Source: a virus. From it: a stretch of 64,000 nucleotides of DNA. The stretch spans positions 25,260 through 89,259 of IMG/VR virus record IMGVR_UViG_3300005529_000004, one strand, 5' to 3'. Positions 1 to 64,000 of the stretch are shown here, in pieces. The notes below the pieces were generated by a model. That model saw nothing but the letters and a program-made list of their open reading frames with translations. It was not told the DNA's origin and did no database searches. Both the position numbers and the translations under genes were made by a program. Within the stretch, counting starts at the first letter, position 1. Every line of letters begins with the position of its first letter.

Positions 1-392
1 CCGCGACAGCATCCGTCGCAGCCGTGGACGCCTTCGCCCTCGCGCCCGATCGAGGCGAGGTATTCCTGGTCATCCGGGTCTGGGTGACCGACGCCGTGCT
101 TGCAGATGCGCTCCACGATCCGCCGATCGCCGCGCCAGTGGGTCGGCCAGTCCTTCATGTGGTGGTCGCTCGGGTGGTGGACGACGCATCCGCGTCCCTC
201 GCACAGCTCAGGGTCGTGGACGTTCGTGATGACCTCGCCGGTGCCGGTCACCCAGACGCCAGCGAGCACCTCGTTGATCAGCGTCTCGACGTCGGACCGC
301 CGGATGTAGGAGTACCAGCCGCTCCTCCCGTAGCCATCCTCGTCCGCCTTCGCCAGCTCCGCGCGCAGCCGGAGCGCCGCCTGGATGCTCAT
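1..392 (-). CDS. Hypothetical phage protein, partial (C-terminus beyond window)
   Basis: The gene reads leftward from an ATG at 392 and is still open at base 1, so about 130 residues are visible and the C-terminus is missing. A charged helical N-terminus is followed by a Cys/His-rich part: a CxxxxxC pair running into HHPSDHHMKDWPTHW, then CKHGVGHPDPDD and finally CDGCC. This could bind a metal ion, but I do not recognise a family. The ATG overlaps the stop of the gene at 389-718 by four bases (ATGA), so it belongs to the same translationally coupled leftward operon as the DNA polymerase. Function unknown. Confidence 0.8.
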   Translation of the reverse strand, partial: MSIQAALRLRAELAKADEDGYGRSGWYSYIRRSDVETLINEVLAGVWVTGTGEVITNVHDPELCEGRGCVVHHPSDHHMKDWPTHWRGDRRIVERICKHGVGHPDPDDQEYLASIGREGEGVHGCDGCCR

Positions 393-718
393 GGCGTCTC
401 CTTCCGCAGGACTTCGATCATCACCGAGTCGGGCATTGCCATCACCGCGCAGTCCTTCGCATGTCCGGTCATCGCGAGCGCGCGCCCGAACGACTCCAGG
501 GCGTGTCGGATGTCCTCTTCGTCCAGATGCGCCTCCGAGAACTTGGCGATGACGATGTCGCCCGGCTGCAGCCGGAGAATCTCGACGCTCGGAAACTCGT
601 CCGGCACGATGCTGATGCGGACGTCCTCCGGGTTGAGGACCGCGCGGAACTCCGGGCAGCCGGAGTCGTGCCCGTCCAGGTCCGTGTTGCGGAAGTCCGA
701 ACAGGTGCAGTCGGTCAT
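389..718 (-). CDS. Hypothetical protein, 109 aa
   Basis: The protein starts MTDCTCSDF and has a small N-terminal Cys cluster (CTC, later SGCPEF), then a compact alpha/beta region with no transmembrane segment or known motif. The start is fixed by an ATGA overlap with the stop of the DNA polymerase gene upstream, and its own stop overlaps the start of the next gene in the same way. It is therefore the middle gene of a coupled run polymerase - this gene - partial gene. No family recognised; a polymerase accessory role would be a guess from position only. Confidence 0.8.
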   Translation of the reverse strand: MTDCTCSDFRNTDLDGHDSGCPEFRAVLNPEDVRISIVPDEFPSVEILRLQPGDIVIAKFSEAHLDEEDIRHALESFGRALAMTGHAKDCAVMAMPDSVMIEVLRKETP

Positions 719-2586
719 GCCGCCTCCTTCTCCAGCCACGGCGCCGGGGCCGTGGGAATATATGCCGGGTAGTCGTCCCGGTAGTGCTCGCCCCAGCGCG
801 AGACGATGTCGCTGTCGATCTCCAGGGTCACGCCGGGCCAGTCGTCGCGGTCGGGCATGATCCGCTCCACGATGTCGCGGGCCGCAGCCGCGTGCTCGTT
901 CGGCACCTCGAAGATCAGCTCGTCGTGGACCGAGAGCCGGAAGAACTCGCCCAGCTCGCCGCAGAGCTGGACCATCTTCTTCTTCATCGTCACGGCGCAA
1001 CCGCCCTGGATGCGGTAGTTGACGCCGACGTACGCCTTCTGCAGCTCGACCGGCAGGCGCCTTCCGTCCTGGAGCCTAATCCAGCCCCACTTCCCATCGC
1101 CCGCACGATCGCGCACCTGCTGCGTGACGGCCTGCATGAACGTGGCGACGCCGGGATAGAGCTGGTCGTAGCTGGTCAGGAACTGCTGCGCCGCCTCGAC
1201 CGTGATCTTGGCGGTGGCCGCGAACTTCTCCAGCCCGGCGCCGTAGATCTTCGCGAAGCCTGCGTTCTTGCAGACGGTGCGCTGCGGCTTCGTGAAGCCC
1301 TCGCCGTAGAGCGCGAGCGCGGTGGCATCGTGAATGTCGCCGCCGCTGTTGAAGACGTCCAGCATCCGCTGCTCACGCGCCAGGCTTGCCAGCGCGCGCA
1401 TCTCCATCCCGCTGAAGTCCGCCATCACGAAGCAGTGGTCATCGTGCGGGATGATCGCGTCCCGGACGACCCGGCCGCGCGGGAGCTGCTGGAGCGGTGG
1501 ATTAGCGACGCTCATGCGCCCCGTGCGCGCCTCCACGGGCCTCGTGCTGGCGTGGATGATCCCGTGGACGGCTGCGCCCCGCCCGGCCTGCTCGCCGAAG
1601 CCGTAGGGGTTCACAGGGCCGAGCTTGTAGAGGTAGTTGTCGAGCAGCCGCCGCGCGGTGCGCCAGCGGCGGACGATGCCCGCGACCGGGTAGCCGTGCT
1701 CGGCCAGCATGTCGAGCACGTCCTTGTCCACCGACAGGTTGCCCTTCTCGGTGAAGACCGCCCAGACCGCTCCCTGGGCGTGAAGCATGTCGATGATCTG
1801 GCGGTCGCTCGCCGGATTCTCGGCGGGAATCTGCGCGCGCAGCACGGCCGCGTCCTGCTCCAGTTTCTCGATGCACTGCTGACGGTAGGTCTCGTCAATA
1901 AGCAGGCCCGCGATCTCGGCCTCGCGCAGGCAGTGGATGACGGCCATCTCCAGCTCGTAGGCTTCGCGGTAGGACGAGTGGACGGTGCCGAACACCTTGT
2001 CGGCCAGCATCGACGTCAGGCAGGTGTCGAGCGCGGAGTATGTCCAGTAGGCCGGGACGTCGGTCGGGACCGTCGCCCAGGTCCAGCCGTGCTGCTGCAT
2101 CGTCTGCCGGAGCAGGCCCTGCCCGATCTGCGCGCGACGGTCTACGTACATCGTGGCGAGGCCCTTCAGGTCCATCCGCGCGCTCGGGTCGAGCAAGTGG
2201 CCCATGACCATCGTGTCGTGTGCCAGGCGCTGCGGGATGTCGATTCCGTCCTGCTTCAGCATCCGCGAGTCGAAGAGGAGGTTGTGCGCGACCATCGGGC
2301 GGTCGTAGCCTTCGATTACTTCCTTGACGACGCCGCGCCAGTCCTTGTAGTCGATCGCCCAGCCGTGACGCGAATCGCCGAACTGCACCAGCCGGATGTA
2401 GTCGTGGCCGACGTTGAGGCCGGTGGTTTCAATGTCCACTGCGAGAAAGTCGCGCCGTTCGCCGAGCCACTGCTTGAGCGCATCGATGTCCTCCGATCGG
2501 TCGAGTCGGTGGAGCTGCAGGTCGCCCAGCCCGCCGCCTGCTGCGGGCCGGACGTCCTGCGCGTTGAGCTGCTGAGAGTCGTCCAC
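715..2586 (-). CDS. DNA polymerase, family A (3'-5' exonuclease plus polymerase)
   Basis: Replicative DNA polymerase of 623 aa, a normal length for phage Pol I-type enzymes without a 5' nuclease. The exonuclease domain shows Exo I (AVDIETTG, D51 and E53), Exo II (HNLLFDSR) and Exo III (YSALD). The polymerase domain shows motif A (MADFSGMEMRALA), motif B (a conserved R and K with the KIYGAG stretch) and motif C (SVHDELIFEV, around residue 553); all catalytic carboxylates are present, so it should be proofreading-competent. The GTG start shares its G with the TAG stop of the RNA ligase upstream (TAGTG), which sets the start; the same frame is open further upstream, but there it lies antisense-free over the ligase gene and looks non-coding. 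Part of the leftward replication operon. Confidence 0.96.
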   Translation of the reverse strand: MDDSQQLNAQDVRPAAGGGLGDLQLHRLDRSEDIDALKQWLGERRDFLAVDIETTGLNVGHDYIRLVQFGDSRHGWAIDYKDWRGVVKEVIEGYDRPMVAHNLLFDSRMLKQDGIDIPQRLAHDTMVMGHLLDPSARMDLKGLATMYVDRRAQIGQGLLRQTMQQHGWTWATVPTDVPAYWTYSALDTCLTSMLADKVFGTVHSSYREAYELEMAVIHCLREAEIAGLLIDETYRQQCIEKLEQDAAVLRAQIPAENPASDRQIIDMLHAQGAVWAVFTEKGNLSVDKDVLDMLAEHGYPVAGIVRRWRTARRLLDNYLYKLGPVNPYGFGEQAGRGAAVHGIIHASTRPVEARTGRMSVANPPLQQLPRGRVVRDAIIPHDDHCFVMADFSGMEMRALASLAREQRMLDVFNSGGDIHDATALALYGEGFTKPQRTVCKNAGFAKIYGAGLEKFAATAKITVEAAQQFLTSYDQLYPGVATFMQAVTQQVRDRAGDGKWGWIRLQDGRRLPVELQKAYVGVNYRIQGGCAVTMKKKMVQLCGELGEFFRLSVHDELIFEVPNEHAAAARDIVERIMPDRDDWPGVTLEIDSDIVSRWGEHYRDDYPAYIPTAPAPWLEKEAA

Positions 2587-3326
2587 TACGAGGGCAGGTC
2601 GTGGCCCTTCAGCTTGAACATGACCCGGTGCCCACGGAAGTCGAACAGGTACGGGTCGGTCCGAGCGATGACTCCCTCGGGCACGGCGTTGCCGGTGCCC
2701 TCGGCGGCCGAGACGTCGCTGGTCAGCATCGACCGCACCAGCTCCTCCACCTCGGCGGTGGACGCATCGACCGCGAGCACGGGCGCCGTGTCGATGTCGA
2801 GCTGCGCCGCGACGGTCACGACGTCGTCCCAGGTCCTCCACAGAGGCTTGGAGTACTCGTCCCCGTTCGTGACCCGGAAGGTCGCGACGTCGAACGCGCG
2901 GAAGCTCTTGTGGCTGGCGTAGTCGCCTCCGCCCTTCTGGATGCCAGGTCCGTAGCCCTCGCCGAACACGATCATGGCCAGCTCGCCGATGCCCGATCCG
3001 TCTCCGTCGCCGGTGATGTCCGACAGACCGGAGGCGAGCTTGTTGGCCAGGCTGTCCTGCGACCAGTACGGGCTGCCGTCGTCTCCGAACGCGGAGTCCG
3101 CGAAGTCGCCCGGCAGGTTGGCCTTGTCGGTGCGGCCGCGAATGTCCACGTGCGGGTAGCCGTTGTCCCAGGTCAGGATCAGCCGGATGTTCATGCCGTC
3201 GATCTTCTCGGTCACGTGCCAGCGATCGACCTGCAGGAAGTCGGGCCGCTTCGCGACACCGACGACCAGCTTGTGCGTCTCGTCGTCGCGGACGTAGAGG
3301 TTCTCGATCGACGGGTAGCTGAGCAT
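2586..3326 (-). CDS. RNA ligase, Rnl2-like nucleotidyltransferase
   Basis: A 246-aa protein with the covalent nucleotidyltransferase signature of RNA ligases: motif I is TEKIDGMN, with K41 as the expected AMP-accepting lysine, followed by NIRL; motif IV is probably EGVIAR, and motif V is MFKLKG near the C-terminus. Size and motif spacing fit compact Rnl2-type RNA ligases that join 3'-OH and 5'-phosphate ends. The ATG overlaps the TGA of the small membrane protein gene (TGATG) and has a GGAGG 7-8 bases upstream. It lies directly before the DNA polymerase. It is the first of two RNA ligases in the window, the other being the Rnl1-like enzyme at 18885-19979. Substrate unknown. Confidence 0.85.
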   Translation of the reverse strand: MLSYPSIENLYVRDDETHKLVVGVAKRPDFLQVDRWHVTEKIDGMNIRLILTWDNGYPHVDIRGRTDKANLPGDFADSAFGDDGSPYWSQDSLANKLASGLSDITGDGDGSGIGELAMIVFGEGYGPGIQKGGGDYASHKSFRAFDVATFRVTNGDEYSKPLWRTWDDVVTVAAQLDIDTAPVLAVDASTAEVEELVRSMLTSDVSAAEGTGNAVPEGVIARTDPYLFDFRGHRVMFKLKGHDLPS

Positions 3327-3445
3327 CAGCCCGCCTCCACCAGGATCGACACCACGCACGCCACGATGCCGAGGATGACTCCGGCGTTGCCGAAGCCGGT
3401 GAACGCGGCAACCGTGAACGGCACGAGGAAGATTGCAAACAGCAT
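3326..3445 (-). CDS. Small membrane protein, 39 aa
   Basis: Almost the whole protein is hydrophobic (MLFAIFLVPFTVAAFTG, then VILGIVACVVSIL), consistent with one or two membrane segments. A strong GGAGGTGG lies just upstream of the ATG, and the TGA overlaps the ATG of the RNA ligase gene by one base. It opens the operon that continues through RNA ligase and DNA polymerase. It is too short for family assignment; holin-like or membrane-anchoring roles are possible but unsupported. Confidence 0.7.
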   Translation of the reverse strand: MLFAIFLVPFTVAAFTGFGNAGVILGIVACVVSILVEAG

Positions 3446-3514
3446 GTCCCACCTCCCCAACCTAGACTTTGAACTACCTCCCGCGCCGAACATTACCACG
3501 AGGGCAGGAAGAGC

Positions 3515-3538
3515 GGAAGCCCGCCGGAGCGGGCTTCC
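3515..3538 (-). terminator. Hairpin terminator after the OB-like gene
   Basis: A perfect 10-bp stem (GGAAGCCCGC / GCGGGCTTCC) with a 4-base loop lies just past the stop of the leftward gene 3570-4715. On the minus strand it is followed by a modest pyrimidine run (GCTCTTCC). It separates that gene from the RNA ligase-polymerase operon. Confidence 0.7.
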
Positions 3539-3569
3539 TTCGCCGATGGAGACCAGGCCACCGGAGAAT

Positions 3570-4715
3570 CTAGGTGAGGCCCATCTCCCGCTCGTAGCGG
3601 TCGAAGGCCATGTCGTCGGCGGTGGGCGCCTCGGCTGCGACCAGCCAGGCATTCTCCGCCTCGATCTCGCTGCGCTGCTGCTCTTCGGCGGCGCGGCAGT
3701 TCTCCTCGCCGTGGATCGGGCAGTCGAGCGCCTCGGCCGCAAACTGGTGCTCGGCCTGGTCGCAGGTGCAGCCGGTGCCGACCGGCGCGTCCAGCAGGTG
3801 CGCGTTGGTCGGACGGCTGAAGAATCCGAAGTGCTGGTCGTCGCGGCTGCGCTCGACCTTCGCGGTCATCGTGACCCGCTCGCCCCGGAATCCGTTGAGG
3901 CCGTCGCTGTTGCCCTTCGCCGCGAGCTGGCTCCAGAGTGCCTGCGCGATCGTGCCGTAGACCTTGTTGCCGTCGTCCTCGCGAACCAGCATCTTGAAGG
4001 TCTCGCCGTAGGTGCCGTGCGTCACCTTCGTGCTGACGATCTCGCCGGTGATCTCGCGGCGTCCCTCGGGGAGGGCCGGGGCGGTGGCGAGTGCAGCCTG
4101 CTCAGCGGCTCGGCGGGCGTCCCGCTCGGCCTGGCGCTGGATCGAGCGCCGGGCTGCGGCGACCTGGGCCTCGCTCAGCTCGCCCTTGCTCGCGAGCTGC
4201 TGCTTGAGGCTGGTCAGGAAGTCGGCCTCGCCGTAGCCGTTGTAGCGATCCTCGACCGCTTCGAGGAAGGCGACGACGTCCTCGTTAGCTGCGCGGAAGG
4301 CGTCGCGCCGGAGCTGCTTCTCCAGGGCCGCTGCCTCGCGAGCCGCGCGGTCCTTGATGAACTTGGCGCGGAAGGCGTCGCGGCCGTTCAGGTCGCAGCG
4401 CTCAGCGCAAATCTCGCCGAAGGCGAGGAAGTCGCCGGAAGGGATGTACTTGACGACCGCCACCCAGCGGATGCCGGGATGCCCGCAGTGGTTGCACTGG
4501 TGGATCGAGCGGTGATCGTCGGCGCCGGTGCGCCAGTTCGGGAAGTACTGCCAGACCCGATCCTCCCAGCGCTGAACCGCTTGCCGGTATAGCTCGGCGG
4601 CTTGTGCGGAGAGCGCGAAGGTCGGCGGCTCGGGGCGGCGGTTGTCGATGTAGTCAACGACCTCGTAGTCGGCCGGATCGAAGTCGGCCGGGCGATGAAC
4701 GTCGGTGCGGGGCAT
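3570..4715 (-). CDS. Conserved phage protein with a zinc-binding-like N-terminus and a possible OB-fold segment
   Basis: A 381-aa soluble protein. Residues near 75-110 hold CNHCGHPG and CAERC, a likely zinc site. A long charged helical stretch rich in Ala, Glu and Arg follows. Near residues 260-330 there is a beta-rich segment beginning EITGEIVSTKVTHGTYG and continuing KMLVREDDG and KVYGTIAQAL, which resembles nucleic-acid-binding OB-fold modules. C-terminal cysteines (CTC, CPIHGEENC) may form a second metal site. The ATG at 4715 has a close GGAGG. An in-frame ATG at 4745 sits 6 bases after the GATAAT hexamer of the upstream promoter module and would add ten residues (METTTHQEAR) by leaderless initiation. 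A DNA-binding accessory role is inferred, not shown. Confidence 0.85.
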   Translation of the reverse strand: MPRTDVHRPADFDPADYEVVDYIDNRRPEPPTFALSAQAAELYRQAVQRWEDRVWQYFPNWRTGADDHRSIHQCNHCGHPGIRWVAVVKYIPSGDFLAFGEICAERCDLNGRDAFRAKFIKDRAAREAAALEKQLRRDAFRAANEDVVAFLEAVEDRYNGYGEADFLTSLKQQLASKGELSEAQVAAARRSIQRQAERDARRAAEQAALATAPALPEGRREITGEIVSTKVTHGTYGETFKMLVREDDGNKVYGTIAQALWSQLAAKGNSDGLNGFRGERVTMTAKVERSRDDQHFGFFSRPTNAHLLDAPVGTGCTCDQAEHQFAAEALDCPIHGEENCRAAEEQQRSEIEAENAWLVAAEAPTADDMAFDRYEREMGLT

Positions 4716-4735
4716 TCTGGCCTCCTGGTGGGTGG

Positions 4736-4802
4736 TGGTCTCCATACCCGGATTATCGCCGAAGGGGAGGACGGACCGCATCCCTCGAACGGGTAGTTCT
4801 TG
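4736..4802 (-). promoter_or_regulatory. Dispersed promoter module, copy A
   Basis: These 67 bases, read leftward, are identical to 31100-31166 on the other strand. They contain the conserved AAGAACTACCCGTTCGAGGG element, GATGC, 20 bases of spacer, then GATAAT (complement of 4752-4757) and six bases later an ATG in frame with the gene at 3570-4715. This is the promoter of that gene. Confidence 0.8.
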
Positions 4803-4909
4803 AACTACGATCTGAGCGGAGGGACGGCGCCCGTTGCGGGCCGGAAGGAGGAGGTTGTCCGCACCGCTCGAAGCCGAAGCTCGTTGCGGGCGACGTCCTC
4901 GCTCCGCTC

Positions 4910-5707
4910 TCAAGTCTCGGACGAGCTTAGCAGCTCCCGGAGACGGCGCAATGCTTCCCGCTGCCACGCCTGCACGGTGGTCGTGCTCTTGCCCACGTGC
5001 GCGGCGATCTCGCCCAGGCTCAGCGGCGGCTGGCCGTCGAATCCGAAGCGCAGCCGGACGATCTCGCCCAGCTCCGGTGGAAGGTCGAGCAGGGCCGCGC
5101 GAAGATGCGTCGCGTCCCAGTGTCCCTCGCTCGGGTCGTCGGCGTGCGGGTCGGCGACCGTGTCCAGCAGGCTCTGGGAGTAGTCGTCATCGAGGTAGAC
5201 CTCGCGGTTGAGGCTCGTCACGACCTCGGCTGCTTCGAGCGCGCGCCGAATCTCCTCCGGCTCGGCGTCCAGGTCCTTCGCGAGCTGCTCGATCGTCTTG
5301 TGCGGCTCGGCTGCGAGCGCGCCGCGCGCCTTCGCGCGATGCTCGGCGACCTGGGGAGGCAGACGGATCGTGGCCGCGTTCGCCGACAGGCCGGTGAGAA
5401 TGTACTTGCGGACCCAGAGCGTGGCGTAGGTCGTGAAGCGGAAGCCCAGCTCCGGGTCAAACTTGCGCGTGGCGTGGTCGAGACCCAGCACGCCGTCCTG
5501 GACGATGTCCTCGTAGTCGCCGCGATGCCTGTAGCCGCGAGCGATGCTGAGCACGAGGCGCATATTGCACCGGATCAGCTCATGGCGCGCGCTCTCGTCT
5601 CCCCGCCCTGCTCGCCGCGCCAGGTCGCGCTCCTCCTTCGCGGTTAGCAGGCGGTGGTTGGCGGCGGAATCGAGGAACCGCTGGTGGCCCTCGTCCGTCG
5701 TTCTCAT
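4910..5707 (-). CDS. Sigma-70 family RNA polymerase sigma factor
   Basis: A 265-aa sigma factor with regions 2, 3 and 4. Region 2 includes NMRLVLSIARGYRHRG, DIVQDGVLGLDHATRKFDP and FRFTTYATLWVRKYI, the stretch that binds core enzyme and melts the -10 element. Region 3 includes IRLPPQV and the helical part QLAKDLDAEPEEIRRAL. Region 4 is LPPELGEIVRLRFGFDG plus the helix-turn-helix LSLGEIAAHVGKSTTTVQAWQ. The close match to primary (RpoD-like) sigma in region 2.3-2.4 predicts a TATAAT-like -10 preference. It would redirect host RNA polymerase; the four GATAAT modules in this window are candidate targets. It precedes copy A in the leftward order. No anti-sigma gene recognised nearby. Confidence 0.95.
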   Translation of the reverse strand: MRTTDEGHQRFLDSAANHRLLTAKEERDLARRAGRGDESARHELIRCNMRLVLSIARGYRHRGDYEDIVQDGVLGLDHATRKFDPELGFRFTTYATLWVRKYILTGLSANAATIRLPPQVAEHRAKARGALAAEPHKTIEQLAKDLDAEPEEIRRALEAAEVVTSLNREVYLDDDYSQSLLDTVADPHADDPSEGHWDATHLRAALLDLPPELGEIVRLRFGFDGQPPLSLGEIAAHVGKSTTTVQAWQREALRRLRELLSSSET

Positions 5708-5731
5708 GTTAGGCGACAGGGTAGCACGAGA

Positions 5732-5754
5732 GAGGCCCGCTCATCGCGGGCCTC
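5732..5754 (-). terminator. Hairpin terminator after the HTH gene
   Basis: GAGGCCCGC pairs with GCGGGCCTC around a 5-base loop. On the minus strand it is followed by TCTCTCGTG. It lies between the stop of the gene at 5782-6384 and the start of the sigma factor, so the sigma gene probably has its own promoter in 5708-5731 or relies on read-through. Confidence 0.65.
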
Positions 5755-5781
5755 GCTCGGGGAATAACCGCCTTGTGCGGC

Positions 5782-6384
5782 TTAGCGCAGCTTGGCACGC
5801 TCCTCGGCGGTCAGCAACTCCAGCGCATCCTCGCGCCAGTCGTCCGTCTTCGGCACCGGCGGCAGCTCGCCCTCGCGCCGGAGCCGCTCGATCGCCCCGC
5901 AGACGCCGTGGTAGGTCCGCCCGAGCGCCTTCGCGATGATCTCAGCCGTGTGGCCCTCCTCGACCATCGTGACGATGAAGGTCAGGTCGTACTCGTCGTA
6001 GCGCTCGCCGCGATGCCGGGCGCGGGGAAGAGTCGCTGCCTGGGCCTTCTGCTCGAACTCGATCATCGCCCGCCGCTCAGCCTCGGTCGTGTAGCGGTGC
6101 CGGTACTCGTCGCGCCGCTGCGACATCGTGAGGCTGCAGTAGCGGTAGGCGTCCGCGACCGAGCAGTGGCGGTGACTGGCCAGGACGCCGGGCGAGCGGA
6201 CGATCCCGTGCGCCGCCCAGCGGTTGACCGTGTCGCGGTTGACCCCGAAGAGCTGCGCGAGCTGGACGCTCGGCAGGTAGGTGATCAACTCGCCCGTCTC
6301 CGGGTCGGGGATGCGGCGGATGACCATGCCGTGCTTGCGCCGGGCATCGTTCATCCGGCCGACCCGCTCGGCGACGGCGCTCAC
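5782..6384 (-). CDS. DNA-binding protein with two HTH-like domains
   Basis: A 200-aa protein. Residues 36-70 (ITYLPSVQLAQLFGV then NRDTVNRWAAHGIV) form an excisionase/MerR-like winged helix-turn-helix that reads as a sequence-specific binder. The C-terminal half contains EYDLTFIVTMVEEGHTAEII with ALGRTYHGVCGAIERL, a Myb/GcrA-like helix-turn-helix. Two DNA-binding units suggest a regulator of phage transcription. The GTG start overlaps the TGA of the gene at 6381-6563 (GTGA). It is followed by a terminator, then the sigma factor gene. Confidence 0.8.
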   Translation of the reverse strand: MSAVAERVGRMNDARRKHGMVIRRIPDPETGELITYLPSVQLAQLFGVNRDTVNRWAAHGIVRSPGVLASHRHCSVADAYRYCSLTMSQRRDEYRHRYTTEAERRAMIEFEQKAQAATLPRARHRGERYDEYDLTFIVTMVEEGHTAEIIAKALGRTYHGVCGAIERLRREGELPPVPKTDDWREDALELLTAEERAKLR

Positions 6385-6563
6385 TGGAGCTTCCCGAGCA
6401 GGTCGCTGTACTCCTCCTGCTCCTGCCGGGCCGCGCGACGCTCGGCGGCGGGCAAGTCCGCGTTCCGAAGCTCGGCGCCGGTGATGGCGATGGCGCGCTT
6501 GAGGCCCCGCACCAGAACCGTCTGGTCTGAGGCGCTCATCTTGACGTTGACGGATACGTCCAT
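6381..6563 (-). CDS. Small hypothetical protein, 60 aa
   Basis: Starts MDVSVNVKMSASDQTVLVRG, a beta strand followed by an amphipathic helix, and ends in a charged helix (ERRAARQEQEEYSDLLGKL). A GGAGGAG precedes the ATG at good spacing. Coupled to the HTH gene by a GTGA overlap, so the two are probably co-expressed. No recognised family. Confidence 0.75.
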   Translation of the reverse strand: MDVSVNVKMSASDQTVLVRGLKRAIAITGAELRNADLPAAERRAARQEQEEYSDLLGKLQ

Positions 6564-6608
6564 CTTCTCCTCCTGCTAGCCCGGTTCGTCCGGGTCGCGC
6601 TCACCGTA

Positions 6609-6642
6609 CCACAAAATGACGCCTTTTGGCTCTTCTGCGTCA
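6609..6642. promoter_or_regulatory. Inverted repeat, possible operator
   Basis: AATGACGC and GCGTCATT face each other across about 15 bases, upstream of the leftward gene pair 6381-6384. The half-sites resemble the CGTCATTCC repeats near the primase gene (9643-9857), so the same protein may bind both. The 200 bases from 6564 to 6780 otherwise hold no convincing gene apart from a possible 23-codon frame. Confidence 0.35.
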
Positions 6643-6712
6643 TTTCGGCTAGAATCGGAGCAACGGCGGCGCTCAGTCGTCGGCCGCGATCCCGGTGGAA
6701 GGCCGTGGACGA

Positions 6713-6784
6713 CTAGTCGAACGAGGGCCGCTGGGCCTGGAGGTGGGCATGCCGCCTCGCCACCCGGCGGCTCTCGCGGTTCAC
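6713..6784 (-). CDS. Possible tiny basic peptide, 23 aa
   Basis: A GTG overlapping the TGA of the preceding gene (GTGA) opens 23 codons reading NRESRRVARRHAHLQAQRP before a TAG at 6713. The only support is the coupled start, which is the usual gene junction in this genome; there is no ribosome binding site of its own. It could be chance. Confidence 0.25.
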   Translation of the reverse strand: MNRESRRVARRHAHLQAQRPSFD

Positions 6785-7002
6785 GGGAGCCAGCCTCCGT
6801 CCTCGGGATCGTTGCGGTGCGGAGCGGTGGCGATGAGCGCCCGATGTCTGCGGCGCGCGTCACGTCGCAGGTAGCGACGGGTCTCCAGGGCATTCCGCGC
6901 GTTTCTCCCTGCACGCCAGAGCCAACGTCGCACGAACCAGGCGGTGTCGATCAGCACGACGATCGCTGCGACATCCCAGAGGAGATGCTCGTAGGGCTGC
7001 AC
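6781..7002 (-). CDS. Small membrane protein, 73 aa
   Basis: One predicted membrane helix near residues 7-25 (LLWDVAAIVVLIDTAWFV), followed by a strongly basic tail (RRWLWRAGRNARNALETRR). The GTG start shares a base with the TAG of the primase-helicase gene (TAGTG), so it is translated with it. A single-pass protein with a positive cytoplasmic tail could tether replication proteins to the membrane, but nothing in the sequence proves this. Confidence 0.7.
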   Translation of the reverse strand: MQPYEHLLWDVAAIVVLIDTAWFVRRWLWRAGRNARNALETRRYLRRDARRRHRALIATAPHRNDPEDGGWLP

Positions 7003-9572
7003 TAGATCGGCAGGTCGGGGTTGACGACGGCGTCGGCCTCGCCGGGAAGGTCGAGGCCCTCAATCAGGTGCGCGCGAACGGCCGTCGTGCTCATCGGCGG
7101 GCGGACCGGGTCGCCGCCGGAGACGACGAACCGCTCGCGGAAGTAGTCAAGCAGCGCGATCGAGCGTCCCGGCAGCTCGATGTCGGTCGAGCGCTCCGCC
7201 GCGCTGACGAGCGCGCGAGCGCGGACCCACGTGCCCTTGCCCTCGGTGTCGCGCCAGACCAGCGGGCGGTGGTTTGCGTCGGTCAGGGACAGACCCTCGA
7301 TCAGGGTGACGAGGTAGATGTTCTCCTCCGGCGCCGCGTCCTCGTCCGCGTCGAAGCAGGACAAGTCGCAGACCTCGGGGATATGCGGCGGCTTCTGCCC
7401 GTGAGCCACGAGGTCGCCGATGAACGCGCGCAGCGTCTCCCAGCCCGCTTCGAGGATCATGCGGTTGTATTCGGGGCGGCTTGCGGCCGTGAGGCGCATC
7501 GTCGGCAGCCCGTCCGGGTTGGTCGCCAGCCAGGAGTGGATGGCCGCGCCGATCTTCTGCAGCGGGACGTACTGGATCGAGGCGAGCGCCACCGGATTCT
7601 GCTCTCCGCGCGTCGGGTGGACCTGTACGATCCGCTCCCGTTCGCGGTCGAGCGCGAAGGTGTCCTCGCCTGCGACCATCGTCGGCGCGGTCAGCTCGTA
7701 GCGCACGGAGCTGAGGTCACTCTGGCCTCGCTCAGCAGTGCCGCGCGAGTAGAGCACCGGCACGAACCCCTGGAAGGCCTCGCGCGTGTCCTTGCGCGAG
7801 TGCCGCGTCCACTCGTCCACGAACACCGGCAGGCTGCGGGAGCTGGACAGGGCGCGGAGCAGCACGAACGGAGTCACCGTGCCCAGGTCCACTTCGATGC
7901 GCGATCCCGCTAGACGTGCGGTCATCCGGGCAAGCGTGCTCTTCCCCACGCCGGACGAGCCGCCGATGAACAGCATCGGGAAGTCGCGTGCCTCCGGGCG
8001 CCGCATCGCCGCCACGACCCAGGCCAGGAGCGGGTGGGTCACGCGGCTGGAGCTGAGCTGCAGGAATGTCTCCAGCCAGCCCCAGTCCGGGTTAGGCTCG
8101 GCGGGCAGGTAGACCTGGCCGGTCACGTCCGAGGTGTGCTGCGTCGGGGCGTAGCGCCAGGGAAGATCGCCGTCGTAGTGACGATTCGGGTAGACGATCG
8201 TCGGCCCGGCGTAGGAATACTCCTTCGGCGGCTCGTGCATCCCGACGCGCGTGGTCTGGAAGATCTCGGGCGTCACGTGGCCGCGCGCCTTGACCCACTC
8301 CGCGAGCAGCCGCCGGTCGAAGTCCGTGCCCGTGAAGAGAAGACGCTGTCCGTTGGCCCAGCGGTTAAGGGCCGCGACGGATGCCATGTCCGAGAGCCGC
8401 AGCACCGCATCGGTGACGACTCCGGCGTGCTCAAGGGTCACGTCGTAGCCGGGGTCGTCGCCTCCCGCGAGCTGCGCGACCGGCTCGACCGTCCAGTTCG
8501 TCACCTGCTCGGCATCGCCAGACTTGCGCGTGATCGCGTAGCCGTTCCGTTCCTTCGACACCAGCACCGGGTAGGGAAGCGGCCGGACGGCCGAACGCAG
8601 CAGGCGCGAGATGTCCGCGCGGGCTGAGCGCAGGTCCTTGCCGAGCGGCAGGATGCAGACGCGCACGTCCCAGGAGCTACCCGCCTGGCTGAAGAACTCC
8701 TCGATCCACCGCCGGGTCGCCTTCACGCCTTCCTCATCCGGGTCGAGGCCCAGGTAGATGTAGCGCGCGCCCCGGATGAAGTGAACCCAGCTCGCGTCGA
8801 TCGCCTGCTGTGCGCCAGACGGCAGACCATAGACGTCGATCGGCTCGTTCTGCTGCGCGGCCATGTACGCCGCGTACGCCGTGTCGGTCTCGCCCTCGGC
8901 GATGAAGATGCGCTGGGTCTGACGCGGTCGCCAGCTCCCGTAGAGGTTCGGGAAGGAGCTGCCGGAGATGGCGCCCTTCGTTCCATCCGCGTGTCGCTTG
9001 TGCGCGCCGGTCAACGTTCCGTCCGGTCCCCAGTGAGGAACGACGACGGTGCCGACCGGGTCGATGCCCCAGCCCCAGTTGTGGATCAGGTACTGGCCCC
9101 AGGCGGTGAGCACGCGCGGGTCGTCGCCGGGCGAGCCAAACCCGCCACGGACGGCCAGCACGATCGGAGCGCCGGGGTCCTCGCGGGCGCGCTGCTGGGC
9201 AATCGCCACCTCGCCCGCCAGGTCCTCGGGACGGGCGCGAACACGTCCCTGCACGGTCGGCTGGACGTAATCGGGCGGAAGCTCCAGCAGGAAGCGCCGA
9301 AGCGTGTCGAGGGCCTGACCGAAGTCCTGGTGCAGCTTCTCGCGGACGAGGCCGATGATGTCGAAGTCCTTGTCGCACGGCTTGCAGCCGATGCGCTGGC
9401 CGTCGTCTCCTTCCCAGACCTCCAGGCTCGGGCTGTGGTCGTCATGCCACGGGCAGAGCGCCCGCCCTCGATCGTCCAGCACGATCCCGAGCCGCGCGCA
9501 GACGTAGGCCATGCTGAGCGCCCGCTTCAGCTCCTGCGGTGTCGCCTCAAGGCCAGGAAAGGTCCCGCTCAC
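7002..9572 (-). CDS. DNA primase-helicase (CHC2 zinc finger, Toprim, P-loop ATPase)
   Basis: An 856-aa multidomain replication protein. The N-terminal zinc finger is CPWHDDHSPS with CKPCDKDFD (C-H-C-C). The Toprim domain shows FIAEGETDTAYAAY with the catalytic Glu, and YLGLDPDEEG with the Asp pair. The C-terminal domain has Walker A GGSSGVGKST near residue 535 and Walker B LPVFVDEWT, the arrangement of phage primase-helicases and related P-loop ATPases. It would lay down primers and unwind DNA at the fork. Of two in-frame GTG codons (9578 and 9572) I prefer 9572, which has GGGAGGTG at the proper distance. Directly upstream is the iteron-bearing gap, a candidate origin. Confidence 0.92.
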   Translation of the reverse strand: MSGTFPGLEATPQELKRALSMAYVCARLGIVLDDRGRALCPWHDDHSPSLEVWEGDDGQRIGCKPCDKDFDIIGLVREKLHQDFGQALDTLRRFLLELPPDYVQPTVQGRVRARPEDLAGEVAIAQQRAREDPGAPIVLAVRGGFGSPGDDPRVLTAWGQYLIHNWGWGIDPVGTVVVPHWGPDGTLTGAHKRHADGTKGAISGSSFPNLYGSWRPRQTQRIFIAEGETDTAYAAYMAAQQNEPIDVYGLPSGAQQAIDASWVHFIRGARYIYLGLDPDEEGVKATRRWIEEFFSQAGSSWDVRVCILPLGKDLRSARADISRLLRSAVRPLPYPVLVSKERNGYAITRKSGDAEQVTNWTVEPVAQLAGGDDPGYDVTLEHAGVVTDAVLRLSDMASVAALNRWANGQRLLFTGTDFDRRLLAEWVKARGHVTPEIFQTTRVGMHEPPKEYSYAGPTIVYPNRHYDGDLPWRYAPTQHTSDVTGQVYLPAEPNPDWGWLETFLQLSSSRVTHPLLAWVVAAMRRPEARDFPMLFIGGSSGVGKSTLARMTARLAGSRIEVDLGTVTPFVLLRALSSSRSLPVFVDEWTRHSRKDTREAFQGFVPVLYSRGTAERGQSDLSSVRYELTAPTMVAGEDTFALDRERERIVQVHPTRGEQNPVALASIQYVPLQKIGAAIHSWLATNPDGLPTMRLTAASRPEYNRMILEAGWETLRAFIGDLVAHGQKPPHIPEVCDLSCFDADEDAAPEENIYLVTLIEGLSLTDANHRPLVWRDTEGKGTWVRARALVSAAERSTDIELPGRSIALLDYFRERFVVSGGDPVRPPMSTTAVRAHLIEGLDLPGEADAVVNPDLPI

Positions 9573-9642
9573 TCCCACCTCCCGAATGATGCCGGTTCGT
9601 CGTTCCGCGCGGGCCTCCTACTCGCGCCCACGCAGCTTACCT

Positions 9643-9857
9643 CGTCATTCCACGGGCCGCTCATCGTTCCACGTCATTCCGTACAGCGGAATGATGAGGC
9701 CTCAAACCCGCATCGCTCCGCCACATTCTCCCCTTACTCGTCATTCCATCACTTCAGAGTAGAAGTAGGTACGTGTACGAGGCGCGGAGTGAAACGGGCG
9801 GAGACCCACGATTCTGTCAGGGGAGTGGGTCTCCACCGTTCGAATGACGGAATGACG
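9643..9857. repeat. Iteron-like CGTCATTCC repeats, candidate replication origin
   Basis: In the 293-bp gap between primase-helicase and methyltransferase, CGTCATTCC occurs at 9643-9651, 9672-9680 and 9739-9747, and the opposite orientation GGAATGACG at 9849-9857, preceded by CGAATGACG at 9841-9849. TCATTCCG and CGGAATGA face each other at 9674-9694 with a 5-base spacer. Clustered short repeats next to a primase gene are typical of origins or of operators controlling replication genes. No A/T-rich unwinding stretch is obvious. Confidence 0.5.
9800..9834 (-). terminator. Long inverted repeat after the methyltransferase gene
   Basis: GGAGACCCAC and GTGGGTCTCC form a perfect 10-bp stem with a 15-base loop, 30 bases beyond the leftward methyltransferase stop. 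On the minus strand it is followed by GCCCGTTTCACTCC. It could be a terminator, or a structural part of the neighbouring iteron region. Confidence 0.5.
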
Positions 9858-9865
9858 ATTCCGGG

Positions 9866-11275
9866 TCACTCGCCGAGCGGTCCAGGGCTGAAGTCGTGGC
9901 CCTCCTCGGGCTGCGCCTCGGCCTGCTCGCCGTAGCCCGCCTGCTCCCGCTCCGCCCGGTAGCGCGGGTAGCGCTGGCGGATGACGTCGGCGTAGCGCGG
10001 GTCCAGCTCGACCACGAACGCGCGCCGATCGGTCAGGTCGGCCGCGATCAGGGTGGAGCCGCTGCCCGCGAACGGGTCGAAGACCACGTCGCCTGGCACC
10101 GAGCTGTTCTCGATCGCCTGCGTGATCAGCTCGACGGGCTTCATGGTCGGATGCTCGCGGCTCGCACTTGGCGCGTCCACCTCGATGACCGAGGTGCAGT
10201 TGTCCGGGCCGAACCACCGCGTCGGAACCTCGCCGGAACGGTTTGCCGCGCTGTTCTCCATCTGGCTGATGCGGCCGGTCCGACGTCCAGGCGTGTAACC
10301 GTAGTAGACCGCTTCATGCCGCAGGTGGTAGTCCGAGTGCCCGAGGATCATCCGCTGCTTGACCCAGACGAGCATCTGGAAGTAGCGCCACGGCGTCTCC
10401 AGGTTCTCGAACGAGGTAATGAAGACGCCGCCGTTGCGATCGGTCGGGCCTGCGACGTAGAACGGCGCCGACTCCTGCATGATCGTCGCGCAGGCAGTCC
10501 AGGCATCGCGCAGCAAGGCACGCAGGCCAGCCTGGTCGCGGGCGTCGTTCTGGATCGTCATCGCGTTGCCCTCGACCTTGCCGACGTAGTCCACGCCGTA
10601 GGGCGGGTCGGTCCACATCATCGTGGCCTTGCCGCCTTCACCGAGCATCGCCTCGATGCCGGTCTTCAGCGCGTCGGCGTTCGTGGCATCGCCGCAGAAC
10701 AGCAGGTGCCGCATCGGGTCCTCGGCCGGGCCGATCCAGTGGAACGAGTTGGGCGGAGTCTCGGGCGTCTCCGGCAGCTCGGGCGCGTCGTTCGTGCCGG
10801 GGATGCTGGACTCGATCCGCGACTCCATGTCCTGGAGCGACCAGCCATGCTCGGCTGCCTGGCCCAGCCAGTACTCCGCCTTCTCCGCTCCGTAGCGTCG
10901 GACACGGCTGAAGTGCGAGAAGCTGACGCCGGGATGTCCTTCGAACCGCGTCATGTGCCGAGCGCGCTGCTCGTGCGGGAAGAACGCCGACACCGCCGCG
11001 TAGACCTTGACCGTCTTCTGGTCGAGGCCACCGATCGGGCTGGGCCGGTCGATCCACTCCCGGTACTCGCGCGGGAAGTGCGCCTTGTAGAAGTTCGCGA
11101 TGTCGCCGATCGCGAAGCACGTCGCGTCGGTGATGGCGCCGAGACCTTCCGCGAGGCTCAGCAGCTCCTGCTCGGATGCACCGGGCGCGAGCTGCAGACC
11201 AACCGTCGTCATGCGGGCGTGCTCGGAGAGCGCGACTCCCTGCCCGCCGAAGACGGCAATCTCAGTGCTGCTCAA
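9866..11275 (-). CDS. DNA methyltransferase (DPPY, beta-type) with an N-terminal helical domain
   Basis: A 469-aa S-adenosylmethionine-dependent amino-methyltransferase (N6-adenine or N4-cytosine). The catalytic motif MMWTDPPYGVDY precedes the SAM-binding motif DPFAGSGSTLIAA, the order of beta-class enzymes; SREHPTMKPVELI is the usual conserved stretch before it. The first 180 residues are a helical region of the kind found in ParB/regulator-methylase fusions; its role is unclear. The TTG start at 11275 is chosen because AAGGAGGT lies 7 bases upstream; an in-frame GTG at 11284 overlaps that site. A TACAAT hexamer (complement of 11304-11309) is a candidate promoter. The enzyme could protect phage DNA from restriction. 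Confidence 0.92.
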   Translation of the reverse strand: MSSTEIAVFGGQGVALSEHARMTTVGLQLAPGASEQELLSLAEGLGAITDATCFAIGDIANFYKAHFPREYREWIDRPSPIGGLDQKTVKVYAAVSAFFPHEQRARHMTRFEGHPGVSFSHFSRVRRYGAEKAEYWLGQAAEHGWSLQDMESRIESSIPGTNDAPELPETPETPPNSFHWIGPAEDPMRHLLFCGDATNADALKTGIEAMLGEGGKATMMWTDPPYGVDYVGKVEGNAMTIQNDARDQAGLRALLRDAWTACATIMQESAPFYVAGPTDRNGGVFITSFENLETPWRYFQMLVWVKQRMILGHSDYHLRHEAVYYGYTPGRRTGRISQMENSAANRSGEVPTRWFGPDNCTSVIEVDAPSASREHPTMKPVELITQAIENSSVPGDVVFDPFAGSGSTLIAADLTDRRAFVVELDPRYADVIRQRYPRYRAEREQAGYGEQAEAQPEEGHDFSPGPLGE

Positions 11276-11357
11276 GTATCCCACCTCCTTCTATGACTCC
11301 CGCATTGTACGCGAACCGCGCCGTCTCCGCGAGCGGGGCTGCGCGTTCTCTGGCCGG

Positions 11358-11363
11358 TAGACT
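11358..11363 (+). promoter_or_regulatory. TAGACT -10 hexamer, leaderless position
   Basis: GGTAGACT ends exactly 7 bases before the ATG at 11371, which therefore would be the first transcribed base; no ribosome binding site is present. Divergent from the methyltransferase promoter. Confidence 0.65.
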
Positions 11364-11370
11364 CGAACCC

Positions 11371-12837
11371 ATGAAGCCAGACGATCTCTCCGGCGTCTAC
11401 CTCGTGGAGGACGGCGACGCTGCCGCTTTCTCGTGGGGACCGGACGGCGCGCGGCACTCGTTCCGTGGCGTCGAGGACGGCGAGCGCGCACTCCGCAAGG
11501 CTGTCGCGCACGGGCTGGCGGTCGAGGAGATCGCGAAGATGTCCGAGTTCGAGCGCGCGGTAGCCCGTGAGCTGTCGGTCGGCGTCGGCGTCCGCAAGGA
11601 CACCTCGGGCGCCGTGATCATCGGCTACTTCCCCTTCGACGGCAACGGCGACGAGGACGATGCCTTCGCCAGCCAGCTCTCGCAGCTCGGCTCCGGCTCC
11701 GTCGCCGCGACCGACATCCACCTGACCCTGCTCTACCTCGGCGAGCCGGACCCCGCCTGGGACCTGGACCTGATCGCCGCGTGCGTCAAGATCGCTTGCT
11801 GCACCGCGATGCCGATCAAGGGCTGCGTCTCCGGCCTCGGCCGCTTCGTCGGTCCCGAGGATCAGGACGTCATCGTCGCGCTCGTGGACGTCCCCGAGCT
11901 GGGACGGCTGCGTCACCAGATCAAGGACCAGCTCCTCTGCTACGGCGCGCTGCCCTACACAGCGCAGTGCTTTCAGGAGGAGCACGGTTACCTGCCTCAC
12001 TTCACGATCGCGTACGTCTCCAAGAGTGCAGCATCGCCGTCGCCGCTGACCGAGGTCGTGCCCTTCACGCTCGATTCCCTGGCGCTGGCTGCCGGGCCGA
12101 AGCGTGTGCAGTTCGACTTCTCCGGCGGCTACGACGTCGCGACGAGCGATCCTGCACCGTACTACGCCGCGCGCCTGCAGAAGGAAGGGCGCGTGCTGCG
12201 CCAGGAGCACCTGGAGTGGATGGAGGACTCGATCGCGCGCATGCAGGAGATCGTGGACAGGGAGCGCCGTCGCAAGAAGCCCGGCAACCCCGAGTCGAAG
12301 GAAGACGACTCCACCGGCGACGCCGCAGCGACGGGTGGCAGCGCCGCCCAGATGTCGCGCGACGCCGATGGCACCGAGGACCTGGCCTACACCGTCACGA
12401 AGGCGCTGGAGGAGGAGCGGTTCACGCTCGGCCCGCTCTATGCGCCGGAGCGCAAGGACGCGCATGGCGAGTGGACCGACGCCGCGACGCTGCAGAAGGC
12501 TGTCTGGTCCTTCGTGGAAGAAAGTGCTGCAAATGGGCGACTTCTGAACCTGCAGCACGGCGATCACGGCACGCAGACGGTCGGCGAGTGGGTCGAGGTC
12601 ATGGCCTGGCCCTACGAGCACACGATCAAGGTCGCCACGGCTGGCGGCGAGGAGCGCGAGCTGGAGATGCCTGCGGGCACCGTCTACCTCGGCGCCAAGT
12701 GGTCGCCGGAGGCGTGGAAGCTCGTCAAGGCCGGGAAGCTCAACGGCTGGTCGCTCGGCGGCTCGGCTGTCCGTGTTGCCACCGAGGGCGACCTGCCGAT
12801 GATGGGCGATGCCAAGATTCCGGCGGCGGTACGCTAA
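11371..12837 (+). CDS. Fusion: 2H phosphoesterase plus XkdF-like prohead protease domain
   Basis: A 488-aa protein with two parts. Residues about 80-270 carry two HxT motifs, HLTLLYLG (H117) and HFTIAYVS (H210), the signature of the 2H phosphoesterase (LigT / 2',5' RNA ligase-like) superfamily. After a charged linker, residues about 340-470 (FTLGPLYAPERKDAHG, LNLQHGD, YLGAKWSPEAWKLVKAG, GWSLGGSAVRV) match the XkdF-type putative prohead serine protease domain. The following gene is also a head-maturation-type protein. It is separated by 23 kb from the capsid gene. The 2H domain could act on RNA ends or cyclic nucleotides; its presence on a possibly packaged protein is unusual. ATG chosen from the leaderless promoter. 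Confidence 0.82.
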   Translation: MKPDDLSGVYLVEDGDAAAFSWGPDGARHSFRGVEDGERALRKAVAHGLAVEEIAKMSEFERAVARELSVGVGVRKDTSGAVIIGYFPFDGNGDEDDAFASQLSQLGSGSVAATDIHLTLLYLGEPDPAWDLDLIAACVKIACCTAMPIKGCVSGLGRFVGPEDQDVIVALVDVPELGRLRHQIKDQLLCYGALPYTAQCFQEEHGYLPHFTIAYVSKSAASPSPLTEVVPFTLDSLALAAGPKRVQFDFSGGYDVATSDPAPYYAARLQKEGRVLRQEHLEWMEDSIARMQEIVDRERRRKKPGNPESKEDDSTGDAAATGGSAAQMSRDADGTEDLAYTVTKALEEERFTLGPLYAPERKDAHGEWTDAATLQKAVWSFVEESAANGRLLNLQHGDHGTQTVGEWVEVMAWPYEHTIKVATAGGEERELEMPAGTVYLGAKWSPEAWKLVKAGKLNGWSLGGSAVRVATEGDLPMMGDAKIPAAVR

Positions 12838-12842
12838 GCACC

Positions 12843-13691
12843 ATGAGCGATCTCACCGAGGCAACGCGCAAGGCGTACCAGCTCCGTGACCCGCAGGAGG
12901 CGATGGAGATCGTCCACCGCACGGGTCCCGTGAGCGGCTTCGGGCTGCACGCCGACCTGACCGACACGGTCAGGGCGCAGGCGGAGCTGCACCGCATCTT
13001 CGGTACCGGCGGAGCGCTGCAGAAGGGAGTCTCGGACATCCGGGCGCTCTGGCTGTCTTCGCTCGCCTCGTCTTACTCGCTCCTGAACGACGCGCAGGCT
13101 GGCGCGATCGTCAGTGCCTGGAAGCAGGCATTCGGCGAGGACCTGGACGCGCTGCCGCCTGATCAGGTCTACAAGGGCAACGGGCGCAACGTCGGCGACT
13201 CCGCGTCGCTGCTCGGCGTCCTGATGGAGGTCGTGACGAAGGCGTCTGACTCCTCGAAGCCCTACGGCAACGTCACCTACGCCGACCCCGGCTGGCAGAA
13301 GGACGGGAAGGCGCGCTACCCGCTCGACAGCGAGCAGCACATCCGCGCCGCCTGGAGCTACATCAACCAGGCGAAGAACGCCGCGCTCTACACCGCCGCG
13401 CAGCTCGGCAAGATCAAGGCGAAGATCAAGGCAGCCATGCAGAAGATCGGCGCCGACGTCGCTGGCAAGTCCGGCGCTGGCGACGACGGCACGGCGCAGA
13501 CCTCGGCATCCGGCAAGCCGGACGATCCGAAGGACCCGAAGCTCAAGACTCCGGCTGCAGTCGGGCTGCTCGCGAAGGCGAAGGCGAAGGGCGAGCCGCA
13601 CGAGTACGACGGCGGCAAGGACGGAACCGGCCCTTGCACCTCCTGCGGCATGTCCAAGAGCGACGGCAACCACCTCCCCGAACCGAGTTAG
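12843..13691 (+). CDS. Head-maturation-associated protein with a DUF6582-like segment
   Basis: A 282-aa protein. Its centre, YADPGWQKDGKARYPLD followed by HIRAAWSYINQAKNAALY and KIKAKIKAAMQKIG, matches a segment found in many phage capsid-maturation or scaffold proteins (DUF6582 type, by memory). A Lys/Pro/Asp-rich linker leads to a C-terminal zinc-knuckle-like CTSCGMSKSDGNH. It directly follows the XkdF-like fusion, five bases after its stop, so both may serve head assembly. Exact function unknown. Confidence 0.75.
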   Translation: MSDLTEATRKAYQLRDPQEAMEIVHRTGPVSGFGLHADLTDTVRAQAELHRIFGTGGALQKGVSDIRALWLSSLASSYSLLNDAQAGAIVSAWKQAFGEDLDALPPDQVYKGNGRNVGDSASLLGVLMEVVTKASDSSKPYGNVTYADPGWQKDGKARYPLDSEQHIRAAWSYINQAKNAALYTAAQLGKIKAKIKAAMQKIGADVAGKSGAGDDGTAQTSASGKPDDPKDPKLKTPAAVGLLAKAKAKGEPHEYDGGKDGTGPCTSCGMSKSDGNHLPEPS

Positions 13692-13694
13692 CCC

Positions 13695-14057
13695 GTGGCG
13701 ACCACGCCCGGCAACGGCAGCGGCGACCGCGTCGAGCTGACGCGCGTCTCGATGTCGGTGGAGGTACTTCGCCAGGAGGTGCGCGCGGCCAACGCCGAGA
13801 CGCGCGATGAGCTGAAGACCTACATCGACACGAAGCTGCAGCCGATCCTCGACAAGCAGGCGGCGGTGGATCGTGGCGACTTCACGATGGCGGCGACTCG
13901 CGCGATCAAGGCGCTGATCGCCAAGAGCTTCTCGCAGCGCGCCGCTGCAGGCTTCTCCGCCCGCGAGCGCAAGATCGCGCTGCTCGGGCTGTGCGCGGCG
14001 ATGATCTCGATGGGCGCAGCCGTGTACGTCTCGATCCACGCAGCGCTGGGAGGGTGA
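13695..14057 (+). CDS. Coiled-coil protein with a C-terminal membrane anchor, 120 aa
   Basis: The N-terminal 60 residues form a charged helix (LTRVSMSVEVLRQEVRAAN); the C-terminus has one hydrophobic segment (KIALLGLCAAMISMGAAVYV). The topology resembles tail-anchored helical proteins; some phage spanins or holin-associated proteins look like this, but no motif is diagnostic. GTG start three bases after the previous stop. It forms a membrane-protein group with the next two genes. Confidence 0.7.
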   Translation: MATTPGNGSGDRVELTRVSMSVEVLRQEVRAANAETRDELKTYIDTKLQPILDKQAAVDRGDFTMAATRAIKALIAKSFSQRAAAGFSARERKIALLGLCAAMISMGAAVYVSIHAALGG

Positions 14058-14062
14058 GCACG

Positions 14063-14494
14063 ATGAAGACACCGGAGCACTTCGAGGACGTCACCGACAC
14101 CTTCCTCGGCATGACGAAGGTGAAGCTCGTCGGAGTCGTCGCCTTCCTCTCGATCGTCACCGCCGCGATCTCCACCGTCTCGCTCGGCTACGCCGTCAGC
14201 GCCAACCACCGCGCGGTCGAGTCGCAGAAGGCAGCGGTCGTGGAGGGCCACAAGGTCATCTGCGTGCTGATCCGCTCATCGCTGCAGACGTCGAAGAACC
14301 GCGTCTCGGCAGCGCAGTCCGCGAAGGACCTGAACGCGCTCGCCGACCAGCTCCCGAAGGGCAGCGTCGCTCAGCGCGCGGTGTACGACGTCGCGTCGCA
14401 GTTCGCAGTCTCGGGCAAGGGCGCCAAGAGCGGCGAGGCTGCGTTCTTCGCCGAGCTGCACAAGATCGGCTGCAACGTCAAGCCTCCCGCATGA
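14063..14494 (+). CDS. Single-pass membrane protein, 143 aa
   Basis: One membrane helix near residues 22-48 (KLVGVVAFLSIVTAAIST then VSLGYAV), followed by an extracytoplasmic-looking helical domain with two cysteines (VICVLIRSS and KIGCNVKP) that could pair. ATG preferred over an overlapping GTG at 14054 because GGGAGG sits nine bases upstream. The TGA overlaps the start of the VIT-like gene. Unknown function. Confidence 0.72.
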   Translation: MKTPEHFEDVTDTFLGMTKVKLVGVVAFLSIVTAAISTVSLGYAVSANHRAVESQKAAVVEGHKVICVLIRSSLQTSKNRVSAAQSAKDLNALADQLPKGSVAQRAVYDVASQFAVSGKGAKSGEAAFFAELHKIGCNVKPPA

Positions 14495-14916
14495 CCGTCG
14501 AGGATCGCGAGCAGGCGATCTTCGGGTCGTTCGATGGTCTCACGACTGGCATCGGCATCATCGCGGCGCTAATCCTCGCTGGGCACAGCAAGGCGGTGGT
14601 CGTCGGCGTCATGGGCGCGGCGGTCGCAGCGGCTGTCGGCATGGGCGCGGGCAAGTGGCTGTCCACACCCGATCGCAACTACGGCACGGCTGGCGTCATG
14701 TTCATCGCCACGCTGATCGGCGGCGCAGCGCCGGGCATCCCGTTCACGTTCCTGCCGCTGCACTGGGCAGTCGCGGCTACGAGCCTCATCGCGGTCGGCG
14801 TCGCGCTGCAGATCGGCTGGTTCCGTGGCGCAGGGATTCGCGGCTACGTCGAGACGGCCGTCGTGCTCGTGCTGGTCACCGTGCTGACGGTGGCCACCGG
14901 CGCTGGCCTCGGCTAG
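14491..14916 (+). CDS. VIT-family-like multi-pass membrane protein
   Basis: A 141-aa protein with four or more hydrophobic segments. The N-terminus EREQAIF-like (VEDREQAIFGSFDGLTTG), followed by IGIIAALILAG and a Gly/Ala/Met-rich helix ending GAGKWLS, resembles the first two helices of the VIT/CCC1 iron-manganese transporter family, where the signature is FGxxDGxxS...GE(Y/W)LS. The conserved acidic residue in the second helix is replaced here by Gly/Ala-Lys, and the protein is about 60 percent of family length. It may be a degenerate or repurposed transporter, or a holin. ATGA overlap with the previous gene. The family assignment is from motif reading only. Confidence 0.65.
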   Translation: MTVEDREQAIFGSFDGLTTGIGIIAALILAGHSKAVVVGVMGAAVAAAVGMGAGKWLSTPDRNYGTAGVMFIATLIGGAAPGIPFTFLPLHWAVAATSLIAVGVALQIGWFRGAGIRGYVETAVVLVLVTVLTVATGAGLG

Positions 14917-14919
14917 AAT
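14914..14919 (+). promoter_or_regulatory. TAGAAT -10 hexamer before the tRNA block
   Basis: CTAGAAT overlaps the stop of the VIT-like gene and would start transcription near 14926, giving a transcript through the structured leader and both tRNAs. Confidence 0.5.
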
Positions 14920-14925
14920 CCGGCC

Positions 14926-15070
14926 ATGCGCTGTGAGTAGGCGGGTGGGCACCGCCGAGGGGCAGCGAGCAATGCGGTGGGTAGATTCTGCGACCGGGCT
15001 GCAGCCCGCCACCCGGCGGGACGAGGGAGCTGCCAAGCTCCGCATCTCGTCGGGTGAGGCCCGGAGACAA
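14926..15070 (+). ncRNA. Structured leader or noncoding RNA upstream of the tRNAs
   Basis: No gene fits here. The DNA has several strong hairpins: CGGGCTGCAGCCCG at 14995-15008; CCCGCC-ACCC-GGCGGG at 15005-15020, which shares bases with the first so the two exclude each other; and GAGCT-GCCA-AGCTC at 15027-15040 inside flanking ACGAG/CTCGT. It may be a processed tRNA leader, a decayed tRNA, or a switching RNA; I cannot match a known class. Confidence 0.3.
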
Positions 15071-15142
15071 GGGCCGGTAGCTCAGGCGGTAGAGCTGCCG
15101 GGTGAAATCCGGCGCGCGCAGGTTCGATCCCTGCCCGGCCCA
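15071..15142 (+). tRNA. tRNA-Phe (GAA)
   Basis: A complete cloverleaf: acceptor GGGCCGG/CCGGCCC, D-stem GCTC/GAGC, anticodon stem GCCGG/CCGGC with loop GTGAAAT (anticodon GAA), T-arm GCAGG-TTCGATC-CCTGC, discriminator A. CCA is not encoded. It is followed without any gap by the second tRNA, so both are cut from one transcript. Confidence 0.9.
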
Positions 15143-15214
15143 TCGGCTGTAGCTCAGCGGAAGAGCACCGGGCGGCGAACCCGGAGGCCGCAGGTTCGAG
15201 TCCTGCCAGCCGAA
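15143..15214 (+). tRNA. tRNA-like gene, anticodon GCG (Arg) with G at position 33
   Basis: Acceptor TCGGCTG/CAGCCGA, D-stem GCTC/GAGC, anticodon stem CCGGG/CCCGG, T-arm GCAGG-TTCGAGT-CCTGC and discriminator A all pair. The 7-base anticodon loop is CGGCGAA, giving anticodon GCG (reads Arg CGC, a favoured codon here) but placing G where almost every tRNA has U33. It starts at the base after tRNA-Phe. It may be functional with an odd loop or may have a non-translational role. Confidence 0.75.
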
Positions 15215-15224
15215 TCGAGGACAG

Positions 15225-15230
15225 TAGACT
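15225..15230 (+). promoter_or_regulatory. TAGACT -10 hexamer, leaderless position
   Basis: AGTAGACT lies 8 bases before the ATG at 15239, just beyond the tRNA end; no ribosome binding site in between. Confidence 0.6.
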
Positions 15231-15238
15231 TTGCCGGG

Positions 15239-15490
15239 ATGGACTGGTCCTTCCTCCCGCACCTCATCCACCCGCTGTCCGGCGACGGCTACCAGTTCTG
15301 GTCGGGCATCGGCTCGGACTTCGGTGAGGCGTCGATCCTGACGGCGATCATCGTCGGCTTCCGGCACCGCAACTGCCACGTCCGTGGCTGCTGGCACCTC
15401 GGGCACGCCGATCCCGAGCACGGCTTCCCCGCTTGCAAGCGCCACCACTCGAAGCGGCACCTGCACGGGCTTGACCCGAACGCCGACTGA
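15239..15490 (+). CDS. Small Cys/His-rich protein, 83 aa
   Basis: The N-terminal part (MDWSFLPHLIHPLSGDGYQF, then a hydrophobic GEASILTAIIVGF) may touch the membrane. The C-terminus is HRNCHVRGCWHLGHA...CKRHHSKRHLHG, with enough Cys and His (NCHVxxCW, CKRHH) to bind a zinc ion. Small proteins with this NCHVxxCWR-like stretch followed by a CxxHH occur in actinobacterial phages as far as I recall, with unknown function. Start set by the leaderless hexamer. Confidence 0.75.
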   Translation: MDWSFLPHLIHPLSGDGYQFWSGIGSDFGEASILTAIIVGFRHRNCHVRGCWHLGHADPEHGFPACKRHHSKRHLHGLDPNAD

Positions 15491-15531
15491 CGCGCTATAT
15501 TCTGAACTGTCAACGATCGAGGGAGGACCCT
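15491..15531 (+). promoter_or_regulatory. Candidate promoter and ribosome binding site
   Basis: CTATATTCTG (15493-15502) is a plausible -10 region, followed by a 30-base leader with GGGAGG directly before the TTG start at 15532. Confidence 0.4.
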
Positions 15532-15876
15532 TTGAGCACCATGTCTTCGTCGCTCCGGCGACGCAACCCACTCGACTTTCTGCTGTGGCCGATCGCCAAG
15601 CGCGACTGGAACGGTCGCCTGGTGCTGCGGGACGGCATCGCGGCGATGATCGTCGTCGGCGCCATCGTCGGCGCGGTGGTCGGGATCGTCTACGGCTGCA
15701 TGCAGTGGGACATGTCGAACACCCGCGCCTACTGCTCGTCGCTGAACGGGCGCAGCGGGATGCCGACCGAGTTCATCCAGACCAGCGCCTTCGACTGGGA
15801 CTGCTACGCGAAGACGCCGGGCGGGAAGCTCGTGCCCACCAGCCAGATCACCTACTTCGTCGGGAGGTCGAAGTGA
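15532..15876 (+). CDS. Single-pass membrane protein, 114 aa
   Basis: A basic N-terminus is followed by one membrane helix (GIAAMIVVGAIVGAVVGIVY) and a C-terminal domain with three cysteines (YGCMQ, YCSSLNG, WDCYAK). TTG start at 15532 is favoured by GGGAGG five bases away; an ATG at 15541 is too far. Coupled to the next membrane protein by GTGA. Unknown function; a surface or superinfection-exclusion role is possible but speculative. Confidence 0.72.
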   Translation: MSTMSSSLRRRNPLDFLLWPIAKRDWNGRLVLRDGIAAMIVVGAIVGAVVGIVYGCMQWDMSNTRAYCSSLNGRSGMPTEFIQTSAFDWDCYAKTPGGKLVPTSQITYFVGRSK

Positions 15877-16181
15877 ACTTCGTCAAGGGGACGCTCGGCC
15901 TCTTCATCGCAGTCGCGCTGCCGATCGCCCTGGCCCTGGTCTTCACCGGGCTGGGCCTCGGCTACGACCACCAGCACGTCAACGACCTGACGCTGATCAG
16001 CTCTGTCACTCCGGCTGGCGGCGGCGAGATCGACAGGTACGCGCCGCACTCCTTCTACCACAGCACGGGCGAGATCGTCGCGGTCTCCGGCGCCATCGCC
16101 CTCGGCTGGGTGGTCGTCTCGGCCCTCTGCATCTGGCTCGGGCTGACGATGTTCGTCAAGCGGAACGTTCGCTGGGACTAG
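15873..16181 (+). CDS. Two-helix membrane protein, 102 aa
   Basis: Two hydrophobic segments, LFIAVALPIALALVFTGLG near the N-terminus and IALGWVVVSALCIWLGLTMF near the C-terminus, flank a polar loop of about 45 residues; the C-terminus is basic (VKRNVRWD). GTG overlaps the previous TGA, with GGGAGG eight bases upstream. Followed by a terminator. Unknown; holin topology is conceivable. Confidence 0.72.
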   Translation: MNFVKGTLGLFIAVALPIALALVFTGLGLGYDHQHVNDLTLISSVTPAGGGEIDRYAPHSFYHSTGEIVAVSGAIALGWVVVSALCIWLGLTMFVKRNVRWD

Positions 16182-16205
16182 GACGCGTAGCAGGCGGCAG
16201 GCGAG

Positions 16206-16223
16206 GCGCCGGGCGACCGGCGC
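16206..16223 (+). terminator. Hairpin terminator
   Basis: GCGCCGG and CCGGCGC pair around GCGA, followed by TTCGTCGTT. It ends the membrane-protein operon and insulates the secreted-protein gene. Confidence 0.65.
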
Positions 16224-16233
16224 TTCGTCGTTG

Positions 16234-16239
16234 TATAAT
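16234..16239 (+). promoter_or_regulatory. TATAAT promoter of the secreted-protein gene
   Basis: The only perfect TATAAT seen at a gene start in the window. The following CCAGG matches the bases after GATAAT in the dispersed module at 46058. The leader of about 58 bases contains a CCCTGC/GCAGGG hairpin and ends with AAGGAGG before the GTG. Confidence 0.65.
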
Positions 16240-16303
16240 CCAGGCAACGCGTAAACCCCTGCCATCAACCTCTATAGCAGGGCGCGGTAATCAAGGAGGA
16301 CAG

Positions 16304-17290
16304 GTGAAGCGCAAGCTCATCTTCCTGTCGGTGGCGATGGCGATGGCGGCGAGTGTCGCCTTCTCGTTCGCTCCGGCGGCATCGGCCTATGCAACGTGTA
16401 CCGGCGTCGCGGTGGTTCCGCGCTGGCACGCAGGCCAGAACCAGCAGACGAACCCGAACGGCTCGCTGACGCCGTACATCGACGGCTCCTGTAGCCAGGA
16501 CGGGTTGAACGCAAACGTCTGCATCCAGTACAAGCTGGAGCCGTCGAACGGCTACAAGCTCGACCAGAACGGCAACCCGGTCCCGGACAACAACCCGTGG
16601 ACGACCTACGTCTGCGGTGGGCAGCTCGGCAGCGGCGGCTACCCGAATCCGCCGAACGGCACCGAGTTCGCAGGGCCGCAGCTCAACTGCGACAGCCTCT
16701 CATCGACGTATGCCGGTGCGACCTGGCGGACCTACGCCACCATCACCTCGACCGATGGAGGAGGCACCGGCTACCTGACGTCGCCGCTCATCCAGGGCAA
16801 CGGCGTCGGCTGCGCCGCACCGACCGGATCGTCGTGCAACGGGTCGGGCATCTGCATCCCGGACACCCAGGCCAACATCTTCGACACGTACTCCGGCCTT
16901 GCGCCGACCGAAGGTGGAGACGGCTACGAGCACTGCGGCGCCACGTACTACGGCTTCGACCCGCTCGGGGAGTTCGGCCAGAACCTGATCTTCGTCTACC
17001 CGGTCGCGTACGAGTGCGATGGGAACAGCCCGTACAACCAGGTCTGGATCAGCAACGCGCTTACGCGCGTCGGCTCGAACGGCGGTGCCTACAACGTCTG
17101 GAGCGCATCGGCTACCGAGAGCGGAGGCGCCGACCTGTCGGGCTTCCTGATCGGCGGCATTCACACCTGCGGCTGGTCGTCGGTCGCCAACCTGTTCTAC
17201 AACACGGTCGATCTCACCCTTTCGTCGGTCTACGGCACGACGGAGGACTCCACCGTGGACGACGTTCAGTACGTCCCGAACTGCTCGTAG
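16304..17290 (+). CDS. Secreted Cys-rich protein with Sec signal peptide
   Basis: A 328-aa protein with a textbook signal peptide: basic KRK, hydrophobic core with VAMAMAASVAFSF and an A-x-A cleavage site (ASAYA, near residue 28). The mature part is rich in Gly, Asn, Thr and Tyr with about 12 cysteines (for example VCIQYKL, YVCGG, LNCDS, GCAAP, SCNGSGICIP, HCGATYYG), suggesting disulfide bonds outside the cell. I recognise no family. It has its own promoter, leader and strong terminators on both sides, the arrangement of a moron gene. It may act on the host surface or be a secreted effector expressed independently of the late genes. Confidence 0.82.
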   Translation: MKRKLIFLSVAMAMAASVAFSFAPAASAYATCTGVAVVPRWHAGQNQQTNPNGSLTPYIDGSCSQDGLNANVCIQYKLEPSNGYKLDQNGNPVPDNNPWTTYVCGGQLGSGGYPNPPNGTEFAGPQLNCDSLSSTYAGATWRTYATITSTDGGGTGYLTSPLIQGNGVGCAAPTGSSCNGSGICIPDTQANIFDTYSGLAPTEGGDGYEHCGATYYGFDPLGEFGQNLIFVYPVAYECDGNSPYNQVWISNALTRVGSNGGAYNVWSASATESGGADLSGFLIGGIHTCGWSSVANLFYNTVDLTLSSVYGTTEDSTVDDVQYVPNCS

Positions 17291-17307
17291 CTGAGCCGGG
17301 ATGCTGC

Positions 17308-17333
17308 GGAGGGCCGGTTTCGACCGGCCCTCC
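17308..17333 (+). terminator. Strong hairpin terminator with UUCG loop
   Basis: An 11-bp perfect stem GGAGGGCCGGT/ACCGGCCCTCC closed by TTCG, then GTCGTTC. Ends the secreted-protein transcript. Confidence 0.85.
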
Positions 17334-17343
17334 GTCGTTCAGG

Positions 17344-17349
17344 TAGACT
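17344..17349 (+). promoter_or_regulatory. TAGACT -10 hexamer
   Basis: GTTCAGGTAGACT is followed by a short leader with GGGAGG before the ATG at 17371, so this copy drives a leadered transcript. Confidence 0.6.
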
Positions 17350-17370
17350 AGGCCAGGAAAGGGAGGTGGC

Positions 17371-17901
17371 ATGACGCTCACCGAAGAGGAGCTGCTCGAC
17401 AAGATGCGAGCGGCGGAAGTGCCGGACGGCCTCGGGACGTTCCGGCTCACGAAGGTGCAGGAGGACGGCGAGGGCCGGAAGGTCAAGCTCTCGCGGGTGT
17501 TCGAAATGCAGGAGGTCGAGGCCCGGCTGAAGGACGGCTGGGAGCCGGACGCTCCCGACGAGGCACCTGGCTCGGACGCGCACGTTCCGGCCTCGGGCTT
17601 CGCGGACGGCGACTATCGGCTGACGCGGGTCGTCACCGACAAGGAGGGCCGCGACGTTCCGATCACGAACGTGGTCGGGCTGGCCGACGTCCCTGCTCGG
17701 CTGGAGGCGGGCTGGAAGCCTGCCGACGCACGCACGACCGATGCGCTGGTGGAGCGGGGCCTGATCGACGCCGACGCGGAGGACGCCGAGGTTCGGACGG
17801 AGGTCACGAAGCCGAAGACGCCACGGCGCACGAAGCCGAAGGCGAAGGAAGCGACACCTCCGGCGCCGAAGGTCGAGCCGAAGGCCGACAAGGACGAGTA
17901 A
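17371..17901 (+). CDS. Two-repeat protein with a basic tail, 176 aa
   Basis: Contains two diverged copies of a 40-residue unit: TFRLTKVQEDGEGRKV...VEARLKDGWEP (residues about 23-59) and DYRLTRVVTDKEGRDV...VPARLEAGWKP (about 80-117). Each would form a small beta/alpha domain. The C-terminus is a Lys/Pro/Ala/Thr-rich tail (KPKTPRRTKPKAKEA) that could bind nucleic acid. TAATG overlap with the next gene, whose centre has a similar tail. Unknown function. Confidence 0.78.
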   Translation: MTLTEEELLDKMRAAEVPDGLGTFRLTKVQEDGEGRKVKLSRVFEMQEVEARLKDGWEPDAPDEAPGSDAHVPASGFADGDYRLTRVVTDKEGRDVPITNVVGLADVPARLEAGWKPADARTTDALVERGLIDADAEDAEVRTEVTKPKTPRRTKPKAKEATPPAPKVEPKADKDE

Positions 17902-18341
17902 TGCGGGTCCGGCGGGCACCGGCAGCGACGGCCTCCGATCGGGAGGCTCTCGCTGCCGTTGCTCGGATCGAGGAGGCGCTGGCGCTCGTCGTCGCGGCGC
18001 TGGAGTCGGTGGCCCGTCGACTGACCGTCATCGAGGAGCAGACCAAGCCGAAGCCACGCGCACCGCGCAAGCCTCGCGCCAAGCCTGCACCGAAGCCCGA
18101 GCCGGAGACGCTGCCAGCGAGCCTGGCCGTTGAGGATGAAGAGCCGGGTCCCTCGTCCGAGGAAGAGGACGTCCTCGCTGAGTTCACGCGGCGCTTCGAG
18201 GAGCTGGCGGACGGCGACGACGTTCCGTCAATCGAGGTCGAGGAGCAGCTTGCCCGTGAGTTCGCTGGGCGGCTGCCGCAGTTTCCTGCCGAGGAAGATT
18301 CCCGCGAGACGCGTCGTCGGCGCGCTGGCCGGGTATCCTGA
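17901..18341 (+). CDS. Coiled-coil protein with a Pro/Lys linker, 146 aa
   Basis: An N-terminal helix of about 45 residues (AVARIEEALALVVAALES) is followed by KPKPRAPRKPRAKPAPKPEP and an acidic C-terminal half. ATG shares its A with the TAA of the previous gene. The mixture of coiled coil, basic linker and acidic tail resembles scaffold or DNA-condensing proteins; function not recognisable. Confidence 0.75.
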   Translation: MRVRRAPAATASDREALAAVARIEEALALVVAALESVARRLTVIEEQTKPKPRAPRKPRAKPAPKPEPETLPASLAVEDEEPGPSSEEEDVLAEFTRRFEELADGDDVPSIEVEEQLAREFAGRLPQFPAEEDSRETRRRRAGRVS

Positions 18342-18361
18342 ACAACGAGAAGGGAGGGAGA

Positions 18362-18574
18362 ATGGCCCAGAAGACGATCGAGGAGAAGGTCCTGGCCGCG
18401 ACTGGATCGGCGAAGTCGAAGACGACGCTCGCCGAGAAGTTCGACGTCAGCTACACCTACGTCTCGCGCACCGTCAACGCGCTGGTGAAGAAGGGCAAGC
18501 TCATCGCCATCACCGGCAAGCAGAAGAAGGGCGCGATCGGCAGGCCCGCGACGCTCTACAAGCGGGCGGCGTAG
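18362..18574 (+). CDS. Winged helix-turn-helix DNA-binding protein, 70 aa
   Basis: The fold reads TIEEKVLAATGSAKSKTTLAE then FDVSYTYVSRTVNALVKKG with a wing KLIAITG...GRPATLYKRA, like the MarR/ArsR-type minimal winged helix. It would act as a dimeric repressor or activator. A strong GAAGGGAGGG lies before the ATG. It could be the regulator of one of the promoter classes in this window. Confidence 0.82.
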   Translation: MAQKTIEEKVLAATGSAKSKTTLAEKFDVSYTYVSRTVNALVKKGKLIAITGKQKKGAIGRPATLYKRAA

Positions 18575-18578
18575 GACG

Positions 18579-18776
18579 ATGGCGGAGAGCGAGCGCAGCT
18601 ACGACCACACCGAGCGCATCCGCAAGCTGCGGAAGATGGTCGAGCGCGAGGAGAAGGCCGGGTCCGAGGACGAGGACCGGCTGGCGCCCGCGCAGACGTT
18701 CATCCACAAGCACGGCGATGGCGGTGTTGCCTCCACGCCAGGCGGAGGGCGCGAGCGCACGACGCGTCCTGGATGA
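18579..18776 (+). CDS. Small charged protein, 65 aa
   Basis: Starts MAESERSYDHTERIRKLRKM and is highly charged throughout, with a predicted helix in the first 35 residues and a disordered Gly/Arg/Thr tail. The ATG is four bases after the HTH gene stop. No family recognised. Confidence 0.68.
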   Translation: MAESERSYDHTERIRKLRKMVEREEKAGSEDEDRLAPAQTFIHKHGDGGVASTPGGGRERTTRPG

Positions 18777-18832
18777 GCTAGACTCGGGCTTCATAGCGGC
18801 ACCAAGCTGCCGCGCTGAGCTACCGGGGAGGG

Positions 18833-18850
18833 AGCCGCCGCAAGGCGGCT
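18833..18850 (+). terminator. Hairpin terminator with GCAA loop
   Basis: AGCCGCC and GGCGGCT close a GCAA tetraloop, followed by TCCTCGTTCTT. A second hairpin GCGGCA-CCAAGC-TGCCGC lies 25 bases upstream. Confidence 0.75.
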
Positions 18851-18872
18851 TCCTCGTTCTTGAACCCTGCGC

Positions 18873-18878
18873 TATAGT
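18873..18878 (+). promoter_or_regulatory. TATAGT -10 hexamer, leaderless position
   Basis: CTATAGT ends 6 bases before the ATG of the RNA ligase at 18885; no ribosome binding site. Confidence 0.6.
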
Positions 18879-18884
18879 CCGCGC

Positions 18885-19979
18885 ATGGACATCTTCGACC
18901 TGATCGACCCGTTTGAGCTGGAGGAGATGATCGAGGCGGGATACGTCTCCGCGCAGCAGCATCCACTGCTGCCGCTCACGATCCTCAACTACACCCACCG
19001 CTGCCAGTATGATCGCGCCTGGAACGCGACTACGATGAAGTGCCGTGGCATCATCTACGGCACGCAGGACGGCGTCATCTATGCGCGGCCGTGGGCTAAG
19101 TTCTTCAACTACGGCGAGCCGACGCCGGAGGGCCTCGTGCTCGACCCGGATGCGCTCGTGGAGGTCACCGACAAGCTGGATGGCTCGCTGGGCATCGGCT
19201 ACTTCGACCCGACCTGGGGCGGGTTGTCGATCGCCACGCGCGGCTCCTTCACCTCCGACCAGGCTCTGCACGCATCGAAGCTCTACCAGCGCCGGTACGC
19301 GCACTGGATGCCCGAGGAGGGCTGGACGCCGCTGTTCGAGATCATCTACCCGGAGAACCGGATCGTCGTGGACTATGGCGGCGAGGACGACCTGCACATG
19401 ATCGGCCAGGTCAAGATCGAGACCGGCGAGCTGCGAGGCCCGTCGCTCGAATGGCCCGGACCGATGGCGGCGCTGCAGCAGGCGCTGACCTTCCGCGATG
19501 CGGTGGCGCTGCCCGAGCGACCCGGCAAGGAAGGCGTCGTCGTTCGGCTGCTGGAGACCGACGCGCTGGTCAAGATCAAGCAGGCCGACTACGTCGAGCT
19601 GCACCGGATCGTCACCCACCTGAATGAGCGCACGGTCTGGGAGGCGATCGTCGCCGACCGCTTCGAGGAGCTGATCGAGACGCTGCCCGACGAGTTCATG
19701 GTCTGGGCAGAGAACGTCCGACGCAACCTGCAGGCCGAGGCCGACTACATCGAGGCGCGCATCCGCGAGAAGTACGCGTCCGCGACGTCCTGGATGCAGG
19801 ACCGGCACGGCTCCGACTGGTCGCGCAAGCAGTTCGCGGAGCTGGTCACCCGGCAGCCGGAATGGGCGCCGTACATGTTCCTGCTGCTGGACGGCAAGAA
19901 CGTCCACGAGAAGATTTGGGCGTCGATCAGGCCGGAGGCGGCAAAGCCGCTGATGGACCGAGGAGAGGAGATCGCATGA
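18885..19979 (+). CDS. RNA ligase, T4 Rnl1-like
   Basis: A 364-aa RNA ligase. Motif I is VTDKLDGSLGI with K97 as the adenylated lysine, very near the K99 position of T4 Rnl1. Upstream is the family-typical KFFNYGE; motif III is LFEIIYPENRIV, motif IV GKEGVVVRL and motif V LVKIKQADY. Rnl1 enzymes reseal tRNAs cut in the anticodon loop by host nucleases, working after a polynucleotide kinase/phosphatase, which is encoded 1.1 kb downstream (21050-21979). The gene starts from a leaderless hexamer and is coupled by ATGA to a run of five small genes leading to the kinase. Confidence 0.93.
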   Translation: MDIFDLIDPFELEEMIEAGYVSAQQHPLLPLTILNYTHRCQYDRAWNATTMKCRGIIYGTQDGVIYARPWAKFFNYGEPTPEGLVLDPDALVEVTDKLDGSLGIGYFDPTWGGLSIATRGSFTSDQALHASKLYQRRYAHWMPEEGWTPLFEIIYPENRIVVDYGGEDDLHMIGQVKIETGELRGPSLEWPGPMAALQQALTFRDAVALPERPGKEGVVVRLLETDALVKIKQADYVELHRIVTHLNERTVWEAIVADRFEELIETLPDEFMVWAENVRRNLQAEADYIEARIREKYASATSWMQDRHGSDWSRKQFAELVTRQPEWAPYMFLLLDGKNVHEKIWASIRPEAAKPLMDRGEEIA

Positions 19980-20182
19980 GCGATAGCGACATCGTCGTGG
20001 AGGCCCTCAAGCAGAAGCTCGGCGACGTCCAGCGTCAGAAGGAGAACGCGATTACCGAACGCTCCAGCGCACTCGGAGATGTCGAGCTGTGGACGCGGGA
20101 GCAGGGCAAGTTTCAAGAGCAGGAGACGGCACTCATCAACGCGCTCGACGTCATGGCGCCGGGCTGGGAGGAGTCGGCATGA
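19976..20182 (+). CDS. Coiled-coil protein, 68 aa
   Basis: Almost entirely helical with heptad-like spacing (VVEALKQKLGDVQRQKENA, later QGKFQEQETALINALDVM). ATGA overlap with the RNA ligase gene and with the next gene. Resembles small helical accessory proteins; no family. Confidence 0.72.
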   Translation: MSDSDIVVEALKQKLGDVQRQKENAITERSSALGDVELWTREQGKFQEQETALINALDVMAPGWEESA

Positions 20183-20307
20183 CCGGCAAGAAGAAGGACT
20201 ACGTGTTGGCGAAGGTCATCGGCGCCGGGATCGGCCGCGCGCTGATCGGCGTCGAGTACGGGATGGGCGCCTGGATCGTGCTGCACCTGCTGGGGAGGCC
20301 GTGGTGA
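20179..20307 (+). CDS. Small membrane protein, 42 aa
   Basis: A Lys-rich start (MTGKKKDY) and one glycine-rich hydrophobic helix (VIGAGIGRALIGVEYGMGAW followed by IVLHLLG). Coupled by ATGA and GTGA overlaps on both sides, which supports translation despite its size. Confidence 0.65.
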   Translation: MTGKKKDYVLAKVIGAGIGRALIGVEYGMGAWIVLHLLGRPW

Positions 20308-20693
20308 CCGTCGAGGAGCTGACCGACCTGATCTACGTCCCGTTCGACCGCACGCCGGGTGAGGGGTCGTGGACGAGCGGCGGCTTCAATACCGTGGACG
20401 AGTCGAAGGTCGGCCCGTTCGGAAAGGAAGACGTTGCCGAGGTGCTCTACGGCGGTTCGTCGGGCGACGGGTGGGACGGCTGGGAGGCTGCCGTGATTCG
20501 CCTGAAGGACGGGCGGCTGGTGGCCTGGGCGTCGTTCTACGGGCCGACCGGCGATGGCTTCCACGAAGACGCCTATGGCGGCGACGCCGAGGTCTGGTTC
20601 TCTGGGCCGGACAACCTCTCGCTGCTGGTCAAGCAGGCGCTCGGCGACTGGCAGCGTCGCGGGCTGCGGATTCCCGAGGAGCTGTGGTCATGA
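20304..20693 (+). CDS. Hypothetical protein, 129 aa
   Basis: A compact acidic protein with alternating strands: IRLKDGRLVAWASFYGPTG and GDAEVWFSGPDNLSLLVKQA are recognisable beta-hairpin and helix segments. No Cys, no membrane segment. Coupled on both sides (GTGA, ATGA). Unknown. Confidence 0.75.
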   Translation: MTVEELTDLIYVPFDRTPGEGSWTSGGFNTVDESKVGPFGKEDVAEVLYGGSSGDGWDGWEAAVIRLKDGRLVAWASFYGPTGDGFHEDAYGGDAEVWFSGPDNLSLLVKQALGDWQRRGLRIPEELWS

Positions 20694-20770
20694 GCCGCTT
20701 GAAGGTGGCGCTCGCCATCGTCGCCTGCCTGGGCCTCGCGGCCTACGGCGCGCGGGAGATGCTCTCATGA
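20690..20770 (+). CDS. Micro membrane protein, 26 aa
   Basis: MSRLK followed by a single hydrophobic helix VALAIVACLGLAAYGA. Its start and stop both overlap neighbours by four bases (ATGA at each end), the strongest support for such a short gene. Confidence 0.55.
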   Translation: MSRLKVALAIVACLGLAAYGAREMLS

Positions 20771-21030
20771 GGGGCGCCGACTACATGGAGCCGCCGAGCG
20801 AGAGGCCGGTCGATCACAAGGCGGCGCTCAAGGCGGCGCAGCTCGACCACGACATCGCCGAGAAGAAGTCGCGGCTGCAGCGCAAGGCCGACCGTCGCGC
20901 TCGGCGCCGCTGCTTCTGGACGCGGCCGCGCGGCCACAACTGGGTCGGCTCGGCGCCGAGCGAGGCGAGCGACTTCCACTGTGCCAACTGCCCGGCGACC
21001 AAGACCGTGTCGGTGGACTATGGCTGGTAG
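20767..21030 (+). CDS. Small basic protein with a C-terminal zinc-ribbon-like part, 87 aa
   Basis: A helical, very basic middle (AEKKSRLQRKADRRARRR) is followed by CFWTRPRGHNW and FHCANCPATKTV; the Cys/His spacing C...H...HCxxC could hold a zinc ion, and the basic part could bind nucleic acid. ATGA overlap with the micro membrane gene. Unknown function. Confidence 0.72.
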   Translation: MRGADYMEPPSERPVDHKAALKAAQLDHDIAEKKSRLQRKADRRARRRCFWTRPRGHNWVGSAPSEASDFHCANCPATKTVSVDYGW

Positions 21031-21036
21031 TTCAGG

Positions 21037-21042
21037 TAGGGT
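21037..21042 (+). promoter_or_regulatory. TAGGGT -10 hexamer, leaderless position
   Basis: GTTCAGGTAGGGT ends 7 bases before a TTG at 21050. The GTTCAGGTA prefix recurs before 17371, 29356 and at 33244. Confidence 0.55.
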
Positions 21043-21049
21043 GAGCGCA

Positions 21050-21979
21050 TTGACTCCTGAACTGATCGTCACTCGCGGCATCCCCGGCTCAGGCAAGACG
21101 ACCTGGGCGAAGGCGTGGGTCGCCGATGACCCGGTCAACCGGGCACGCATCAACCGCGACGACCTGCGGCTGATGCTCTACAACCGGGGCTACCCGCTCG
21201 ACCCAGACCCGAAGATCGCCCACCGGCTGGAGACCAACCTCTCCGCCGCGCAGCAGGAGGCGGTGCGCGGGTTGCTGGAGGCGAAGCGCTCGGTGGTCGT
21301 GGACGACACGAACATCTCCTCGCGCTACCTGCGGGCTTGGCGGGAGCTGGCGCAGGACGCCGGTGCCGACTTCTCGGTCAACGACGACTTCTGCTCCGTG
21401 CCGCTCGACCTGTGCATCGAGCGCGACCGCCACTACACGCGTGGGACAATGGTCGGCGAGGTCGCGATCCGGCAGATGCACGCGCGGCTGCAGAATGCGC
21501 TCGGCAACGAGTCGCGCGGCACCGTCTTCTACGAGGACGGCGGCTACCGCTACCAGCCCGACTTCCGCCTGCCCTCCGCCTTCCTGCTCGACCTGGACGG
21601 CACGGCGGCGCTGCACGTAGACCGCTCGCCCTACGACTACTCGCGGGTCAACACCGACGAGCCGAACCAGCCGGTCATCGACCTGGCGAAGCAGCTCGTC
21701 TCAGCGGGCTGGGTCTGCATCTGCCTCTCGGGTCGCCCGGATTCGTGCCGGGACGCGACCGAGGAGTGGCTGCGCTGGTCGGGCGTCCCCTGGCACTCGC
21801 TCTACATGCGTGAGGAGGGCGACACGCGCAAGGACGAGATCGTGAAGCTGGAGATCTTCCAGCAGATGATCGCCGACTACTGGCACGTTCGGCTGGCGCT
21901 CGATGACCGGAACCGGGTCGTCCGCATGTGGCGCCGGATCGGTCTGCTCTGCGCGCAGGTCGCGCCGGGAGCGTTCTAG
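21050..21979 (+). CDS. Polynucleotide kinase/3'-phosphatase, T4 Pnkp-like
   Basis: A 309-aa bifunctional end-healing enzyme. The kinase domain has the P-loop GIPGSGKTT (K16), the INRDDLR catalytic region and a lid arginine stretch (HYTRGTMVG). The phosphatase domain has the HAD signature LLDLDGT (D181, D183), LSGRPD and LALDDRN. This is the T4 domain order. It would remove 2',3'-cyclic or 3' phosphate and phosphorylate 5'-OH ends, preparing cleaved tRNA for the Rnl1-like ligase upstream. Start TTG at 21050 is seven bases after TAGGGT; an in-frame GTG at 21041 is an alternative. Confidence 0.94.
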   Translation: MTPELIVTRGIPGSGKTTWAKAWVADDPVNRARINRDDLRLMLYNRGYPLDPDPKIAHRLETNLSAAQQEAVRGLLEAKRSVVVDDTNISSRYLRAWRELAQDAGADFSVNDDFCSVPLDLCIERDRHYTRGTMVGEVAIRQMHARLQNALGNESRGTVFYEDGGYRYQPDFRLPSAFLLDLDGTAALHVDRSPYDYSRVNTDEPNQPVIDLAKQLVSAGWVCICLSGRPDSCRDATEEWLRWSGVPWHSLYMREEGDTRKDEIVKLEIFQQMIADYWHVRLALDDRNRVVRMWRRIGLLCAQVAPGAF

Positions 21980-22007
21980 GCGGGCAACGGCCCGCCGGAG
22001 AATCTCC
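21979..22007 (+). terminator. Hairpin terminator after the kinase gene
   Basis: GGCGGGC-AACG-GCCCGCC (21979-21996) starts on the last base of the stop codon and is followed by a second small hairpin GGAGA-A-TCTCC. Confidence 0.55.
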
Positions 22008-22033
22008 GTCCAGAGAACCTTGCTGGCGGCTGG

Positions 22034-22039
22034 TAGACT
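22034..22039 (+). promoter_or_regulatory. TAGACT -10 hexamer
   Basis: GGTAGACT followed by a short leader with AAAGGAGGG before the ATG at 22058, one of the few leadered copies. Confidence 0.55.
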
Positions 22040-22057
22040 GGTTCTGAAAGGAGGGCT

Positions 22058-22555
22058 ATGGACGAGGAGTTCGAGATCGAGGTCGAGTTGGACTGGAGCG
22101 GCCAGGAGACGGTGCGCTCATTGCTCCGGCGGATCGACCGCAAGCTCGACAAGGTCCTCAAGCTCCTGCAGCACGCCGGGTCGGGACGTCCGGCGAGCGG
22201 CAGCTTCTTCTTCACGTCCCATGACGGAAAGGTGAGCATGGCCGACTTCACTCTGAAGGACACGGACCCGGCAGGCGTCGGAGCCGTCTCCTACGTGGAT
22301 GCGGACGGCGCTCCGGCTGCGGCTGGTGCGGCGCCCGTGTGGTCGGTGGACGACCCGACGATCCTGGCGGTCACTCCCGCTGCGGATGGCCTGTCGGCGT
22401 CGATCGCACCGGCCCAGCCGCCGAAGCTCGGCACGGCCACCGTCACGGTCACCCTGACCAACCCGGACGGCTCCGTCGTCACGGTGTCGGCACAGGGCGC
22501 GGTCGTCGGCGGCGAGCCTGCCAGCGGCACGTTCGCGTTCACGCCGGGCGCGTAG
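22058..22555 (+). CDS. Coiled-coil plus Ig-like domain protein, 165 aa
   Basis: Residues 1-45 form an acidic then amphipathic helix (VRSLLRRIDRKLDKVLKLLQ). After a Ser/Gly linker, residues 60-160 form a beta-sandwich of the bacterial Ig-like type: WSVDDPTILAVTPAADG, GTATVTVTLTNPDG, VVTVSAQG, ending in FTPGA. Such domains decorate capsids or tails and bind surface carbohydrate weakly. Its last bases overlap a tRNA-like remnant. Confidence 0.78.
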   Translation: MDEEFEIEVELDWSGQETVRSLLRRIDRKLDKVLKLLQHAGSGRPASGSFFFTSHDGKVSMADFTLKDTDPAGVGAVSYVDADGAPAAAGAAPVWSVDDPTILAVTPAADGLSASIAPAQPPKLGTATVTVTLTNPDGSVVTVSAQGAVVGGEPASGTFAFTPGA

Positions 22556-22593
22556 CTCGGCAAGGCCTCCCGGTTCGAATCCGGGTCGCGCTA
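22546..22593 (+). pseudogene. Truncated tRNA-like element
   Basis: An intact T-arm, CCCGG-TTCGAAT-CCGGG (22569-22585), is followed by CGCGC that pairs with GCGCG at 22548-22552, then TAGCTC as in a D-arm start. The anticodon arm is absent. It looks like a tRNA with an internal deletion. It overlaps the end of the Ig-like gene. Confidence 0.5.
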
Positions 22594-22632
22594 CGGCGCG
22601 GGAACCAGGTGATTCAGGCGCCCTGGCAGCAA

Positions 22633-22652
22633 GAGCCTCCCTCGGGAGGCTC
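22633..22652 (+). terminator. Hairpin terminator
   Basis: GAGCCTCC-CTCG-GGAGGCTC, extended by outer A-T and CAGC/GCTG pairs. Ends the Ig-like gene transcript and the tRNA remnant. Confidence 0.8.
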
Positions 22653-22665
22653 TGCTGGTGCTGGG

Positions 22666-22671
22666 TAGAGT
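22666..22671 (+). promoter_or_regulatory. TAGAGT -10 hexamer, leaderless position
   Basis: GGGTAGAGT ends 6 bases before the GTG at 22678. Confidence 0.5.
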
Positions 22672-22677
22672 TGGAGT

Positions 22678-23202
22678 GTGGGATACGCGCCGGTCAGCCT
22701 CATCACGATCGGGCCGGAGCCGCCGGGGTCGGGCAGCGGAGAGCTGACCGTCACCGAGGGCGAAGGGCCGAAGTTCTCCGCCGCTCCGTGGAAGGGCCTC
22801 GTCTGGCCGACGAACGACATCCCGCAGCTCGGCGTCAATGCCTGCGAGATCGAGGTCAACAACGTCAACGGAGACGTGCTGTCCTTCGACCGCGACGACC
22901 CGACGATCGACATCCACGCCGGGCTGCAGGTCGCCGAGATTCAGGCCATCCCGCTGCACGGGATCGGTGGCTCGATCACGCTGTCTGCCGTGTTCGCTTC
23001 CGCGAGCGGACCGTACACCGCGCTCCTGCGCTCGCCGTCCGGCTCGCTGTCCTCCCCGGCGGCTGTCGATGGCGGAGCCGGGAGCGCCTGGTACGGCTTC
23101 GCGCCGAACCGCAGCGGCACCTGGGCGTTCCAGTTCGAGGACTCGCTCGGCGACCGCTCTCCCGAGCAGGAGTTCTTCGTGCCCTTCGTAGGCACGGAGT
23201 AG
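22678..23202 (+). CDS. Beta-rich structural protein, 174 aa
   Basis: A mainly beta-strand acidic protein with Gly/Pro turns (SLITIGPEPPGSGSGEL, GSITLSAVFASASGPY, GTWAFQFEDSLGD). The pattern of strands and lack of catalytic motifs fits a minor virion component such as a decoration or fibre domain; not recognised by family. It precedes two more small virion-like genes. Confidence 0.7.
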   Translation: MGYAPVSLITIGPEPPGSGSGELTVTEGEGPKFSAAPWKGLVWPTNDIPQLGVNACEIEVNNVNGDVLSFDRDDPTIDIHAGLQVAEIQAIPLHGIGGSITLSAVFASASGPYTALLRSPSGSLSSPAAVDGGAGSAWYGFAPNRSGTWAFQFEDSLGDRSPEQEFFVPFVGTE

Positions 23203-23205
23203 GCT
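23200..23205 (+). promoter_or_regulatory. TAGGCT -10 hexamer overlapping a stop codon
   Basis: The TAG of this hexamer is the stop of the gene 22678-23202; the ATG at 23212 follows after 6 bases, so this could be a leaderless start. Confidence 0.35.
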
Positions 23206-23211
23206 GACAGC

Positions 23212-23592
23212 ATGGGCCGCGTCCAGATTCCTGTCGCCCGCGTCACGCGCTCCGGCATCGGAGGCTCGGCGTTCGTCCAGGGCGACGACCAGAACAAGAT
23301 GTACTTCGCCAACAACGCCGGGAACACCTGGCTTCTGGCGGTCAACGACGACGCGGCCGACGCCTACGTCGGCGCCGAGTTCGCTACGCCGCAGCTCGAC
23401 ACGGTTCCGACGCCGGACCGCCTGGCCACGGTGCCCGCAGGCGGCTCGGCCTGGATCGGGACCTTCCCGCGCATGTGGTACAACCAGGACGACAACAGCG
23501 TCTGGATCAACCCCGGCACCGGCCCGGCCCATCCGACCACGCCGACCTGGGTCAACCTCTGGTTCAAGGCCTTCGACTTCCAGGACATCTAG
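23212..23592 (+). CDS. Small virion-type beta protein, 126 aa
   Basis: Reads RVQIPVARVTRSGIGGSAF, MYFANNAGNTWLLAVND, VPAGGSAWIGTFPRMWYNQD, the pattern of a phage beta-barrel protein often encoded among head-tail genes. A distant copy of the same layout (strand, GG turn, PAGxxxxxGPxPPxxYND) is the protein at 51862-52191. Unknown exact role; TAGTG overlap with the next gene. Confidence 0.72.
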   Translation: MGRVQIPVARVTRSGIGGSAFVQGDDQNKMYFANNAGNTWLLAVNDDAADAYVGAEFATPQLDTVPTPDRLATVPAGGSAWIGTFPRMWYNQDDNSVWINPGTGPAHPTTPTWVNLWFKAFDFQDI

Positions 23593-24008
23593 TGGCAGAC
23601 GAGATCGTCAACGTTCGAGGATGCGCGCGCTGCGGTGGGACGCACGATGGGCTGGCGTTCAAGAGCCTCGATGCGCCGATCGTGGAGTCGGACGGCACGA
23701 TCCTCACCCACTCCGCGCCCTGCCCGAAGACGGGTCGCGCGATCCTGCTCGGGACGGCGCCGGTCGGCAAGGCGAACAGCATCCCGGCGGCGGTCAACTA
23801 TCGCCCGGCCAGCGCGCCTGGCGAGTCGTGTGCGACCTGCGCCTACTTCGACGTCGAGACCGCGCGCTGTGCCATGTTCGACGTCACCGTCTCGCCGAAG
23901 TACGTCTGCGACAAGTGGAGCGACGTCGTGAAGCGCATCGTGCGCGGAGTCGCACAGGCAACCGAGTTCAAGCTGGCGAAGCTCAGAAAGGCGGCGCGCT
24001 GTGGCTAG
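23592..24008 (+). CDS. Cys-rich metal-binding protein, 138 aa
   Basis: N-terminal CARCGGTHDG forms one CxxC, and a second cluster SCATCAYFDVETARC...YVCDKW has the C-x2-C-x(n)-C-x(n)-C spacing common in phage head-associated zinc or iron-sulfur knuckles. Between them is a beta region, and the C-terminus is a basic helix (KLAKLRKAARCG). GTG start shares a base with the previous stop. Function unknown; the knuckle suggests a structural metal. Confidence 0.75.
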   Translation: MADEIVNVRGCARCGGTHDGLAFKSLDAPIVESDGTILTHSAPCPKTGRAILLGTAPVGKANSIPAAVNYRPASAPGESCATCAYFDVETARCAMFDVTVSPKYVCDKWSDVVKRIVRGVAQATEFKLAKLRKAARCG

Positions 24009-25044
24009 CCCTGTTCCGCATCCCCTGCCCTCGTGGTGGGACGAGGCGTGCGACTACCGCTACGGCATCCTGCCGAGCAAGCCGCGCCCGAAGGACATCC
24101 CGCACCTCACTCGCCCGCAGTACGACTGGTGCTTCGAGCAGTGGGCCGAGTTCGACGCGTGGAACACCTGGAAGGACAAGGGCGGACCGCGTCCGGCGGT
24201 CTGGCACCTCGTCCCGCTGTGGGCGTGGCGCCTGCGGCACGAGCTGCTGCACGCGCATCCGAAGCCGCCGAAGCCTCCGCCTGCTCACCCGGAGCCGGTC
24301 AGCATCTGGAAGAACCCGCCCTGGAAGGGGCGTGGCATCCACATCGCCTGGGGCTTCGAGTCGGGCGACTGGACACCGGCGCAGATTGCCGCGCGCCTGC
24401 ACAAGGCTGGCTTCTCGTGGGCCGCGCTGGAGGGCAGTCCGGCGCTGCAGAACGAGCAGTTCATGGCCGACTTCGTGGCGGCGCAGCACGAGCTGGGCAT
24501 GAAGGCGATCCTCTGGGAGCGCAGCGACGTGCAGAAGGACTACCCGGAGCCGCGCCTCGACCACGTGACCCGGCTGCTCACGACCTACGGCTTCGACGCG
24601 TATGGCGCCGACATCGAGGAGTTCCCGATCGACACGCCGGACTTCCCTACGGCCTTCGCCAACGCTCACCCGACCTTCCCTCGCGTCACGCTGTGTGCGG
24701 GCATGGCCGACGCGGTCTACTACCAGACCTGGATCGCAGCGGGCTGGGACTGCATGACCGAGGCGTACTCGGGCATGGCCGGTGTCGCGCCGGGCGTCGG
24801 GATCGCAGGCGCGATGGACAGCGACGCCTTCTGGCGCGGCTTCCCTCGCAACGCCGTCCCGAAGCCTGGTCTCTGGGGAGGCAACGGAACGGGGCCGCAC
24901 ACGTGGCCGATCATCGAAGTCAACGCCGAGAAGAACCCTGGTCTCGCTCCGCAGCTCAGCGCCGTCGCTCCCTGGGGCGACAACTACTCCATCTGGGACG
25001 CCGAGCAGATGCAGGACGCGGACTGGGCCGTCTACGGTGCTTGA
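24001..25044 (+). CDS. TIM-barrel glycoside-hydrolase-like protein, 347 aa
   Basis: Residues 1-95 hold a Trp-rich region (WFEQWAEF-like, TWKDKGGPRP) and a Pro-rich linker (HPKPPKPPPAHPEP). Residues 108-347 look like a TIM barrel: GRGIHIAWGFESGD, AGFSWAALEGS, ELGMKAILWERSD, FDAYGADIEEFP, RVTLCAGMAD and WDCMTEAYSGMAG are strand ends carrying acidic residues typical of glycosidases. It may cleave peptidoglycan or a surface glycan; I cannot name the family. Overlaps the HAD-RelA fusion start by eight bases. Confidence 0.75.
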   Translation: MASPVPHPLPSWWDEACDYRYGILPSKPRPKDIPHLTRPQYDWCFEQWAEFDAWNTWKDKGGPRPAVWHLVPLWAWRLRHELLHAHPKPPKPPPAHPEPVSIWKNPPWKGRGIHIAWGFESGDWTPAQIAARLHKAGFSWAALEGSPALQNEQFMADFVAAQHELGMKAILWERSDVQKDYPEPRLDHVTRLLTTYGFDAYGADIEEFPIDTPDFPTAFANAHPTFPRVTLCAGMADAVYYQTWIAAGWDCMTEAYSGMAGVAPGVGIAGAMDSDAFWRGFPRNAVPKPGLWGGNGTGPHTWPIIEVNAEKNPGLAPQLSAVAPWGDNYSIWDAEQMQDADWAVYGA

Positions 25045-26086
25045 TGCGCGGCTGTTCTCCGTAGGGAAGAACGTCGTCCCGCCACCCGAGTGGCGTCCGA
25101 CCGCCGCGATCGACTTCGACGGCGTGCTGCACCACTACACCGGCGACGGCGCCACGACGCCGGTCGCGGTCGATGATCCGCCCGTCGAGGGCGCGATCGA
25201 GTGGCTGACGGCGATGCGCGAGATCTTCGACGTCGTGGTTTTCAGCTCGCGCGGCCGGGACACCGGGGACGTGCTCACGGTGCAGCGCTGGTTGGAGGCG
25301 CACGGGCACGGCGACATTCCGGTTACCGCGATCAAGCCCATCGCGCACGTCTACGTGGACGATCGGGGCTGGCGCTTCGAGGGGCCTGGTAAGTTCCCCG
25401 ACCCGCAGGTCCTGCTCAGCGCCCGTCCGTGGTGGTCGGAGGCCGACACGGGCGCGGACGCGCTCGCACGGGGCCTCTACCGCGAAGCCGTGCGGCACGA
25501 ACCGGAGACCACCGCGTTTATGGAGCAGGCGGCGCGCGCCACGGGCGGCTATCTCGGCGGGCTGGAGTTCCGCTGGAAGGACCCGACGACGCTCGCGGCC
25601 AAGATCAAGGCGGTCGCCGAGCGCGACGACTCGACCCTGGAGGACGCGGCCGGGCATGTCTACGACGCGCTCCGCTACACGCTGATCTACCCGACGATCG
25701 ACTACACGGACGGCGTTCGAGCGGCGCTCGCGGACCTGCCGCTCACGGTCCAGCGACTCCGCAACTACTGGACAGGCACGCCGGGCAGCCAGCGATTCCT
25801 GCCGGGCACCTACGTCGGAATCAACGCTGTTCTCAGAACCGACGACGGATTCCCGGTTGAGCTGCAGTTCCACACGCCGGAGGGCCGCGCCGCCAACGGC
25901 GCCAACCAGCTCCTCTACCAGATGGTCGATGACGCGTCGCTGACGCCGGAGGACGCTCAGCGAATCGGCGACGAGATGCGGGCGAACGTGGACGCCGTGC
26001 CGAGGCCCGAGGGAGTGCAGAATATAGGCGCGACCGCTAAGCTCGCCGCAGCCCTGCTCAGCGTGCCGGGGCCGACCACGCTCTGA
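25037..26086 (+). CDS. HAD phosphatase fused to a RelA/SpoT-like nucleotide synthetase domain
   Basis: A 349-aa fusion. Residues 22-127 are a HAD domain: AAIDFDGVLHHY (D26, D28), VVVFSSRGRD, TAIKP and VYVDDRGWRF. Residues 165-300 resemble the (p)ppGpp synthetase fold of small alarmone synthetase and toxin proteins: FRWKDPTTLAAKI, a conserved R..K..S/T..K-type substrate loop; DALRYTLIYP; YVGINAVLRTDDG; and VELQFHTPE, equivalent to the ExQxRT motif. The combination predicts pyrophosphoryl transfer to a nucleotide plus a phosphatase that could limit it. GTG at 25037 overlaps the upstream gene by eight bases. Family assignment is by motif reading; activity untested. Confidence 0.78.
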   Translation: MLDARLFSVGKNVVPPPEWRPTAAIDFDGVLHHYTGDGATTPVAVDDPPVEGAIEWLTAMREIFDVVVFSSRGRDTGDVLTVQRWLEAHGHGDIPVTAIKPIAHVYVDDRGWRFEGPGKFPDPQVLLSARPWWSEADTGADALARGLYREAVRHEPETTAFMEQAARATGGYLGGLEFRWKDPTTLAAKIKAVAERDDSTLEDAAGHVYDALRYTLIYPTIDYTDGVRAALADLPLTVQRLRNYWTGTPGSQRFLPGTYVGINAVLRTDDGFPVELQFHTPEGRAANGANQLLYQMVDDASLTPEDAQRIGDEMRANVDAVPRPEGVQNIGATAKLAAALLSVPGPTTL

Positions 26087-26133
26087 GGCGCGGACCCGCA
26101 AGGTGTGGTTGGATTCGGCCGCGCGCCCGTGGT

Positions 26134-26252
26134 ACGCTGAGCAGTCCTATACCCCGAGCTGGAAGGAGGACCCTCCGAGGCAGCCGCTAGCCGGGAAGAC
26201 CCGGACCCTAGACAGGTCGGACAAGAAACCGAGGCCCGCGCAAGCGGGCCTC
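26134..26252 (+). ncRNA. Candidate short structured RNA
   Basis: A GGTACGCT hexamer near 26132 is followed by about 110 bases without a convincing gene, containing GGAGG-ACC-CTCC and CCGGG-AAGA-CCCGG hairpins and ending in a strong terminator. A promoter-hairpins-terminator layout fits a small RNA; it could also be a leader of a lost gene. Confidence 0.25.
26231..26252 (+). terminator. Hairpin terminator with GCAA loop
   Basis: GAGGCCCGC-GCAA-GCGGGCCTC, then CCTTCTTCC. Ends transcription from the HAD-RelA operon. Confidence 0.8.
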
Positions 26253-26278
26253 CCTTCTTCCGGCACGGATGGCGCCGG

Positions 26279-26284
26279 TAGACT
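26279..26284 (+). promoter_or_regulatory. TAGACT -10 hexamer, leaderless position
   Basis: CCGGTAGACT ends 7 bases before the GTG at 26292. Confidence 0.6.
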
Positions 26285-26291
26285 TCCTCCC

Positions 26292-26558
26292 GTGAGCATC
26301 ACGATCAACAAGGTCAACCGGGCGGACGGCACGTACGACGTGTCGGCAACCGGCGCGGACGACACGGCCCTGGCAGCGCTCAACGGCGAGGCCACCGGAC
26401 CCGGCGATGCCGGGCGCAACGACGGCGAGTTCTGCGAGCTGATCGGCACCAGCCGGTACCTCGTGACCGCCGGAGTGCTTCGGGCGCAGGGCGTCTCGGG
26501 CTTCGCCGCCCCGCAGTACACCGGCGACGCTTCGGCCTACTCCTTCAAGGGAGTCTAG
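26292..26558 (+). CDS. Small protein, first of a paralogous group, 88 aa
   Basis: Reads SITINKVNRADGTYDVSATG at the N-terminus, then an acidic middle and a short helix (YLVTAGVLRAQGVSG). The strand pattern hydrophobic-V-x-R-x-D-x-T-Y-x-V is shared with 27034-27285 and loosely with 26776-27024, indicating duplication. Probably small virion components; no family recognised. Confidence 0.72.
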   Translation: MSITINKVNRADGTYDVSATGADDTALAALNGEATGPGDAGRNDGEFCELIGTSRYLVTAGVLRAQGVSGFAAPQYTGDASAYSFKGV

Positions 26559-26562
26559 GCTC

Positions 26563-26766
26563 ATGCCGCAGGTGGACTACCCGGTCCTCGCGGGGTCCGC
26601 AGCCGACACCGCGCTCCAGGCGAAGACGCCGACGACCGGCGGCTTCAAGGTGCAGGTCACGAAGTCCGCGCATGCGGACGGCCTCGACACCTTCAACGAG
26701 CAGCTCATCATGAGCTACGAGCGCGCCCGCAAGCACCTCCAGGCTGGCACCGGCGAGCTGCTCTAG
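26563..26766 (+). CDS. Small hypothetical protein, 67 aa
   Basis: Reads YPVLAGSAADTALQAKTPTT then GGFKVQVTKSAHADG and a charged helix (FNEQLIMSYERARKHLQAG). ATG four bases after the previous stop. No family recognised; neighbours suggest a structural accessory. Confidence 0.68.
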   Translation: MPQVDYPVLAGSAADTALQAKTPTTGGFKVQVTKSAHADGLDTFNEQLIMSYERARKHLQAGTGELL

Positions 26767-26775
26767 GGACCTGGC

Positions 26776-27024
26776 ATGACGCCGTCCCTGGTCAAGTTCA
26801 ACCGGGCCGACAACACGGCTCTCGTCACCGGCGCCTACGGGGACTTCTCGGGCTACAAGCACTCGACCGACTACCCGGCGGCGCAGTACGTCTCAGCGTT
26901 CTGGGCGGACGAGGTGGACGGCGAGGCGGTCATCGAGGACGTGGACGGCTCGGTGCTGCCGGGCACGAATCCTGCCTGGGTCATCAGCCGGGCGCTCGCG
27001 GTCAACCTCGGCCTGACCAACTAG
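26776..27024 (+). CDS. Small hypothetical protein, 82 aa
   Basis: Begins SLVKFNRADNTALVTGAYG, similar in layout to its neighbours 26292 and 27034, and ends with WVISRALAVNLGLT, a helix shared in position by all three. Acidic. Likely a third, more diverged member of the same small family. Confidence 0.68.
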   Translation: MTPSLVKFNRADNTALVTGAYGDFSGYKHSTDYPAAQYVSAFWADEVDGEAVIEDVDGSVLPGTNPAWVISRALAVNLGLTN

Positions 27025-27033
27025 GCGGCGGGC

Positions 27034-27285
27034 GTGCCGATCACGCTGGTGCGGATCGACCGCACCTACAACGCGTACTGGGTCACGGCGTCGGGCGCAG
27101 AGGAGGCGCAGCTCCAGGCGATGGACGGCTACGTCGATTCGACGGCTGCGTCTGGCTCGGAGGGCATCGCGGACGGATCGAAGCAGTGGGTGGACCAGGG
27201 CAGCAACCGCTCGCTGGGATCGCAGTACCGGATCAGCCGCGCAGCGGCCGAGGCGATGGGCGTCATCGCCCCAGGCACGCCGTAG
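27034..27285 (+). CDS. Small protein, paralog of 26292, 83 aa
   Basis: Begins PITLVRIDRTYNAYWVTASG and ends YRISRAAAEAMGVIAPG, matching the strand and helix layout of the two preceding genes. GTG start nine bases after the previous stop. Function unknown. Confidence 0.7.
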   Translation: MPITLVRIDRTYNAYWVTASGAEEAQLQAMDGYVDSTAASGSEGIADGSKQWVDQGSNRSLGSQYRISRAAAEAMGVIAPGTP

Positions 27286-27296
27286 CAGCGAGCCGG

Positions 27297-27302
27297 TAGA
27301 CT
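27297..27302 (+). promoter_or_regulatory. TAGACT -10 hexamer, leaderless position
   Basis: CCGGTAGACT ends 7 bases before the GTG at 27310, opening the lysis group. Confidence 0.6.
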
Positions 27303-27309
27303 CTCAGCC

Positions 27310-28071
27310 GTGCAGCTCTGGCGGACGATCAAGCTCGGGACGACCGGCGCCGACGCGAAGGCGGCGAAGCGTGCGCTCGCGCGTGCAGGCTACGGTCCCG
27401 GCAAGCTTGCGGGCCTGACGCCGGTGTTCGGGCCATTCTCCGTGCGCTGGCTGAACCAGTGGAAGAAGACGGTCAGCCTGCCGCAGAACGGCCAGATTCA
27501 GCAGCCCGCGCTCGATGCGCTGTGGCCCTGGTTCGACGCCTACGCGCGCAAGCTCTACGCCAGCTACAAGCCTCCGGCGGTGTACGTCAACCCGTTCGCA
27601 CACTCGAAGGGCCTCGTACCCGAGCGCACCGACGACGGCGTGGACTACGGCGGCAACGCCGGGTCGCCGATCGGAGCGCTGGGGCGTTCGAAGATCATCG
27701 AGGCGACGACCGATTCGCACTGGCCGGGACCCTACGGCAACCCGTCCGGCTTCAACGGACACGGCGGGCTGATCCACGGCGTCTTCCTCGACGGCCCGAA
27801 CGCTGGTGAGGAGTGGTACCTGGCGGAGTACATCCACGTGGACTGCGGTGTGGGTGACGTCGTCCTGCCGGGCCAGCAGATTGCTCGGTTCTACCACGAC
27901 GCGAACACGGGCGTCGGTATCGAGTACGGCTTCGGGATCGGCGGCGACCACCAGTCCGCCACCGAAGCAGGTAAGGCGTGGGCGCGGCTGCTGCTCTCCA
28001 CCGGCGCTCCGGTCCGCGACGATCCGGGTCCTGGGTCGTCTCTGTCCCCGTTCGGAAAGGTGGTTCAGTAA
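27310..28071 (+). CDS. Endolysin-like protein: peptidoglycan-binding plus M23-like domain
   Basis: A 253-aa protein. Residues 5-65 (IKLGTTGADAKAAKRALARAG then GPFSVRWLNQWKKTVSLPQ, NGQIQQPALDAL) form a peptidoglycan-binding helix bundle. Residues 100-225 follow the strand order of M23/LytM domains (DDGVDYGGNAGSPI, SKIIEAT, AEYIHVD, VVLPGQQIARFY, GVGIEYGFG), but the usual HxH zinc ligand is GIEYGF here, so the catalytic metal site seems altered. It may be a cell-wall binder or a diverged peptidase. It precedes a putative holin and a transglycosylase. Confidence 0.75.
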   Translation: MQLWRTIKLGTTGADAKAAKRALARAGYGPGKLAGLTPVFGPFSVRWLNQWKKTVSLPQNGQIQQPALDALWPWFDAYARKLYASYKPPAVYVNPFAHSKGLVPERTDDGVDYGGNAGSPIGALGRSKIIEATTDSHWPGPYGNPSGFNGHGGLIHGVFLDGPNAGEEWYLAEYIHVDCGVGDVVLPGQQIARFYHDANTGVGIEYGFGIGGDHQSATEAGKAWARLLLSTGAPVRDDPGPGSSLSPFGKVVQ

Positions 28072-28160
28072 TGCTCGCCGACATCACCATCTCGTTCTGG
28101 CAGCTCATCCTGGGCATCCTCGCGGTGCTGGCGATCATCTGGTTTGTGAGGCACCTCTAG
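28071..28160 (+). CDS. Holin-like micro membrane protein, 29 aa
   Basis: One hydrophobic helix, FWQLILGILAVLAIIWFV, with a basic C-terminus (RHL). ATG shares a base with the preceding TAA, and its TAG shares a base with the GTG of the transglycosylase. Position between two wall-active genes suggests a holin or pinholin. Confidence 0.6.
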   Translation: MLADITISFWQLILGILAVLAIIWFVRHL

Positions 28161-28846
28161 TGCCGTTCGCCGGGCCGCAGCTCATGCCGCGCGTCTTCGC
28201 CAAGTACGCGGCGAAGCACTGGGGAGGCATCGGCCTGATCAAGGCCGTGGCCACGGCGCACTCCGAGTCGCAGCTCTACGTCGGCGCATGGCACGACAAT
28301 CTCGACGCGAACGGCAAGGTCGTCTCGCGCGACTGCGGCATCTTCCAGATCAACATCCCGGCCTCCCAGATCGGCACGCCTGCCGAGGCAGCGCTGCGGA
28401 CCGAGAGCACCGACCCAGCCATCTGGGTCCCGGTGGTCGAGAACAGCGTCGAGGCAGCGCTGAAGCTCTACGACCAGCCCTGGACGCGCGACGGCAAGCC
28501 CGACCTCCGCAAGTGGGAGCCGTGGTACGGCTACACGCTCGGCTACGCGACCTGGGCGGAGTGGTGGGTCTTCCACCAGGAGCCTGCGCCACCGCACTGG
28601 TTCTACACCGGGAGGCACGTCCAGAAGGCCATCCCCGGCGTCGCCAACTACCACCTCCTGATCGCGGCCGACTGGTCCGGCGAGGAGGCGCTCGCCTTCG
28701 CGAAGAAGATGCAGGGTGTCTTCAGGATCGAGGGCACGCTGAAGCTGACGGACAAGGGCGTAACCTGGGGCAGCTTCCCTGCCGAGCCGACTGCACCACC
28801 GGCAGACGGTGTCGGCCCGAAGCCGACGCCGAACGACGGCGCCTAG
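28160..28846 (+). CDS. Lysozyme-like transglycosylase, 228 aa
   Basis: Residues 15-95 have the lysozyme/SLT pattern: LIKAVATAHSESQLYVGAW with the candidate catalytic Glu in HSES, and CGIFQINIP, the GIFQI/N block of lytic transglycosylases; WEPWYGYTLGYATW resembles the later aromatic block. A second domain follows (residues 150-215) with a Pro/Thr C-terminal tail. It would cleave peptidoglycan for lysis or as a virion enzyme. Convergent with the next gene; the two stop codons share CTAG. Confidence 0.82.
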   Translation: MPFAGPQLMPRVFAKYAAKHWGGIGLIKAVATAHSESQLYVGAWHDNLDANGKVVSRDCGIFQINIPASQIGTPAEAALRTESTDPAIWVPVVENSVEAALKLYDQPWTRDGKPDLRKWEPWYGYTLGYATWAEWWVFHQEPAPPHWFYTGRHVQKAIPGVANYHLLIAADWSGEEALAFAKKMQGVFRIEGTLKLTDKGVTWGSFPAEPTAPPADGVGPKPTPNDGA

Positions 28847-29175
28847 TTCTGCCAGACTGGGTACAGCTCGACAGCCCAGTCGTCTTCGTCGTACTCGCGA
28901 CCCCAGAGCCTGCAGCACTGCCGCAGGCGTGACTCGATCGTCTGCAGGGCGAGGTTCCGGGTCGGCGCAACGAGGGCGCCAAACTCCAGCCGCGTCGGGA
29001 CGAACGTCCCGAAGGCCGGAGGGCCGGTGACGTCCGCACGCCAGTGCGGGCAGGCGATGGAGATGATCGCGCAGAGCTGGTCGTAGTCCATCAGCAGCCG
29101 AGGCGTACCATCCCACTCGGAGATCGGCGCTTCGGTCCGCTCCGGGTTGAAGAAGCTGTCGGGCCAGTCGCTCAT
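28843..29175 (-). CDS. Hypothetical phage protein, 110 aa
   Basis: An acidic protein reading PRLLMDYDQLCAIISIACPHW, then FVPTRLEFGALVAPTRNLAL and IESRLRQCCRLWGREYDEDD. It looks globular with a helix-rich C-terminus. It forms a leftward pair with 29172-29300 (ATGA overlap), set among rightward genes. No family recognised. Confidence 0.75.
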   Translation of the reverse strand: MSDWPDSFFNPERTEAPISEWDGTPRLLMDYDQLCAIISIACPHWRADVTGPPAFGTFVPTRLEFGALVAPTRNLALQTIESRLRQCCRLWGREYDEDDWAVELYPVWQN

Positions 29176-29300
29176 CGCTTCGGTCGCTTCCGCTTCTTGC
29201 GCGGGTCTGCGCTGCTGAGCGGCTGGACGTTGCCCGACTGGTCGATCGACACGTTGGGCAGGTCCTGCACGCTGAAGACGGATGCGGGCGCGTCGGCCAT
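29172..29300 (-). CDS. Small protein with a basic tail, 42 aa
   Basis: Reads ADAPASVFSVQDLPNVSIDQ and ends KKRKRPKR. The start is set by a TAGACT hexamer (29308-29313, minus strand) exactly seven bases upstream. A basic tail could contact nucleic acid. Unknown function. Confidence 0.65.
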   Translation of the reverse strand: MADAPASVFSVQDLPNVSIDQSGNVQPLSSADPRKKRKRPKR

Positions 29301-29307
29301 CACTCGG

Positions 29308-29313
29308 AGTCTA
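29308..29313 (-). promoter_or_regulatory. TAGACT -10 hexamer, leaderless position (minus strand)
   Basis: CCGGTAGACT read leftward ends seven bases before the ATG at 29300; the only minus-strand copy with ideal spacing. It lies back-to-back with the rightward hexamer at 29343. Confidence 0.6.
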
Positions 29314-29342
29314 CCGGCGCTGGCGTGTTCCGCCAGTTCAGG

Positions 29343-29348
29343 TATGAT
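29343..29348 (+). promoter_or_regulatory. TATGAT -10 hexamer, leaderless position
   Basis: GTTCAGGTATGAT ends seven bases before the ATG at 29356. Confidence 0.6.
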
Positions 29349-29355
29349 TCGGTGC

Positions 29356-29502
29356 ATGAAGCGAAAGGACGGAGCCGAGTTGGGATTCTGCGAGCGCTGC
29401 TTCCGTATGCGCTGGCTGCGCGCGTCCTCGGTCACGAAGCGAGTCGGCGACGTGCCGTATGGCACCTGCACCGGCTGCGAATCGGAAGGGAGCGCTCCAT
29501 GA
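29356..29502 (+). CDS. Zinc-ribbon micro protein, 48 aa
   Basis: Contains FCERCFRMRW and GTCTGCESE, two CxxC pairs 28 residues apart, a classic zinc ribbon. Basic centre. ATGA overlap with the next zinc-ribbon gene. Possible nucleic-acid or RNA-polymerase binder. Confidence 0.7.
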   Translation: MKRKDGAELGFCERCFRMRWLRASSVTKRVGDVPYGTCTGCESEGSAP

Positions 29503-29765
29503 GAGCCGACGACTACCCGATGCGCTGCACCGGCTGCGACCGCTACGTCTACGAGGATGCGGATTCGCCGCCCTGCCCTAACTGCTTCCCTGGTTTGGCG
29601 ATGACCCGACGCGAGGCGGAGGATGCTGGCCTGTCGGAGGAGAAGATCGCCGAGGAGTTCGGGCAGGTCGCTGCCCGTAGGCGGGCGCCCGCAGCAGATG
29701 ACCCAGACGAGTCCCGAGGGACGGAGGGCGCTGCGGGCACTCGCACTTCTGGAAGGGCCGCATGA
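29499..29765 (+). CDS. Zinc-ribbon protein, 88 aa
   Basis: N-terminal ribbon MRCTGCDRYVYED...PPCPNCFPG (two CxxC pairs) followed by a helix (TRREAEDAGLSEEKIAEEFG) and a disordered Ala/Arg/Asp tail. Coupled by ATGA to both neighbours. Unknown function. Confidence 0.7.
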   Translation: MRADDYPMRCTGCDRYVYEDADSPPCPNCFPGLAMTRREAEDAGLSEEKIAEEFGQVAARRRAPAADDPDESRGTEGAAGTRTSGRAA

Positions 29766-29932
29766 GCTTCGGCAAGCGCTGCGAGGACTGCGGCGGCATC
29801 GCCGCCATCCACCGCGTCGCGATCAAGAGGAAGCTGCCCACACACAGCCGCTTCATCCGCGAGGCGATCATCGAGTGCTGGGCCTGGTTCTGCGGCGCGT
29901 GCTACATGCGCCGGGCGCCGTGGCGCTCGTAG
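29762..29932 (+). CDS. Zinc-ribbon micro protein, 56 aa
   Basis: Reads GKRCEDCGGIAAIHRVAI, a basic loop, and WAWFCGACYMRRAPW: two CxxC pairs. Third zinc ribbon in a row, coupled by ATGA upstream; its last 13 bases overlap the start of the next gene in another frame. Confidence 0.65.
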   Translation: MSFGKRCEDCGGIAAIHRVAIKRKLPTHSRFIREAIIECWAWFCGACYMRRAPWRS

Positions 29933-31095
29933 AGTTCATCGGCGGTCCATTCGACGGCCAGACCGAGCTGGTCCACCCACCTGTGCCCGGTGGGGAGATG
30001 CCGGAGCAGCTCGCCTACGTCTACCGGCAGCCGACGATCGCGGTGCTGCTTCCCGTCGATCGTGAGGAGCCGATCGCGATTCCGGCGAACGCGCTCTTCT
30101 ACACGCGCATCGAGGCGACCGACCGCGCGTCGGACGGCGCCGAGATTACCTACTACGCCGCGCTGCACGAGCTGGACTGGGATGAGGAGCCGCTCCAGGT
30201 TCACGACGAGCTGATCTTCGAGACGGGATCGCGTGACATGACGATGGAGGAGTATGCGGCCGTGCTCGACATCGGGCGGGACCTCGGCCGAAGCTACACC
30301 GAGATGAGCGCGCTCGTCGGCGACTCGATCCGTGAGATGGGCGAGGCGGTTGCCGAGTCCGCTCGCGCGATGCGGCCGATGCAGTTCGCCACCGACATCT
30401 TCGGCAACCGGCACCGGGTCGAGAACGACCGGCCGCTGGCGGGCACGGTGCCTCCTCCCGGCTCGACGCACCTGCCGCCGGAGTCGAGCGACCGGCGCTA
30501 CTTCGGGTTCGACGTCGCGTCCGCCATCGACAATACGGTGCCTCCCTACACCGCCGAGCTGCGTGGGCCGGACGGCAACGTCATCGGGACAATCTCGAAC
30601 ATCGAGATGACCACCCGGCTGGGCGAGGCGGTCGAATGCACTTTCACGCTGCGACCCGATCAGGCTGCTGTTCTCAGTCCTGGCGACCTGCGCGGCTACT
30701 CGATCGCCACGCGTCGAGGCGCCGACGAGCCACGTCGCGAGATCGACAACCTACACCTCCAGTCGATTCGAGCCGAGCCGCCGGTGGTTCAGGCGGTTGA
30801 CCTCGTGGGCGGGCCATACCTGGCAACGGTTCCCGGCCCGACCGAGTTCCGGGTCACGGCGCAGCAGGCACCTCCACCGCGCCCGGTCGTCCGCGACGTC
30901 TGGCGCGACCCGCGTGCAGGCAACTGGACGGTGCGCTATGCGGACGGATCGCTGCGGTACGTGAACGACGAGGTGATCGAAGAGCCGAACCGCGAGCTGC
31001 TCGACCGCACGCTGGCGGAGATCGGGCTGCGCGTCGGCTACACCGCTGAAGGCTTCGAGACGATCGAGGGCATCGAAGAGGACCCCGGATTCTAG
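29920..31095 (+). CDS. Hypothetical protein with an N-terminal GGPFDG module, 391 aa
   Basis: Begins ALVEFIGGPFDGQTELVHPP and YVYRQPTIAVLLPVD, a small beta module also present at residues 88-130 of 33837-34328 (GGPLDGKYAVPLD). The middle (residues 105-180) is helical and acidic. The C-terminal part has strand-rich TAELRGPDGNVIGTISNIEM, resembling the N-terminal layout of phage receptor/clipping domains, and WTVRYADGSLRYVND. GTG at 29920. Function unknown. Confidence 0.75.
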   Translation: MALVEFIGGPFDGQTELVHPPVPGGEMPEQLAYVYRQPTIAVLLPVDREEPIAIPANALFYTRIEATDRASDGAEITYYAALHELDWDEEPLQVHDELIFETGSRDMTMEEYAAVLDIGRDLGRSYTEMSALVGDSIREMGEAVAESARAMRPMQFATDIFGNRHRVENDRPLAGTVPPPGSTHLPPESSDRRYFGFDVASAIDNTVPPYTAELRGPDGNVIGTISNIEMTTRLGEAVECTFTLRPDQAAVLSPGDLRGYSIATRRGADEPRREIDNLHLQSIRAEPPVVQAVDLVGGPYLATVPGPTEFRVTAQQAPPPRPVVRDVWRDPRAGNWTVRYADGSLRYVNDEVIEEPNRELLDRTLAEIGLRVGYTAEGFETIEGIEEDPGF

Positions 31096-31099
31096 AGTG

Positions 31100-31166
31100 C
31101 AAGAACTACCCGTTCGAGGGATGCGGTCCGTCCTCCCCTTCGGCGATAATCCGGGTATGGAGACCA
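31100..31166 (+). promoter_or_regulatory. Dispersed promoter module, copy B
   Basis: Identical over 67 bases to copy A. GATAAT is at 31145-31150; six bases later an ATG (31157) is in frame with the gene at 31181, which also has its own GGAGG. It opens the operon that includes the GGCT gene. Confidence 0.8.
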
Positions 31167-31180
31167 ACAAGGAGGCCACG

Positions 31181-31492
31181 ATGAACGCACTAAGCGCACC
31201 GCTGCCCAGCGCGATCGACCCGAGCTTCCCCGCGAAGAAGAACGCGCGGCTAGCCGCACGGCTCGCCTACGCGCGGGAACAAGGCCAGGGCTACCTGACC
31301 TGCTCGATCGGCCACGGCAACGCCGTCCACGCCGCGATCAAGACCACGCGCGGCTGGGGCGGGCACGACCATCCCCGCGCACTCTGCCAGCCGCACTCGC
31401 CGCGCTTCTTCGCGGTCGAGCACGACCCGGTCGGCGACGACCGCGCGGTCACCTGCCAGCGCTGCTTGGCGGGTCTGGAGAAGCGGTCATGA
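31181..31492 (+). CDS. Hypothetical protein, 103 aa, first gene of the GGCT operon
   Basis: A basic helical middle (PAKKNARLAARLAYAREQG) leads to YLTCSIGHGNAVHAAIKT, then HDHPRALCQPHSPR and VTCQRCLAGLEK; the scattered Cys and His (C...H..C...H, CxxC) may bind metal. In-frame leaderless start at 31157 would add METNKEAT. ATGA overlap with GGCT. Unknown. Confidence 0.75.
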   Translation: MNALSAPLPSAIDPSFPAKKNARLAARLAYAREQGQGYLTCSIGHGNAVHAAIKTTRGWGGHDHPRALCQPHSPRFFAVEHDPVGDDRAVTCQRCLAGLEKRS

Positions 31493-32019
31493 CGCGCCAC
31501 CTCTACTTCGCCTTCGGGATGAACATGGACCCGGAGACGATGGACTACCTGCCCGGACCGCCGATCCCGCTCGGCCGCGCCTGCCTGCCCGACTGGGGCT
31601 TGCGGATGCGGGCCTTCGCGGACATCGAGGAGGCGCCGGGCGAGGTCGTCTACGGCGTCCTTTGGGAGCTGACCCCGGAGGCTCTGCTGCGGCTGGATCA
31701 GCGCGAGGGCTACCAGCCCGGAGGCTTCGGCATGTACGACCGCCGCGAGGTCACCGTGCTCGATCGCGACGGCCAGCCCGAGAAGGCGATCGTCTACTTC
31801 ATGACGGATCGCTCGCGCGAATGGACGCAGCGACCGGCATCGGAGCACTACCTCGGCATGCTCCGCCAGGGCTACGCGCACTTCGGCCACGGGCCGGAGG
31901 CGGTCGCCTCGATGGAGAAGGCGCAGGCCGATGCCACTCCGCCCCGGACATTCTGGGACGACTTTCACGACCACTACCCGGATGGCCTTGCGCGCCACCC
32001 GGACGCAGAGGAGGACTGA
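31489..32019 (+). CDS. Gamma-glutamylcyclotransferase (GGCT/AIG2)-like
   Basis: A 176-aa protein with the GGCT fold landmarks: N-terminal YFAFGMNMDP (the YGSNM-type substrate loop), VYGVLWEL, and LDQREGYQPG, where E73 matches the catalytic Glu of the family; then REVTVLD and a C-terminal YLGMLRQGYAHFG. Such enzymes cyclise gamma-glutamyl groups, releasing 5-oxoproline. In an operon driven by copy B of the module that also drives the amidoligase and glutamine amidotransferase genes, which suggests a shared gamma-glutamyl or amide chemistry. Substrate unknown. Confidence 0.85.
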   Translation: MTRHLYFAFGMNMDPETMDYLPGPPIPLGRACLPDWGLRMRAFADIEEAPGEVVYGVLWELTPEALLRLDQREGYQPGGFGMYDRREVTVLDRDGQPEKAIVYFMTDRSREWTQRPASEHYLGMLRQGYAHFGHGPEAVASMEKAQADATPPRTFWDDFHDHYPDGLARHPDAEED

Positions 32020-32255
32020 TGAGCAAGATCGTAGACCTGGCCCAGCGGCGCTTGAAGCGCAAACTGCTGAGCGACGACACGCGGCGCCTGCGCCGTCTGA
32101 TCGCCGCGCTGAAGGAGGCGGGCGACCGCGCGCACCACGTCGCCCGTCGCGCCGAGGCGCAAGGCGCCACCGAAGGCGCTCGCTACGAGCGGGAGCTGGC
32201 GGATGACCTGTTCGCCATCGCCTCGATGCTCGAAGAGGAGCTGGTGGGCCGATGA
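32019..32255 (+). CDS. Helical basic protein, 78 aa
   Basis: Almost wholly helical and charged: VDLAQRRLKRKLLSDDTRRL and ELADDLFAIASMLEEELVG. TGATG overlap with GGCT and ATGA with the next gene. No family recognised. Confidence 0.7.
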   Translation: MSKIVDLAQRRLKRKLLSDDTRRLRRLIAALKEAGDRAHHVARRAEAQGATEGARYERELADDLFAIASMLEEELVGR

Positions 32256-32446
32256 AGGCGTACCAACGGACCATCCGGCGGATCGCCGCCGAGCTAGGCT
32301 TCACCGTCGAGGAGGGCAAGAAGCACCTCCGCATCATGGACGGAGAGGAGCTGGTTGCAGTCGCGCCGCGATCCTGGACCGAGCGGGGTCGCGGCCACAA
32401 GAATCTGGTGGCGGCGCTGCGACGCGCCGCCGAGAGGAGGTCGTGA
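32252..32446 (+). CDS. HicA-like small protein, 64 aa
   Basis: The fold AAELGFTVEEGKKHLRIM, then a short beta strand and LVAALRRAAE, resembles the HicA/dsRNA-binding-like fold, with H25 in the position of the HicA catalytic His (GSHxxx). Many phages carry such free-standing HicA-like proteins with no HicB partner; none is seen here. It may bind RNA. Assignment is tentative. Confidence 0.6.
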   Translation: MKAYQRTIRRIAAELGFTVEEGKKHLRIMDGEELVAVAPRSWTERGRGHKNLVAALRRAAERRS

Positions 32447-32589
32447 TGGTCTGCCCGGTCTGCGGGAAGGAAGTCCGGCTCACGAAGGCGGGCAAGGTCG
32501 GCGCTCACAAGCGGTTCCGGCCGTGGGGCAGGTCCGGCAGCGGGATGCCGTCGCGCAGCCGCTGCGAGGGCACCGGGAGGAAGCCGTGA
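32446..32589 (+). CDS. Zinc-finger micro protein, 47 aa
   Basis: VCPVCGKEVRLTKAGKVGAH then CEGTGRKP: a CxxC followed by a His and a Cys, likely one zinc site. ATG shares a base with the preceding stop; a GTG three bases upstream (GTGA) is also possible. Confidence 0.62.
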   Translation: MVCPVCGKEVRLTKAGKVGAHKRFRPWGRSGSGMPSRSRCEGTGRKP

Positions 32590-33050
32590 AGGACACGCTT
32601 GGAGTCGAGGTCGGCAGCCGCTGGATCATCTGGCGTGGCGTTCGCCGCGTCGAGGAGTTCGCCGAGCTGCCGCACAAGGGACCGGGCCTGTACGTCCGGG
32701 CCGTGCGAGAAGGCAACCACCCGGAGACCGGCAAGCCCCACAAGCCGCACTGGACGGACTGGTTCCCCTTGCGGGCACTCGTCTCGCACGGTGAGCCGCT
32801 GGCCGAGGGCGCCGAGGCGCCGAAGGAGCCGGTGCGCTCGTCGCTGGCCGACGCGATCAAGGCCGAGATGCCGAAGGTCAGCAAGAGGCCGATGACGCCG
32901 AAGCGCCGCGCGCAGAACCGCGTCACGTCCCTGCGCTACAAGATCAAGCATCCCGAGAAGCACGGACGCTCGAAGTGGTCGAAGGCCGAGGTGCAGGAGC
33001 TGGCGAACGACCTGGCGGAGGCCGAGGCCGAGCTGGAGGCGCTGCGCTGA
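32586..33050 (+). CDS. Hypothetical protein, 154 aa
   Basis: N-terminal beta barrel-like SRWIIWRGVRRVEEFAELPH, YVRAVREGNHPETG, WFPLRALVSHGEP is followed by an acidic linker and a basic coiled tail (MTPKRRAQNRVTSLRYKIK). GTGA and TGATG junctions. Unknown; the tail could bind DNA. Confidence 0.72.
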   Translation: MKDTLGVEVGSRWIIWRGVRRVEEFAELPHKGPGLYVRAVREGNHPETGKPHKPHWTDWFPLRALVSHGEPLAEGAEAPKEPVRSSLADAIKAEMPKVSKRPMTPKRRAQNRVTSLRYKIKHPEKHGRSKWSKAEVQELANDLAEAEAELEALR

Positions 33051-33316
33051 TGCCACGCCCGGCCGGGACGATGCTGGTCGTGCTGGAAGGCGGGCCTCCC
33101 GAGTGGGATGGCAAGCACACCGCGATCTCGAAGACCGGCGGCGGCGAGATGGAGCGCTGGTGCCACACGGCCGACGCCGCCTACGTCTGGCGCCGGACCG
33201 AGCGCACGCGCGAGGTCGAGGTTGAACATGAGCGCCGTTCAGGTATTGTGCGACTCATGGAGGAAGCGACCATCTACGAGGCAGTCGGCTACCGGGAGGA
33301 TCATCCCCGTGCCTAG
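33050..33316 (+). CDS. Hypothetical protein, 88 aa
   Basis: Begins PRPAGTMLVVLEGGPPEWDG, with strand AYVWRRTERTREVEVEHE before the tail EEATIYEAVGYREDHP. Inside the gene GTTCAGGTATTGT is placed seven bases before an in-frame ATG at 33257, which might make the last 19 residues separately. TGATG start junction. Unknown function. Confidence 0.7.
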   Translation: MPRPAGTMLVVLEGGPPEWDGKHTAISKTGGGEMERWCHTADAAYVWRRTERTREVEVEHERRSGIVRLMEEATIYEAVGYREDHPRA

Positions 33317-33707
33317 ACCGCGCCAGGCACGCCGGGCGACCTTCGTCAACGCGGGCAAGCCGCGCCGAGAGCGCACGCGCCTGGGCACGCAGCTCAAGCC
33401 GCAGCGCAAGCTGCCGGGCGGGATCACCCGGAAGTGGACACGCTACGACCTGCTCACGAACCAGGGCCGCTGGTGGGTTGATCGCCACGGCGTTTGGCAC
33501 GACGTCACGAAGATCGACCGCGACTATCAGGAAGCGCTCCTGCACTACTTCCGGGTCAACGCTTCTCGGCTGCAGCTCGGCTGGCTCTTCAACCGGCCCA
33601 TCTACCCGTACCGCGACGATTTCGAGGAGATGGAGTACGCCGATCCGCAGGAGTGGATCATGGCGCAGCCGCTCGTCAAGGCGCTCGTGGAGGCCCTCGG
33701 TGCTTAG
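33309..33707 (+). CDS. Hypothetical basic protein, 132 aa
   Basis: A very basic N-terminus (RPRQARRATFVNAGKPRRER) then a globular, Tyr/Trp-rich part (TRYDLLTNQGRWWVDRHGVW, YRDDFEEMEYADPQEW). The basic tail could bind nucleic acid. GTG at 33309 overlaps the previous gene by eight bases. No family recognised. Confidence 0.72.
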   Translation: MPRPRQARRATFVNAGKPRRERTRLGTQLKPQRKLPGGITRKWTRYDLLTNQGRWWVDRHGVWHDVTKIDRDYQEALLHYFRVNASRLQLGWLFNRPIYPYRDDFEEMEYADPQEWIMAQPLVKALVEALGA

Positions 33708-33840
33708 ATGGCTCGCCGTGACCCTTGCCGCCTACGCGGTCGGCGGGCTGTGGCTCGGGACGCAGATGCGCCCGGCCGTTGCCCGCTACGAGAACATGAT
33801 CGTGCAGAATATCTCCGGCGTCACGTCGGCGCTGCGATGA
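33700..33840 (+). CDS. Small membrane protein, 46 aa
   Basis: MLRW followed by one hydrophobic helix LAVTLAAYAVGGLWLG and a polar tail with a Met (YENMIVQNISG). Overlaps both neighbours (8 bases upstream, ATGA downstream). Unknown. Confidence 0.6.
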   Translation: MLRWLAVTLAAYAVGGLWLGTQMRPAVARYENMIVQNISGVTSALR

Positions 33841-34328
33841 GTGTGGTCAAGCACGCCGAGGATTGCTCCTGTCGCGACTGCGTGGCACAGCGGAACGAGC
33901 CGGTCACTGAGTCTTGCTCCGCCTGTCGCAAGCGCCGGAAGTGCAAGATCGACGTGGCGATGTCTCGCGATCCGCTCACCGGCAAGGTGCCATCCTGGGC
34001 GCCGCGCTTCTGCTCGGAGTGTCTGCCGCTCTCCGTCGAAGAGCGCAGGGCGAAGACCGCCGAGGCGAAGACGAAGCGCCGCGAGGAAGAGCCGCCGCTG
34101 GCCTGGCCGTGCATCGGAGGTCCGCTTGACGGCAAGTACGCTGTTCCTCTCGACTTCTACGATTCGCACTGGGCCGATCGAAAGCGCGGTCGCTATGCCG
34201 AACACCAGGGCGAGTACGAGATGTACAACGGAGCGAGCGGCGGCTACAAGCGCATCGGCCACCGTCCGACGATGGTCTTCATCCACCGCTCCCTGCTCAA
34301 GCCGATGATCCGGGGACGTGACCGTTGA
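33837..34328 (+). CDS. Zinc-binding protein with a GGPLDG module, 163 aa
   Basis: N-terminal CSCRDCVAQRNEPVTESCSACRKRRKC and FCSECLP carry at least eight cysteines in CxxC pairs, enough for two zinc ions. The C-terminal 75 residues begin WPCIGGPLDGKYAVPLD, the same small beta module as the start of 29920-31095. ATGA and TTGA overlaps. Unknown function. Confidence 0.75.
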   Translation: MSVVKHAEDCSCRDCVAQRNEPVTESCSACRKRRKCKIDVAMSRDPLTGKVPSWAPRFCSECLPLSVEERRAKTAEAKTKRREEEPPLAWPCIGGPLDGKYAVPLDFYDSHWADRKRGRYAEHQGEYEMYNGASGGYKRIGHRPTMVFIHRSLLKPMIRGRDR

Positions 34329-34921
34329 CCGCGCAGCAGTTCGAGAAGCGCTGGTGGGGCGATGCCTGCTGGACGTACGGCGAGGAGACGAAGCAGCTCA
34401 CCTACGCGCGGCTCATGGGACTGCGGTGGTACGAGGATCAGGGGCGCTGGCCGGTCTACGACTTGGCGGGCAGCCGCGTGCTCGACATCGGCGGCGGGCC
34501 GGTCTCGATGCTACTCAAGACCACCGGCGGGCGCGAGAAGCGAGTGGTTGATCCGCTGCCGATCCCGACATGGTGCAAGGCGCGCTACCGGGCGCACGGC
34601 ATCGTCTACGACCGCGCGCCCGCCGAGGGCTACCGCGCTGAGGGCACGCCGAGACGGTTCGATGAGGCGTGGATTTACAACTGCCTCCAGCATGTCCGCG
34701 ACCCGGAGGCGGTCATCGCTACGGCGAGACGTCACGCCCCGATCCTGCGCCTGTTCGAGTGGATCGACATCCCGGCGCACGAGGGACACCCGCATGAGTT
34801 GTCCGAGCGGCAGCTCGCCATGTGGCTCGGCGGAGACCGCCGCGCCGGAGGAAGGTCGGAGTGGCTGAACGAGAACGGCTGCGTCGGCCACGCCTACTTC
34901 GGCGTCTTCCGCCTGGACTGA
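34325..34921 (+). CDS. SAM-dependent methyltransferase-like protein, 198 aa
   Basis: VLDIGGGPVSMLLK is the glycine-rich SAM-binding loop, and WIYNCLQHVRDPEAVIA followed by LRLFEWIDIP matches the later Rossmann strands of class I methyltransferases. The target is unknown. TTG overlaps the previous TGA. The last gene of the copy B operon before the capsid genes. Confidence 0.85.
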   Translation: MTAQQFEKRWWGDACWTYGEETKQLTYARLMGLRWYEDQGRWPVYDLAGSRVLDIGGGPVSMLLKTTGGREKRVVDPLPIPTWCKARYRAHGIVYDRAPAEGYRAEGTPRRFDEAWIYNCLQHVRDPEAVIATARRHAPILRLFEWIDIPAHEGHPHELSERQLAMWLGGDRRAGGRSEWLNENGCVGHAYFGVFRLD

Positions 34922-34999
34922 TTCGCGCGGTAGTCTAAGCCCTGCCCGCACCTGGGGCGGTCTCGGCGTGCCTACTTAAGGCGGGACTGACCAGCGGGG

Positions 35000-35005
35000 T
35001 AGTGT
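35000..35005 (+). promoter_or_regulatory. TAGTGT -10 hexamer, leaderless position
   Basis: GGGGTAGTGT ends eight bases before the ATG at 35014. A TAGTCT at 34931 may be a second start. Confidence 0.5.
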
Positions 35006-35013
35006 CGTCTGAG

Positions 35014-35961
35014 ATGGCGACGCTCTCGAAGTTGGAGAAGCTGCTGATCGGTGAGGTCTCCGGTGTGGACTTCGGAGCCAACCTGATCGACGGCTGGATG
35101 ATCGCGAAGTCGCGTGACGGCGCCGATGCCGACGCGCTCTCCTTCGTGGTCGGTCCCGAGCAGCCCTGGGTAGTCGGAGAGGCGGAGGCCCGCGTGCGGG
35201 CAGCCACCGGCGCCGAGGACGGGCCATCGCCGAAGTACGCCGCCTGCTTTCTCTGGCAGGATGGCGAGGCCGAGCTGACCGAGGACGGTGTCCCGGCTAG
35301 CTACGGCGCGTACAAGTTCCTGGTGGCGGACGTGATCGACGGCCAGCTCGCGGTCATGCCGAAGGCACTGGAGGCGGTCAAGGACCGGCTCGAAACCTCG
35401 TCCCTGACGGACGAGGCGAAGGCCGATGTCGCGAAGACCGTGTCCGCGCTGGAGGTCGTGACGAAGAGCGCGTCGCAGAGCGCTGGTCAGCAGGACGCTC
35501 CCTCGATTCTGGACCGGCTCCGCAAGGTGCTGGACGGAAAGGACGAGATCGAAATGACGCAGGACGAGCTGAACGCCGCCCTCGACGCCCGCATGGGCGC
35601 GCTGGGCGACGAGCTGGTCGAGAAGCTGCGGAAGTCGGTCGAGGCTCCCTCCGCCGAGGGCGCTCCGGCTGTCGAAGCAGCTCCTGCGGTCGAGCCTGCA
35701 GCCACGCCGGAGACCCCGGCCGAGCCGCAGCTCTCGATCGAGGACGTCACGAAGGCCATCGAGGAGGGCATGAAGCCCTACCACGACATCTTCGAGGCGG
35801 TCATCGACCGCGTGGGCAACATCGAGACTGCCCTGGGCATCGCCGCCCGCAAGAGTCTCGACGGTCAGGAAGGCGAGGCACGCGGCGAGGAGCCGCAGGC
35901 CCCGACGACCCAGACCGCCATCGCGAAGGCCCTGCAGGGCCACCGGGTGACGCTGCGCTAG
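35014..35961 (+). CDS. Capsid scaffold/assembly protein
   Basis: A 315-aa protein directly before the capsid gene. Residues 12-32 (GEVSGVDFGANLIDGWMIAK) match the motif seen in XkdF/DUF2213-type head-assembly proteins (EVSxVDxxAN). Residues 70-150 (SYGAYKFLVADVIDGQLAVM) continue that domain. Residues 190-260 are a coiled region and a Pro/Ala/Glu-rich linker (APSAEGAPAVEAAPAVEPAA), followed by a basic C-terminal helix, the layout of scaffold proteins whose C-terminus binds the coat protein. Whether it also has protease activity is unclear. Confidence 0.8.
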   Translation: MATLSKLEKLLIGEVSGVDFGANLIDGWMIAKSRDGADADALSFVVGPEQPWVVGEAEARVRAATGAEDGPSPKYAACFLWQDGEAELTEDGVPASYGAYKFLVADVIDGQLAVMPKALEAVKDRLETSSLTDEAKADVAKTVSALEVVTKSASQSAGQQDAPSILDRLRKVLDGKDEIEMTQDELNAALDARMGALGDELVEKLRKSVEAPSAEGAPAVEAAPAVEPAATPETPAEPQLSIEDVTKAIEEGMKPYHDIFEAVIDRVGNIETALGIAARKSLDGQEGEARGEEPQAPTTQTAIAKALQGHRVTLR

Positions 35962-35998
35962 CGCGCTGCGGACCGGGCAAGGAAAGGAAGGGAACGAA

Positions 35999-36991
35999 GT
36001 GCTGAGCACGGAAGAGCTGCTCCGCAAGGCCGTTCTCTCCGATTCCGACGGGACCGCCGGTGCCTTCGCAGGTTCCGGTGGCGACTTCGGCGGAGCGGGC
36101 CAGGCGCCGATCAGCATCGAGCAGGTCACTCAGTTCATCGAGCTGATGGCCGCATCCCAGGTCTTCCTGGGCGATGTTCGAACGGTCACCTCGGCCTCGG
36201 CCAAGTGGCAGGAGAGCATCATCAACTTCGCCTCGCGCATCGCGCGCCCCGGCGTCGAGGCCACGCGCCTCGGCACCACGGACCGCGTGAAGCCGAGTAC
36301 CGGCATCGTGGAGATCTCCACCGCGCTGATCCGTGGTGAGATCCCCGTGTCGGACGAGGTCTTCGAGGACAACGTCGCGGGTCAGAACCTGACCCAGTCG
36401 CTGGAGCGGACGATCGCCGACCGCTTCGGCTTCGACATCGAGGACCTGATGGTCAACGGCGACAAGGCCTCGGGCGACACGTACCTCGCGCTGCTCGACG
36501 GCTGGGTGAAGCAGGTCAAGACGTCCGGCAACGCCGTGGACGCCACGACCTACGCGCAGGACTACCAGGAGATCTTCCGGGTCGTTCTCGCCAACATGCC
36601 CAAGAGGTTCCTGCGGAACCTCGTCCAGAACGGGCGCTACTACGTCCCCGTGACCCTGGAGCAGAAGTACCGCGACATCCTCGCCTCGCGCGGGACGCCG
36701 CTCGGTGACCTGATGCTCACGGGCACGAACGAGCTGCGCTACCAGGGCATCCTGATCAAGGGCTGCCCGTCGCTGGACGCGGGCATCGTCAGCGGTTCGC
36801 CGGACACGTCCAGCGTCCTGCTCACGAACCAGAACAACCTCTACGCGGGCTACCACCGCGCGATGAAGTTCGAGACCTGGCGCGATCCGCGCGAGGGAGC
36901 AACGTCCTTCATCGTGACGGCCAGGGTGGACGCGAAGGTCGCCGTTCCGAGCGCGGCCGTCGTCGCCTACAACGTCAACGTCGAGGTCTAG
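35999..36991 (+). CDS. Major capsid protein, HK97-fold
   Basis: A 330-aa coat protein. After a flexible N-arm (SDSDGTAGAFAGSGGDFGGA) the body shows the HK97-like order: spine-helix region around DRFGFDIEDLMVNGD, E-loop region near GLNVGRDY-type ALIRGEIPVSDEVFEDN, and P-domain strands YYVPVTLEQKYRDIL, GDLMLTGTNELRYQG, RDPREGATSFIVTARVDAKVA. The size is usual for siphoviruses. It is preceded by GGAAAGGAAGGGAACG and a GTG start. Near the scaffold and far from the XkdF-like protease (11371). Confidence 0.93.
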   Translation: MLSTEELLRKAVLSDSDGTAGAFAGSGGDFGGAGQAPISIEQVTQFIELMAASQVFLGDVRTVTSASAKWQESIINFASRIARPGVEATRLGTTDRVKPSTGIVEISTALIRGEIPVSDEVFEDNVAGQNLTQSLERTIADRFGFDIEDLMVNGDKASGDTYLALLDGWVKQVKTSGNAVDATTYAQDYQEIFRVVLANMPKRFLRNLVQNGRYYVPVTLEQKYRDILASRGTPLGDLMLTGTNELRYQGILIKGCPSLDAGIVSGSPDTSSVLLTNQNNLYAGYHRAMKFETWRDPREGATSFIVTARVDAKVAVPSAAVVAYNVNVEV

Positions 36992-37003
36992 GAGGGCGGC
37001 GCA

Positions 37004-37243
37004 ATGACGTACTCGAACCTGACCCAGGAGGCTCAGATCGCGGCGTTCTGCTACCTGATCGCAACGCTGGATTCAGGTGTGCAGACGTTCCTCGACGGCC
37101 TCCCGCTCCCCGACTTCTCGCAGGTCGAGGAGACGAAGGCTCTCTGGAGCACGCGGGCACGGGTCGAGGGCGGAACCACTCCCGGCTCCGCATACGTCGT
37201 CAGCGCCGAGGCGTACAAGTACGTGAAGGCGCACCGCTACTAG
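37004..37243 (+). CDS. Hypothetical protein, 79 aa, after the capsid gene
   Basis: Reads YSNLTQEAQIAAFCYLIATL, then LDGLPLPDFSQVEETKALW and a tail AYKYVKAHRY. A position right after the coat gene and before a strong terminator suggests a small virion or assembly component. GGAGGGCGG precedes the ATG. No family recognised. Confidence 0.75.
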   Translation: MTYSNLTQEAQIAAFCYLIATLDSGVQTFLDGLPLPDFSQVEETKALWSTRARVEGGTTPGSAYVVSAEAYKYVKAHRY

Positions 37244-37273
37244 CGGCGACGCCCTCCTCGATCGGCCCTCCCT

Positions 37274-37299
37274 GAAGACCCGGCGCAAGCCGGGTCTTC
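37274..37299 (+). terminator. Strong hairpin terminator with GCAA loop
   Basis: An 11-bp perfect stem GAAGACCCGGC/GCCGGGTCTTC closes GCAA, then TCGTTGCCC. Ends the capsid transcript. Confidence 0.88.
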
Positions 37300-37328
37300 T
37301 CGTTGCCCGATTTGCTAACCTGCCGTCC

Positions 37329-37403
37329 AGCGGAGTAGAGCAGTCTGGCCAGCTCGCAAGGCTCATAACCTTGAGGTCGCGGGTTCGAATCCCGCCTCCG
37401 CTA
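37329..37403 (+). tRNA. tRNA-Met-like (CAU)
   Basis: Acceptor AGCGGAG/CTCCGCT, D-stem GAGC/GCTC, anticodon stem CAAGG/CCTTG with loop CTCATAA, T-arm GCGGG-TTCGAAT-CCCGC, discriminator A, no encoded CCA. A1-U72 pairing and the anticodon stem do not look like an initiator. It is elongator Met, or Ile if C34 is modified to lysidine. Confidence 0.92.
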
Positions 37404-37425
37404 TCACAACCCAGGGAGGGTAGGC

Positions 37426-38792
37426 GTGCATCAACAGGAAGGGGCGACTCCACCGTCGATCGAGCCAGGGCCAGCTCCGATCGAGAGCGATCGAGAGCTG
37501 AGGCCCGGAGTCGAGTCGGTCGAGGACGTCCCGCAGGCCGATGTGCTGGCAGCCCGCCCCGAGGACTCGTTCTTGGAGAACGACGATCGCACGCCGATCA
37601 TGTGGCACTCGAACGCGCCGTGGGTCGGCTCCGGCTATGGCACGCAGACCGGCCTGTTCGGTCCGCTGCTCGACACGCAGCTCGGCTATGACGTCGCCTT
37701 CAGCGCGTTCTTCGGGTTGCAGGGCGCGCGCCAGGGCTGGGTCGCGCCGAACGGCCGTCCCTACGTCGTGTACCCAAGCGGCCGCGACGGGCACGGCAAC
37801 GACGTCCTGGGCGCACACACGAAGCACTGGTTCCGAGGGCGCGGTGGCTACTGCATCCTGCTGACGGACCCGTGGGTCATGCAGCCGAAGATCATTCAGC
37901 GGCTGCCCTGCCTGGCCTGGGTCCCGGTGGACCACGACCCGATCATGCCGCGCACACACCACTGGTTCAACGAGTCCGGTGCTATCGCCGTGGCCATGAG
38001 CCGCTTCGGGCAGCGCATCCTGGAGGAGGCCGGGCACGAGGACGTCCAGTACGTCCCGCACGGGTTCAACCCACGTACCTTCCGGCCGATCGACCGTGGC
38101 GAGGCGAGGAAGGCGCTCGGGCTGCCGCAGGACGCTTTCGTGGTCGGGATGGTCGCGGCCAACCTCGGCTTCCCGTCACGCAAGAGCTTCTCGCAGGCAT
38201 TCCAGGCATTCGCCCGGCTGCAGGAGAACCACAACGACTGCATCCTCTACCTGCACACCTGGATGGAGAATCCTGACGGCGAGCCGCTCTCTGACATGTG
38301 CGACGGCCTCAAGATCAGGCCGTGGGTCGCGGACCAGTACGGACTGACGCTCGGCATCCCCGACAAGGTCGTCGCGGCCACGCTCAACGCCTTCGACGTG
38401 CTGCTCAACCCGAGCACGGGCGAGGGCTTCGGCGTCCCGCTGCTGGAGGCGCAGGCGTGCGGCACGCCCTGCATCACGACCAACTTCTCCTCGATGCCGG
38501 AGGTCGCGCCGGTCGAAGCAGGCAACTGGTGCGTTGGAGGCCAGCCGGTGTACACGCCGTTTGAGAGCTGGCAGCTCACGCCGAGCGTCGAGGAGCTGGT
38601 CGAGTGCCTGGAGGAAGCCTACGCCGACGACGAACAGCAGCGCCTCCGGCGCCGCGCTTCTACTTGCGCGTGGGCCTCGCAGGAGTACCTCGCGGACGAG
38701 ATCGTGGAGAAGCACTGGAAGCCGGTGCTGGACTGGGCCGCGCAGGAGTTCGTCTGGCGTTCGCGGCGGATGGTCCGCTACTCGGTCGGCGG

Positions 38793-38796
<4 letters not shown>
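37426..38796 (+). CDS. Glycosyltransferase, GT4-like (GT-B fold)
   Basis: A 456-aa enzyme. After a 60-residue acidic N-terminus, MWHSNAPWVGSGYGTQTG is the donor/acceptor Gly-rich loop of GT-B enzymes, and STGEGFGVPLLEAQACGTPC is the E-x7-E retaining motif of family 4. It probably transfers a sugar nucleotide onto phage or host glycan. GGGAGGG lies before the GTG. It opens the 37.4-46 kb glycan cassette, following tRNA-Met, and is coupled by ATGA to the epimerase. Confidence 0.92.
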
Positions 38797-39904
<1,108 letters not shown>

Positions 39905-39908
<4 letters not shown>

Positions 39909-40000
39909 GGTGGGAGTACATCAAGCTGGCGCTGGCGCTCACGGCTGTGGTCGCTGCCGAGATGCTGCTCTACGCGATCTTCAGGTCGTCCTGGCGATGA
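39905..40000 (+). CDS. Micro membrane protein, 31 aa
   Basis: MRWEY followed by IKLALALTAVVAAEMLLYAIF and a basic end RSSWR, one membrane helix. GTGA overlap with the epimerase and ATGA with the next glycosyltransferase; coupled on both sides. Confidence 0.55.
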
Positions 40001-40986
40001 GGTCAGCGCTCCTCCAGCTCCCCGGCAACCCGTTCATCCTTCGGTACTGGCTCCGCAACTACGAGGCCGTCTGGAAGGGCGAAGTGGACGAGCTGAGGGT
40101 CTTCGTGAACGGCAACCCGCGCGCCGATCAGGTGCAGGCGATGCGGCGGCTCGTGCAGGACACGGGAGGCATCTTCACCGCACAGGAAGGACGCCTGGTT
40201 CACGGCCAGGCAACGCGTATCCTCATCGGCGAGACTGAAGCCACCGACGTTCTGCTGATCGAGGACGACGCCTTCGTCCGTCAGCCCGGCGCGATCGACC
40301 GCGCCTTCGTGGATGCGGAGTGTGGGGCCGTGGTCGGCTCGCCGCGAGGTGGGATGGACCCGGCGATCGAGCAGGCAGCGCGCGATAAGTGGGGACCCGA
40401 TCCCGAAGGGCCAGACGGATCGTCGGGCTACGGGCTGTGGCCATGCTTCATGTTCGGCCCGCGCCACGTTCTGGACGAGGTCAAGGACGGGTTCTCATCG
40501 CAGAGCTGGCCCGCCGGTCAGGTGATTCCCGGCCTGGGATGCTGGTTCGGGTTCGAGACGCATACCGACACGACGACCAGCTCGGCCTTCCGGCTCCGCG
40601 AAGCAGGCATCCCGCTCGTCTACGAGGGCCAGTGGAAGGAGCTGTGGATGAAGGACCTGTCCGCGATGCAGGAGAAGGCGGGCTACGACCCTCCCTGGTT
40701 CCACAGCGGCGGGCTGTCGAACGAGAACCTCTACCTCGTCACCGAGGTGCCCGAGGGCGCCTTCGGCGTGCGTCCGAACATCGGAGGCACGCTGGAGGGC
40801 ACCGACTGGGCGCACCGCATCTGGTGGTGGCGGCGCTGCATCGAGACCGCGCCGGACGACTTCTTCCCCGAGGTCGGCGGGCATATCCTCAACCAGCTCC
40901 TGACGCTGGAGAACTACTGCAACGTCTTCGAGGACGTGGATCGCTGGGAGCAGATGCTTCCGGCCTGGATCACCTGGGAGGAGTAA
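39997..40986 (+). CDS. Glycosyltransferase-like protein (GT-A type), 329 aa
   Basis: Starts with LLQLPGNPFILRYWLRNYEAV, the strand-loop of GT-A enzymes, and has VLLIEDDAFVR, an EDD that can serve as the DxD metal and nucleotide-sugar site. Later WKELWMKDL and WFHSGGLSNENLY are shared with its paralog at 41492-42499. It would use a sugar nucleotide and Mn/Mg. Part of the cassette; coupled to the next gene by TAATG. Confidence 0.82.
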   Translation: MRSALLQLPGNPFILRYWLRNYEAVWKGEVDELRVFVNGNPRADQVQAMRRLVQDTGGIFTAQEGRLVHGQATRILIGETEATDVLLIEDDAFVRQPGAIDRAFVDAECGAVVGSPRGGMDPAIEQAARDKWGPDPEGPDGSSGYGLWPCFMFGPRHVLDEVKDGFSSQSWPAGQVIPGLGCWFGFETHTDTTTSSAFRLREAGIPLVYEGQWKELWMKDLSAMQEKAGYDPPWFHSGGLSNENLYLVTEVPEGAFGVRPNIGGTLEGTDWAHRIWWWRRCIETAPDDFFPEVGGHILNQLLTLENYCNVFEDVDRWEQMLPAWITWEE

Positions 40987-41495
40987 TGGCCGCACGCGGC
41001 TGGGAGCTGGAGCAGATTCTCGACGTCGTCCGTCCGGTCGTCCCGAGCGGCGAAGGGCGAGTGCTGGAGATCGGCACGCATCAGGGACAGAGCCTCCGGT
41101 CCTGGCGCACGCATCTTGACCCGGCGCTGCTGCTCGGCATCCAGGACACGGACGAGACCGCGCCTGCGACGGCCGCTGAGCTGCGCGCTGACGTGTTCCG
41201 GGGTCTCTCGCAGTCGATCGAGGCGTATCGGTGGGTTCGCGGAATGCTCGGCGAGAGCAAGCTCGACTTCCTCTACATCGATGGCGACCACCTCTTCGAC
41301 CCGGCCTACGTGGACTGGCAGATGTACAGCCCGCTCGTCCGCAGCGGTGGTGTTGTCGCGCTTGACGACGCGGTCATTCGCAACAACCCGACCGTCGAGA
41401 TCTACCGGCTCTGGCCGATCGTCTCCGAGGGGCTGCAGTCGAAGGTCATCTACCACCCGGACGGCACCGGCGTCGGAATGGTCTGGATGCCATGA
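40986..41495 (+). CDS. Class I SAM methyltransferase, 169 aa
   Basis: VLEIGTHQGQSLRSW is motif I; FLYIDGDHLFDPAYVDW and LVRSGGVVALDDAV match the Methyltransf_24/cephalosporin-hydroxylase-type small methyltransferases that often modify sugars. In the glycan cassette, a sugar O-methyltransferase is the simplest reading. Short for the family but all core strands are present. Confidence 0.88.
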   Translation: MAARGWELEQILDVVRPVVPSGEGRVLEIGTHQGQSLRSWRTHLDPALLLGIQDTDETAPATAAELRADVFRGLSQSIEAYRWVRGMLGESKLDFLYIDGDHLFDPAYVDWQMYSPLVRSGGVVALDDAVIRNNPTVEIYRLWPIVSEGLQSKVIYHPDGTGVGMVWMP

Positions 41496-42499
41496 AGACC
41501 GCCGCGCTGCTACCGACGCCAGGCGACCCGTTCCTCGTCAAGCACTGGCTCAACAACTGCCGCGAGGTGTGGCGCGACGAAGTGGACGAGGTCCACGTGC
41601 TCGTCGGAGGGCAGCCGGTCACGGAGGCGCGCGACTACATTCGAGAAGCCTGCGCGCTGGCGGGCGCGACCTACCACGAGCGGCTGACCGGCGGGCTGGT
41701 TCCGCACGGCGTGGCGCTGAACATCCTCATCTCCGACTGCGACGCGGACGCGGTTGTTCTCTTGGAGGACGACGTCCGCGTCCGGCACTCGCGGGCGATC
41801 GAAGAGATGTTCGCGAAGATCGAGCGCGACGAGTACGACGTCTGCGCCAGCCCGCGCGTCTCGATGACGCCAAACCTGGAGCAGGCGGCGAAGGCGCGCT
41901 GGGGCGGCGGCATCCTGCAGGACTACGCGGAGGGCCACGGCATGTGGCCTGCCTTCGTGTTCGCCAAGCGGGAGGCTCTGCGGGCGACCGACCGCGATTT
42001 CGGCGAGCGCTCCTGGGGCGAGAAGATGGTCGTGCCGGGCCTGCGCTACCGGGTCCCCGAGGGCGAGGTCGCAGTCTGCGACTGCTTCGGCGGCACCGCC
42101 TTCCAGCTTCGCGACCGGTGCCGCGTGCTCGACATCCCGCAGTGGAAGGGACCGCACCTCTGGAAGAGCCAGCTTGCCGCACAGGATGCGGACATGCACT
42201 GGTTCCACTGCGGCTCGCTGAGCAGCAGCTCGAACCTCTGCGCCGACTGGGACGGGCCGGGCGGGTTCGAGTTCATGGAGGGCCGCACGCTCACCGACCC
42301 GGACGAGATCGCGGAGTGGTCGCACCGGCTCAACTGGTGGCGACGCTGCGCGACCACGCACGCACACGAGTTGCCGGAGTTGTCGAACGTCTACGGCACC
42401 AACTGGCACCGGCTGCGCGAGCGGATGGGCGTGCCGGTCTCGGAGATCAACCGTTGGACGCCGGTCATCAACGACCTGATCACCTGGAGGGAGCGATGA
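41492..42499 (+). CDS. Glycosyltransferase-like protein (GT-A type), paralog of 39997, 335 aa
   Basis: LLPTPGDPFLVKHWLNNCRE and AVVLLEDDVRVRHS align with the same positions of the 39997 protein, with the EDD metal site conserved; WFHCGSLSSSSNL and RLNWWRRC are shared C-terminal blocks. Gene duplication followed by divergence is the simplest explanation. It may add a different sugar. ATGA overlaps on both sides. Confidence 0.82.
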   Translation: MKTAALLPTPGDPFLVKHWLNNCREVWRDEVDEVHVLVGGQPVTEARDYIREACALAGATYHERLTGGLVPHGVALNILISDCDADAVVLLEDDVRVRHSRAIEEMFAKIERDEYDVCASPRVSMTPNLEQAAKARWGGGILQDYAEGHGMWPAFVFAKREALRATDRDFGERSWGEKMVVPGLRYRVPEGEVAVCDCFGGTAFQLRDRCRVLDIPQWKGPHLWKSQLAAQDADMHWFHCGSLSSSSNLCADWDGPGGFEFMEGRTLTDPDEIAEWSHRLNWWRRCATTHAHELPELSNVYGTNWHRLRERMGVPVSEINRWTPVINDLITWRER

Positions 42500-43215
42500 G
42501 GGTAGACCTGCTCGTCCCCTGGCCGCGCAACAACGACTACCCACTCTGGCGCGCATGGCTGCGACGCGAGAGGTCCCGATTCGGGATGGTCATCGTCGCG
42601 TTCACGCCGATCGACGGTCACGACTACCGAGACTTCGTGGTCGAGCGCATGGCGCCAGACGACGTGACCTTCCTCTCGCACGATCCCTGCGAAACGGACT
42701 GGCGCCAGGTTGCCACGCTCGCGATGCTCGGCAAGGCGACGGCGCCGTGGGTCTGGTTCACGGAGCAGGACTTCTTCCCCGAGCCGTGCCTGTGGCCGGT
42801 AGTCGAGGCGCTCTACGAGTACGGCGCCGAGATGATCGGCACGCGGCAGGACCAGCGCTGGCATCCGTGTTGCCTGTTCACCCGACGCGACTGGATCAGC
42901 CACCAGACCGAGGAGTACTTCGGACCGCTGCCGGTGGACCATTTCTACAAGTTCGGCCTCCAGCTCGAAGAGGCGACGTGGTGCTGCGGCAACCAGCAGG
43001 GACCCGCCGAGCTGTCGCCGGAGCTGTTCACGCACCTCGCCGGGACGTCGAGCAACATGGACCTGATCGAGCGCGAGCGCTTCGCCGAGGTCTACAAGCC
43101 CGACCAGATGGCCGCGTACTTGATCGAGAGCCTGCGAGACCCGGTCGAGCCACACGCGCGCTGGCGCCTCTACGCGCAGAAGTTCCTCGACTGGTATGCT
43201 TCCGGCCGTGGCTAG
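42496..43215 (+). CDS. Glycosyltransferase-like protein (GT-A type), 239 aa
   Basis: Starts VDLLVPWPRNNDYPLWRAWL; APWVWFTEQDFFPEPC has acidic TEQD at the metal-binding place of GT-A enzymes, followed by GTRQDQRWHPCCLF. Shorter than its neighbours and less certain. The last codons overlap the GTG of the next gene and contain its TATGCT hexamer. Confidence 0.72.
   Translation: MRVDLLVPWPRNNDYPLWRAWLRRERSRFGMVIVAFTPIDGHDYRDFVVERMAPDDVTFLSHDPCETDWRQVATLAMLGKATAPWVWFTEQDFFPEPCLWPVVEALYEYGAEMIGTRQDQRWHPCCLFTRRDWISHQTEEYFGPLPVDHFYKFGLQLEEATWCCGNQQGPAELSPELFTHLAGTSSNMDLIERERFAEVYKPDQMAAYLIESLRDPVEPHARWRLYAQKFLDWYASGRG
43195..43200 (+). promoter_or_regulatory. TATGCT -10 hexamer, leaderless position
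   Basis: GGTATGCT ends seven bases before the GTG at 43208, inside the end of the previous gene. Confidence 0.5.
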
Positions 43216-44278
43216 GCCGTCCGACCCACTCCCGATTCGTCCGGCAGGCAAGCGCATCTTGCTCTGCCTGTCGCACTCGATCGAGGAGCATGACCAGCTC
43301 AAGCTCCTCTCGGGACTCGGCTACGACGTCGCGTCGATCGGTGGCTACATCAACCCGCACGCGCCACACGACCCGAAGCGCCCGGCGCTGCCGGAGGTGC
43401 CGTACTTCCCCGAGGTGCAGGGCGCCGTGGACGCGCAGGAGGTGCCGGACAACCTCGGCGCGGCGCAGGCGCATATCCCCGACGCGATCCTCGACTGGCT
43501 TGGCAAGGACGGCGTCATCATCTACCACCACTACCTGCAGCGGCTCTTCGGCCAGTGGGACCATCTGGCCGACTGGCGCGCGGGCGGTGGGCGCGTCATC
43601 TGGAGAACGGTCGGCCAGAGCGTCGAGGCGAACGAACGCGAGGCGCTGCCCTATCGCGAGGATGGCCTGGAGGTCATCCGCTACTCGCCGCACGAGAAGT
43701 TCATCCCCGGCTTCATCGGAGCCGATGCGCTGATCCGGTTCTACAAGGACGAGGACGAGTGGTCCGGCTGGACGGGCGAGCAGGCGATCGTCACGAACGT
43801 GACCCAGGAGATGGTCAAGCGCGCCGTCTGGACGAACGCCGCCTTCTGGTGGCACGCCACGAAGGACCTGCCAGCGGCGCCCGCCGGTCCCGACAGCGAG
43901 GCTCTGGAGGGCGGGCTGGGGATGCTGGAGGTCGAGACGATGCAGGCGCTCCTCCGGGAGGCGCGCTGCTATGTCTACACCGGCACGCAGCCCGCGAGCT
44001 ACACGCTCGGGTTGATCGAGGCGATGATGACCGGCATCCCGGTGTTCTCGATCGGGCCGGAGCTGATGACCATGTTTCCGTATGGGCCGCAGCTCTTCGA
44101 GGGCCACCGGCTCGCCGGGCAGTGGTCGAACAACCCGGAGGACGCTCGCGCCTGGTGCCAGAAGATGCTCGACCACTGGGACGCCGCGCACGAGATCTCG
44201 AAGGCCACCCGGATGCTCGCCAAGCTGACGTTCGGCCGCATGGTCGTCGGTGAGGCGTGGAAGGCGTACCTCGGTTGA
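43208..44278 (+). CDS. Glycosyltransferase (GT-B fold), 356 aa
   Basis: KRILLCLSHSIEEHDQLKLL is the N-terminal Rossmann start; YTGTQPASYTLGLIEAMMTG with FSIGPEL corresponds to the donor-binding EAM-x(n)-G block of GT4-like enzymes. GTG at 43208 set by the leaderless hexamer. Coupled to a micro membrane gene by TTGA. Likely another transferase of the cassette. Confidence 0.87.
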   Translation: MARPSDPLPIRPAGKRILLCLSHSIEEHDQLKLLSGLGYDVASIGGYINPHAPHDPKRPALPEVPYFPEVQGAVDAQEVPDNLGAAQAHIPDAILDWLGKDGVIIYHHYLQRLFGQWDHLADWRAGGGRVIWRTVGQSVEANEREALPYREDGLEVIRYSPHEKFIPGFIGADALIRFYKDEDEWSGWTGEQAIVTNVTQEMVKRAVWTNAAFWWHATKDLPAAPAGPDSEALEGGLGMLEVETMQALLREARCYVYTGTQPASYTLGLIEAMMTGIPVFSIGPELMTMFPYGPQLFEGHRLAGQWSNNPEDARAWCQKMLDHWDAAHEISKATRMLAKLTFGRMVVGEAWKAYLG

Positions 44279-44358
44279 GCCGCGAGCGGAAGGCGTGGTG
44301 GGCGCTCTTCGTGCTGGCTCTCGCTGACGCGGTGCTGGTGCTCAAGGACTCGCTGTGA
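44275..44358 (+). CDS. Micro membrane protein, 27 aa
   Basis: SRERK followed by AWWALFVLALADAVLVL and KDSL: a single short membrane helix. TTGA overlap with the glycosyltransferase and GTGA with the deacetylase. Like 39905-40000 it sits between cassette enzymes. Confidence 0.5.
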   Translation: MSRERKAWWALFVLALADAVLVLKDSL

Positions 44359-44942
44359 AGGCGTTAGTCCTCGTTGCCCACCCAGACGACGAGGTCCTCT
44401 TCCTCGGCTCCACGATCCTGGCGCATCCCGACTGGGAGTGGGACATCGTCAGCTTCACGCACGACTGGGAGGACTGGCGCGGCCGCGAGTTCGCGGAGGC
44501 GCACAAGGCGCTGCACTACTTCGGCGGTTCGGTGACGTCGGCGATGCTCGGCCTGGCGGACGAGGACGTCCCCGAGAGCGAGTTCTCCGTCTGGGAGGAC
44601 CGCTTCCTTGAGTGGCTGGCGCAGGGCTATGAGGGCTGGGACCGCGTCTACACGCACAACCGCGTCGGCGAGTACGGCCACCCGCACCACATCGCGGTCA
44701 ACGTCATCGCCCGGCGGCACTTCTGCTTCGACGCGCCCGTCTTCGAGTTCTACTACCCGCCGGTCGTCCCTGGCACGCCGCCGCTGTGGTGGGGAGACGC
44801 CGAGTTCGACTTCGCCTGCGACCCACGCAAGAGCGAGGTCTTCCACCGGGCATACGGCGGGCACTACTCCACGCTCAAGGCGCACCAGCCTGCGCTGATC
44901 AACTTCCTGCTCGGCGCGAACGTGGACATGGTCACCCGATGA
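44355..44942 (+). CDS. PIG-L family deacetylase, 195 aa
   Basis: LVAHPDDEVLFLG is the zinc-binding AHPDDE motif and YGHPHHIAV supplies the second zinc ligand pair. PIG-L/LmbE enzymes remove N-acetyl groups from GlcNAc-containing molecules. In this cassette it would expose an amino sugar, a possible acceptor for later modification. All three metal ligands are present. Confidence 0.92.
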   Translation: MKALVLVAHPDDEVLFLGSTILAHPDWEWDIVSFTHDWEDWRGREFAEAHKALHYFGGSVTSAMLGLADEDVPESEFSVWEDRFLEWLAQGYEGWDRVYTHNRVGEYGHPHHIAVNVIARRHFCFDAPVFEFYYPPVVPGTPPLWWGDAEFDFACDPRKSEVFHRAYGGHYSTLKAHQPALINFLLGANVDMVTR

Positions 44943-45994
44943 GGCGGCTCCGCATCCTGGTCGATCGGCATCACGCCGACCTGCTCTATGCGCTGCAGCG
45001 GCTGTTCGAAGACCGGCTCGGATTCGATCTCTACATCCCGGTCGGGCACGAGTGGTGGGATGAGGGCTTCTGGCAGTTCGGCGCCGTCTTCGGTGACGAT
45101 CGGCTGGCGCAGCAGTACCTCGTCACGAACGACAGCTACCACGAGGTCGGTCCCGGCACCTACGTCTGGCGCGACCCGGCTCACCCGCACCGGCCCGTCA
45201 ACTGCCTGACGCTCGATGCCTTCCGCGCGCTCGGCGACTTTGACTTCGTGCTCGCCTCGGTGCAGGAGAACGCACCGGGCTTCCTCCGGCTGGCCTACGA
45301 GGTCGGCGCACAGCTCCTCTACCACGTCGGCAACACCGGGCAGTTCATCGACTGGGCCTGGGATGCGCTGGTCATCTCGACGTCCGAGATGCCGTACCCG
45401 GAGGGCCGAGGCGTGACGATCCACCAGGAGATCGACTCGGGTCCTGGCGACACGTTCGACTTCTGGCCGCTGGAGAGCGGGCACGTCGTCCGTAACTTCG
45501 TCAACGCCTTCGACCGGCTGCCCGGCTACAACCTTTTTCTCGACGCCGAGGAACGGATGCGCGACCTGGACGTCTGGGAGTTCACCGTCCACGGTCACGA
45601 CGGCCGGGACGGAGACATCCAGCCGATCAGCGCCGTAGCGAAGCTCATGCGGACCGCCGGATTCGGCTGGCACGACAAGCCGGTCGGCGACGGGTTCGGG
45701 CACGTCATCCACGCCTGGGCCGCGATCGGCCGACCGCTGATCGGGCACGCCAGCTACTACACGGGCGAGGGCCACTCGCGCCCACCGAAGATGGCCGCTC
45801 CCTTCTGGCGCGACGGCGAGACCTGCATCGACCTGGATCGGCACGGCCCGGAGGAGACGGTTGCGCTGATGCTGGAGATCGCATCCGACCGCGCCCGGCA
45901 CGAGGCGATGGGCCGCGCGCTCCGCGCGACGTTCGACAGCCTCGTGGACTACCGGGCCGAGGCCGAGGCCGTCGCCCGGCTTCTTGGTATCTAG
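44939..45994 (+). CDS. Glycosyltransferase-like protein (GT-B type), 351 aa
   Basis: Begins RILVDRHHADLLYALQRLFE; YHVGNTGQFIDW and LISTSEMPYPEG are in the first Rossmann half; GHVIHAWAAIGRPLIGHAS, near residue 260, resembles the donor-site block of GT-B enzymes, and CIDLDRHGPEE follows. No clear E-x7-E. The final gene of the cassette, then promoter copy C. Confidence 0.75.
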   Translation: MRRLRILVDRHHADLLYALQRLFEDRLGFDLYIPVGHEWWDEGFWQFGAVFGDDRLAQQYLVTNDSYHEVGPGTYVWRDPAHPHRPVNCLTLDAFRALGDFDFVLASVQENAPGFLRLAYEVGAQLLYHVGNTGQFIDWAWDALVISTSEMPYPEGRGVTIHQEIDSGPGDTFDFWPLESGHVVRNFVNAFDRLPGYNLFLDAEERMRDLDVWEFTVHGHDGRDGDIQPISAVAKLMRTAGFGWHDKPVGDGFGHVIHAWAAIGRPLIGHASYYTGEGHSRPPKMAAPFWRDGETCIDLDRHGPEETVALMLEIASDRARHEAMGRALRATFDSLVDYRAEAEAVARLLGI

Positions 45995-46011
45995 GCTCCT
46001 GAACCGCTAGA

Positions 46012-46063
46012 GTGCAAGATCCCTCGTTCGAGGGATGCGCTCACGGCCCACGTACCCGATAAT
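46012..46063 (+). promoter_or_regulatory. Dispersed promoter module, copy C
   Basis: Diverged copy: AGTGCAAGATCCCTCGTTCG then AGGGATGC, 19 bases and GATAAT at 46058-46063. ATCCCTCG-TT-CGAGGGAT (46019-46036) is a perfect inverted repeat here. The leaderless ATG present in copies A, B and D is replaced by ACC, so the SD-led ATG at 46097 is used. Confidence 0.75.
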
Positions 46064-46096
46064 CCAGGTACCAGGCCACGAGATCAAGGAGACAAA

Positions 46097-47062
46097 ATGC
46101 CCTACAACGCCGAAGGAATCTACACCCGCAACACCCAGGAGCAAACCTGCACGGGCTGCGGACGCACCGATTCGAACCACCGGCTGATCCGCCCCGCGAA
46201 CGGCGATCCCTACTACCTCACCCTTTGCCGCACCTGCGAGAGCGAGCGGAACGCCGCGCGCCGCGCCCGGCGGAACCGCTCGGGCGACAGGGTCCCCGGC
46301 ATCACCTCCCCGCGCCTCGGCGACCGCCGCAGGTTCGGGGTCGAGATCGAGTGCAACATCCCCGGCGGCTACGACGGGCACCGCGCCCGGATCGTCCGCG
46401 ACGCCCTCCCGAGCGGCTGGCGCATGAAGCACGACGGCAGCCTCGGGATGAACGGCATCGAGGTCGTCAGCCCGGCCCTCCAGGGCCAGGCCGGACTCGA
46501 CTCCCTCCGCACGGTCTACCAGCTCCTCCTCGACAACGAGGCTTCGGTTGACCGGCGCTGCGGCGGGCACGTCCACCACGAGGCTCGCGACCTGGGCGCC
46601 CAGGGCCTGATCCGGTTCGCTCGCAGCTACGCCGCGAACCAGGACCTGATCGACTGGCTGGTCAGCCCGAGCCGCAGGCGCAACGGCAGCACCTACTGCC
46701 ACCGGCTCACCGAGACCGAGCTTTCGGGCCTCCGGGTCTACGGCGATGGCATCAGCGGAATCCCGAGCCGCTACAAGACGGTCAACCTCCACTCCTTCGC
46801 CCGCTACGGCACGGTGGAGATCAGGCAGCACCAGGGCACGCTGAGCTTCCGCAAGATGGAGGCCTGGATCAAGCTGGGCCAGGGCCTCCTGGATGCGGTC
46901 GCCGGTCGCGGACAGGCCTTCAGCGGATTCACCAGCCTCCGCGAGTTCCTCAACACCACCGGCATCGATGAGGACGCCGGAGCCTTCCTCCTGGGCCGCG
47001 CGGTGCAGTTCAACGCACCGAGCGCGATCCTGGCGCAGGGCAACGTGGCGGTGGCGGCATGA
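46097..47062 (+). CDS. Amidoligase (Amidoligase_2-like) with an N-terminal zinc ribbon
   Basis: A 321-aa ATP-dependent carboxylate-amine ligase. A zinc ribbon (C18, C21, C44, C47: CTGCGR, CRTCES) precedes the catalytic domain. RRFGVEIECNIPGG (E83, E85), MKHDGSLGMNGIEVVSP, CGGHVHHEARDL (H158, H160) and YGTVEIRQHQGTLSF (E241, R243, H245) match the conserved blocks of the phage/bacterial amidoligase family related to glutamine synthetase, described by comparative genomics as forming amide bonds between a carboxylate and an amine. An AAGGAG lies before the ATG. In an operon with a class II glutamine amidotransferase. Substrate unknown. Confidence 0.9.
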   Translation: MPYNAEGIYTRNTQEQTCTGCGRTDSNHRLIRPANGDPYYLTLCRTCESERNAARRARRNRSGDRVPGITSPRLGDRRRFGVEIECNIPGGYDGHRARIVRDALPSGWRMKHDGSLGMNGIEVVSPALQGQAGLDSLRTVYQLLLDNEASVDRRCGGHVHHEARDLGAQGLIRFARSYAANQDLIDWLVSPSRRRNGSTYCHRLTETELSGLRVYGDGISGIPSRYKTVNLHSFARYGTVEIRQHQGTLSFRKMEAWIKLGQGLLDAVAGRGQAFSGFTSLREFLNTTGIDEDAGAFLLGRAVQFNAPSAILAQGNVAVAA

Positions 47063-47325
47063 CCACCGAGCTGACAATCACCTTCCCCGATGGGACGAGC
47101 CTGGCGGCTCCCTCCGCCAGGCACCTCCTCCGGGCCTGGGCAGCGGGGCAGTGGCACGATGCCTCCGACGACCAGGGCTGGCGGGACGAGCTGGCGAAGC
47201 GGGCCTACATCTGGTCCGGCCGGATCGTCAACACCGAGGCGCCGCCGCTCCGATTCCTCTTCGAGCTTGAGGCATCGGGCCTCATCAAGATCATCGACAA
47301 GCCGACGAACGGAAGGAGCCACTGA
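47059..47325 (+). CDS. Small protein between amidoligase and amidotransferase, 88 aa
   Basis: Reads ELTITFPDGTSLAAPSARHL, a beta-hairpin with a Ser/His, then a helical WAAGQWHDASDDQGWRDELA and RFLFELEASGLIKII. Coupled by ATGA to the amidoligase and TGATG to the amidotransferase, so likely produced with both. No family recognised; it may carry or bind the substrate. Confidence 0.7.
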   Translation: MTTELTITFPDGTSLAAPSARHLLRAWAAGQWHDASDDQGWRDELAKRAYIWSGRIVNTEAPPLRFLFELEASGLIKIIDKPTNGRSH

Positions 47326-48431
47326 TGTGCGGGCAAGCTGGAATCCACCGCCGCACCGATAAGGCGATCCCCAAGCTGGACAAGCTGAGCAACGAGCTAC
47401 TCCTGGCGATCGAGAGCCGGGGCCGCGACGCCACCGGGTTCCTGACCCTGATGGACAACGGCAAGGTGCAGCTCGCGAAGCAGACGGTCACCGCCAGCCG
47501 CTTCGTCGCGAAGCGCGGGAGGATGCACCGGAACGCCCGGACGGTTCTCCTGCACACCCGCTTCGCGACGGTCGGCGACAAAGGAGACCCGCGCAACGCC
47601 CACCCGGTTGCCTCCGGCAAGGTCGCGGCCGTCCACAACGGCACGATTCGCAACGCCGACGAGGTCTTCCAGACCTTCAACCTGCCACGAGTCGGCACGG
47701 TCGATTCCGAGGTCATCCCCGCGCTGATCGACCGCGAGGGATGGGATAACGTCGCCACCTGCCTGGAGCTGCTGCAGGGCGGCGCGGCCACGGCGATCGT
47801 CCACACCGACCACCCGAACGAGGTCATCCTCGCCCGGCTGCGGATGTACCCGATGGTCTACGGAGTCACCCGCGACGTCGTCATCTGGGCCTCGACCGCC
47901 GAGGCGATCGAGCGCGCCTGGTGGCGGACCTACGGTAAGCGCTTCTCCGGCAAGCTGGTGAGTCTGGCCGAGGGCAGCTACGTTCATATCAACGGGAAGG
48001 TCATCCCCGGCACGCTCAAGGTCGCCGAGCCGCCGAGGATCGTGACGACCTACCAGGCGTACCGGCCGTCCACGACCCACCCGCTTCGGCCGAGCTACCC
48101 GAAGATGAGCAAGAGTCAGCGCAAGCGCGCCCGGCGCAACGGCGCCCGCCCGATCCAGGGGCAGACCACGATCGAGCGGGTGGTCGATGAGGAGCTGGAG
48201 CGCAAGCGGTCCTGCTGGGAAGAGGCGCTCGCGGCCGAGTCTCCCTACTTCAACTACCCGCGCGAGACAGATGAGGAGTGGGACTACACGGACGAGGAGG
48301 CGATCACGAGCCTCATGCGCCAGGGTTGCTCCCGCGCCGTCGCCGAGTCGATCATCTACGACGAGGACGACGAGGACGACATCTGGTGCACCGCGTCTCC
48401 CGCGACGCGCGCCCTCTACGCGCTCGACTAG
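47325..48431 (+). CDS. Class II glutamine amidotransferase (N-terminal nucleophile)
   Basis: A 368-aa protein beginning MCGQAGIHRR: Cys2 becomes the N-terminal nucleophile once Met is removed. SRGRDATGF, LHTRFATVG, NAHPVASGKVAAVHNGTIRN and DSEV are the glutamine-binding blocks of GATase II. It would release ammonia from glutamine for the partner amidoligase. The C-terminal 170 residues are a charged extension (KMSKSQRKRARRNGARP, acidic end) with no synthase domain, so it needs a partner. TGATG overlap with the previous gene. Confidence 0.9.
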   Translation: MCGQAGIHRRTDKAIPKLDKLSNELLLAIESRGRDATGFLTLMDNGKVQLAKQTVTASRFVAKRGRMHRNARTVLLHTRFATVGDKGDPRNAHPVASGKVAAVHNGTIRNADEVFQTFNLPRVGTVDSEVIPALIDREGWDNVATCLELLQGGAATAIVHTDHPNEVILARLRMYPMVYGVTRDVVIWASTAEAIERAWWRTYGKRFSGKLVSLAEGSYVHINGKVIPGTLKVAEPPRIVTTYQAYRPSTTHPLRPSYPKMSKSQRKRARRNGARPIQGQTTIERVVDEELERKRSCWEEALAAESPYFNYPRETDEEWDYTDEEAITSLMRQGCSRAVAESIIYDEDDEDDIWCTASPATRALYALD

Positions 48432-48436
48432 GCCGG

Positions 48437-48497
48437 TTCAAGAACTACCCGTTCGAGGGATGCCGAACGGCGTCCCTCGGGCGATAATAGTGGCATG
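48437..48497 (+). promoter_or_regulatory. Dispersed promoter module, copy D
   Basis: TTCAAGAACTACCCGTTCG then AGGGATGC, 19 bases, GATAAT at 48483-48488, six bases, then an ATG (48495) in frame with the DNA ligase. Drives the ligase-GGDEF operon. Confidence 0.8.
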
Positions 48498-48524
48498 GAG
48501 ACCACCACCTACCAGGAGGCAACA

Positions 48525-49838
48525 ATGCCGAGCAACACGCAAACCGGGCGCGGACCCACCGGGCGCCTTCGCAACTTCCGCGCGATGAGCGCGGGCAAGC
48601 TTCAGGCCACCTACCTCGCGGTCGCGGCCGAGGGCAACGACCCCGAGGCCCTCGACGCACTGACCGCCGAGCTGGACTCGCGCGGGATGGGCGCAAGCGC
48701 CGAGGCCGAGGCAGCCGCCAACTGGCGCGAGACGATCGCGCAGCCGCACATGGGCCAGATCGTTGACGCCCACCTCGCCGAGAACGACTGGAGCGCGGTG
48801 GACGCCGAGATCGCGGCCGAGGACGCCGAGGTGCAGGAGCTGGCCGAAGCGATCGAGGCGCAGGGCGGGATCACCGACCCGGCGCCCGAGACGGACACCC
48901 GGACGCGCACGCAGCTTCGCGGGTTCGAAGACGCGAGCAAGCTGGCGATGAACAGCAAGAGCGCCAACACGGTCGAGGAAGCCTGCCAGGGACGCCCGGC
49001 GATCCTGGAGCCGAAGTTCGACGGGATCAGGCTCCTGGCCAACCGCAGCGAGAACGGCGTCCGGCTCTGGACGCGCAGCGGCAAGAGCGCCACGGGCAAG
49101 CTGCCGAGGATCGAGCAGCTCCTCGCCGACCACCTACCGGTCGGCACCTGGCTCGACTGCGAAGCGGTCGCCTTCAACCCGAACGGCACGCAGGACTGGG
49201 GCGGCGCGCAGAGCGTCCTCGGCTCCGACGCCAGCCGGGTTATGGACCGGGGCCGGATCAAGCTGGTGGTCTTCGACTGCCTCGCCTGGGCGGGCGGCGA
49301 CATTCGCAACCAGCCCTTCAGCCTCCGGCGCACGACGATCGACCGGGTCTTCGAAGGCGACGCGAACCAGGCTCGCTGGGAAGGCCGGATCATCGCCAGC
49401 CCGAAGATGGACGCCACCGACGAGATGCACCAGATCAACCTCGACTTCGGATTCGAGGGCAGCATGGTCAAGCTGCTGGACGGCACCTACCAGTCCGGCA
49501 AGCGCTCGAACGTCTCGATGAAGCTGAAGGCCACCGACACGGTGGACGCGATCATCACCGGATTCTCCCCTTCGGAGCCTGGTAGCTGGATCGACCAGGC
49601 CGGGCTGATCGGCGCCATCGAGTTCACGCACTACCAGGACGGCCAGCCGATCGAGGGCAAGTGCAGCGGGATGACGGTTGCCGAGCGCGAGCGGGTCACC
49701 GCCGAGGCCGAGGCCCTGATCGGAACGGTCATCGAGGTCAGCTACATGACCCGGATGCCCGGCTCCGGCAAGCTGCGCCACCCGCAGTTCAAGCGGCTCC
49801 GCACCGACAAGACCGCCGACGAGGTGAGGAACGGCTGA
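48525..49838 (+). CDS. ATP-dependent DNA ligase
   Basis: A 437-aa ligase. Motif I is EPKFDGIRLLAN (the adenylated Lys in KFDG); then motif III WLDCEAVAF, motif IV FEGSMVKLLDG and motif V VSMKLKATD, followed by an OB-like C-terminal part with the basic KLRHPQFKRLR. The first 150 residues are a charged helical extension of unknown role. The ATG at 48525 has AGGAGG; the in-frame leaderless ATG at 48495 would add METTTYQEAT. It seals nicks in DNA during replication or repair. The GGDEF gene follows. Confidence 0.92.
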   Translation: MPSNTQTGRGPTGRLRNFRAMSAGKLQATYLAVAAEGNDPEALDALTAELDSRGMGASAEAEAAANWRETIAQPHMGQIVDAHLAENDWSAVDAEIAAEDAEVQELAEAIEAQGGITDPAPETDTRTRTQLRGFEDASKLAMNSKSANTVEEACQGRPAILEPKFDGIRLLANRSENGVRLWTRSGKSATGKLPRIEQLLADHLPVGTWLDCEAVAFNPNGTQDWGGAQSVLGSDASRVMDRGRIKLVVFDCLAWAGGDIRNQPFSLRRTTIDRVFEGDANQARWEGRIIASPKMDATDEMHQINLDFGFEGSMVKLLDGTYQSGKRSNVSMKLKATDTVDAIITGFSPSEPGSWIDQAGLIGAIEFTHYQDGQPIEGKCSGMTVAERERVTAEAEALIGTVIEVSYMTRMPGSGKLRHPQFKRLRTDKTADEVRNG

Positions 49839-49856
49839 TCCCCGAACGAGGGATCA
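49836..49856. promoter_or_regulatory. Hairpin after the DNA ligase
   Basis: TGATCCC-CGAACGA-GGGATCA starts on the stop codon. Read on the minus strand it is nearly the inverted-repeat core of promoter copy C (ATCCCTCGTTCG). It may be an attenuator or a binding site of the same regulator; no T-run follows. Confidence 0.4.
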
Positions 49857-49889
49857 GCCTCCAAGCGATCGACGCCGATTCACGAAGCC

Positions 49890-50360
49890 ATGACCAACAC
49901 CGACATCTACCAGGACCTGAAAGCCGAGATCGAGCGCCTGCGCGAGCTGGCCTACACCGACCGGCTTACCGGCATCGCCAACCGCGCCGCCTTCGAAGAG
50001 AAGCTCGCCGAGGTCGTCGCCGATCGGCGCACCTACACGCTGATCTACATCGACCTGGACGGGTTCAAGGCGGTCAACGATGGCCACGGGCATGAGGCCG
50101 GAGACGCGGTCCTGCAGAACGTCGCGGAGGTGCTTCGGGACAGCCTGCGCGAGGGCGACTTCCTCGCCCGGCTCGGCGGCGACGAGTTCGCGATCCTGAC
50201 TCGCGCGAAGGATGCGCCGGGTCTGGCCGAGCGGCTCGCCACGCCGGGGCTGCCCGAGGTCGGGCTGAGCGTCGGAGTCGCACGCGGGCGCGGGCGCAAG
50301 GTCCTGCGCGAGGCCGACCACCGGATGTACGAGCAGAAGGCAGCGCGCGTCGCCTGCTAA
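49890..50360 (+). CDS. GGDEF diguanylate cyclase, stand-alone
   Basis: A 156-aa protein that is almost only a GGDEF domain. YTDRLTGIANR is the N-terminal wide-turn motif, LIYIDLDGFK and VNDGHGHEAGD supply metal and base contacts, and RLGGDEFAIL (GGDEF at 96-100) is the intact active site. R87-E-G-D90 five residues before GGDEF is a complete RxxD inhibition site. It should make cyclic di-GMP with product feedback. No sensor domain: only a 20-residue N-terminal helix that may dimerise it. It would perturb host cyclic-di-GMP signalling. Confidence 0.93.
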   Translation: MTNTDIYQDLKAEIERLRELAYTDRLTGIANRAAFEEKLAEVVADRRTYTLIYIDLDGFKAVNDGHGHEAGDAVLQNVAEVLRDSLREGDFLARLGGDEFAILTRAKDAPGLAERLATPGLPEVGLSVGVARGRGRKVLREADHRMYEQKAARVAC

Positions 50361-50364
50361 ACTC

Positions 50365-50410
50365 GCGCCAGCAGGCTGGCGCTCAAGATGACGGAGCCGC
50401 ACGGAGGAGG
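50365..50410 (+). terminator. Tandem hairpins after the GGDEF gene
   Basis: GCGCCAG-CAGG-CTGGCGC (50365-50382) and then GAGCCGC with GCGGCTTC (about 50393-50415), followed by CCGTCGTTC. Probably a terminator. Confidence 0.55.
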
Positions 50411-50466
50411 CGGCTTCCGTCGTTCTGGACGCAGTTTGTCCGAAGTGCGACGTCGGCCGTGCCGGG

Positions 50467-50472
50467 TAGACT
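50467..50472 (+). promoter_or_regulatory. TAGACT -10 hexamer
   Basis: GGGTAGACT ends nine bases before the GTG at 50482; transcript with a 2-3 base leader or none. Confidence 0.5.
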
Positions 50473-50481
50473 GGTCACGAC

Positions 50482-50718
50482 GTGTCGATCCACACCCGAA
50501 TCGCACAGCTCGACGGCAACGGCACCGGCGGCATCGAGGCTCCGACCGCCTGGTACTGCGGCTGCATCGACGCCGGGTCCGCCATCGCGCTGACGAACCA
50601 GAGCTTCGGGCTGTCGCGCGGGCCGCAGAAGCGCTCCGACGCCGTCCCGGTCGCCGGGTCGATCCACATCACCGGCGGTGCGCCGAACCAGGCCGTCCCG
50701 GTCTTCTTCGACTTCTAG
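50482..50718 (+). CDS. Small beta-rich protein, 78 aa
   Basis: SIHTRIAQLDGNGTGGIEAP then TAWYCGCIDAGSAIALTNQS and VAGSIHITGGAPNQAVPVFF: strands with Gly turns, one CGC. Likely a small head-tail or decoration protein. TAGTG junction with the next gene. Confidence 0.7.
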   Translation: MSIHTRIAQLDGNGTGGIEAPTAWYCGCIDAGSAIALTNQSFGLSRGPQKRSDAVPVAGSIHITGGAPNQAVPVFFDF

Positions 50719-51200
50719 TGCCTTACCTCACTGTCACCGGCGAGTCCTCCTGGACCTGCCGGGGCAAGCGGTACAACCCCGGCACACACAAGGTACCGAA
50801 GGCCGTCGCACAGGCAGCGATGGACGCGGGCATCCCGCGCCTGATCGTCACGGGCCGCTCGCCGTCGATCCGCAAGCCGCGCAACACGGGACCGCTCCAG
50901 CGCGACGAGGTGTTCACGACCGGGACGCCGAGCGGCGTCCAGATCGGGCCGGAGCCGCGCGAGCCTGTCGTGCCCGAGCCGGTCATCAAGACGGCCGAGG
51001 ACCTGTACGACGTCCCGCTCGACCACGAATGCCCGTGGTGCCCGGATCAGGCCTTCCCGAGCGCCGGGGCGCTGGGGCGCCACAAGGAAGCGCACCATGC
51101 CGGGATGATGGACCGGCCGCATGAAGCGCTCGCAGAGCCACACGGCCCGGACAGTGGCGCCGGACCGCTCCCCTGGCGGGACGCCGCAGTAGACTCCTAG
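50718..51200 (+). CDS. Protein with a C2H2-type zinc finger, 160 aa
   Basis: Begins YLTVTGESSWTCRGKRYNPG and a basic region TGRSPSIRKPRNTG. Residues 106-128 read CPWCPDQAFPSAGALGRHKE ending AHH: a C-x2-C-x(n)-H-x4-H zinc finger with the eukaryotic-like spacing. It is at the head of the connector genes. Possibly binds DNA ends or a head component; TAGTG overlap. Confidence 0.75.
   Translation: MPYLTVTGESSWTCRGKRYNPGTHKVPKAVAQAAMDAGIPRLIVTGRSPSIRKPRNTGPLQRDEVFTTGTPSGVQIGPEPREPVVPEPVIKTAEDLYDVPLDHECPWCPDQAFPSAGALGRHKEAHHAGMMDRPHEALAEPHGPDSGAGPLPWRDAAVDS
51190..51195 (+). promoter_or_regulatory. TAGACT -10 hexamer, leaderless position
   Basis: GCAGTAGACT ends seven bases before the ATG at 51203. 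Confidence 0.6.
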
Positions 51201-51202
51201 AC

Positions 51203-51862
51203 ATGGCCGAGCAGCCTCTCCATCTGGCGTCCGTGGACGACGTGAAGCGCATCCTCCGCATCGAGGCGAGCACCGACCTGACGATCGAGGCGCGTCTGCG
51301 GGCTGCGCTCGAAGCTGTCGAGTCGATGATGATGCAGCGGCTGTGGAACATGACCGGCTCCGGCGCCCAGCTCGAAGTCTTCTGGGACGTCCCCGAGGAC
51401 GCCACGCTGCGGATGCCTGCGCCGGACGTCACAGTCACGGCGGTCAAGGCGTTCGAGTACCCGTCGAGCGCTGGCGTGCCGCTGTCGCCGATCGAGCTGG
51501 GCCTCGGGCACGGCTACGACCTGACCGACAACGGCGACCTGATCCTGCGGCCGACGCTGTTCGTCTCCCCGTTCGAAGGCGCGAGCGCCCAGCGGCGCCT
51601 GCGGCAGTATGCGCGCGTCGAAGTTCACTACATGGGCACCGGCGTCGTGCCCGAGGCTGTGCAGGAAGGTATCGCCTTCCTCGCTGCGGGCTGGTACCAG
51701 GACGGGCCTCGCGCGCTCTCCGGCCTCACGGACGAGAAGATCGGCGACTACTCGTACACGATCAACCCGACTCCCGACGAGGACGGCATGCCAAGCTTCT
51801 ACGCTCGCGGGATGATGATGCTGGCGCCGTTCCTGCGCCGGTCGAGGGTGGCGGTCATCTGA
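51203..51862 (+). CDS. Head-tail connector (gp6/adaptor-like)
   Basis: A 219-aa protein: helical N-terminus (LASVDDVKRILRIEAST, LEAVESMMMQRLW), a beta insertion with DLTDNGDLILRP, and VVPEAVQEGIAFLAAGWYQD with GLTDEKIGDYSY; this is the layout of head-completion adaptors (HK97 gp6-type). ATG from the leaderless hexamer. First of four connector genes in the usual order. Confidence 0.78.
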   Translation: MAEQPLHLASVDDVKRILRIEASTDLTIEARLRAALEAVESMMMQRLWNMTGSGAQLEVFWDVPEDATLRMPAPDVTVTAVKAFEYPSSAGVPLSPIELGLGHGYDLTDNGDLILRPTLFVSPFEGASAQRRLRQYARVEVHYMGTGVVPEAVQEGIAFLAAGWYQDGPRALSGLTDEKIGDYSYTINPTPDEDGMPSFYARGMMMLAPFLRRSRVAVI

Positions 51863-52191
51863 TGGCGGACATCCCGATCCTCCAGGTGACCACGGACGGC
51901 GGGCAGCCGCTGGCCTTCATTACTGGCGACGGCACGAACTGGACCGTCGAAGCGAACGACGGCAACCTCACGATCGAGCTGTCCAACCCGACTGGCGGGT
52001 CGCTCAACGCGACGTTCATCCCGCAGTCCACCGGCCCGGCTGGTCTGACGTTCGCCAACAAGGTCATCGCGGTCCCGGCAGGTGAGACGATCATCTGCGG
52101 GCCGTGGCCTCCGGTGGTCTACAACGACGACCAGGACCGGATCGTCGTCACGCTCGATGCTGGGCTGCAGGCACGCGGGAGCAGGATTTGA
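51862..52191 (+). CDS. Small virion-type beta protein, 109 aa
   Basis: ILQVTTDGGQPLAFITGDGT and VIAVPAGETIICGPWPPVVY with NDDQDRIVV follow the same beta pattern as the protein at 23212-23592 (PAGxxxxxGPxPPxxYN). Located among connectors. TGATG overlap with the adaptor. Exact role unknown. Confidence 0.75.
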   Translation: MADIPILQVTTDGGQPLAFITGDGTNWTVEANDGNLTIELSNPTGGSLNATFIPQSTGPAGLTFANKVIAVPAGETIICGPWPPVVYNDDQDRIVVTLDAGLQARGSRI

Positions 52192-52596
52192 GTGTTCACC
52201 GGACTGCTCTGCCACACCGCTGAGGTCTATCGGCGCCAGACCGACCCGGCAACGGGCCAGCGCTTGAAGGACCGCTTCGGCCAGCAGCTCTCGACCAACC
52301 CGCAGCAGCACACGGTCGGTGGCGAGACGCTCGTCTCCACCTTCCCGTGCCGCCTGACCCGCGAGAGTGGCGGGCTGCAGATGATGGAGCGGTCGGTGGA
52401 CGTCTACGTCGGGCGCCTGAAGCTCTACTGCGACCTGGACGCCGACATCAAGGAGGACGACGCCGTGCGCGTGCTCGATTCGGACGGCACCGAGCTGCTG
52501 CCGCTGTCGAAGATCCTCGTGAAGACCACGGCTTCCGGCTTCGGCGGTGGCCACCACCTGGAGTGCAGCATCTACGTCCAGCGGGGTCCGTCCTAA
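52192..52596 (+). CDS. Head-tail stopper-like protein, 134 aa
   Basis: Starts LLCHTAEVYRRQTDPATGQR, with STFPCRLTRES, VDVYVGRLKLYCDLDADIKE, VRVLDSDGTELLPL and HLECSIYVQRG. This is the strand pattern of phage stopper proteins (head closure, SPP1 gp16/HK97 gp7-like family). Placed third in the connector run, directly after the preceding stop (no gap). Confidence 0.75.
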   Translation: MFTGLLCHTAEVYRRQTDPATGQRLKDRFGQQLSTNPQQHTVGGETLVSTFPCRLTRESGGLQMMERSVDVYVGRLKLYCDLDADIKEDDAVRVLDSDGTELLPLSKILVKTTASGFGGGHHLECSIYVQRGPS

Positions 52597-53021
52597 TGCC
52601 GATGGCACGCAACTGGCACGGCATCACGCTGGAGCAGAAGATCAACCGCGCCGCCGGACGCGCGATCGTCGGCATCGGGCTGGCGGTCGCGGTCGAGACC
52701 AAGAACGTGACGCACGTGGTCTCGGGCACACTGAAGCGCTCCGTCCACTGCGCCGGGATCGAGTACAACGGCGACGATGACGAGATGATCGCGGGCGGCA
52801 CGAAGGGCGAGGAAGGCGGCGGGCAGGACATGCTCCTCTTCGACGTGCAGCCGACGCCGACGTGGATGGGACCCGTCGTACAGGTCGGCTCCTGGCTGCC
52901 CTACGCCTGCGTCGAGTGGATCGGGCGCGCGCATCCGGGCATCACGCAGGGCATGGAGATCGTGCGCGGGGCGCGCGCCGACCGGATCGTCCTGCAGGCA
53001 TTCCGAGAGGAGGGACTGTGA
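52596..53021 (+). CDS. HK97 gp10-like neck/tail-completion protein, 141 aa
   Basis: Helical N-terminus (TLEQKINRAAGRAIVGIGLA) with VTHVVSGTLKRSVHCAG then VQVGSWLPYACVEWIGRAHPG and a C-terminal helix ADRIVLQAFREEG, the order of HK97 gp10-type proteins. TAATG overlap with the stopper and GTGA with the tail-terminator-like gene. Confidence 0.75.
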   Translation: MPMARNWHGITLEQKINRAAGRAIVGIGLAVAVETKNVTHVVSGTLKRSVHCAGIEYNGDDDEMIAGGTKGEEGGGQDMLLFDVQPTPTWMGPVVQVGSWLPYACVEWIGRAHPGITQGMEIVRGARADRIVLQAFREEGL

Positions 53022-53446
53022 GCGGCACGCTCGATGAGGTCTCCCCGGCGGAGCTGACGGCAGACGTCCTGAAGCGCCTCTCCCTGACTGGCCTCGACTG
53101 GGACGTGGTCGTCGGTCCGGCGAACAACGAGCAGCAGCAGGCTGGCGTCGTCTCGATCATGGCGGCGGGCCTCCCGGTCATGGAGCGGTACACGCCGACG
53201 CAGTGGATGCGCGCGCAGTGCCGCTGCCTGCACGGATCGCTGGCCGAAGCCGAGAAGATCGGCCAGGCCGTTTACCGCGACCTGAACGCTCGCGGCCGGG
53301 TCGTCGGGCGCATGGCCTCGACGGACCAGCGCTACCTGATCCACCTCATCAACGTCCAGGCGGGTCCCTCGATGCACTTCGACTCGATCGAGACCTGGGA
53401 GGTCCTGGTCTTCGCCGAGCTGTACATCGGCACCGACCCGCTCTAG
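53018..53446 (+). CDS. Tail terminator-like protein, 142 aa
   Basis: N-terminal helix (SPAELTADVLKRLSLTGLDW), strand VVVGPANNEQQQAGVVSI, QCRCLHGSLAEAEKIGQAV and VQAGPSMHFDSIETWEVLVF, consistent with the small alpha/beta tail-terminator family. Last of the neck genes, followed by a weak hairpin GCGGG-TTGTT-CCCGC and the tail-tube gene. Confidence 0.75.
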   Translation: MSGTLDEVSPAELTADVLKRLSLTGLDWDVVVGPANNEQQQAGVVSIMAAGLPVMERYTPTQWMRAQCRCLHGSLAEAEKIGQAVYRDLNARGRVVGRMASTDQRYLIHLINVQAGPSMHFDSIETWEVLVFAELYIGTDPL

Positions 53447-53475
53447 GCGGGTTGTTCCCGCTCGTGTTGCCTGGG

Positions 53476-53481
53476 TAGACT
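53476..53481 (+). promoter_or_regulatory. TAGACT -10 hexamer
   Basis: GGGTAGACT ends ten bases before the ATG of the tail-tube protein at 53492; the spacing is longer than the leaderless ideal. Confidence 0.5.
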
Positions 53482-53491
53482 TCCTCTCGGA

Positions 53492-54067
53492 ATGGCGAAC
53501 ACCCAGCCTTACGAGATCGTCGCTGGACCCTGCGACGTCTACTTCGCCCCGACCGGCACGCCTTTCCCGGCTGTCGGCACGCCGGGCACGAACGTTCCGA
53601 GCTGGACGCGCATCGGCTACACCGAGGGCGGCGTCAAGGTGGCGTCCCCGCAGACGGTGGTCGAGCTGCGCGCCGATCAGGTGACCGGGCCGATCAAGGC
53701 CGTGCGCTCCGAGGAGTCGCTGGAGATCACCTTCGACATCGCCTCGCTCACGCTGGAGAACTACGCGATGGCGCTGAACCGGGCCATCGCCGGTCCGACC
53801 GGCGGCGCGGGCGACAAGAGCGTGCCGCTCTATCGCGGCGGCTTCCAGGTCGAGACCTTCGCCTTCTTCGCCAAGAACGACCACCTCTCGCCCTACGGCG
53901 ACAAGGTCCTCCAGTTCGAGGTTCCGGTCTGCTTCCAGGCCGACAACCCGGAGGCCACGTTCACGAAGGACAACAAGGCGGTCCTGGCAGTCTCGCTGCA
54001 CGCCCTGGTCGATCCGAACCGCTCCACGGACGACGAGTCCTTCGGCCGGGTCCGCGCGGCGACCTAG
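53492..54067 (+). CDS. Major tail (tube) protein
   Basis: A 191-aa protein with the tube fold landmarks: PYEIVAGPCDVYFAPTGTPF, TRIGYTEGGVKVASPQTVVE, LEITFDIASLTLENYAMALN and a beta end FQVETFAFFAKNDHL. It matches siphovirus tail-tube proteins in length and position, before the chaperone and tape measure. A CGCGGC-GCA-GCCGCG hairpin lies just after the stop. Confidence 0.85.
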   Translation: MANTQPYEIVAGPCDVYFAPTGTPFPAVGTPGTNVPSWTRIGYTEGGVKVASPQTVVELRADQVTGPIKAVRSEESLEITFDIASLTLENYAMALNRAIAGPTGGAGDKSVPLYRGGFQVETFAFFAKNDHLSPYGDKVLQFEVPVCFQADNPEATFTKDNKAVLAVSLHALVDPNRSTDDESFGRVRAAT

Positions 54068-54109
54068 ACCAACGCGCGGCGCAGCCGCGAGAAAGGTGGG
54101 CACAGCCTC

Positions 54110-54304
54110 ATGGCACAGCCCGGAACGATCGAGGTACCAGTCACGGTGTTCATCGACTTCGGACCCGCGAGGCTCGCAGTGAAGCGGGCGCGGGAACACC
54201 TCGATGTCGCCAACAGGGAGCTGGCCGCTCTGGAAGAGCAGGTCGAGAAGCTCCAGAACGCGGCGCTCACGGAGCGCGGCATCACAGTGGAGGTGGGAGG
54301 ATGA
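54110..54304 (+). CDS. Small helical protein, 64 aa
   Basis: EVPVTVFIDFGPARLAVKRA followed by a coiled helix (REHLDVANRELAALEEQVEK). Located between the tube and the tail chaperone; ATGA overlap with the chaperone. Probably a tail assembly accessory. No family recognised. Confidence 0.7.
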   Translation: MAQPGTIEVPVTVFIDFGPARLAVKRAREHLDVANRELAALEEQVEKLQNAALTERGITVEVGG

Positions 54305-54726
54305 CGGACCGCATCGCGGTCGAGCTGTCCACGGGCATCGCTCCGGCGAAGCTCATCTCGGTGGACGGCGAGGAGTACAAGCTGTTCGGGCTGGAGCATC
54401 TCAGCCAGGAGCAGGAGGACACGGTGATGGCGCTGTTCTCGCGGCACTCGCTCATCGCCGAGGAGCTGGAGAAGACGGCTCGCGTCGAGAAGGGCAAGGC
54501 CCTGGCCGGGCGCATGCGCGAGTGCCAGAACCGGATCATCGGCATCATGACGACGATCCCGCCGGACGTCGCGGACCGGCTCCCGCAGCATCAGAAGGCC
54601 AAGCTGTTCGAGGCGGTCCAGTACGAGATCGAGGACCCGGAGACGGCGTCGGCAGCGGGCAAGGCAGCATTCGGGACTCCTGGGGAGGAGAAGGGCACTT
54701 CCGCTGGAGACCCCTTCGAAGACTGA
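54301..54726 (+). CDS. Tail assembly chaperone (short form)
   Basis: A 141-aa acidic helical protein (KLFGLEHLSQEQEDTVMALF, LIAEELEKTARVEKGKALAG) in the position of lambda gpG, between the tube and tape-measure genes. It ends GDPFED. A reading frame without its own start continues in the +1 frame and gives a longer G-T-type fusion (see 54716-55054). It would coat the tape-measure protein during tail assembly. Confidence 0.82.
   Translation: MTDRIAVELSTGIAPAKLISVDGEEYKLFGLEHLSQEQEDTVMALFSRHSLIAEELEKTARVEKGKALAGRMRECQNRIIGIMTTIPPDVADRLPQHQKAKLFEAVQYEIEDPETASAAGKAAFGTPGEEKGTSAGDPFED
54709..54726 (+). other. Probable +1 frameshift site (CCC-T)
   Basis: In the chaperone frame the end reads GAC CCC TTC GAA GAC TGA. 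Slipping one base forward on CCC T gives GAC CCC TCG AAG ACT GAG, entering the downstream frame that stays open to 55054. CCC followed by T near a stop codon is a known +1 slip arrangement in phage tail genes. Confidence 0.6.
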
Positions 54727-55054
54727 GCGCGACTACACGAAGATCGCGCACTGGCCGAGGCTGACTCGCTTCTACGGAGTCAGCCCGGTCGAGCTTCAGA
54801 CGTGGCCTGCCCACATCGTGGAGTTCTACTTTCGGGCGATCCCTGGTCTGGAGGCTCACGAGCTGGAGCAGTTCTGCACGGCAGCGGACCACCCGTACAT
54901 GAGCGACCGCCAGCGCGAGCGCCTGCACCGCTCGCTCGACCGCCGCAAGCAGCGCGAGCAGCCGGTCGTGCCGGTGCAGGTCACTAGCGACGAGGGCGCC
55001 GCGATCGTCGGCAGTCTCGGCATCGGCGTCCGCATCGAGAAGCTGGAGAAGTAG
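54716..55054 (+). CDS. Tail assembly chaperone extension (T-like), reached by frameshift
   Basis: About 112 residues beginning SKTERDYTKIAHWPRLTRFY and continuing GVSPVELQTWPAH, FRAIPGLEAHELEQF, ERLHRSLDRRKQREQ. There is no start codon with a ribosome site near the front, and the usual start candidate (GTG 54818) would drop a third of the conserved-looking part. Fusion with the chaperone gives about 250 residues. It shares its last base with the tape-measure start (TAGTG). Confidence 0.75.
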   Translation, partial: SKTERDYTKIAHWPRLTRFYGVSPVELQTWPAHIVEFYFRAIPGLEAHELEQFCTAADHPYMSDRQRERLHRSLDRRKQREQPVVPVQVTSDEGAAIVGSLGIGVRIEKLEK

Positions 55055-57858
55055 TGCCCGAACTCGGCAAGGCAACCTACTGGCTCGTCCTCAACACGGA
55101 GGAGTACAACCAGGGCTGGAAGCAGGCCCAGGCGACCGCGACAACGGCTACGGACGCGATCGACAAGCAGCTCACCGGGACGGAGGAGCAGCTTCAGCTC
55201 TTCGGCACGACCGCGATGGAGACCGGCGGCAAGGTTTCCGCCGCTGCGGACGAGATGGCCGGGTCGATGGAGGGCGCGGCCGCAAAGGTGGACGAGAGCA
55301 CGGCTGCGATGAGCGGCGGTATGAAGCGCGCGGGCGCTGCCTCGACGCTGGCGGCTGGGGAGAGTGCCGCAGCGTGGCGGAAGAGCACCGCGTCGCTGGC
55401 GGCGGCGGGCAAGCAGAGCATGAAGATGGCGGGCATGGCCGGTCTCGGCCTGGCCTATTTCGTCATCAAGGAGGGCGTGAAGACGCTCAAGGCGAACAAC
55501 CTCGCGCAGCTCCAGCTCAACAACGCGGTCAAGCAGTCCGGCGACATTCAGAACATCAACATCCCGACGATCAGCAGGCTCGCCGACACTTGGATGAAGG
55601 TGGACGGCCAGCAGCGCGCCGTCACGCTGTCGATCGCTGGGATGCTGACCAACTTCCAGCTCATCCGCAACGAGGCCGGGAAGGGCAACGATGTCTTCGA
55701 CCGCTCGGTCAACGTCATCGGTGAGATCTCCGCGAAGATGCAGTCGCTCGGCAAGAACATCAAGACGCCGATGCTCTCCATGATGATCGGCCGCATGCTG
55801 ACCGATCCGGCGAAGGGCATGGCTGCGGCCGGACGCGCCGGAATCAAGTTCTCCGAGACACAGATGGCCGTGGTCAAGCATCTCATCGCGGCCAACAAGG
55901 GCTTCGAGGCGCAGAAGTACATCCTCGGCATCCTGGAGAAGACCTACAAGGGCGCGGGTAAGACGCTCGGCGACTCCTTCACGGGCCAGTGGAACAAGAT
56001 CAAGACGCAGTTCGGCGAGGCCAGCGCGAAGCTCATGACCACGGCGCTGCCGTTCTTCAAGATTCTCGTCGGCTGGCTGGTCAAGGGCGCGACCTGGCTC
56101 TCGAAGCACGTCCAGCTCGTGAAGGCGCTCATCATCGGTTTCGGCGTTCTCTACGGAGTCATCAAGACCCTGGAGATCGCAGCGGCCATCTTCGAGATGA
56201 TCCTGTCGCCCGAGGAGCTGATCGTCGCCGGAATCGCTGCCCTGGTCGCGGTGTTCGTGCTCGCGGTCAAGTACCCGAAGCTGCTTGAGCAGGGACTGGA
56301 AGCAGTAGGCGTCAAGGCGAGTACGGCGAAGAAGATCGTGATGGACCTGCGGAAGGCGTTTGCCTGGGTCCGCATGGAGGCGTTGAAGCTCTGGCCGACG
56401 ATCAAGAAGGCGTTTGAGGCGATCGTCAGCGCGGTCGAGGCAGCGATCGGTCTCATCCGAAAGCACTGGGACGAGATCATGAAGTTCATCAAGATCTACG
56501 TGGACTGGCTGGTGAACTCGATCAAGAACGACCTGCAGATCGTCATCGGCATCTTCCACTTCGTCGGCGACATCCTGCGCGGCAACTGGGGCAACCTCGT
56601 CCACGACCTGGGGCAGATCTTCTGGGGCCTGGTGGACCAGCTCAAGAACGTCGGAAACACCATGATTAAGCTCTTCGAGGCTGTCGGCTCCGCCATCTGG
56701 AACACCATGAAGAGCACGGCGCAGGCCGTCGCCAACGCCTTTATCTCGGCGCTCAACTGGGTCTCGGACATGATCTCGAAGATTCCCATTCCGACGATCC
56801 GCATCCACCACATCCTCGGCATCCCCGTACCCGAGCCGGGCATCACCCACCTCAAGATGGGCCACATCGGGCAGGTCCACTGGGCCGGGCCGTCTGGCCA
56901 CGTGACGACGCATCAGTCGGTGCCCCACGGGATCGGCGCCGGGCATCGCGGTGGCGGCGCGGCGGGGCTGCACGGCGGCAAGAAGGACACCACGAAGATT
57001 CCGGGGTCGAGGTTCGGAGGCGGCGGAATCGGCGGCGTCAATGCAGGCATCGGCAACCTCAAGACCGGCAGCATGACGAAGGCCAAGAAGAAGAAGGGCG
57101 CCAAGCTGGGCGCGGGTGGCATCCTCGGACCCGAGTGGGCAATCCTCTCGATGGGCCTCGACAAGGCCGAGCTGACGAAGGGCCTCGCCGACGACAAGCG
57201 CGCGCTCGACGCCGAGGAGAGGTTCCTCAAGCGCGTGCTCGACAACCACAAGAACAGCCTGAAGATGCGGATGGCGGCGGCGAAGGCTCTGGCCGAGGTC
57301 AACAAGAAGCTCACGTCGCTGCAGGCACAGGTCGTCAAGAACGAGAACCAGACGTTCAACGACCGCATGGCGATCGAACTGGCGAAGGCGTCGCTCCTGG
57401 GCGGAGCGGCAGGCGCCGCGAAGACGGCAGCGGTGCAGGCACAGATTCGCAAGCACGAGCTGGCTATGTACACGGCCGAGGAGGACGCGCTCAAGAAGCG
57501 TCTGAAGGACAAGACGCTCACGCTCCACCAGCAGGCGGAGCTGTGGAAGCAGATCGCGTCCATCGACAAGAAGCGTATCGCGCTGGCGAAGCAGGCGAAC
57601 GCCGATGCCGCTGCCTCGGCGAAGGAGCTGCAGGCAGTCATGGAGCTGCGCGGGTCCTTCTTCTCGGAGTTCGCGGGCAACATCTTTGGCGAGTCTGCAG
57701 GCGGCGGTCTGAGCCTCTCGGTCAACCAGCCTGGCAACGCGCCGTCGAAGACGGTCAAGATCAACCAGAACAACGTCCACCACGAGATTCCGAAGAACCG
57801 GCACTACCACGCTGACCAGGCGCGGCGTCTGTCGCAGGGAGCCTTCGCGGGGATGTAA
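55054..57858 (+). CDS. Tape measure protein
   Basis: The longest gene of the window, 934 aa. N-terminal coiled helices (KATYWLVLNTEEYNQGW), a hydrophobic middle (LIIGFGVLYGVIKTLEIAA and AGIAALVAVFVLAVKYP) and Trp-rich helices, then a Gly/His linker (GHVTTHQSVPHGIGAGHRGG) and a long charged C-terminal coiled coil. It determines tail length; at about 1.5 angstrom per residue a 934-aa protein suggests a tail near 140 nm. GTG overlaps the preceding TAG. Confidence 0.9.
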   Translation: MPELGKATYWLVLNTEEYNQGWKQAQATATTATDAIDKQLTGTEEQLQLFGTTAMETGGKVSAAADEMAGSMEGAAAKVDESTAAMSGGMKRAGAASTLAAGESAAAWRKSTASLAAAGKQSMKMAGMAGLGLAYFVIKEGVKTLKANNLAQLQLNNAVKQSGDIQNINIPTISRLADTWMKVDGQQRAVTLSIAGMLTNFQLIRNEAGKGNDVFDRSVNVIGEISAKMQSLGKNIKTPMLSMMIGRMLTDPAKGMAAAGRAGIKFSETQMAVVKHLIAANKGFEAQKYILGILEKTYKGAGKTLGDSFTGQWNKIKTQFGEASAKLMTTALPFFKILVGWLVKGATWLSKHVQLVKALIIGFGVLYGVIKTLEIAAAIFEMILSPEELIVAGIAALVAVFVLAVKYPKLLEQGLEAVGVKASTAKKIVMDLRKAFAWVRMEALKLWPTIKKAFEAIVSAVEAAIGLIRKHWDEIMKFIKIYVDWLVNSIKNDLQIVIGIFHFVGDILRGNWGNLVHDLGQIFWGLVDQLKNVGNTMIKLFEAVGSAIWNTMKSTAQAVANAFISALNWVSDMISKIPIPTIRIHHILGIPVPEPGITHLKMGHIGQVHWAGPSGHVTTHQSVPHGIGAGHRGGGAAGLHGGKKDTTKIPGSRFGGGGIGGVNAGIGNLKTGSMTKAKKKKGAKLGAGGILGPEWAILSMGLDKAELTKGLADDKRALDAEERFLKRVLDNHKNSLKMRMAAAKALAEVNKKLTSLQAQVVKNENQTFNDRMAIELAKASLLGGAAGAAKTAAVQAQIRKHELAMYTAEEDALKKRLKDKTLTLHQQAELWKQIASIDKKRIALAKQANADAAASAKELQAVMELRGSFFSEFAGNIFGESAGGGLSLSVNQPGNAPSKTVKINQNNVHHEIPKNRHYHADQARRLSQGAFAGM

Positions 57859-58364
57859 TGAGCGAGGTCGGCGTTCCTATGACGCTCTCCTCCTCGGCGG
57901 GCACGGTCACCTTCAACGACCTGGATCACGGGGCGGGCCTCGGTCTCCCGGCAGACAACGGCTACCTCGTTCAGTCGGTCATCGGCAACGAGCAGCCGGG
58001 CCTCCGCACGCCGAACGAGAACCGGCCGCACAAGGGTGGTGGCATGATCCACCCGTTCTTTCGGGCCACGAAGCTGATCGTAGTCGAGGGCCTGGTAGTT
58101 GCCACGAAGCCGTGGTGCCGGTCGGTCATGCAGGACCACCTGCAGGCCGTCACCGATCCACTGCTCAAGAACGACGGCACCTTCACCTGGGCGCTCCCTC
58201 CGAAGCCCTACTCCACGACACGGTTCCACACGGTGCGGCTCTACGCGGGCGTCGAGTTCCGGGGCCAGGTCGATTCGCAGCACGGCATGAGCGCCGCGCC
58301 CAAGCTGTTCCACATTGAGATGATCGCCTACAAGCTGGGCGACGATGAAGGGGAGAACTGGTAG
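57858..58364 (+). CDS. Distal tail-type protein, 168 aa, paralog of the next gene
   Basis: DNGYLVQSVIGNEQPGLRTP, then RATKLIVVEGLVVATKPWC and QDHLQAVTDPLLK align with the same blocks of the downstream 316-aa protein (NGYLLTNIVG, ASKIIAVEGMIVATKPEY). The beta-rich fold is typical of the Dit/minor tail family. TAATG start overlap with tape measure. Probably assembles at the tail tip. Confidence 0.8.
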   Translation: MSEVGVPMTLSSSAGTVTFNDLDHGAGLGLPADNGYLVQSVIGNEQPGLRTPNENRPHKGGGMIHPFFRATKLIVVEGLVVATKPWCRSVMQDHLQAVTDPLLKNDGTFTWALPPKPYSTTRFHTVRLYAGVEFRGQVDSQHGMSAAPKLFHIEMIAYKLGDDEGENW

Positions 58365-59314
58365 TGGAAGTCGGCATCCCGACCAGCTTGCTGTCCCAGG
58401 ACTCCGGCGAGATCGTCTTCAACGTCCTCACCGGCGACGCTACCGGACAGGGCCTCTCGGGGCTGGGTGGCTCCGTCTACCCGCAGGGCCTCCCGGATGG
58501 CAACGGCTATCTGCTCACGAACATCGTCGGCGCTGACTCCGCGACGGTTCGCAACCCCTACCACGTCCGGCCGCACTCGCACGGCGGCATCGTCCACCGC
58601 TTCCACCGCGCGTCGAAGATCATCGCGGTCGAAGGAATGATCGTGGCGACGAAGCCAGAGTATCGGCAGCAGATGACCGACTGGCTGCGCCACGTCCTTG
58701 CGGACATGGTCACGGTCGGCGTATTCGGGCAGCCCTCGGACAAGGCAGGCCGCTGGTTCTGGAAGCCTGCGGCGAATCCGGCCGACCTGTCGAACCCGGC
58801 CTATCAGATCCGCTTCCACTCCGTGCATACGCTGACGGGCCTCGACGTCATCGGTCCGGCTGCATCCGAGGGCAGCTCGCCCTCCGGCGTCGCCGGTCCC
58901 AAGACCTTCACGTTCGAGCTGATCGCCGACCGGCCGGAAGCGCTGAGCTACGCGCAGGACTCCACCGACATCGACGGCTTCGGCTCCGGCTTCGTGCCGA
59001 ACGCGGGCAACACGGACACCTGGCCAGTTGTGAAGGTCTACACCGGCGGGCCGTTCACGCTGTTCGGTCCAGGCGGCTATACGCTCATCTGGGGACAGGG
59101 TCCCGACCCCGCTGGCTACTCGATCCTCGGCTCCTACATCGAGGTGGACATGCGCCGCGAGACGATGTTCTGGGACGGCGACGGAGCCAACGCGCTGCGC
59201 TATCTCGACATGGCGAACAGCGACTTCTTCTCGATCCCGCCGGGCGGCGGTGACGTCTCCGCGCTCGGAGCCAGTTCCCTCGGCGTCCTCTCGAACAGCG
59301 CGTGGGTGGGCTAG
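58364..59314 (+). CDS. Distal tail protein (Dit-like), 316 aa
   Basis: The N-terminal 170 residues match the upstream paralog; residues 180-316 form an extra beta domain (WPVVKVYTGGPFTLFG, YTLIWGQGPD, SYIEVDMRRETMFWDG) like the C-terminal galectin-like half of Dit proteins. It would link the tube to the hub and fibres. GTG start shares a base with the preceding TAG. Confidence 0.85.
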   Translation: MEVGIPTSLLSQDSGEIVFNVLTGDATGQGLSGLGGSVYPQGLPDGNGYLLTNIVGADSATVRNPYHVRPHSHGGIVHRFHRASKIIAVEGMIVATKPEYRQQMTDWLRHVLADMVTVGVFGQPSDKAGRWFWKPAANPADLSNPAYQIRFHSVHTLTGLDVIGPAASEGSSPSGVAGPKTFTFELIADRPEALSYAQDSTDIDGFGSGFVPNAGNTDTWPVVKVYTGGPFTLFGPGGYTLIWGQGPDPAGYSILGSYIEVDMRRETMFWDGDGANALRYLDMANSDFFSIPPGGGDVSALGASSLGVLSNSAWVG

Positions 59315-60616
59315 ATGCCGAACAACCCTGTCCAGTGGCGGCTGGTGCTCTGCTCGAACGAGTGGCACGGCGACCACTTCGAGAGTCACTACCTGTCGAT
59401 TCTCGACGGTATCGCGACGGGCATTCAGCTCACGTTCGGGATGAACCGCTCCGCCGAGCTGACGTTCAACGTGCCCTCCGAGGACCCGCGCGTAAACCTG
59501 CAGTACTCCGTGGACGGACTGCCCTACCTGTCCTGCGGGCTGCGCGCGGTCAAGGCATACCGACGCGTCGGCGATGGGCCGGGCGGCTGGGAGCTGAAGT
59601 TCGCCGGGCGCGTCTGGAGCCTGGAGGACCACGGCGACGGCGACACGGTGCAGACGATGGTCACCTGCTACGACCCGCTCAAGATTCTGGAGAAGCGCGC
59701 CGTCCGCGACAAGAACGGTCTCTACTTCCCGAACCCCGGCGCCGGTTCCACGTTCAACCAGATCAAGTTCTGGCGCTCGGTGGATGCGGTGCAGCCGCCG
59801 GACACAGGCGACGGTGGCGTCCATGACATCGGCGACTCGGGAGACTTCGGCGGCTCCTACATCATCAAGAGCCTCATCACGCGCACGATCAAGTATGGCA
59901 ACGGGAACCCCGGTGGTCCGTACGACCCGAAGGCTCAGTGCCACATCGACACCGGCGGCGACTGGGCGGAGACCGCGCCGCTCACGCTGACCTTCGACAC
60001 CGGCGCGACGATCATGGACGCGCTCGCGCAGATTTGCAACACCCTGACCTGCGACCTGAACATGGAGTACCTGGACGTTTTCAACGGAGTCTTCCTCCGA
60101 CTCGGAGCGACGGCTCGGCTCGGCTCCGACAACACGGCGACGATCGTCTACGCGGCTCCTCCCTACTCGGCCTCGGAGTACGACCGTACGATCTCGCTCG
60201 ACGTGATGGCGAACTACGTCCACCTCTTCGGCAAGAAGCAGAAGGGCTACGACGCCGTCGCGAAGGACGAGTCGAAGATGGAGCTGTACAACCTCATGGA
60301 GAACATCGAGAACGTCTCCGACGTCGAGCACGGGAACGTCCTCTCGAAGCTCGCGACCATGAGGCTCGCAATGCAGAAGGACCCGCGCGACCTGATCACG
60401 GTGGTACCGACGCCAGAGGATTCGCCGCTGCCCTGGAACGACTACAACCTCGGCGACACCATCACGATCCAGGCTTCAGCGAACCCGACCTTCCCGCCGA
60501 CCCGCGAGATGGTCAACGGCGTGCAGCGCGTCTATGGCTGGAAGATCACCATCGATGACGACTTCGGCGAGTACGTCTCCGAGCTGGTCGTCTCGCCGCA
60601 GGACGCCACGTCATGA
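59315..60616 (+). CDS. Tail hub / minor tail protein (Gp37-like), 433 aa
   Basis: [39 protein letters not shown] and [20 protein letters not shown] are the layout of siphovirus hub proteins that follow Dit; [20 protein letters not shown] and [16 protein letters not shown] close the fold. No enzymatic motif seen. It starts immediately after the Dit stop and its end overlaps the collagen-like fibre gene. Confidence 0.82.
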
Positions 60617-62118
60617 GCCGGTATATCAACCGGCACGACATCTTCGCGGAGGTCGGGCAGCACAGGCATCGGGTCCACAACACCGAGACGCTCACCGATG
60701 GGCCGTGGATTTACGTCGGCACCTACCCGACCGATCCGGGCACCACTCCCGATTCGCCGGTCTTCGAGAACGGCTGGGGCAACATCGGAACGCTCGACGG
60801 TGGCTCCATTACGCCGATGCGCTTCCGCTGGCGGCTCGACGGCAACATCGACATCGAAGGCGGCGTGGTCGGTGGAGCGCTCGGCACGACGATCTTCACC
60901 CTGCCTCCGGGCTGGCGGCACGACTACGAGATTCGCCTTTCGTGCGTGGACGAGTTCGACAACCACGTCACGATGCAGGTCAAGCCGACCGGGGAGGTCA
61001 TCTGGCATGGCGTCGGTGGTGGCAGCTCGGGAGCTACCGGCGCCACCGGACCGGCGGGTGGCAACACAGGCGCGACCGGCGCAACGGGCGCGACCGGCCC
61101 TGGTGGTGCAACGGGCGCGACGGGTCCGGCCGGGGCGACTGGCGCGACTGGTCCCGCAGGCGCAGACGGATCGCAGGGCGCGACGGGCGCAACGGGACCC
61201 GCCGGGTCGGGCGGCACGGGCGCAACGGGGCCTGCTGGATCGCAGGGAGCAACTGGTGCAACCGGCCCGGCCGGTTCATCGGGAGGCCAGGGCGCAACGG
61301 GCGCGGCTGGGGCTACAGGCGCCACCGGACCGGCTGGTGCCCAGGGCGCCACGGGCGCGGGTACCACGGGCGCTACTGGGCCTCCGGGCACGGACGGCAA
61401 CCCTGGCGCTACGGGCGCTACGGGGCCGCAGGGCGCTACCGGGGCGGGAAGCACCGGCGCAACCGGTCCGAGCGGCACACAGGGCGCTACAGGGGCTACA
61501 GGGCCGAACGGAGCGGCAGGCGCGACCGGCGCTACCGGGCCTGTAGGCGCCCAGGGCGCTACCGGCTCGACCGGCCCGGCCGGTTCGCAGGGAGCGACTG
61601 GCGCTACTGGCCCGCTCGGACTGCCAGGCAGTGATGGCAATCCGGGCGCGACGGGCGCCACCGGCCCGGCTGGGACGACTGGCGGGACTGGCGCCACGGG
61701 TCCCTCGGGAGGCCAGGGCAGCACGGGCGCGACCGGTCCGAGCGGTGGTCAGGGATCGACTGGTGCAACGGGGCCGTCCGGCGGTCAGGGATCGACGGGC
61801 GCAACCGGCCCTGCCGGGACGAACGGCAACACCGGAGCCACCGGCCCGGCTGGGACGAACGGAGCGACCGGCGCGACGGGTCCTCCTGGCACGGACGGGA
61901 ACCCCGGTGCAACGGGCGCGACCGGACCTGCGGGTACGGCAGGCGGAACGGGCGCGACCGGGGCAACGGGACCGGCGGGCACGAACGGCAACACCGGCGC
62001 GACCGGGCCTTCAGGAGGCCAGGGCAACACCGGCGCGACGGGTCCGCAGGGAGCGACGGGAGCCAGCTCCAGCGACAACTCACTCTACAAGCGCGTGTTC
62101 TTGATGATGGGAGGCTAG
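60613..62118 (+). CDS. Collagen-like tail fibre, 501 aa
   Basis: Residues 1-138 are a globular N-terminal domain ([50 protein letters not shown]) that probably attaches to the tail tip. Residues about 140-485 are some 115 Gly-X-Y triplets rich in Gly-Ala-Thr and Gly-Pro-Ala, a collagen triple helix. The C-terminus is [17 protein letters not shown]. The DNA repeats are near-identical in places ([12 protein letters not shown] three times around 61.7 kb), which favours length changes by recombination. Fibre for host recognition. Confidence 0.9.
61019..62064 (+). repeat. Tandem coding repeats of the collagen region
   Basis: Short degenerate units coding GATGATGP and relatives repeat through this kilobase, with the longest near-identical run near 61,700-61,810. 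These are protein repeats, not CRISPR: spacing is coding-frame-locked with no unique spacers. Confidence 0.75.
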
Positions 62119-62157
62119 AATCGTGTGCAGTTCAGAGAACAAGGGAGGTGATGAGCG
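62116..62157 (+). promoter_or_regulatory. TAGAAT promoter with leader and ribosome binding site
   Basis: GGCTAGAAT overlaps the fibre stop codon; a 36-base leader ends in AAGGGAGGTG before the ATG at 62158. One of the leadered copies. Confidence 0.5.
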
Positions 62158-62487
62158 ATGCCACTGAAGCCACTCGGACAGTCGAAGCCTGGCGCTGGTG
62201 TGCTGACCGACGTCTACGTCGTGCCGCCGGGGTCGCAGGCTGCGATCTCGTCCGTGATGGTCTGCGAGCAGGCCGGAGGGACGACGTCCTTCCGCATCGG
62301 CGTCGCGCCTGGAGGTGCAGCCGATGACCCGAAGCACTACTTCGCCTTCGACGTGCCGATCACGTCGAACGACGTCGTGGACTTCACGCTCGGGCTGACG
62401 CTGTCCTCGGGCGACGTCCTGCGCTGCTATTCCGCTGCAGGAACGCTGAGCTTCGGCGTTTACGGCGAGGAGCTGTCCTACCCGTAG
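62158..62487 (+). CDS. Small beta-sandwich virion protein, 109 aa
   Basis: LTDVYVVPPGSQAAISSVMV and TSFRIGVAPGGAADDPKHYF, FTLGLTLSSGDVLRCYSAAG are strands of a jelly-roll-like fold. The protein sits between two fibre genes, so it may be a fibre chaperone or tip domain. ATG at 62158 preferred over an out-of-frame ATG seven bases upstream. Family not recognised. Confidence 0.72.
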   Translation: MPLKPLGQSKPGAGVLTDVYVVPPGSQAAISSVMVCEQAGGTTSFRIGVAPGGAADDPKHYFAFDVPITSNDVVDFTLGLTLSSGDVLRCYSAAGTLSFGVYGEELSYP

Positions 62488-62490
62488 GCC

Positions 62491-63513
62491 ATGAGCATTA
62501 CCCGTCTCAACCAGCTCGGCGGCGCCCAGGGCGCGACTGGCCCTCCGGGAGCTACGGGTCCCGCTGGATCGTCCCAGGGCGTCGCCGTGGACATTCAGCA
62601 CTACGCGGCTGCCGGAACCTACACCTGGACGAAGCCCTCCGGCGTGACGCTGGTCCGCGTCCTCATGTGGGGAGCTGGCGGCGGCGGAGGCGGAGGTGGA
62701 GGCACGACTGGCACCTCGCGCTCCGGCGGCGGAGGCGGCGGAGGCGGAGCGAAGGTGGACCTGACCTTCGACGCCGGAGATGCCGGATCGACGGTCACTG
62801 TCACGGTCGGCGCAGCAGGTGTCGGAGGCGGACCCGGCAACGCCGGAACGGACGGCACGAACTCGTCCTTCGGGTCACTCGTCATCGCAGGCGCAGGAGG
62901 CGGCGGTGGCGCGGGTGGCAACAGCACGAACCCGAACGGCGGAGGCGGTGGCGGCACCGGCGGTGCTGGCACGAACGGCACGGCTGGCTTCCCCGGCCTG
63001 TCGAATAGCGCGAACCAGTACGCGGGAGCTGGTGCGGGCTGCGGAGGCAACGCTGGCCAGGCTGGTCGGTCGGGTGAGTTCGGCGGCGGTGGCGGCGGCG
63101 CTGGAGCCAACGGCGGGAACGATGGGCGCAAGGCCGGAGGCAGCATTCTCGGCGGTGGCGGTGGCGGCGGTGGCGGCAACTCGTCGGCGGCGAACTCGAA
63201 CCAGGCCGGAGGCGCGGGAGGTGCAGCCGGATCGTTCCTGCCGGTCGGGGCGACCACGTTCAACGTCGGCTCCGAGACTGGTGGCGGTGGCGTCGCGGGA
63301 GGCGGAGACGGAATCGACGGCACTGCTGGCTATGGCGACTACGGCGGCGGAGGCGGTGCTGGCGGTGGCTCGAACGGAACCGGCAACGGTGGTAACGGTG
63401 GCGACGGCGGATTCCCTGGCGGTGGCGGCGGCGGCGGCGGGGCAGGTGCGACGAACCTCGGTGGCAACGGCGGCAACGGTGCCGATGGCAGGGTCACGGT
63501 GTTTTCCTGGTGA
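62491..63513 (+). CDS. Glycine-rich tail fibre with collagen-like start, 340 aa
   Basis: NQLGGAQGATGPPGATGPAG is a short collagen-type stalk, followed by YTWTKPSGVTLVRVLMWGAG and then extremely Gly-rich polyglycine-loop sequence (more than 40 percent Gly) like the polyglycine sandwich domains of some receptor-binding proteins. It ends GADGRVTVFSW. Probably a receptor-binding fibre. A partial paralog follows. Confidence 0.85.
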   Translation: MSITRLNQLGGAQGATGPPGATGPAGSSQGVAVDIQHYAAAGTYTWTKPSGVTLVRVLMWGAGGGGGGGGGTTGTSRSGGGGGGGGAKVDLTFDAGDAGSTVTVTVGAAGVGGGPGNAGTDGTNSSFGSLVIAGAGGGGGAGGNSTNPNGGGGGGTGGAGTNGTAGFPGLSNSANQYAGAGAGCGGNAGQAGRSGEFGGGGGGAGANGGNDGRKAGGSILGGGGGGGGGNSSAANSNQAGGAGGAAGSFLPVGATTFNVGSETGGGGVAGGGDGIDGTAGYGDYGGGGGAGGGSNGTGNGGNGGDGGFPGGGGGGGGAGATNLGGNGGNGADGRVTVFSW

Positions 63514-64000
63514 GCGTCACTCGGTCCAAGAGCAACTTCGGTGCCCAGGGCGCCACCGGACCGCAGGGTCCACAGGGAGCAACCGGCCCGGCCGGTTCTT
63601 CGAACCCGATCACGAACGTCCAGATCTTCAACGCGACAGGCTACTGGTATCCGCCGACCGGCTGCACGGTGGTCAAGGTCATCCTCTGGGGCGGCGGTGG
63701 CGGTGGTGGCTCCGGCCGCGCATCTGCGGCGTCGGATTCGACGGGTGGATCGGGCGGAGGCGGCGCGGCGAAGGCCGAAGCCACCTTCCGCATCTCGGCG
63801 CTGAGCAACTTCGACTTCATGGGACTGAGCAGTACGGTCTCGGTCCTGAAGCAGGTCAAGGTCACGGTCGGCAAGGGCGGCACCGGAGGCGGGTCGGTCA
63901 TCAACGCGAACGGAGTCGCGGGAGGCGCAGGAGGCACCAGCTCGTTCGGCGCCTACATCTTCGCCTATGGCGGCGGCGGTGGCGGTGGCGGCACGACGTC
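63510..64000 (+). CDS. Glycine-rich tail fibre, partial (runs off the window), paralog of 62491
   Basis: The GTG overlaps the preceding TGA (GTGA) and the frame stays open to base 64000. It begins NFGAQGATGPQGPQGATG and continues NATGYWYPPTGCTVVKVILW and polyglycine stretches, the same order as the previous protein. Duplicate fibres with shared stalk but different loops suggest receptor variation. C-terminus unseen. Confidence 0.8.
   Translation, partial: MSVTRSKSNFGAQGATGPQGPQGATGPAGSSNPITNVQIFNATGYWYPPTGCTVVKVILWGGGGGGGSGRASAASDSTGGSGGGGAAKAEATFRISALSNFDFMGLSSTVSVLKQVKVTVGKGGTGGGSVINANGVAGGAGGTSSFGAYIFAYGGGGGGGGTT

What the first reader, a model, noticed from the sequence alone, without database searches (positions are those of the whole stretch)
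49890..50360. Phage-encoded stand-alone GGDEF diguanylate cyclase with intact active and inhibition sites
All active-site motifs (DLDGFK, NDGHGHEAGD, GGDEF) and the RxxD inhibition site are present in a 156-aa protein lacking any sensory domain. GGDEF enzymes are widespread in bacteria but unusual in phages. It is expressed with the phage DNA ligase from a module promoter, so it is presumably made early. Possible roles: shifting the host to a sessile or non-dividing state, blocking a cyclic-dinucleotide-sensing defence, or producing a decoy signal.
Basis: partly seen in the sequence, partly recalled or inferred. Interest (0 to 1): 0.82.

Follow-up and report, generated by a model that had tools for sequence, protein, structure and literature searches.

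The report
Phage-encoded stand-alone c-di-GMP synthase
A bacterial virus of about 89 kb carries a small, apparently intact copy of the enzyme bacteria use to make the signal molecule cyclic-di-GMP, so it probably rewires its host's behaviour during infection, although similar genes are already known from a few other phage families.

Summary
Window 49890-50360 (+) encodes a 156-aa protein: a GGDEF domain behind a 20-residue helix (PF00990, 108 bits). All metal, guanine and I-site residues are present, and AlphaFold2 gives a complete GGDEF fold (pLDDT 94, pTM 0.87). The record has an exact 120-bp terminal repeat, so it is probably a complete phage genome and the gene is not host contamination.

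Corrections. The domain is compact (31 residues from GGDEF to SVGVA, mostly 39-45 in bacterial relatives) and its tail lacks the usual G-[KR]. Stand-alone phage GGDEF genes are not new: dozens of Mesyanzhinovviridae phages encode 152-156-aa versions, with SGDEF/AGDEF and no RxxD where read. The gene ends a 4.3-kb block (amidoligase, GATase, ligase, GGDEF) between capsid and head-tail genes that three related phages lack. The ligase has its own operator-GATAAT promoter; GGDEF sits behind a hairpin carrying a diverged copy of that operator, and late-type TAGACT promoters start only after it. Early or middle expression is plausible, unproven.

Best reading: a working, product-limited diguanylate cyclase that raises host c-di-GMP. 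Target and benefit are unknown. New member of a known kind; moderate interest.

The parts
49890..50360 (+). GGDEF protein, 156 aa (gene g100 of my numbering)
   Evidence: ORF; PF00990 E 4e-31 over residues 21-152; AF2 pLDDT 94
49896..49955 (+). N-terminal helix, residues 3-22, the only extension before the GGDEF domain; possible coiled-coil dimerisation stub
   Evidence: AF2 secondary structure; the dimer role is inference
50052..50069 (+). DLDGFK, residues 55-60; first metal-binding Asp D55
   Evidence: sequence; D55 and K60 invariant in 65 homologues
50076..50105 (+). NDGHGHEAGD, residues 63-72; guanine-recognition N63 and D72
   Evidence: sequence; N63 invariant, D72 in 64 of 65
50148..50159 (+). 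RxxD inhibition site, R87-E-G-D90
   Evidence: R87 in 59 and D90 in 61 of 65 homologues
50175..50189 (+). GGDEF signature, residues 96-100
   Evidence: sequence; conserved
49833..49859 (+). 10-bp perfect hairpin GGCTGATCCC-cgaacga-GGGATCAGCC over the ligase stop codon; holds CGAGGGAT and the dyad arm ATCCC of the phage operator
   Evidence: best of all 118 called gene starts in the half-site and spacing test, but weak in a full-cassette PWM
49877..49882 (+). GATTCA at the place of the GATAAT -10 element; a degenerate candidate promoter for GGDEF
   Evidence: spacing as in the true cassettes, sequence poor
50365..50382 (+). First hairpin after the GGDEF stop (8-bp stem)
   Evidence: no U-tract
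50387..50424 (+). Second stem-loop after GGDEF; possible terminator without U-tract
   Evidence: z-score -3.6 for the stretch holding both stem-loops
48525..49838 (+). ATP-dependent DNA ligase (g99)
   Evidence: PF01068 and phrog_114
48454..48488 (+). Operator half-site CGAGGGAT and GATAAT -10 of the ligase promoter cassette
47325..48431 (+). Class II glutamine amidotransferase (g98)
   Evidence: PF13522, phrog_14519
47059..47325 (+). Small gene of unknown function between amidoligase and amidotransferase (g97)
46097..47062 (+). Amidoligase (g96), first gene of the accessory block
   Evidence: PF12224, phrog_2443
46019..46063 (+). Palindromic operator ATCCCTCGTTCGAGGGAT and GATAAT before the amidoligase
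50467..50472 (+). TAGACT, leaderless late-type promoter element of the next gene (50482)
51203..51862 (+). Head-tail adaptor (g103), with its own TAGACT at 51190
   Evidence: phrog_442

Best explanation
The gene encodes a functional, soluble diguanylate cyclase. Two copies should pair through the N-terminal helix and the GGDEF faces, condense two GTP into 3',3'-c-di-GMP, and be self-limited by product binding at the RxxD site. With no sensor domain, activity would be set by how much protein the phage makes, so transcription of the gene is the switch: expressing it from the phage's accessory module raises host c-di-GMP. The likely consequence is a change of host state that favours the infection, such as attachment or matrix, less motility or, in an actinobacterial host, prolonged vegetative growth. 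Shown: gene, fold model, motif integrity, presence in a probably complete phage genome, accessory location. Inferred: catalysis, dimerisation, timing, host effect.
For: PF00990 at 108 bits; all conserved catalytic and I-site residues kept although the nearest known relatives are only about 50% identical; complete confident fold close to solved cyclases such as SadC, WspR, SiaD and PleD; D72 kept, so GTP-specific; 120-bp terminal repeat and phage genes with conserved order on both sides; phage-like codon use; the ligase before it carries a replication-type promoter.
Against: No activity data. The tail lacks G-[KR] after K150 and the domain is trimmed by about 10 residues. No recognisable Shine-Dalgarno and only a degenerate -10 before the gene, so expression may be low. 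No orthologue in related phages, so selection on the gene cannot be measured.
Confidence: 0.6

Rival explanations
1. It is a c-di-GMP receptor or sponge rather than an enzyme: the intact RxxD site binds host c-di-GMP, lowering the free pool or steering a partner, while the trimmed catalytic domain turns over little or nothing.
For: Intact R87xxD90; trimmed domain and missing G-[KR] tail.
Against: The whole A-site is kept; receptor-type GGDEFs usually lose it (general knowledge).
Confidence: 0.1
2. Counter-defence: the c-di-GMP it makes, or its occupation of a receptor, misleads a cyclic-nucleotide-based defence such as a c-di-GMP-using CBASS-STING system.
For: Cyclic dinucleotides are central to several anti-phage defences, and phages are known to sequester or degrade them (PMC12657218). 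The gene lies in an accessory block.
Against: No neighbour looks like a defence or counter-defence gene. A cyclase adds rather than removes a signal and could trigger a c-di-GMP-sensing effector. Host unknown.
Confidence: 0.1
3. Passing cargo: a recently acquired host GGDEF fragment with little or no use to the phage.
For: Absent from all related phages found; lies at the end of a variable block; no clear ribosome-binding site.
Against: At about 50% identity to the nearest bacterial domains a neutral copy should have lost some of its conserved residues. Codon use matches the phage. The protein is a tidy stand-alone unit.
Confidence: 0.18
4. The gene is host DNA wrongly joined to a phage contig.
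For: Bacterial GGDEF genes are very common.
Against: Flanked on both sides by phage genes with synteny to three other phages; record with a 120-bp terminal repeat; phage-like codon use.
Confidence: 0.02

Closest known systems
Stand-alone GGDEF proteins of Mesyanzhinovviridae (Pseudomonas phages NEU2024, vanta, AN14; Bordetella phages CN1, CN2, FP1, MW2, LK3)
   Same: Phage-encoded, no sensory domain, 152-156 aa where read, same compact spacing after the GGDEF motif
   Different: About 36-40% identity; SGDEF or AGDEF instead of GGDEF, no RxxD, different genome place and phage family; a separate cluster in the tree, whose placement is not firm
IMG/VR contig 3300044957_000763 (478 kb; L004)
   Same: Small GGDEF protein with GGDEF, RxxD, compact spacing and a similar short tail ADTRMYEAKRASYQ
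   Different: N-terminal hydrophobic segment, so probably membrane-bound; 44% identity; much larger virus contig
Bacillus phage G Gp350, Bacillus phage SP-15 diguanylate cyclase, DGC of a Mu-like Cariaco Basin virus
   Same: Phage-encoded predicted diguanylate cyclases (PMC7785012)
   Different: 26-29% identity for the two Bacillus phage proteins, which are also longer; unrelated phages
Actinobacterial GGDEF domains (Virgisporangium L030, Conexibacter L076)
   Same: Among the closest bacterial domains by score; also compact (34-35 residues) and Conexibacter has a similar short tail
   Different: Part of larger proteins (331-485-aa frames); at most about 52% local identity
Cluster K mycobacteriophage ESAS/SAS start-associated sequences (PMC3203893)
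   Same: Repeated inverted-repeat plus start-associated element before scattered phage genes, like the operator-GATAAT-ATGGAGACC cassette here
   Different: Different sequences; here GGDEF itself has at best a diverged copy

Membership tests
GGDEF-domain diguanylate cyclase (PF00990) | Significant match to the family profile over its length | tested here: met
   108.4 bits against a cut-off of 23.8, profile positions 1-157 of 161
GGDEF-domain diguanylate cyclase (PF00990) | GG[DE]EF A-site, metal-binding Asp, guanine-binding Asn and Asp | tested here: met
   G96-F100, D55, N63, D72 present and conserved in 65 homologues
GGDEF-domain diguanylate cyclase (PF00990) | RxxD I-site five residues before GGDEF (common, not universal) | tested here: met
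   R87-E-G-D90
GGDEF-domain diguanylate cyclase (PF00990) | C-terminal K-x-x-G-[KR] phosphate-binding tail (common, not universal) | tested here: not met
   K150 kept, then AARVAC; G in 44 and K/R in 47 of 65 at the next positions. Several bacterial homologues deviate likewise
GGDEF-domain diguanylate cyclase (PF00990) | Complete GGDEF fold | tested here: met
   AF2 pLDDT 94, pTM 0.87; Foldseek probability 1.00 to solved cyclases
GGDEF-domain diguanylate cyclase (PF00990) | Makes c-di-GMP as a dimer | not testable with these tools
   needs protein; no dimer model could be run
Hypr (cGAMP-making) GGDEF | Asp of GHxxGD replaced, typically by Ser (from general knowledge) | tested here: not met
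   D72 present
mCpol / OptS (Panoptes) | Palm domain nearly without the GGDEF signature (PMC12657218) | tested here: not met
   full GGDEF signature and strong PF00990 score
Mesyanzhinovviridae stand-alone GGDEF lineage | SGDEF/AGDEF signature without RxxD, and grouping with those proteins | tested here: not met
   GGDEF and RxxD present; the window row does not group with them in the tree
Moron-type accessory cassette | Gene absent from relatives, with its own promoter and terminator | tested here: inconclusive
   absence from relatives met; hairpins downstream but without U-tract; own promoter only suggested

The most novel reading that the evidence does not exclude
The phage infects a developing soil actinobacterium and uses its own diguanylate cyclase to raise c-di-GMP, keeping BldD- and RsiG-sigmaWhiG-type complexes loaded, so that the host stays in susceptible vegetative growth instead of sporulating: a phage counter-measure to developmental phage resistance.
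Probability: 0.1. Interest if true: 0.8.

Novelty: new member of a known kind. Interest (0 to 1): 0.42.

Why it matters
Phage GGDEF genes have been noted in genome papers, but in the papers searched here I found none shown to make c-di-GMP or to change an infection. This one has an intact A-site and I-site, no sensor, and lies in a probably complete genome with readable promoter classes, so it is a clean candidate for asking whether a phage can set its host's c-di-GMP level through gene expression alone. In Streptomyces, c-di-GMP stabilises complexes that block sporulation (PMC13232838 abstract) and development limits phage spread (PMC10117723), so an actinobacterial host would give the question a concrete phenotype.

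Tried and rejected
Close phage relatives of the protein: none above 48% identity in IMG/VR, no exact second copy, no ligase relatives found. Bacterial donor: no match better than the thresholds set (1e-26 and 1e-27) in 149 and 247 genomes of the classes of Conexibacter and Virgisporangium; only the first 15-25 candidates per genome were scored. Tree of 108 GGDEF domains: the window row sits in an unresolved polytomy, its five nearest rows by path all Actinomycetota, so origin is not settled. Common origin of compact phage GGDEFs (window, L004, Mesyanzhinovviridae): not supported, not excluded. Host: DNA polymerase and amidoligase hits point to actinobacteriophages and TAGACT leaderless promoters fit, but capsid and tail hits are mixed, so host is left as 'probably Actinomycetota'. 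Operator-GATAAT pattern in viral contigs: 35 hits, two of them 100% identical pieces of this phage, the rest without clear relation. A PWM of the whole cassette does not rank the GGDEF upstream region with the true cassettes (score 4.8 against 43-52, rank 55); only the half-site plus spacing test favours it. Plasmid search: only ordinary bacterial GGDEF proteins below 60% identity among the best hits. Sigma-70 consensus scan empty.

Full report
Observation. The window is 25260-89259 of an 89,259-base virus record. Its first and last 120 bases are identical, so it is very probably a complete genome assembled as a circle. The finding lies at exactly the stated coordinates: an ATG-started ORF of 156 codons with phage-typical codon-position composition. 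Pfam GGDEF matches residues 21-152 with E = 4e-31, and it is the only GGDEF in the record. EAL and PilZ domains were not found.

Anatomy of the protein. Residues 3-22 form one helix, followed by the GGDEF fold (mean pLDDT 94, pTM 0.87, no residue under 50). Foldseek finds solved diguanylate cyclases: SadC, WspR, SiaD, PleD, DgcB. In an alignment of 65 homologues from loci fetched here, the window protein has the conserved residue in every invariant and near-invariant column (invariant: D24, T27, D55, K60, N63, G67, H68, G71, R94, G97, D98, E99, F100, G129; near-invariant: R87, D90, D72, K150 and others). Those loci were retrieved by peptide matches to the query, which favours this result. The Asp of GHxxGD is kept, so a switch to cGAMP through the Hypr substitution (general knowledge) is not indicated. 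Two departures were not noticed at first reading. The stretch from GGDEF to the S-x-G motif is 31 residues, mostly 39-45 in bacterial relatives and 34-35 in two actinobacterial ones. The tail after K150 is AARVAC, without the G-[KR] of most relatives; several actinobacterial homologues deviate in the same way, so this does not exclude activity.

Relatives. Tblastn against 50,697 phage records gives 168 with a match, all below 60% identity. The informative ones are isolated Pseudomonas and Bordetella phages of the Mesyanzhinovviridae, with stand-alone GGDEF genes of 471, 459 and 471 nt in the three regions read. They are compact too, but read SGDEF or AGDEF and lack RxxD. For phage LK3 of this group hyper-biofilm lysogens were reported and its GGDEF gene was named as a candidate, without a causal test (PMC8471281); a later paper finds no integrase in the family and asks for caution about its lysogeny reports (PMC11946847). 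BFVD adds Bacillus phages G and SP-15, and a Mu-like marine virus with a DGC is published (PMC7785012). Among IMG/VR contigs the closest is a 478-kb contig (L004) with an N-terminal hydrophobic segment and the same compact domain and short tail. Nearly all other IMG/VR hits lie in longer, bacterial-type frames. The nearest bacterial domains are about 50% identical. A 108-row tree leaves the window row unresolved, with its five nearest rows by path all Actinomycetota.

Neighbourhood. Related phages sharing the capsid protein at 56-70% identity were found, and none of their records has a GGDEF (four of the eight records are short fragments, one of them a piece of this same phage). In L112, L113 and L114 the order capsid, glycosyltransferase, further sugar genes (in L112 and L113), small gene, head-tail adaptor is conserved, but the block amidoligase, small gene, glutamine amidotransferase, DNA ligase, GGDEF (46097-50360) is missing from the interval. 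The ligase and amidotransferase were not found anywhere in the four long records, an absence without a positive control. GGDEF is therefore the last gene of a lineage-specific accessory block inside the structural region.

Expression. Two promoter-like sequences recur. (i) TAGACT, usually GGTAGACT, with the start codon mostly 6-10 nt after the hexamer, which suggests leaderless transcripts: 15 of 17 TAGACT hexamers are intergenic and most precede gene starts, including the portal gene, the gene after GGDEF (50482), the head-tail adaptor (51203) and a major tail protein homologue (53492). (ii) A cassette with operator (CCCGTTCGAGGGAT or a palindromic form), about 21 nt, then GATAAT, before five genes, among them the amidoligase and the ligase; four of the five share the leader ATGGAGACC. 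The palindromic operator ATCCCTC-N-TTCGAGGGAT followed by GATACT and a start codon 12 nt on also occurs twice in the related phage L114. Before GGDEF, a 10-bp perfect hairpin spans the ligase stop codon and contains CGAGGGAT with the dyad arm ATCCC, 43 nt before the ATG; by this test it is the best of all 118 called gene starts. But the -10 is only GATTCA, and a PWM of the full cassette gives a weak score (rank 55 of all positions). So either GGDEF has a decayed copy of the operator-promoter, or the hairpin simply ends or processes the ligase transcript. Two further stem-loops follow the GGDEF stop.

Mechanism. The best-supported account is an active diguanylate cyclase, feedback-limited by its I-site, whose output is set by phage gene expression. 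The host is not known: actinobacterial signs (DNA polymerase and amidoligase matches, TAGACT leaderless starts, GC 67.7%) outweigh but do not exclude others. If actinobacterial, c-di-GMP would be expected to hold cells in vegetative growth, and development is reported to contain phage infection in Streptomyces (PMC10117723). That last link is speculation here.

Verdict. Observation confirmed; interpretation partly supported. A well-formed new member of a known but little-studied kind.

Noticed in passing
window 11358, 26279, 27297, 50467, 51190, 53476 and others: Recurring GGTAGACT-type element with the start codon about 7 nt after it: a leaderless promoter class of this phage, mostly before structural genes.
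   Followed up: partly
window 31115, 46029, 48454 (+), 4787 (-) and genome position about 14486 (-): Second recurring element: operator TTCGAGGGAT, about 21 nt, GATAAT, then (in four of five) ATGGAGACC leader and AGGAGG. The palindromic operator with GATACT also occurs in related phage L114. Resembles in kind the ESAS of cluster K mycobacteriophages.
   Followed up: partly
genome 1-120 and 89140-89259 (window 63881-64000): Exact 120-bp direct terminal repeat, although the record is handled as linear: probably a complete circular assembly.
   Followed up: yes
window 48540-48689 and genome 11583-11732 (gene g8): The first 50 residues of the DNA ligase are 56% identical to an internal stretch of the 1064-aa head protein g8 (E 4e-12): a shared module of unknown use.
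   Followed up: no
window 46097-48431: Amidoligase and class II glutamine amidotransferase pair, as in Arthrobacter phages such as Ottawa and Shrooms.
   Followed up: no
window 37426-45994: Large sugar-metabolism block (glycosyltransferase, epimerase, PIG-L deacetylase) between capsid and head-tail genes, partly conserved in related phages.
   Followed up: no
window 4910-5707 (-): Phage-encoded RNA polymerase sigma factor (phrog_351, E 4e-52), a candidate reader of one of the two promoter classes.
   Followed up: no
L125 and L145: Two contigs from other metagenome sets are 100% identical to this phage over 11.5 and 14.2 kb, and L109 nearly so over 4 kb.
   Followed up: no
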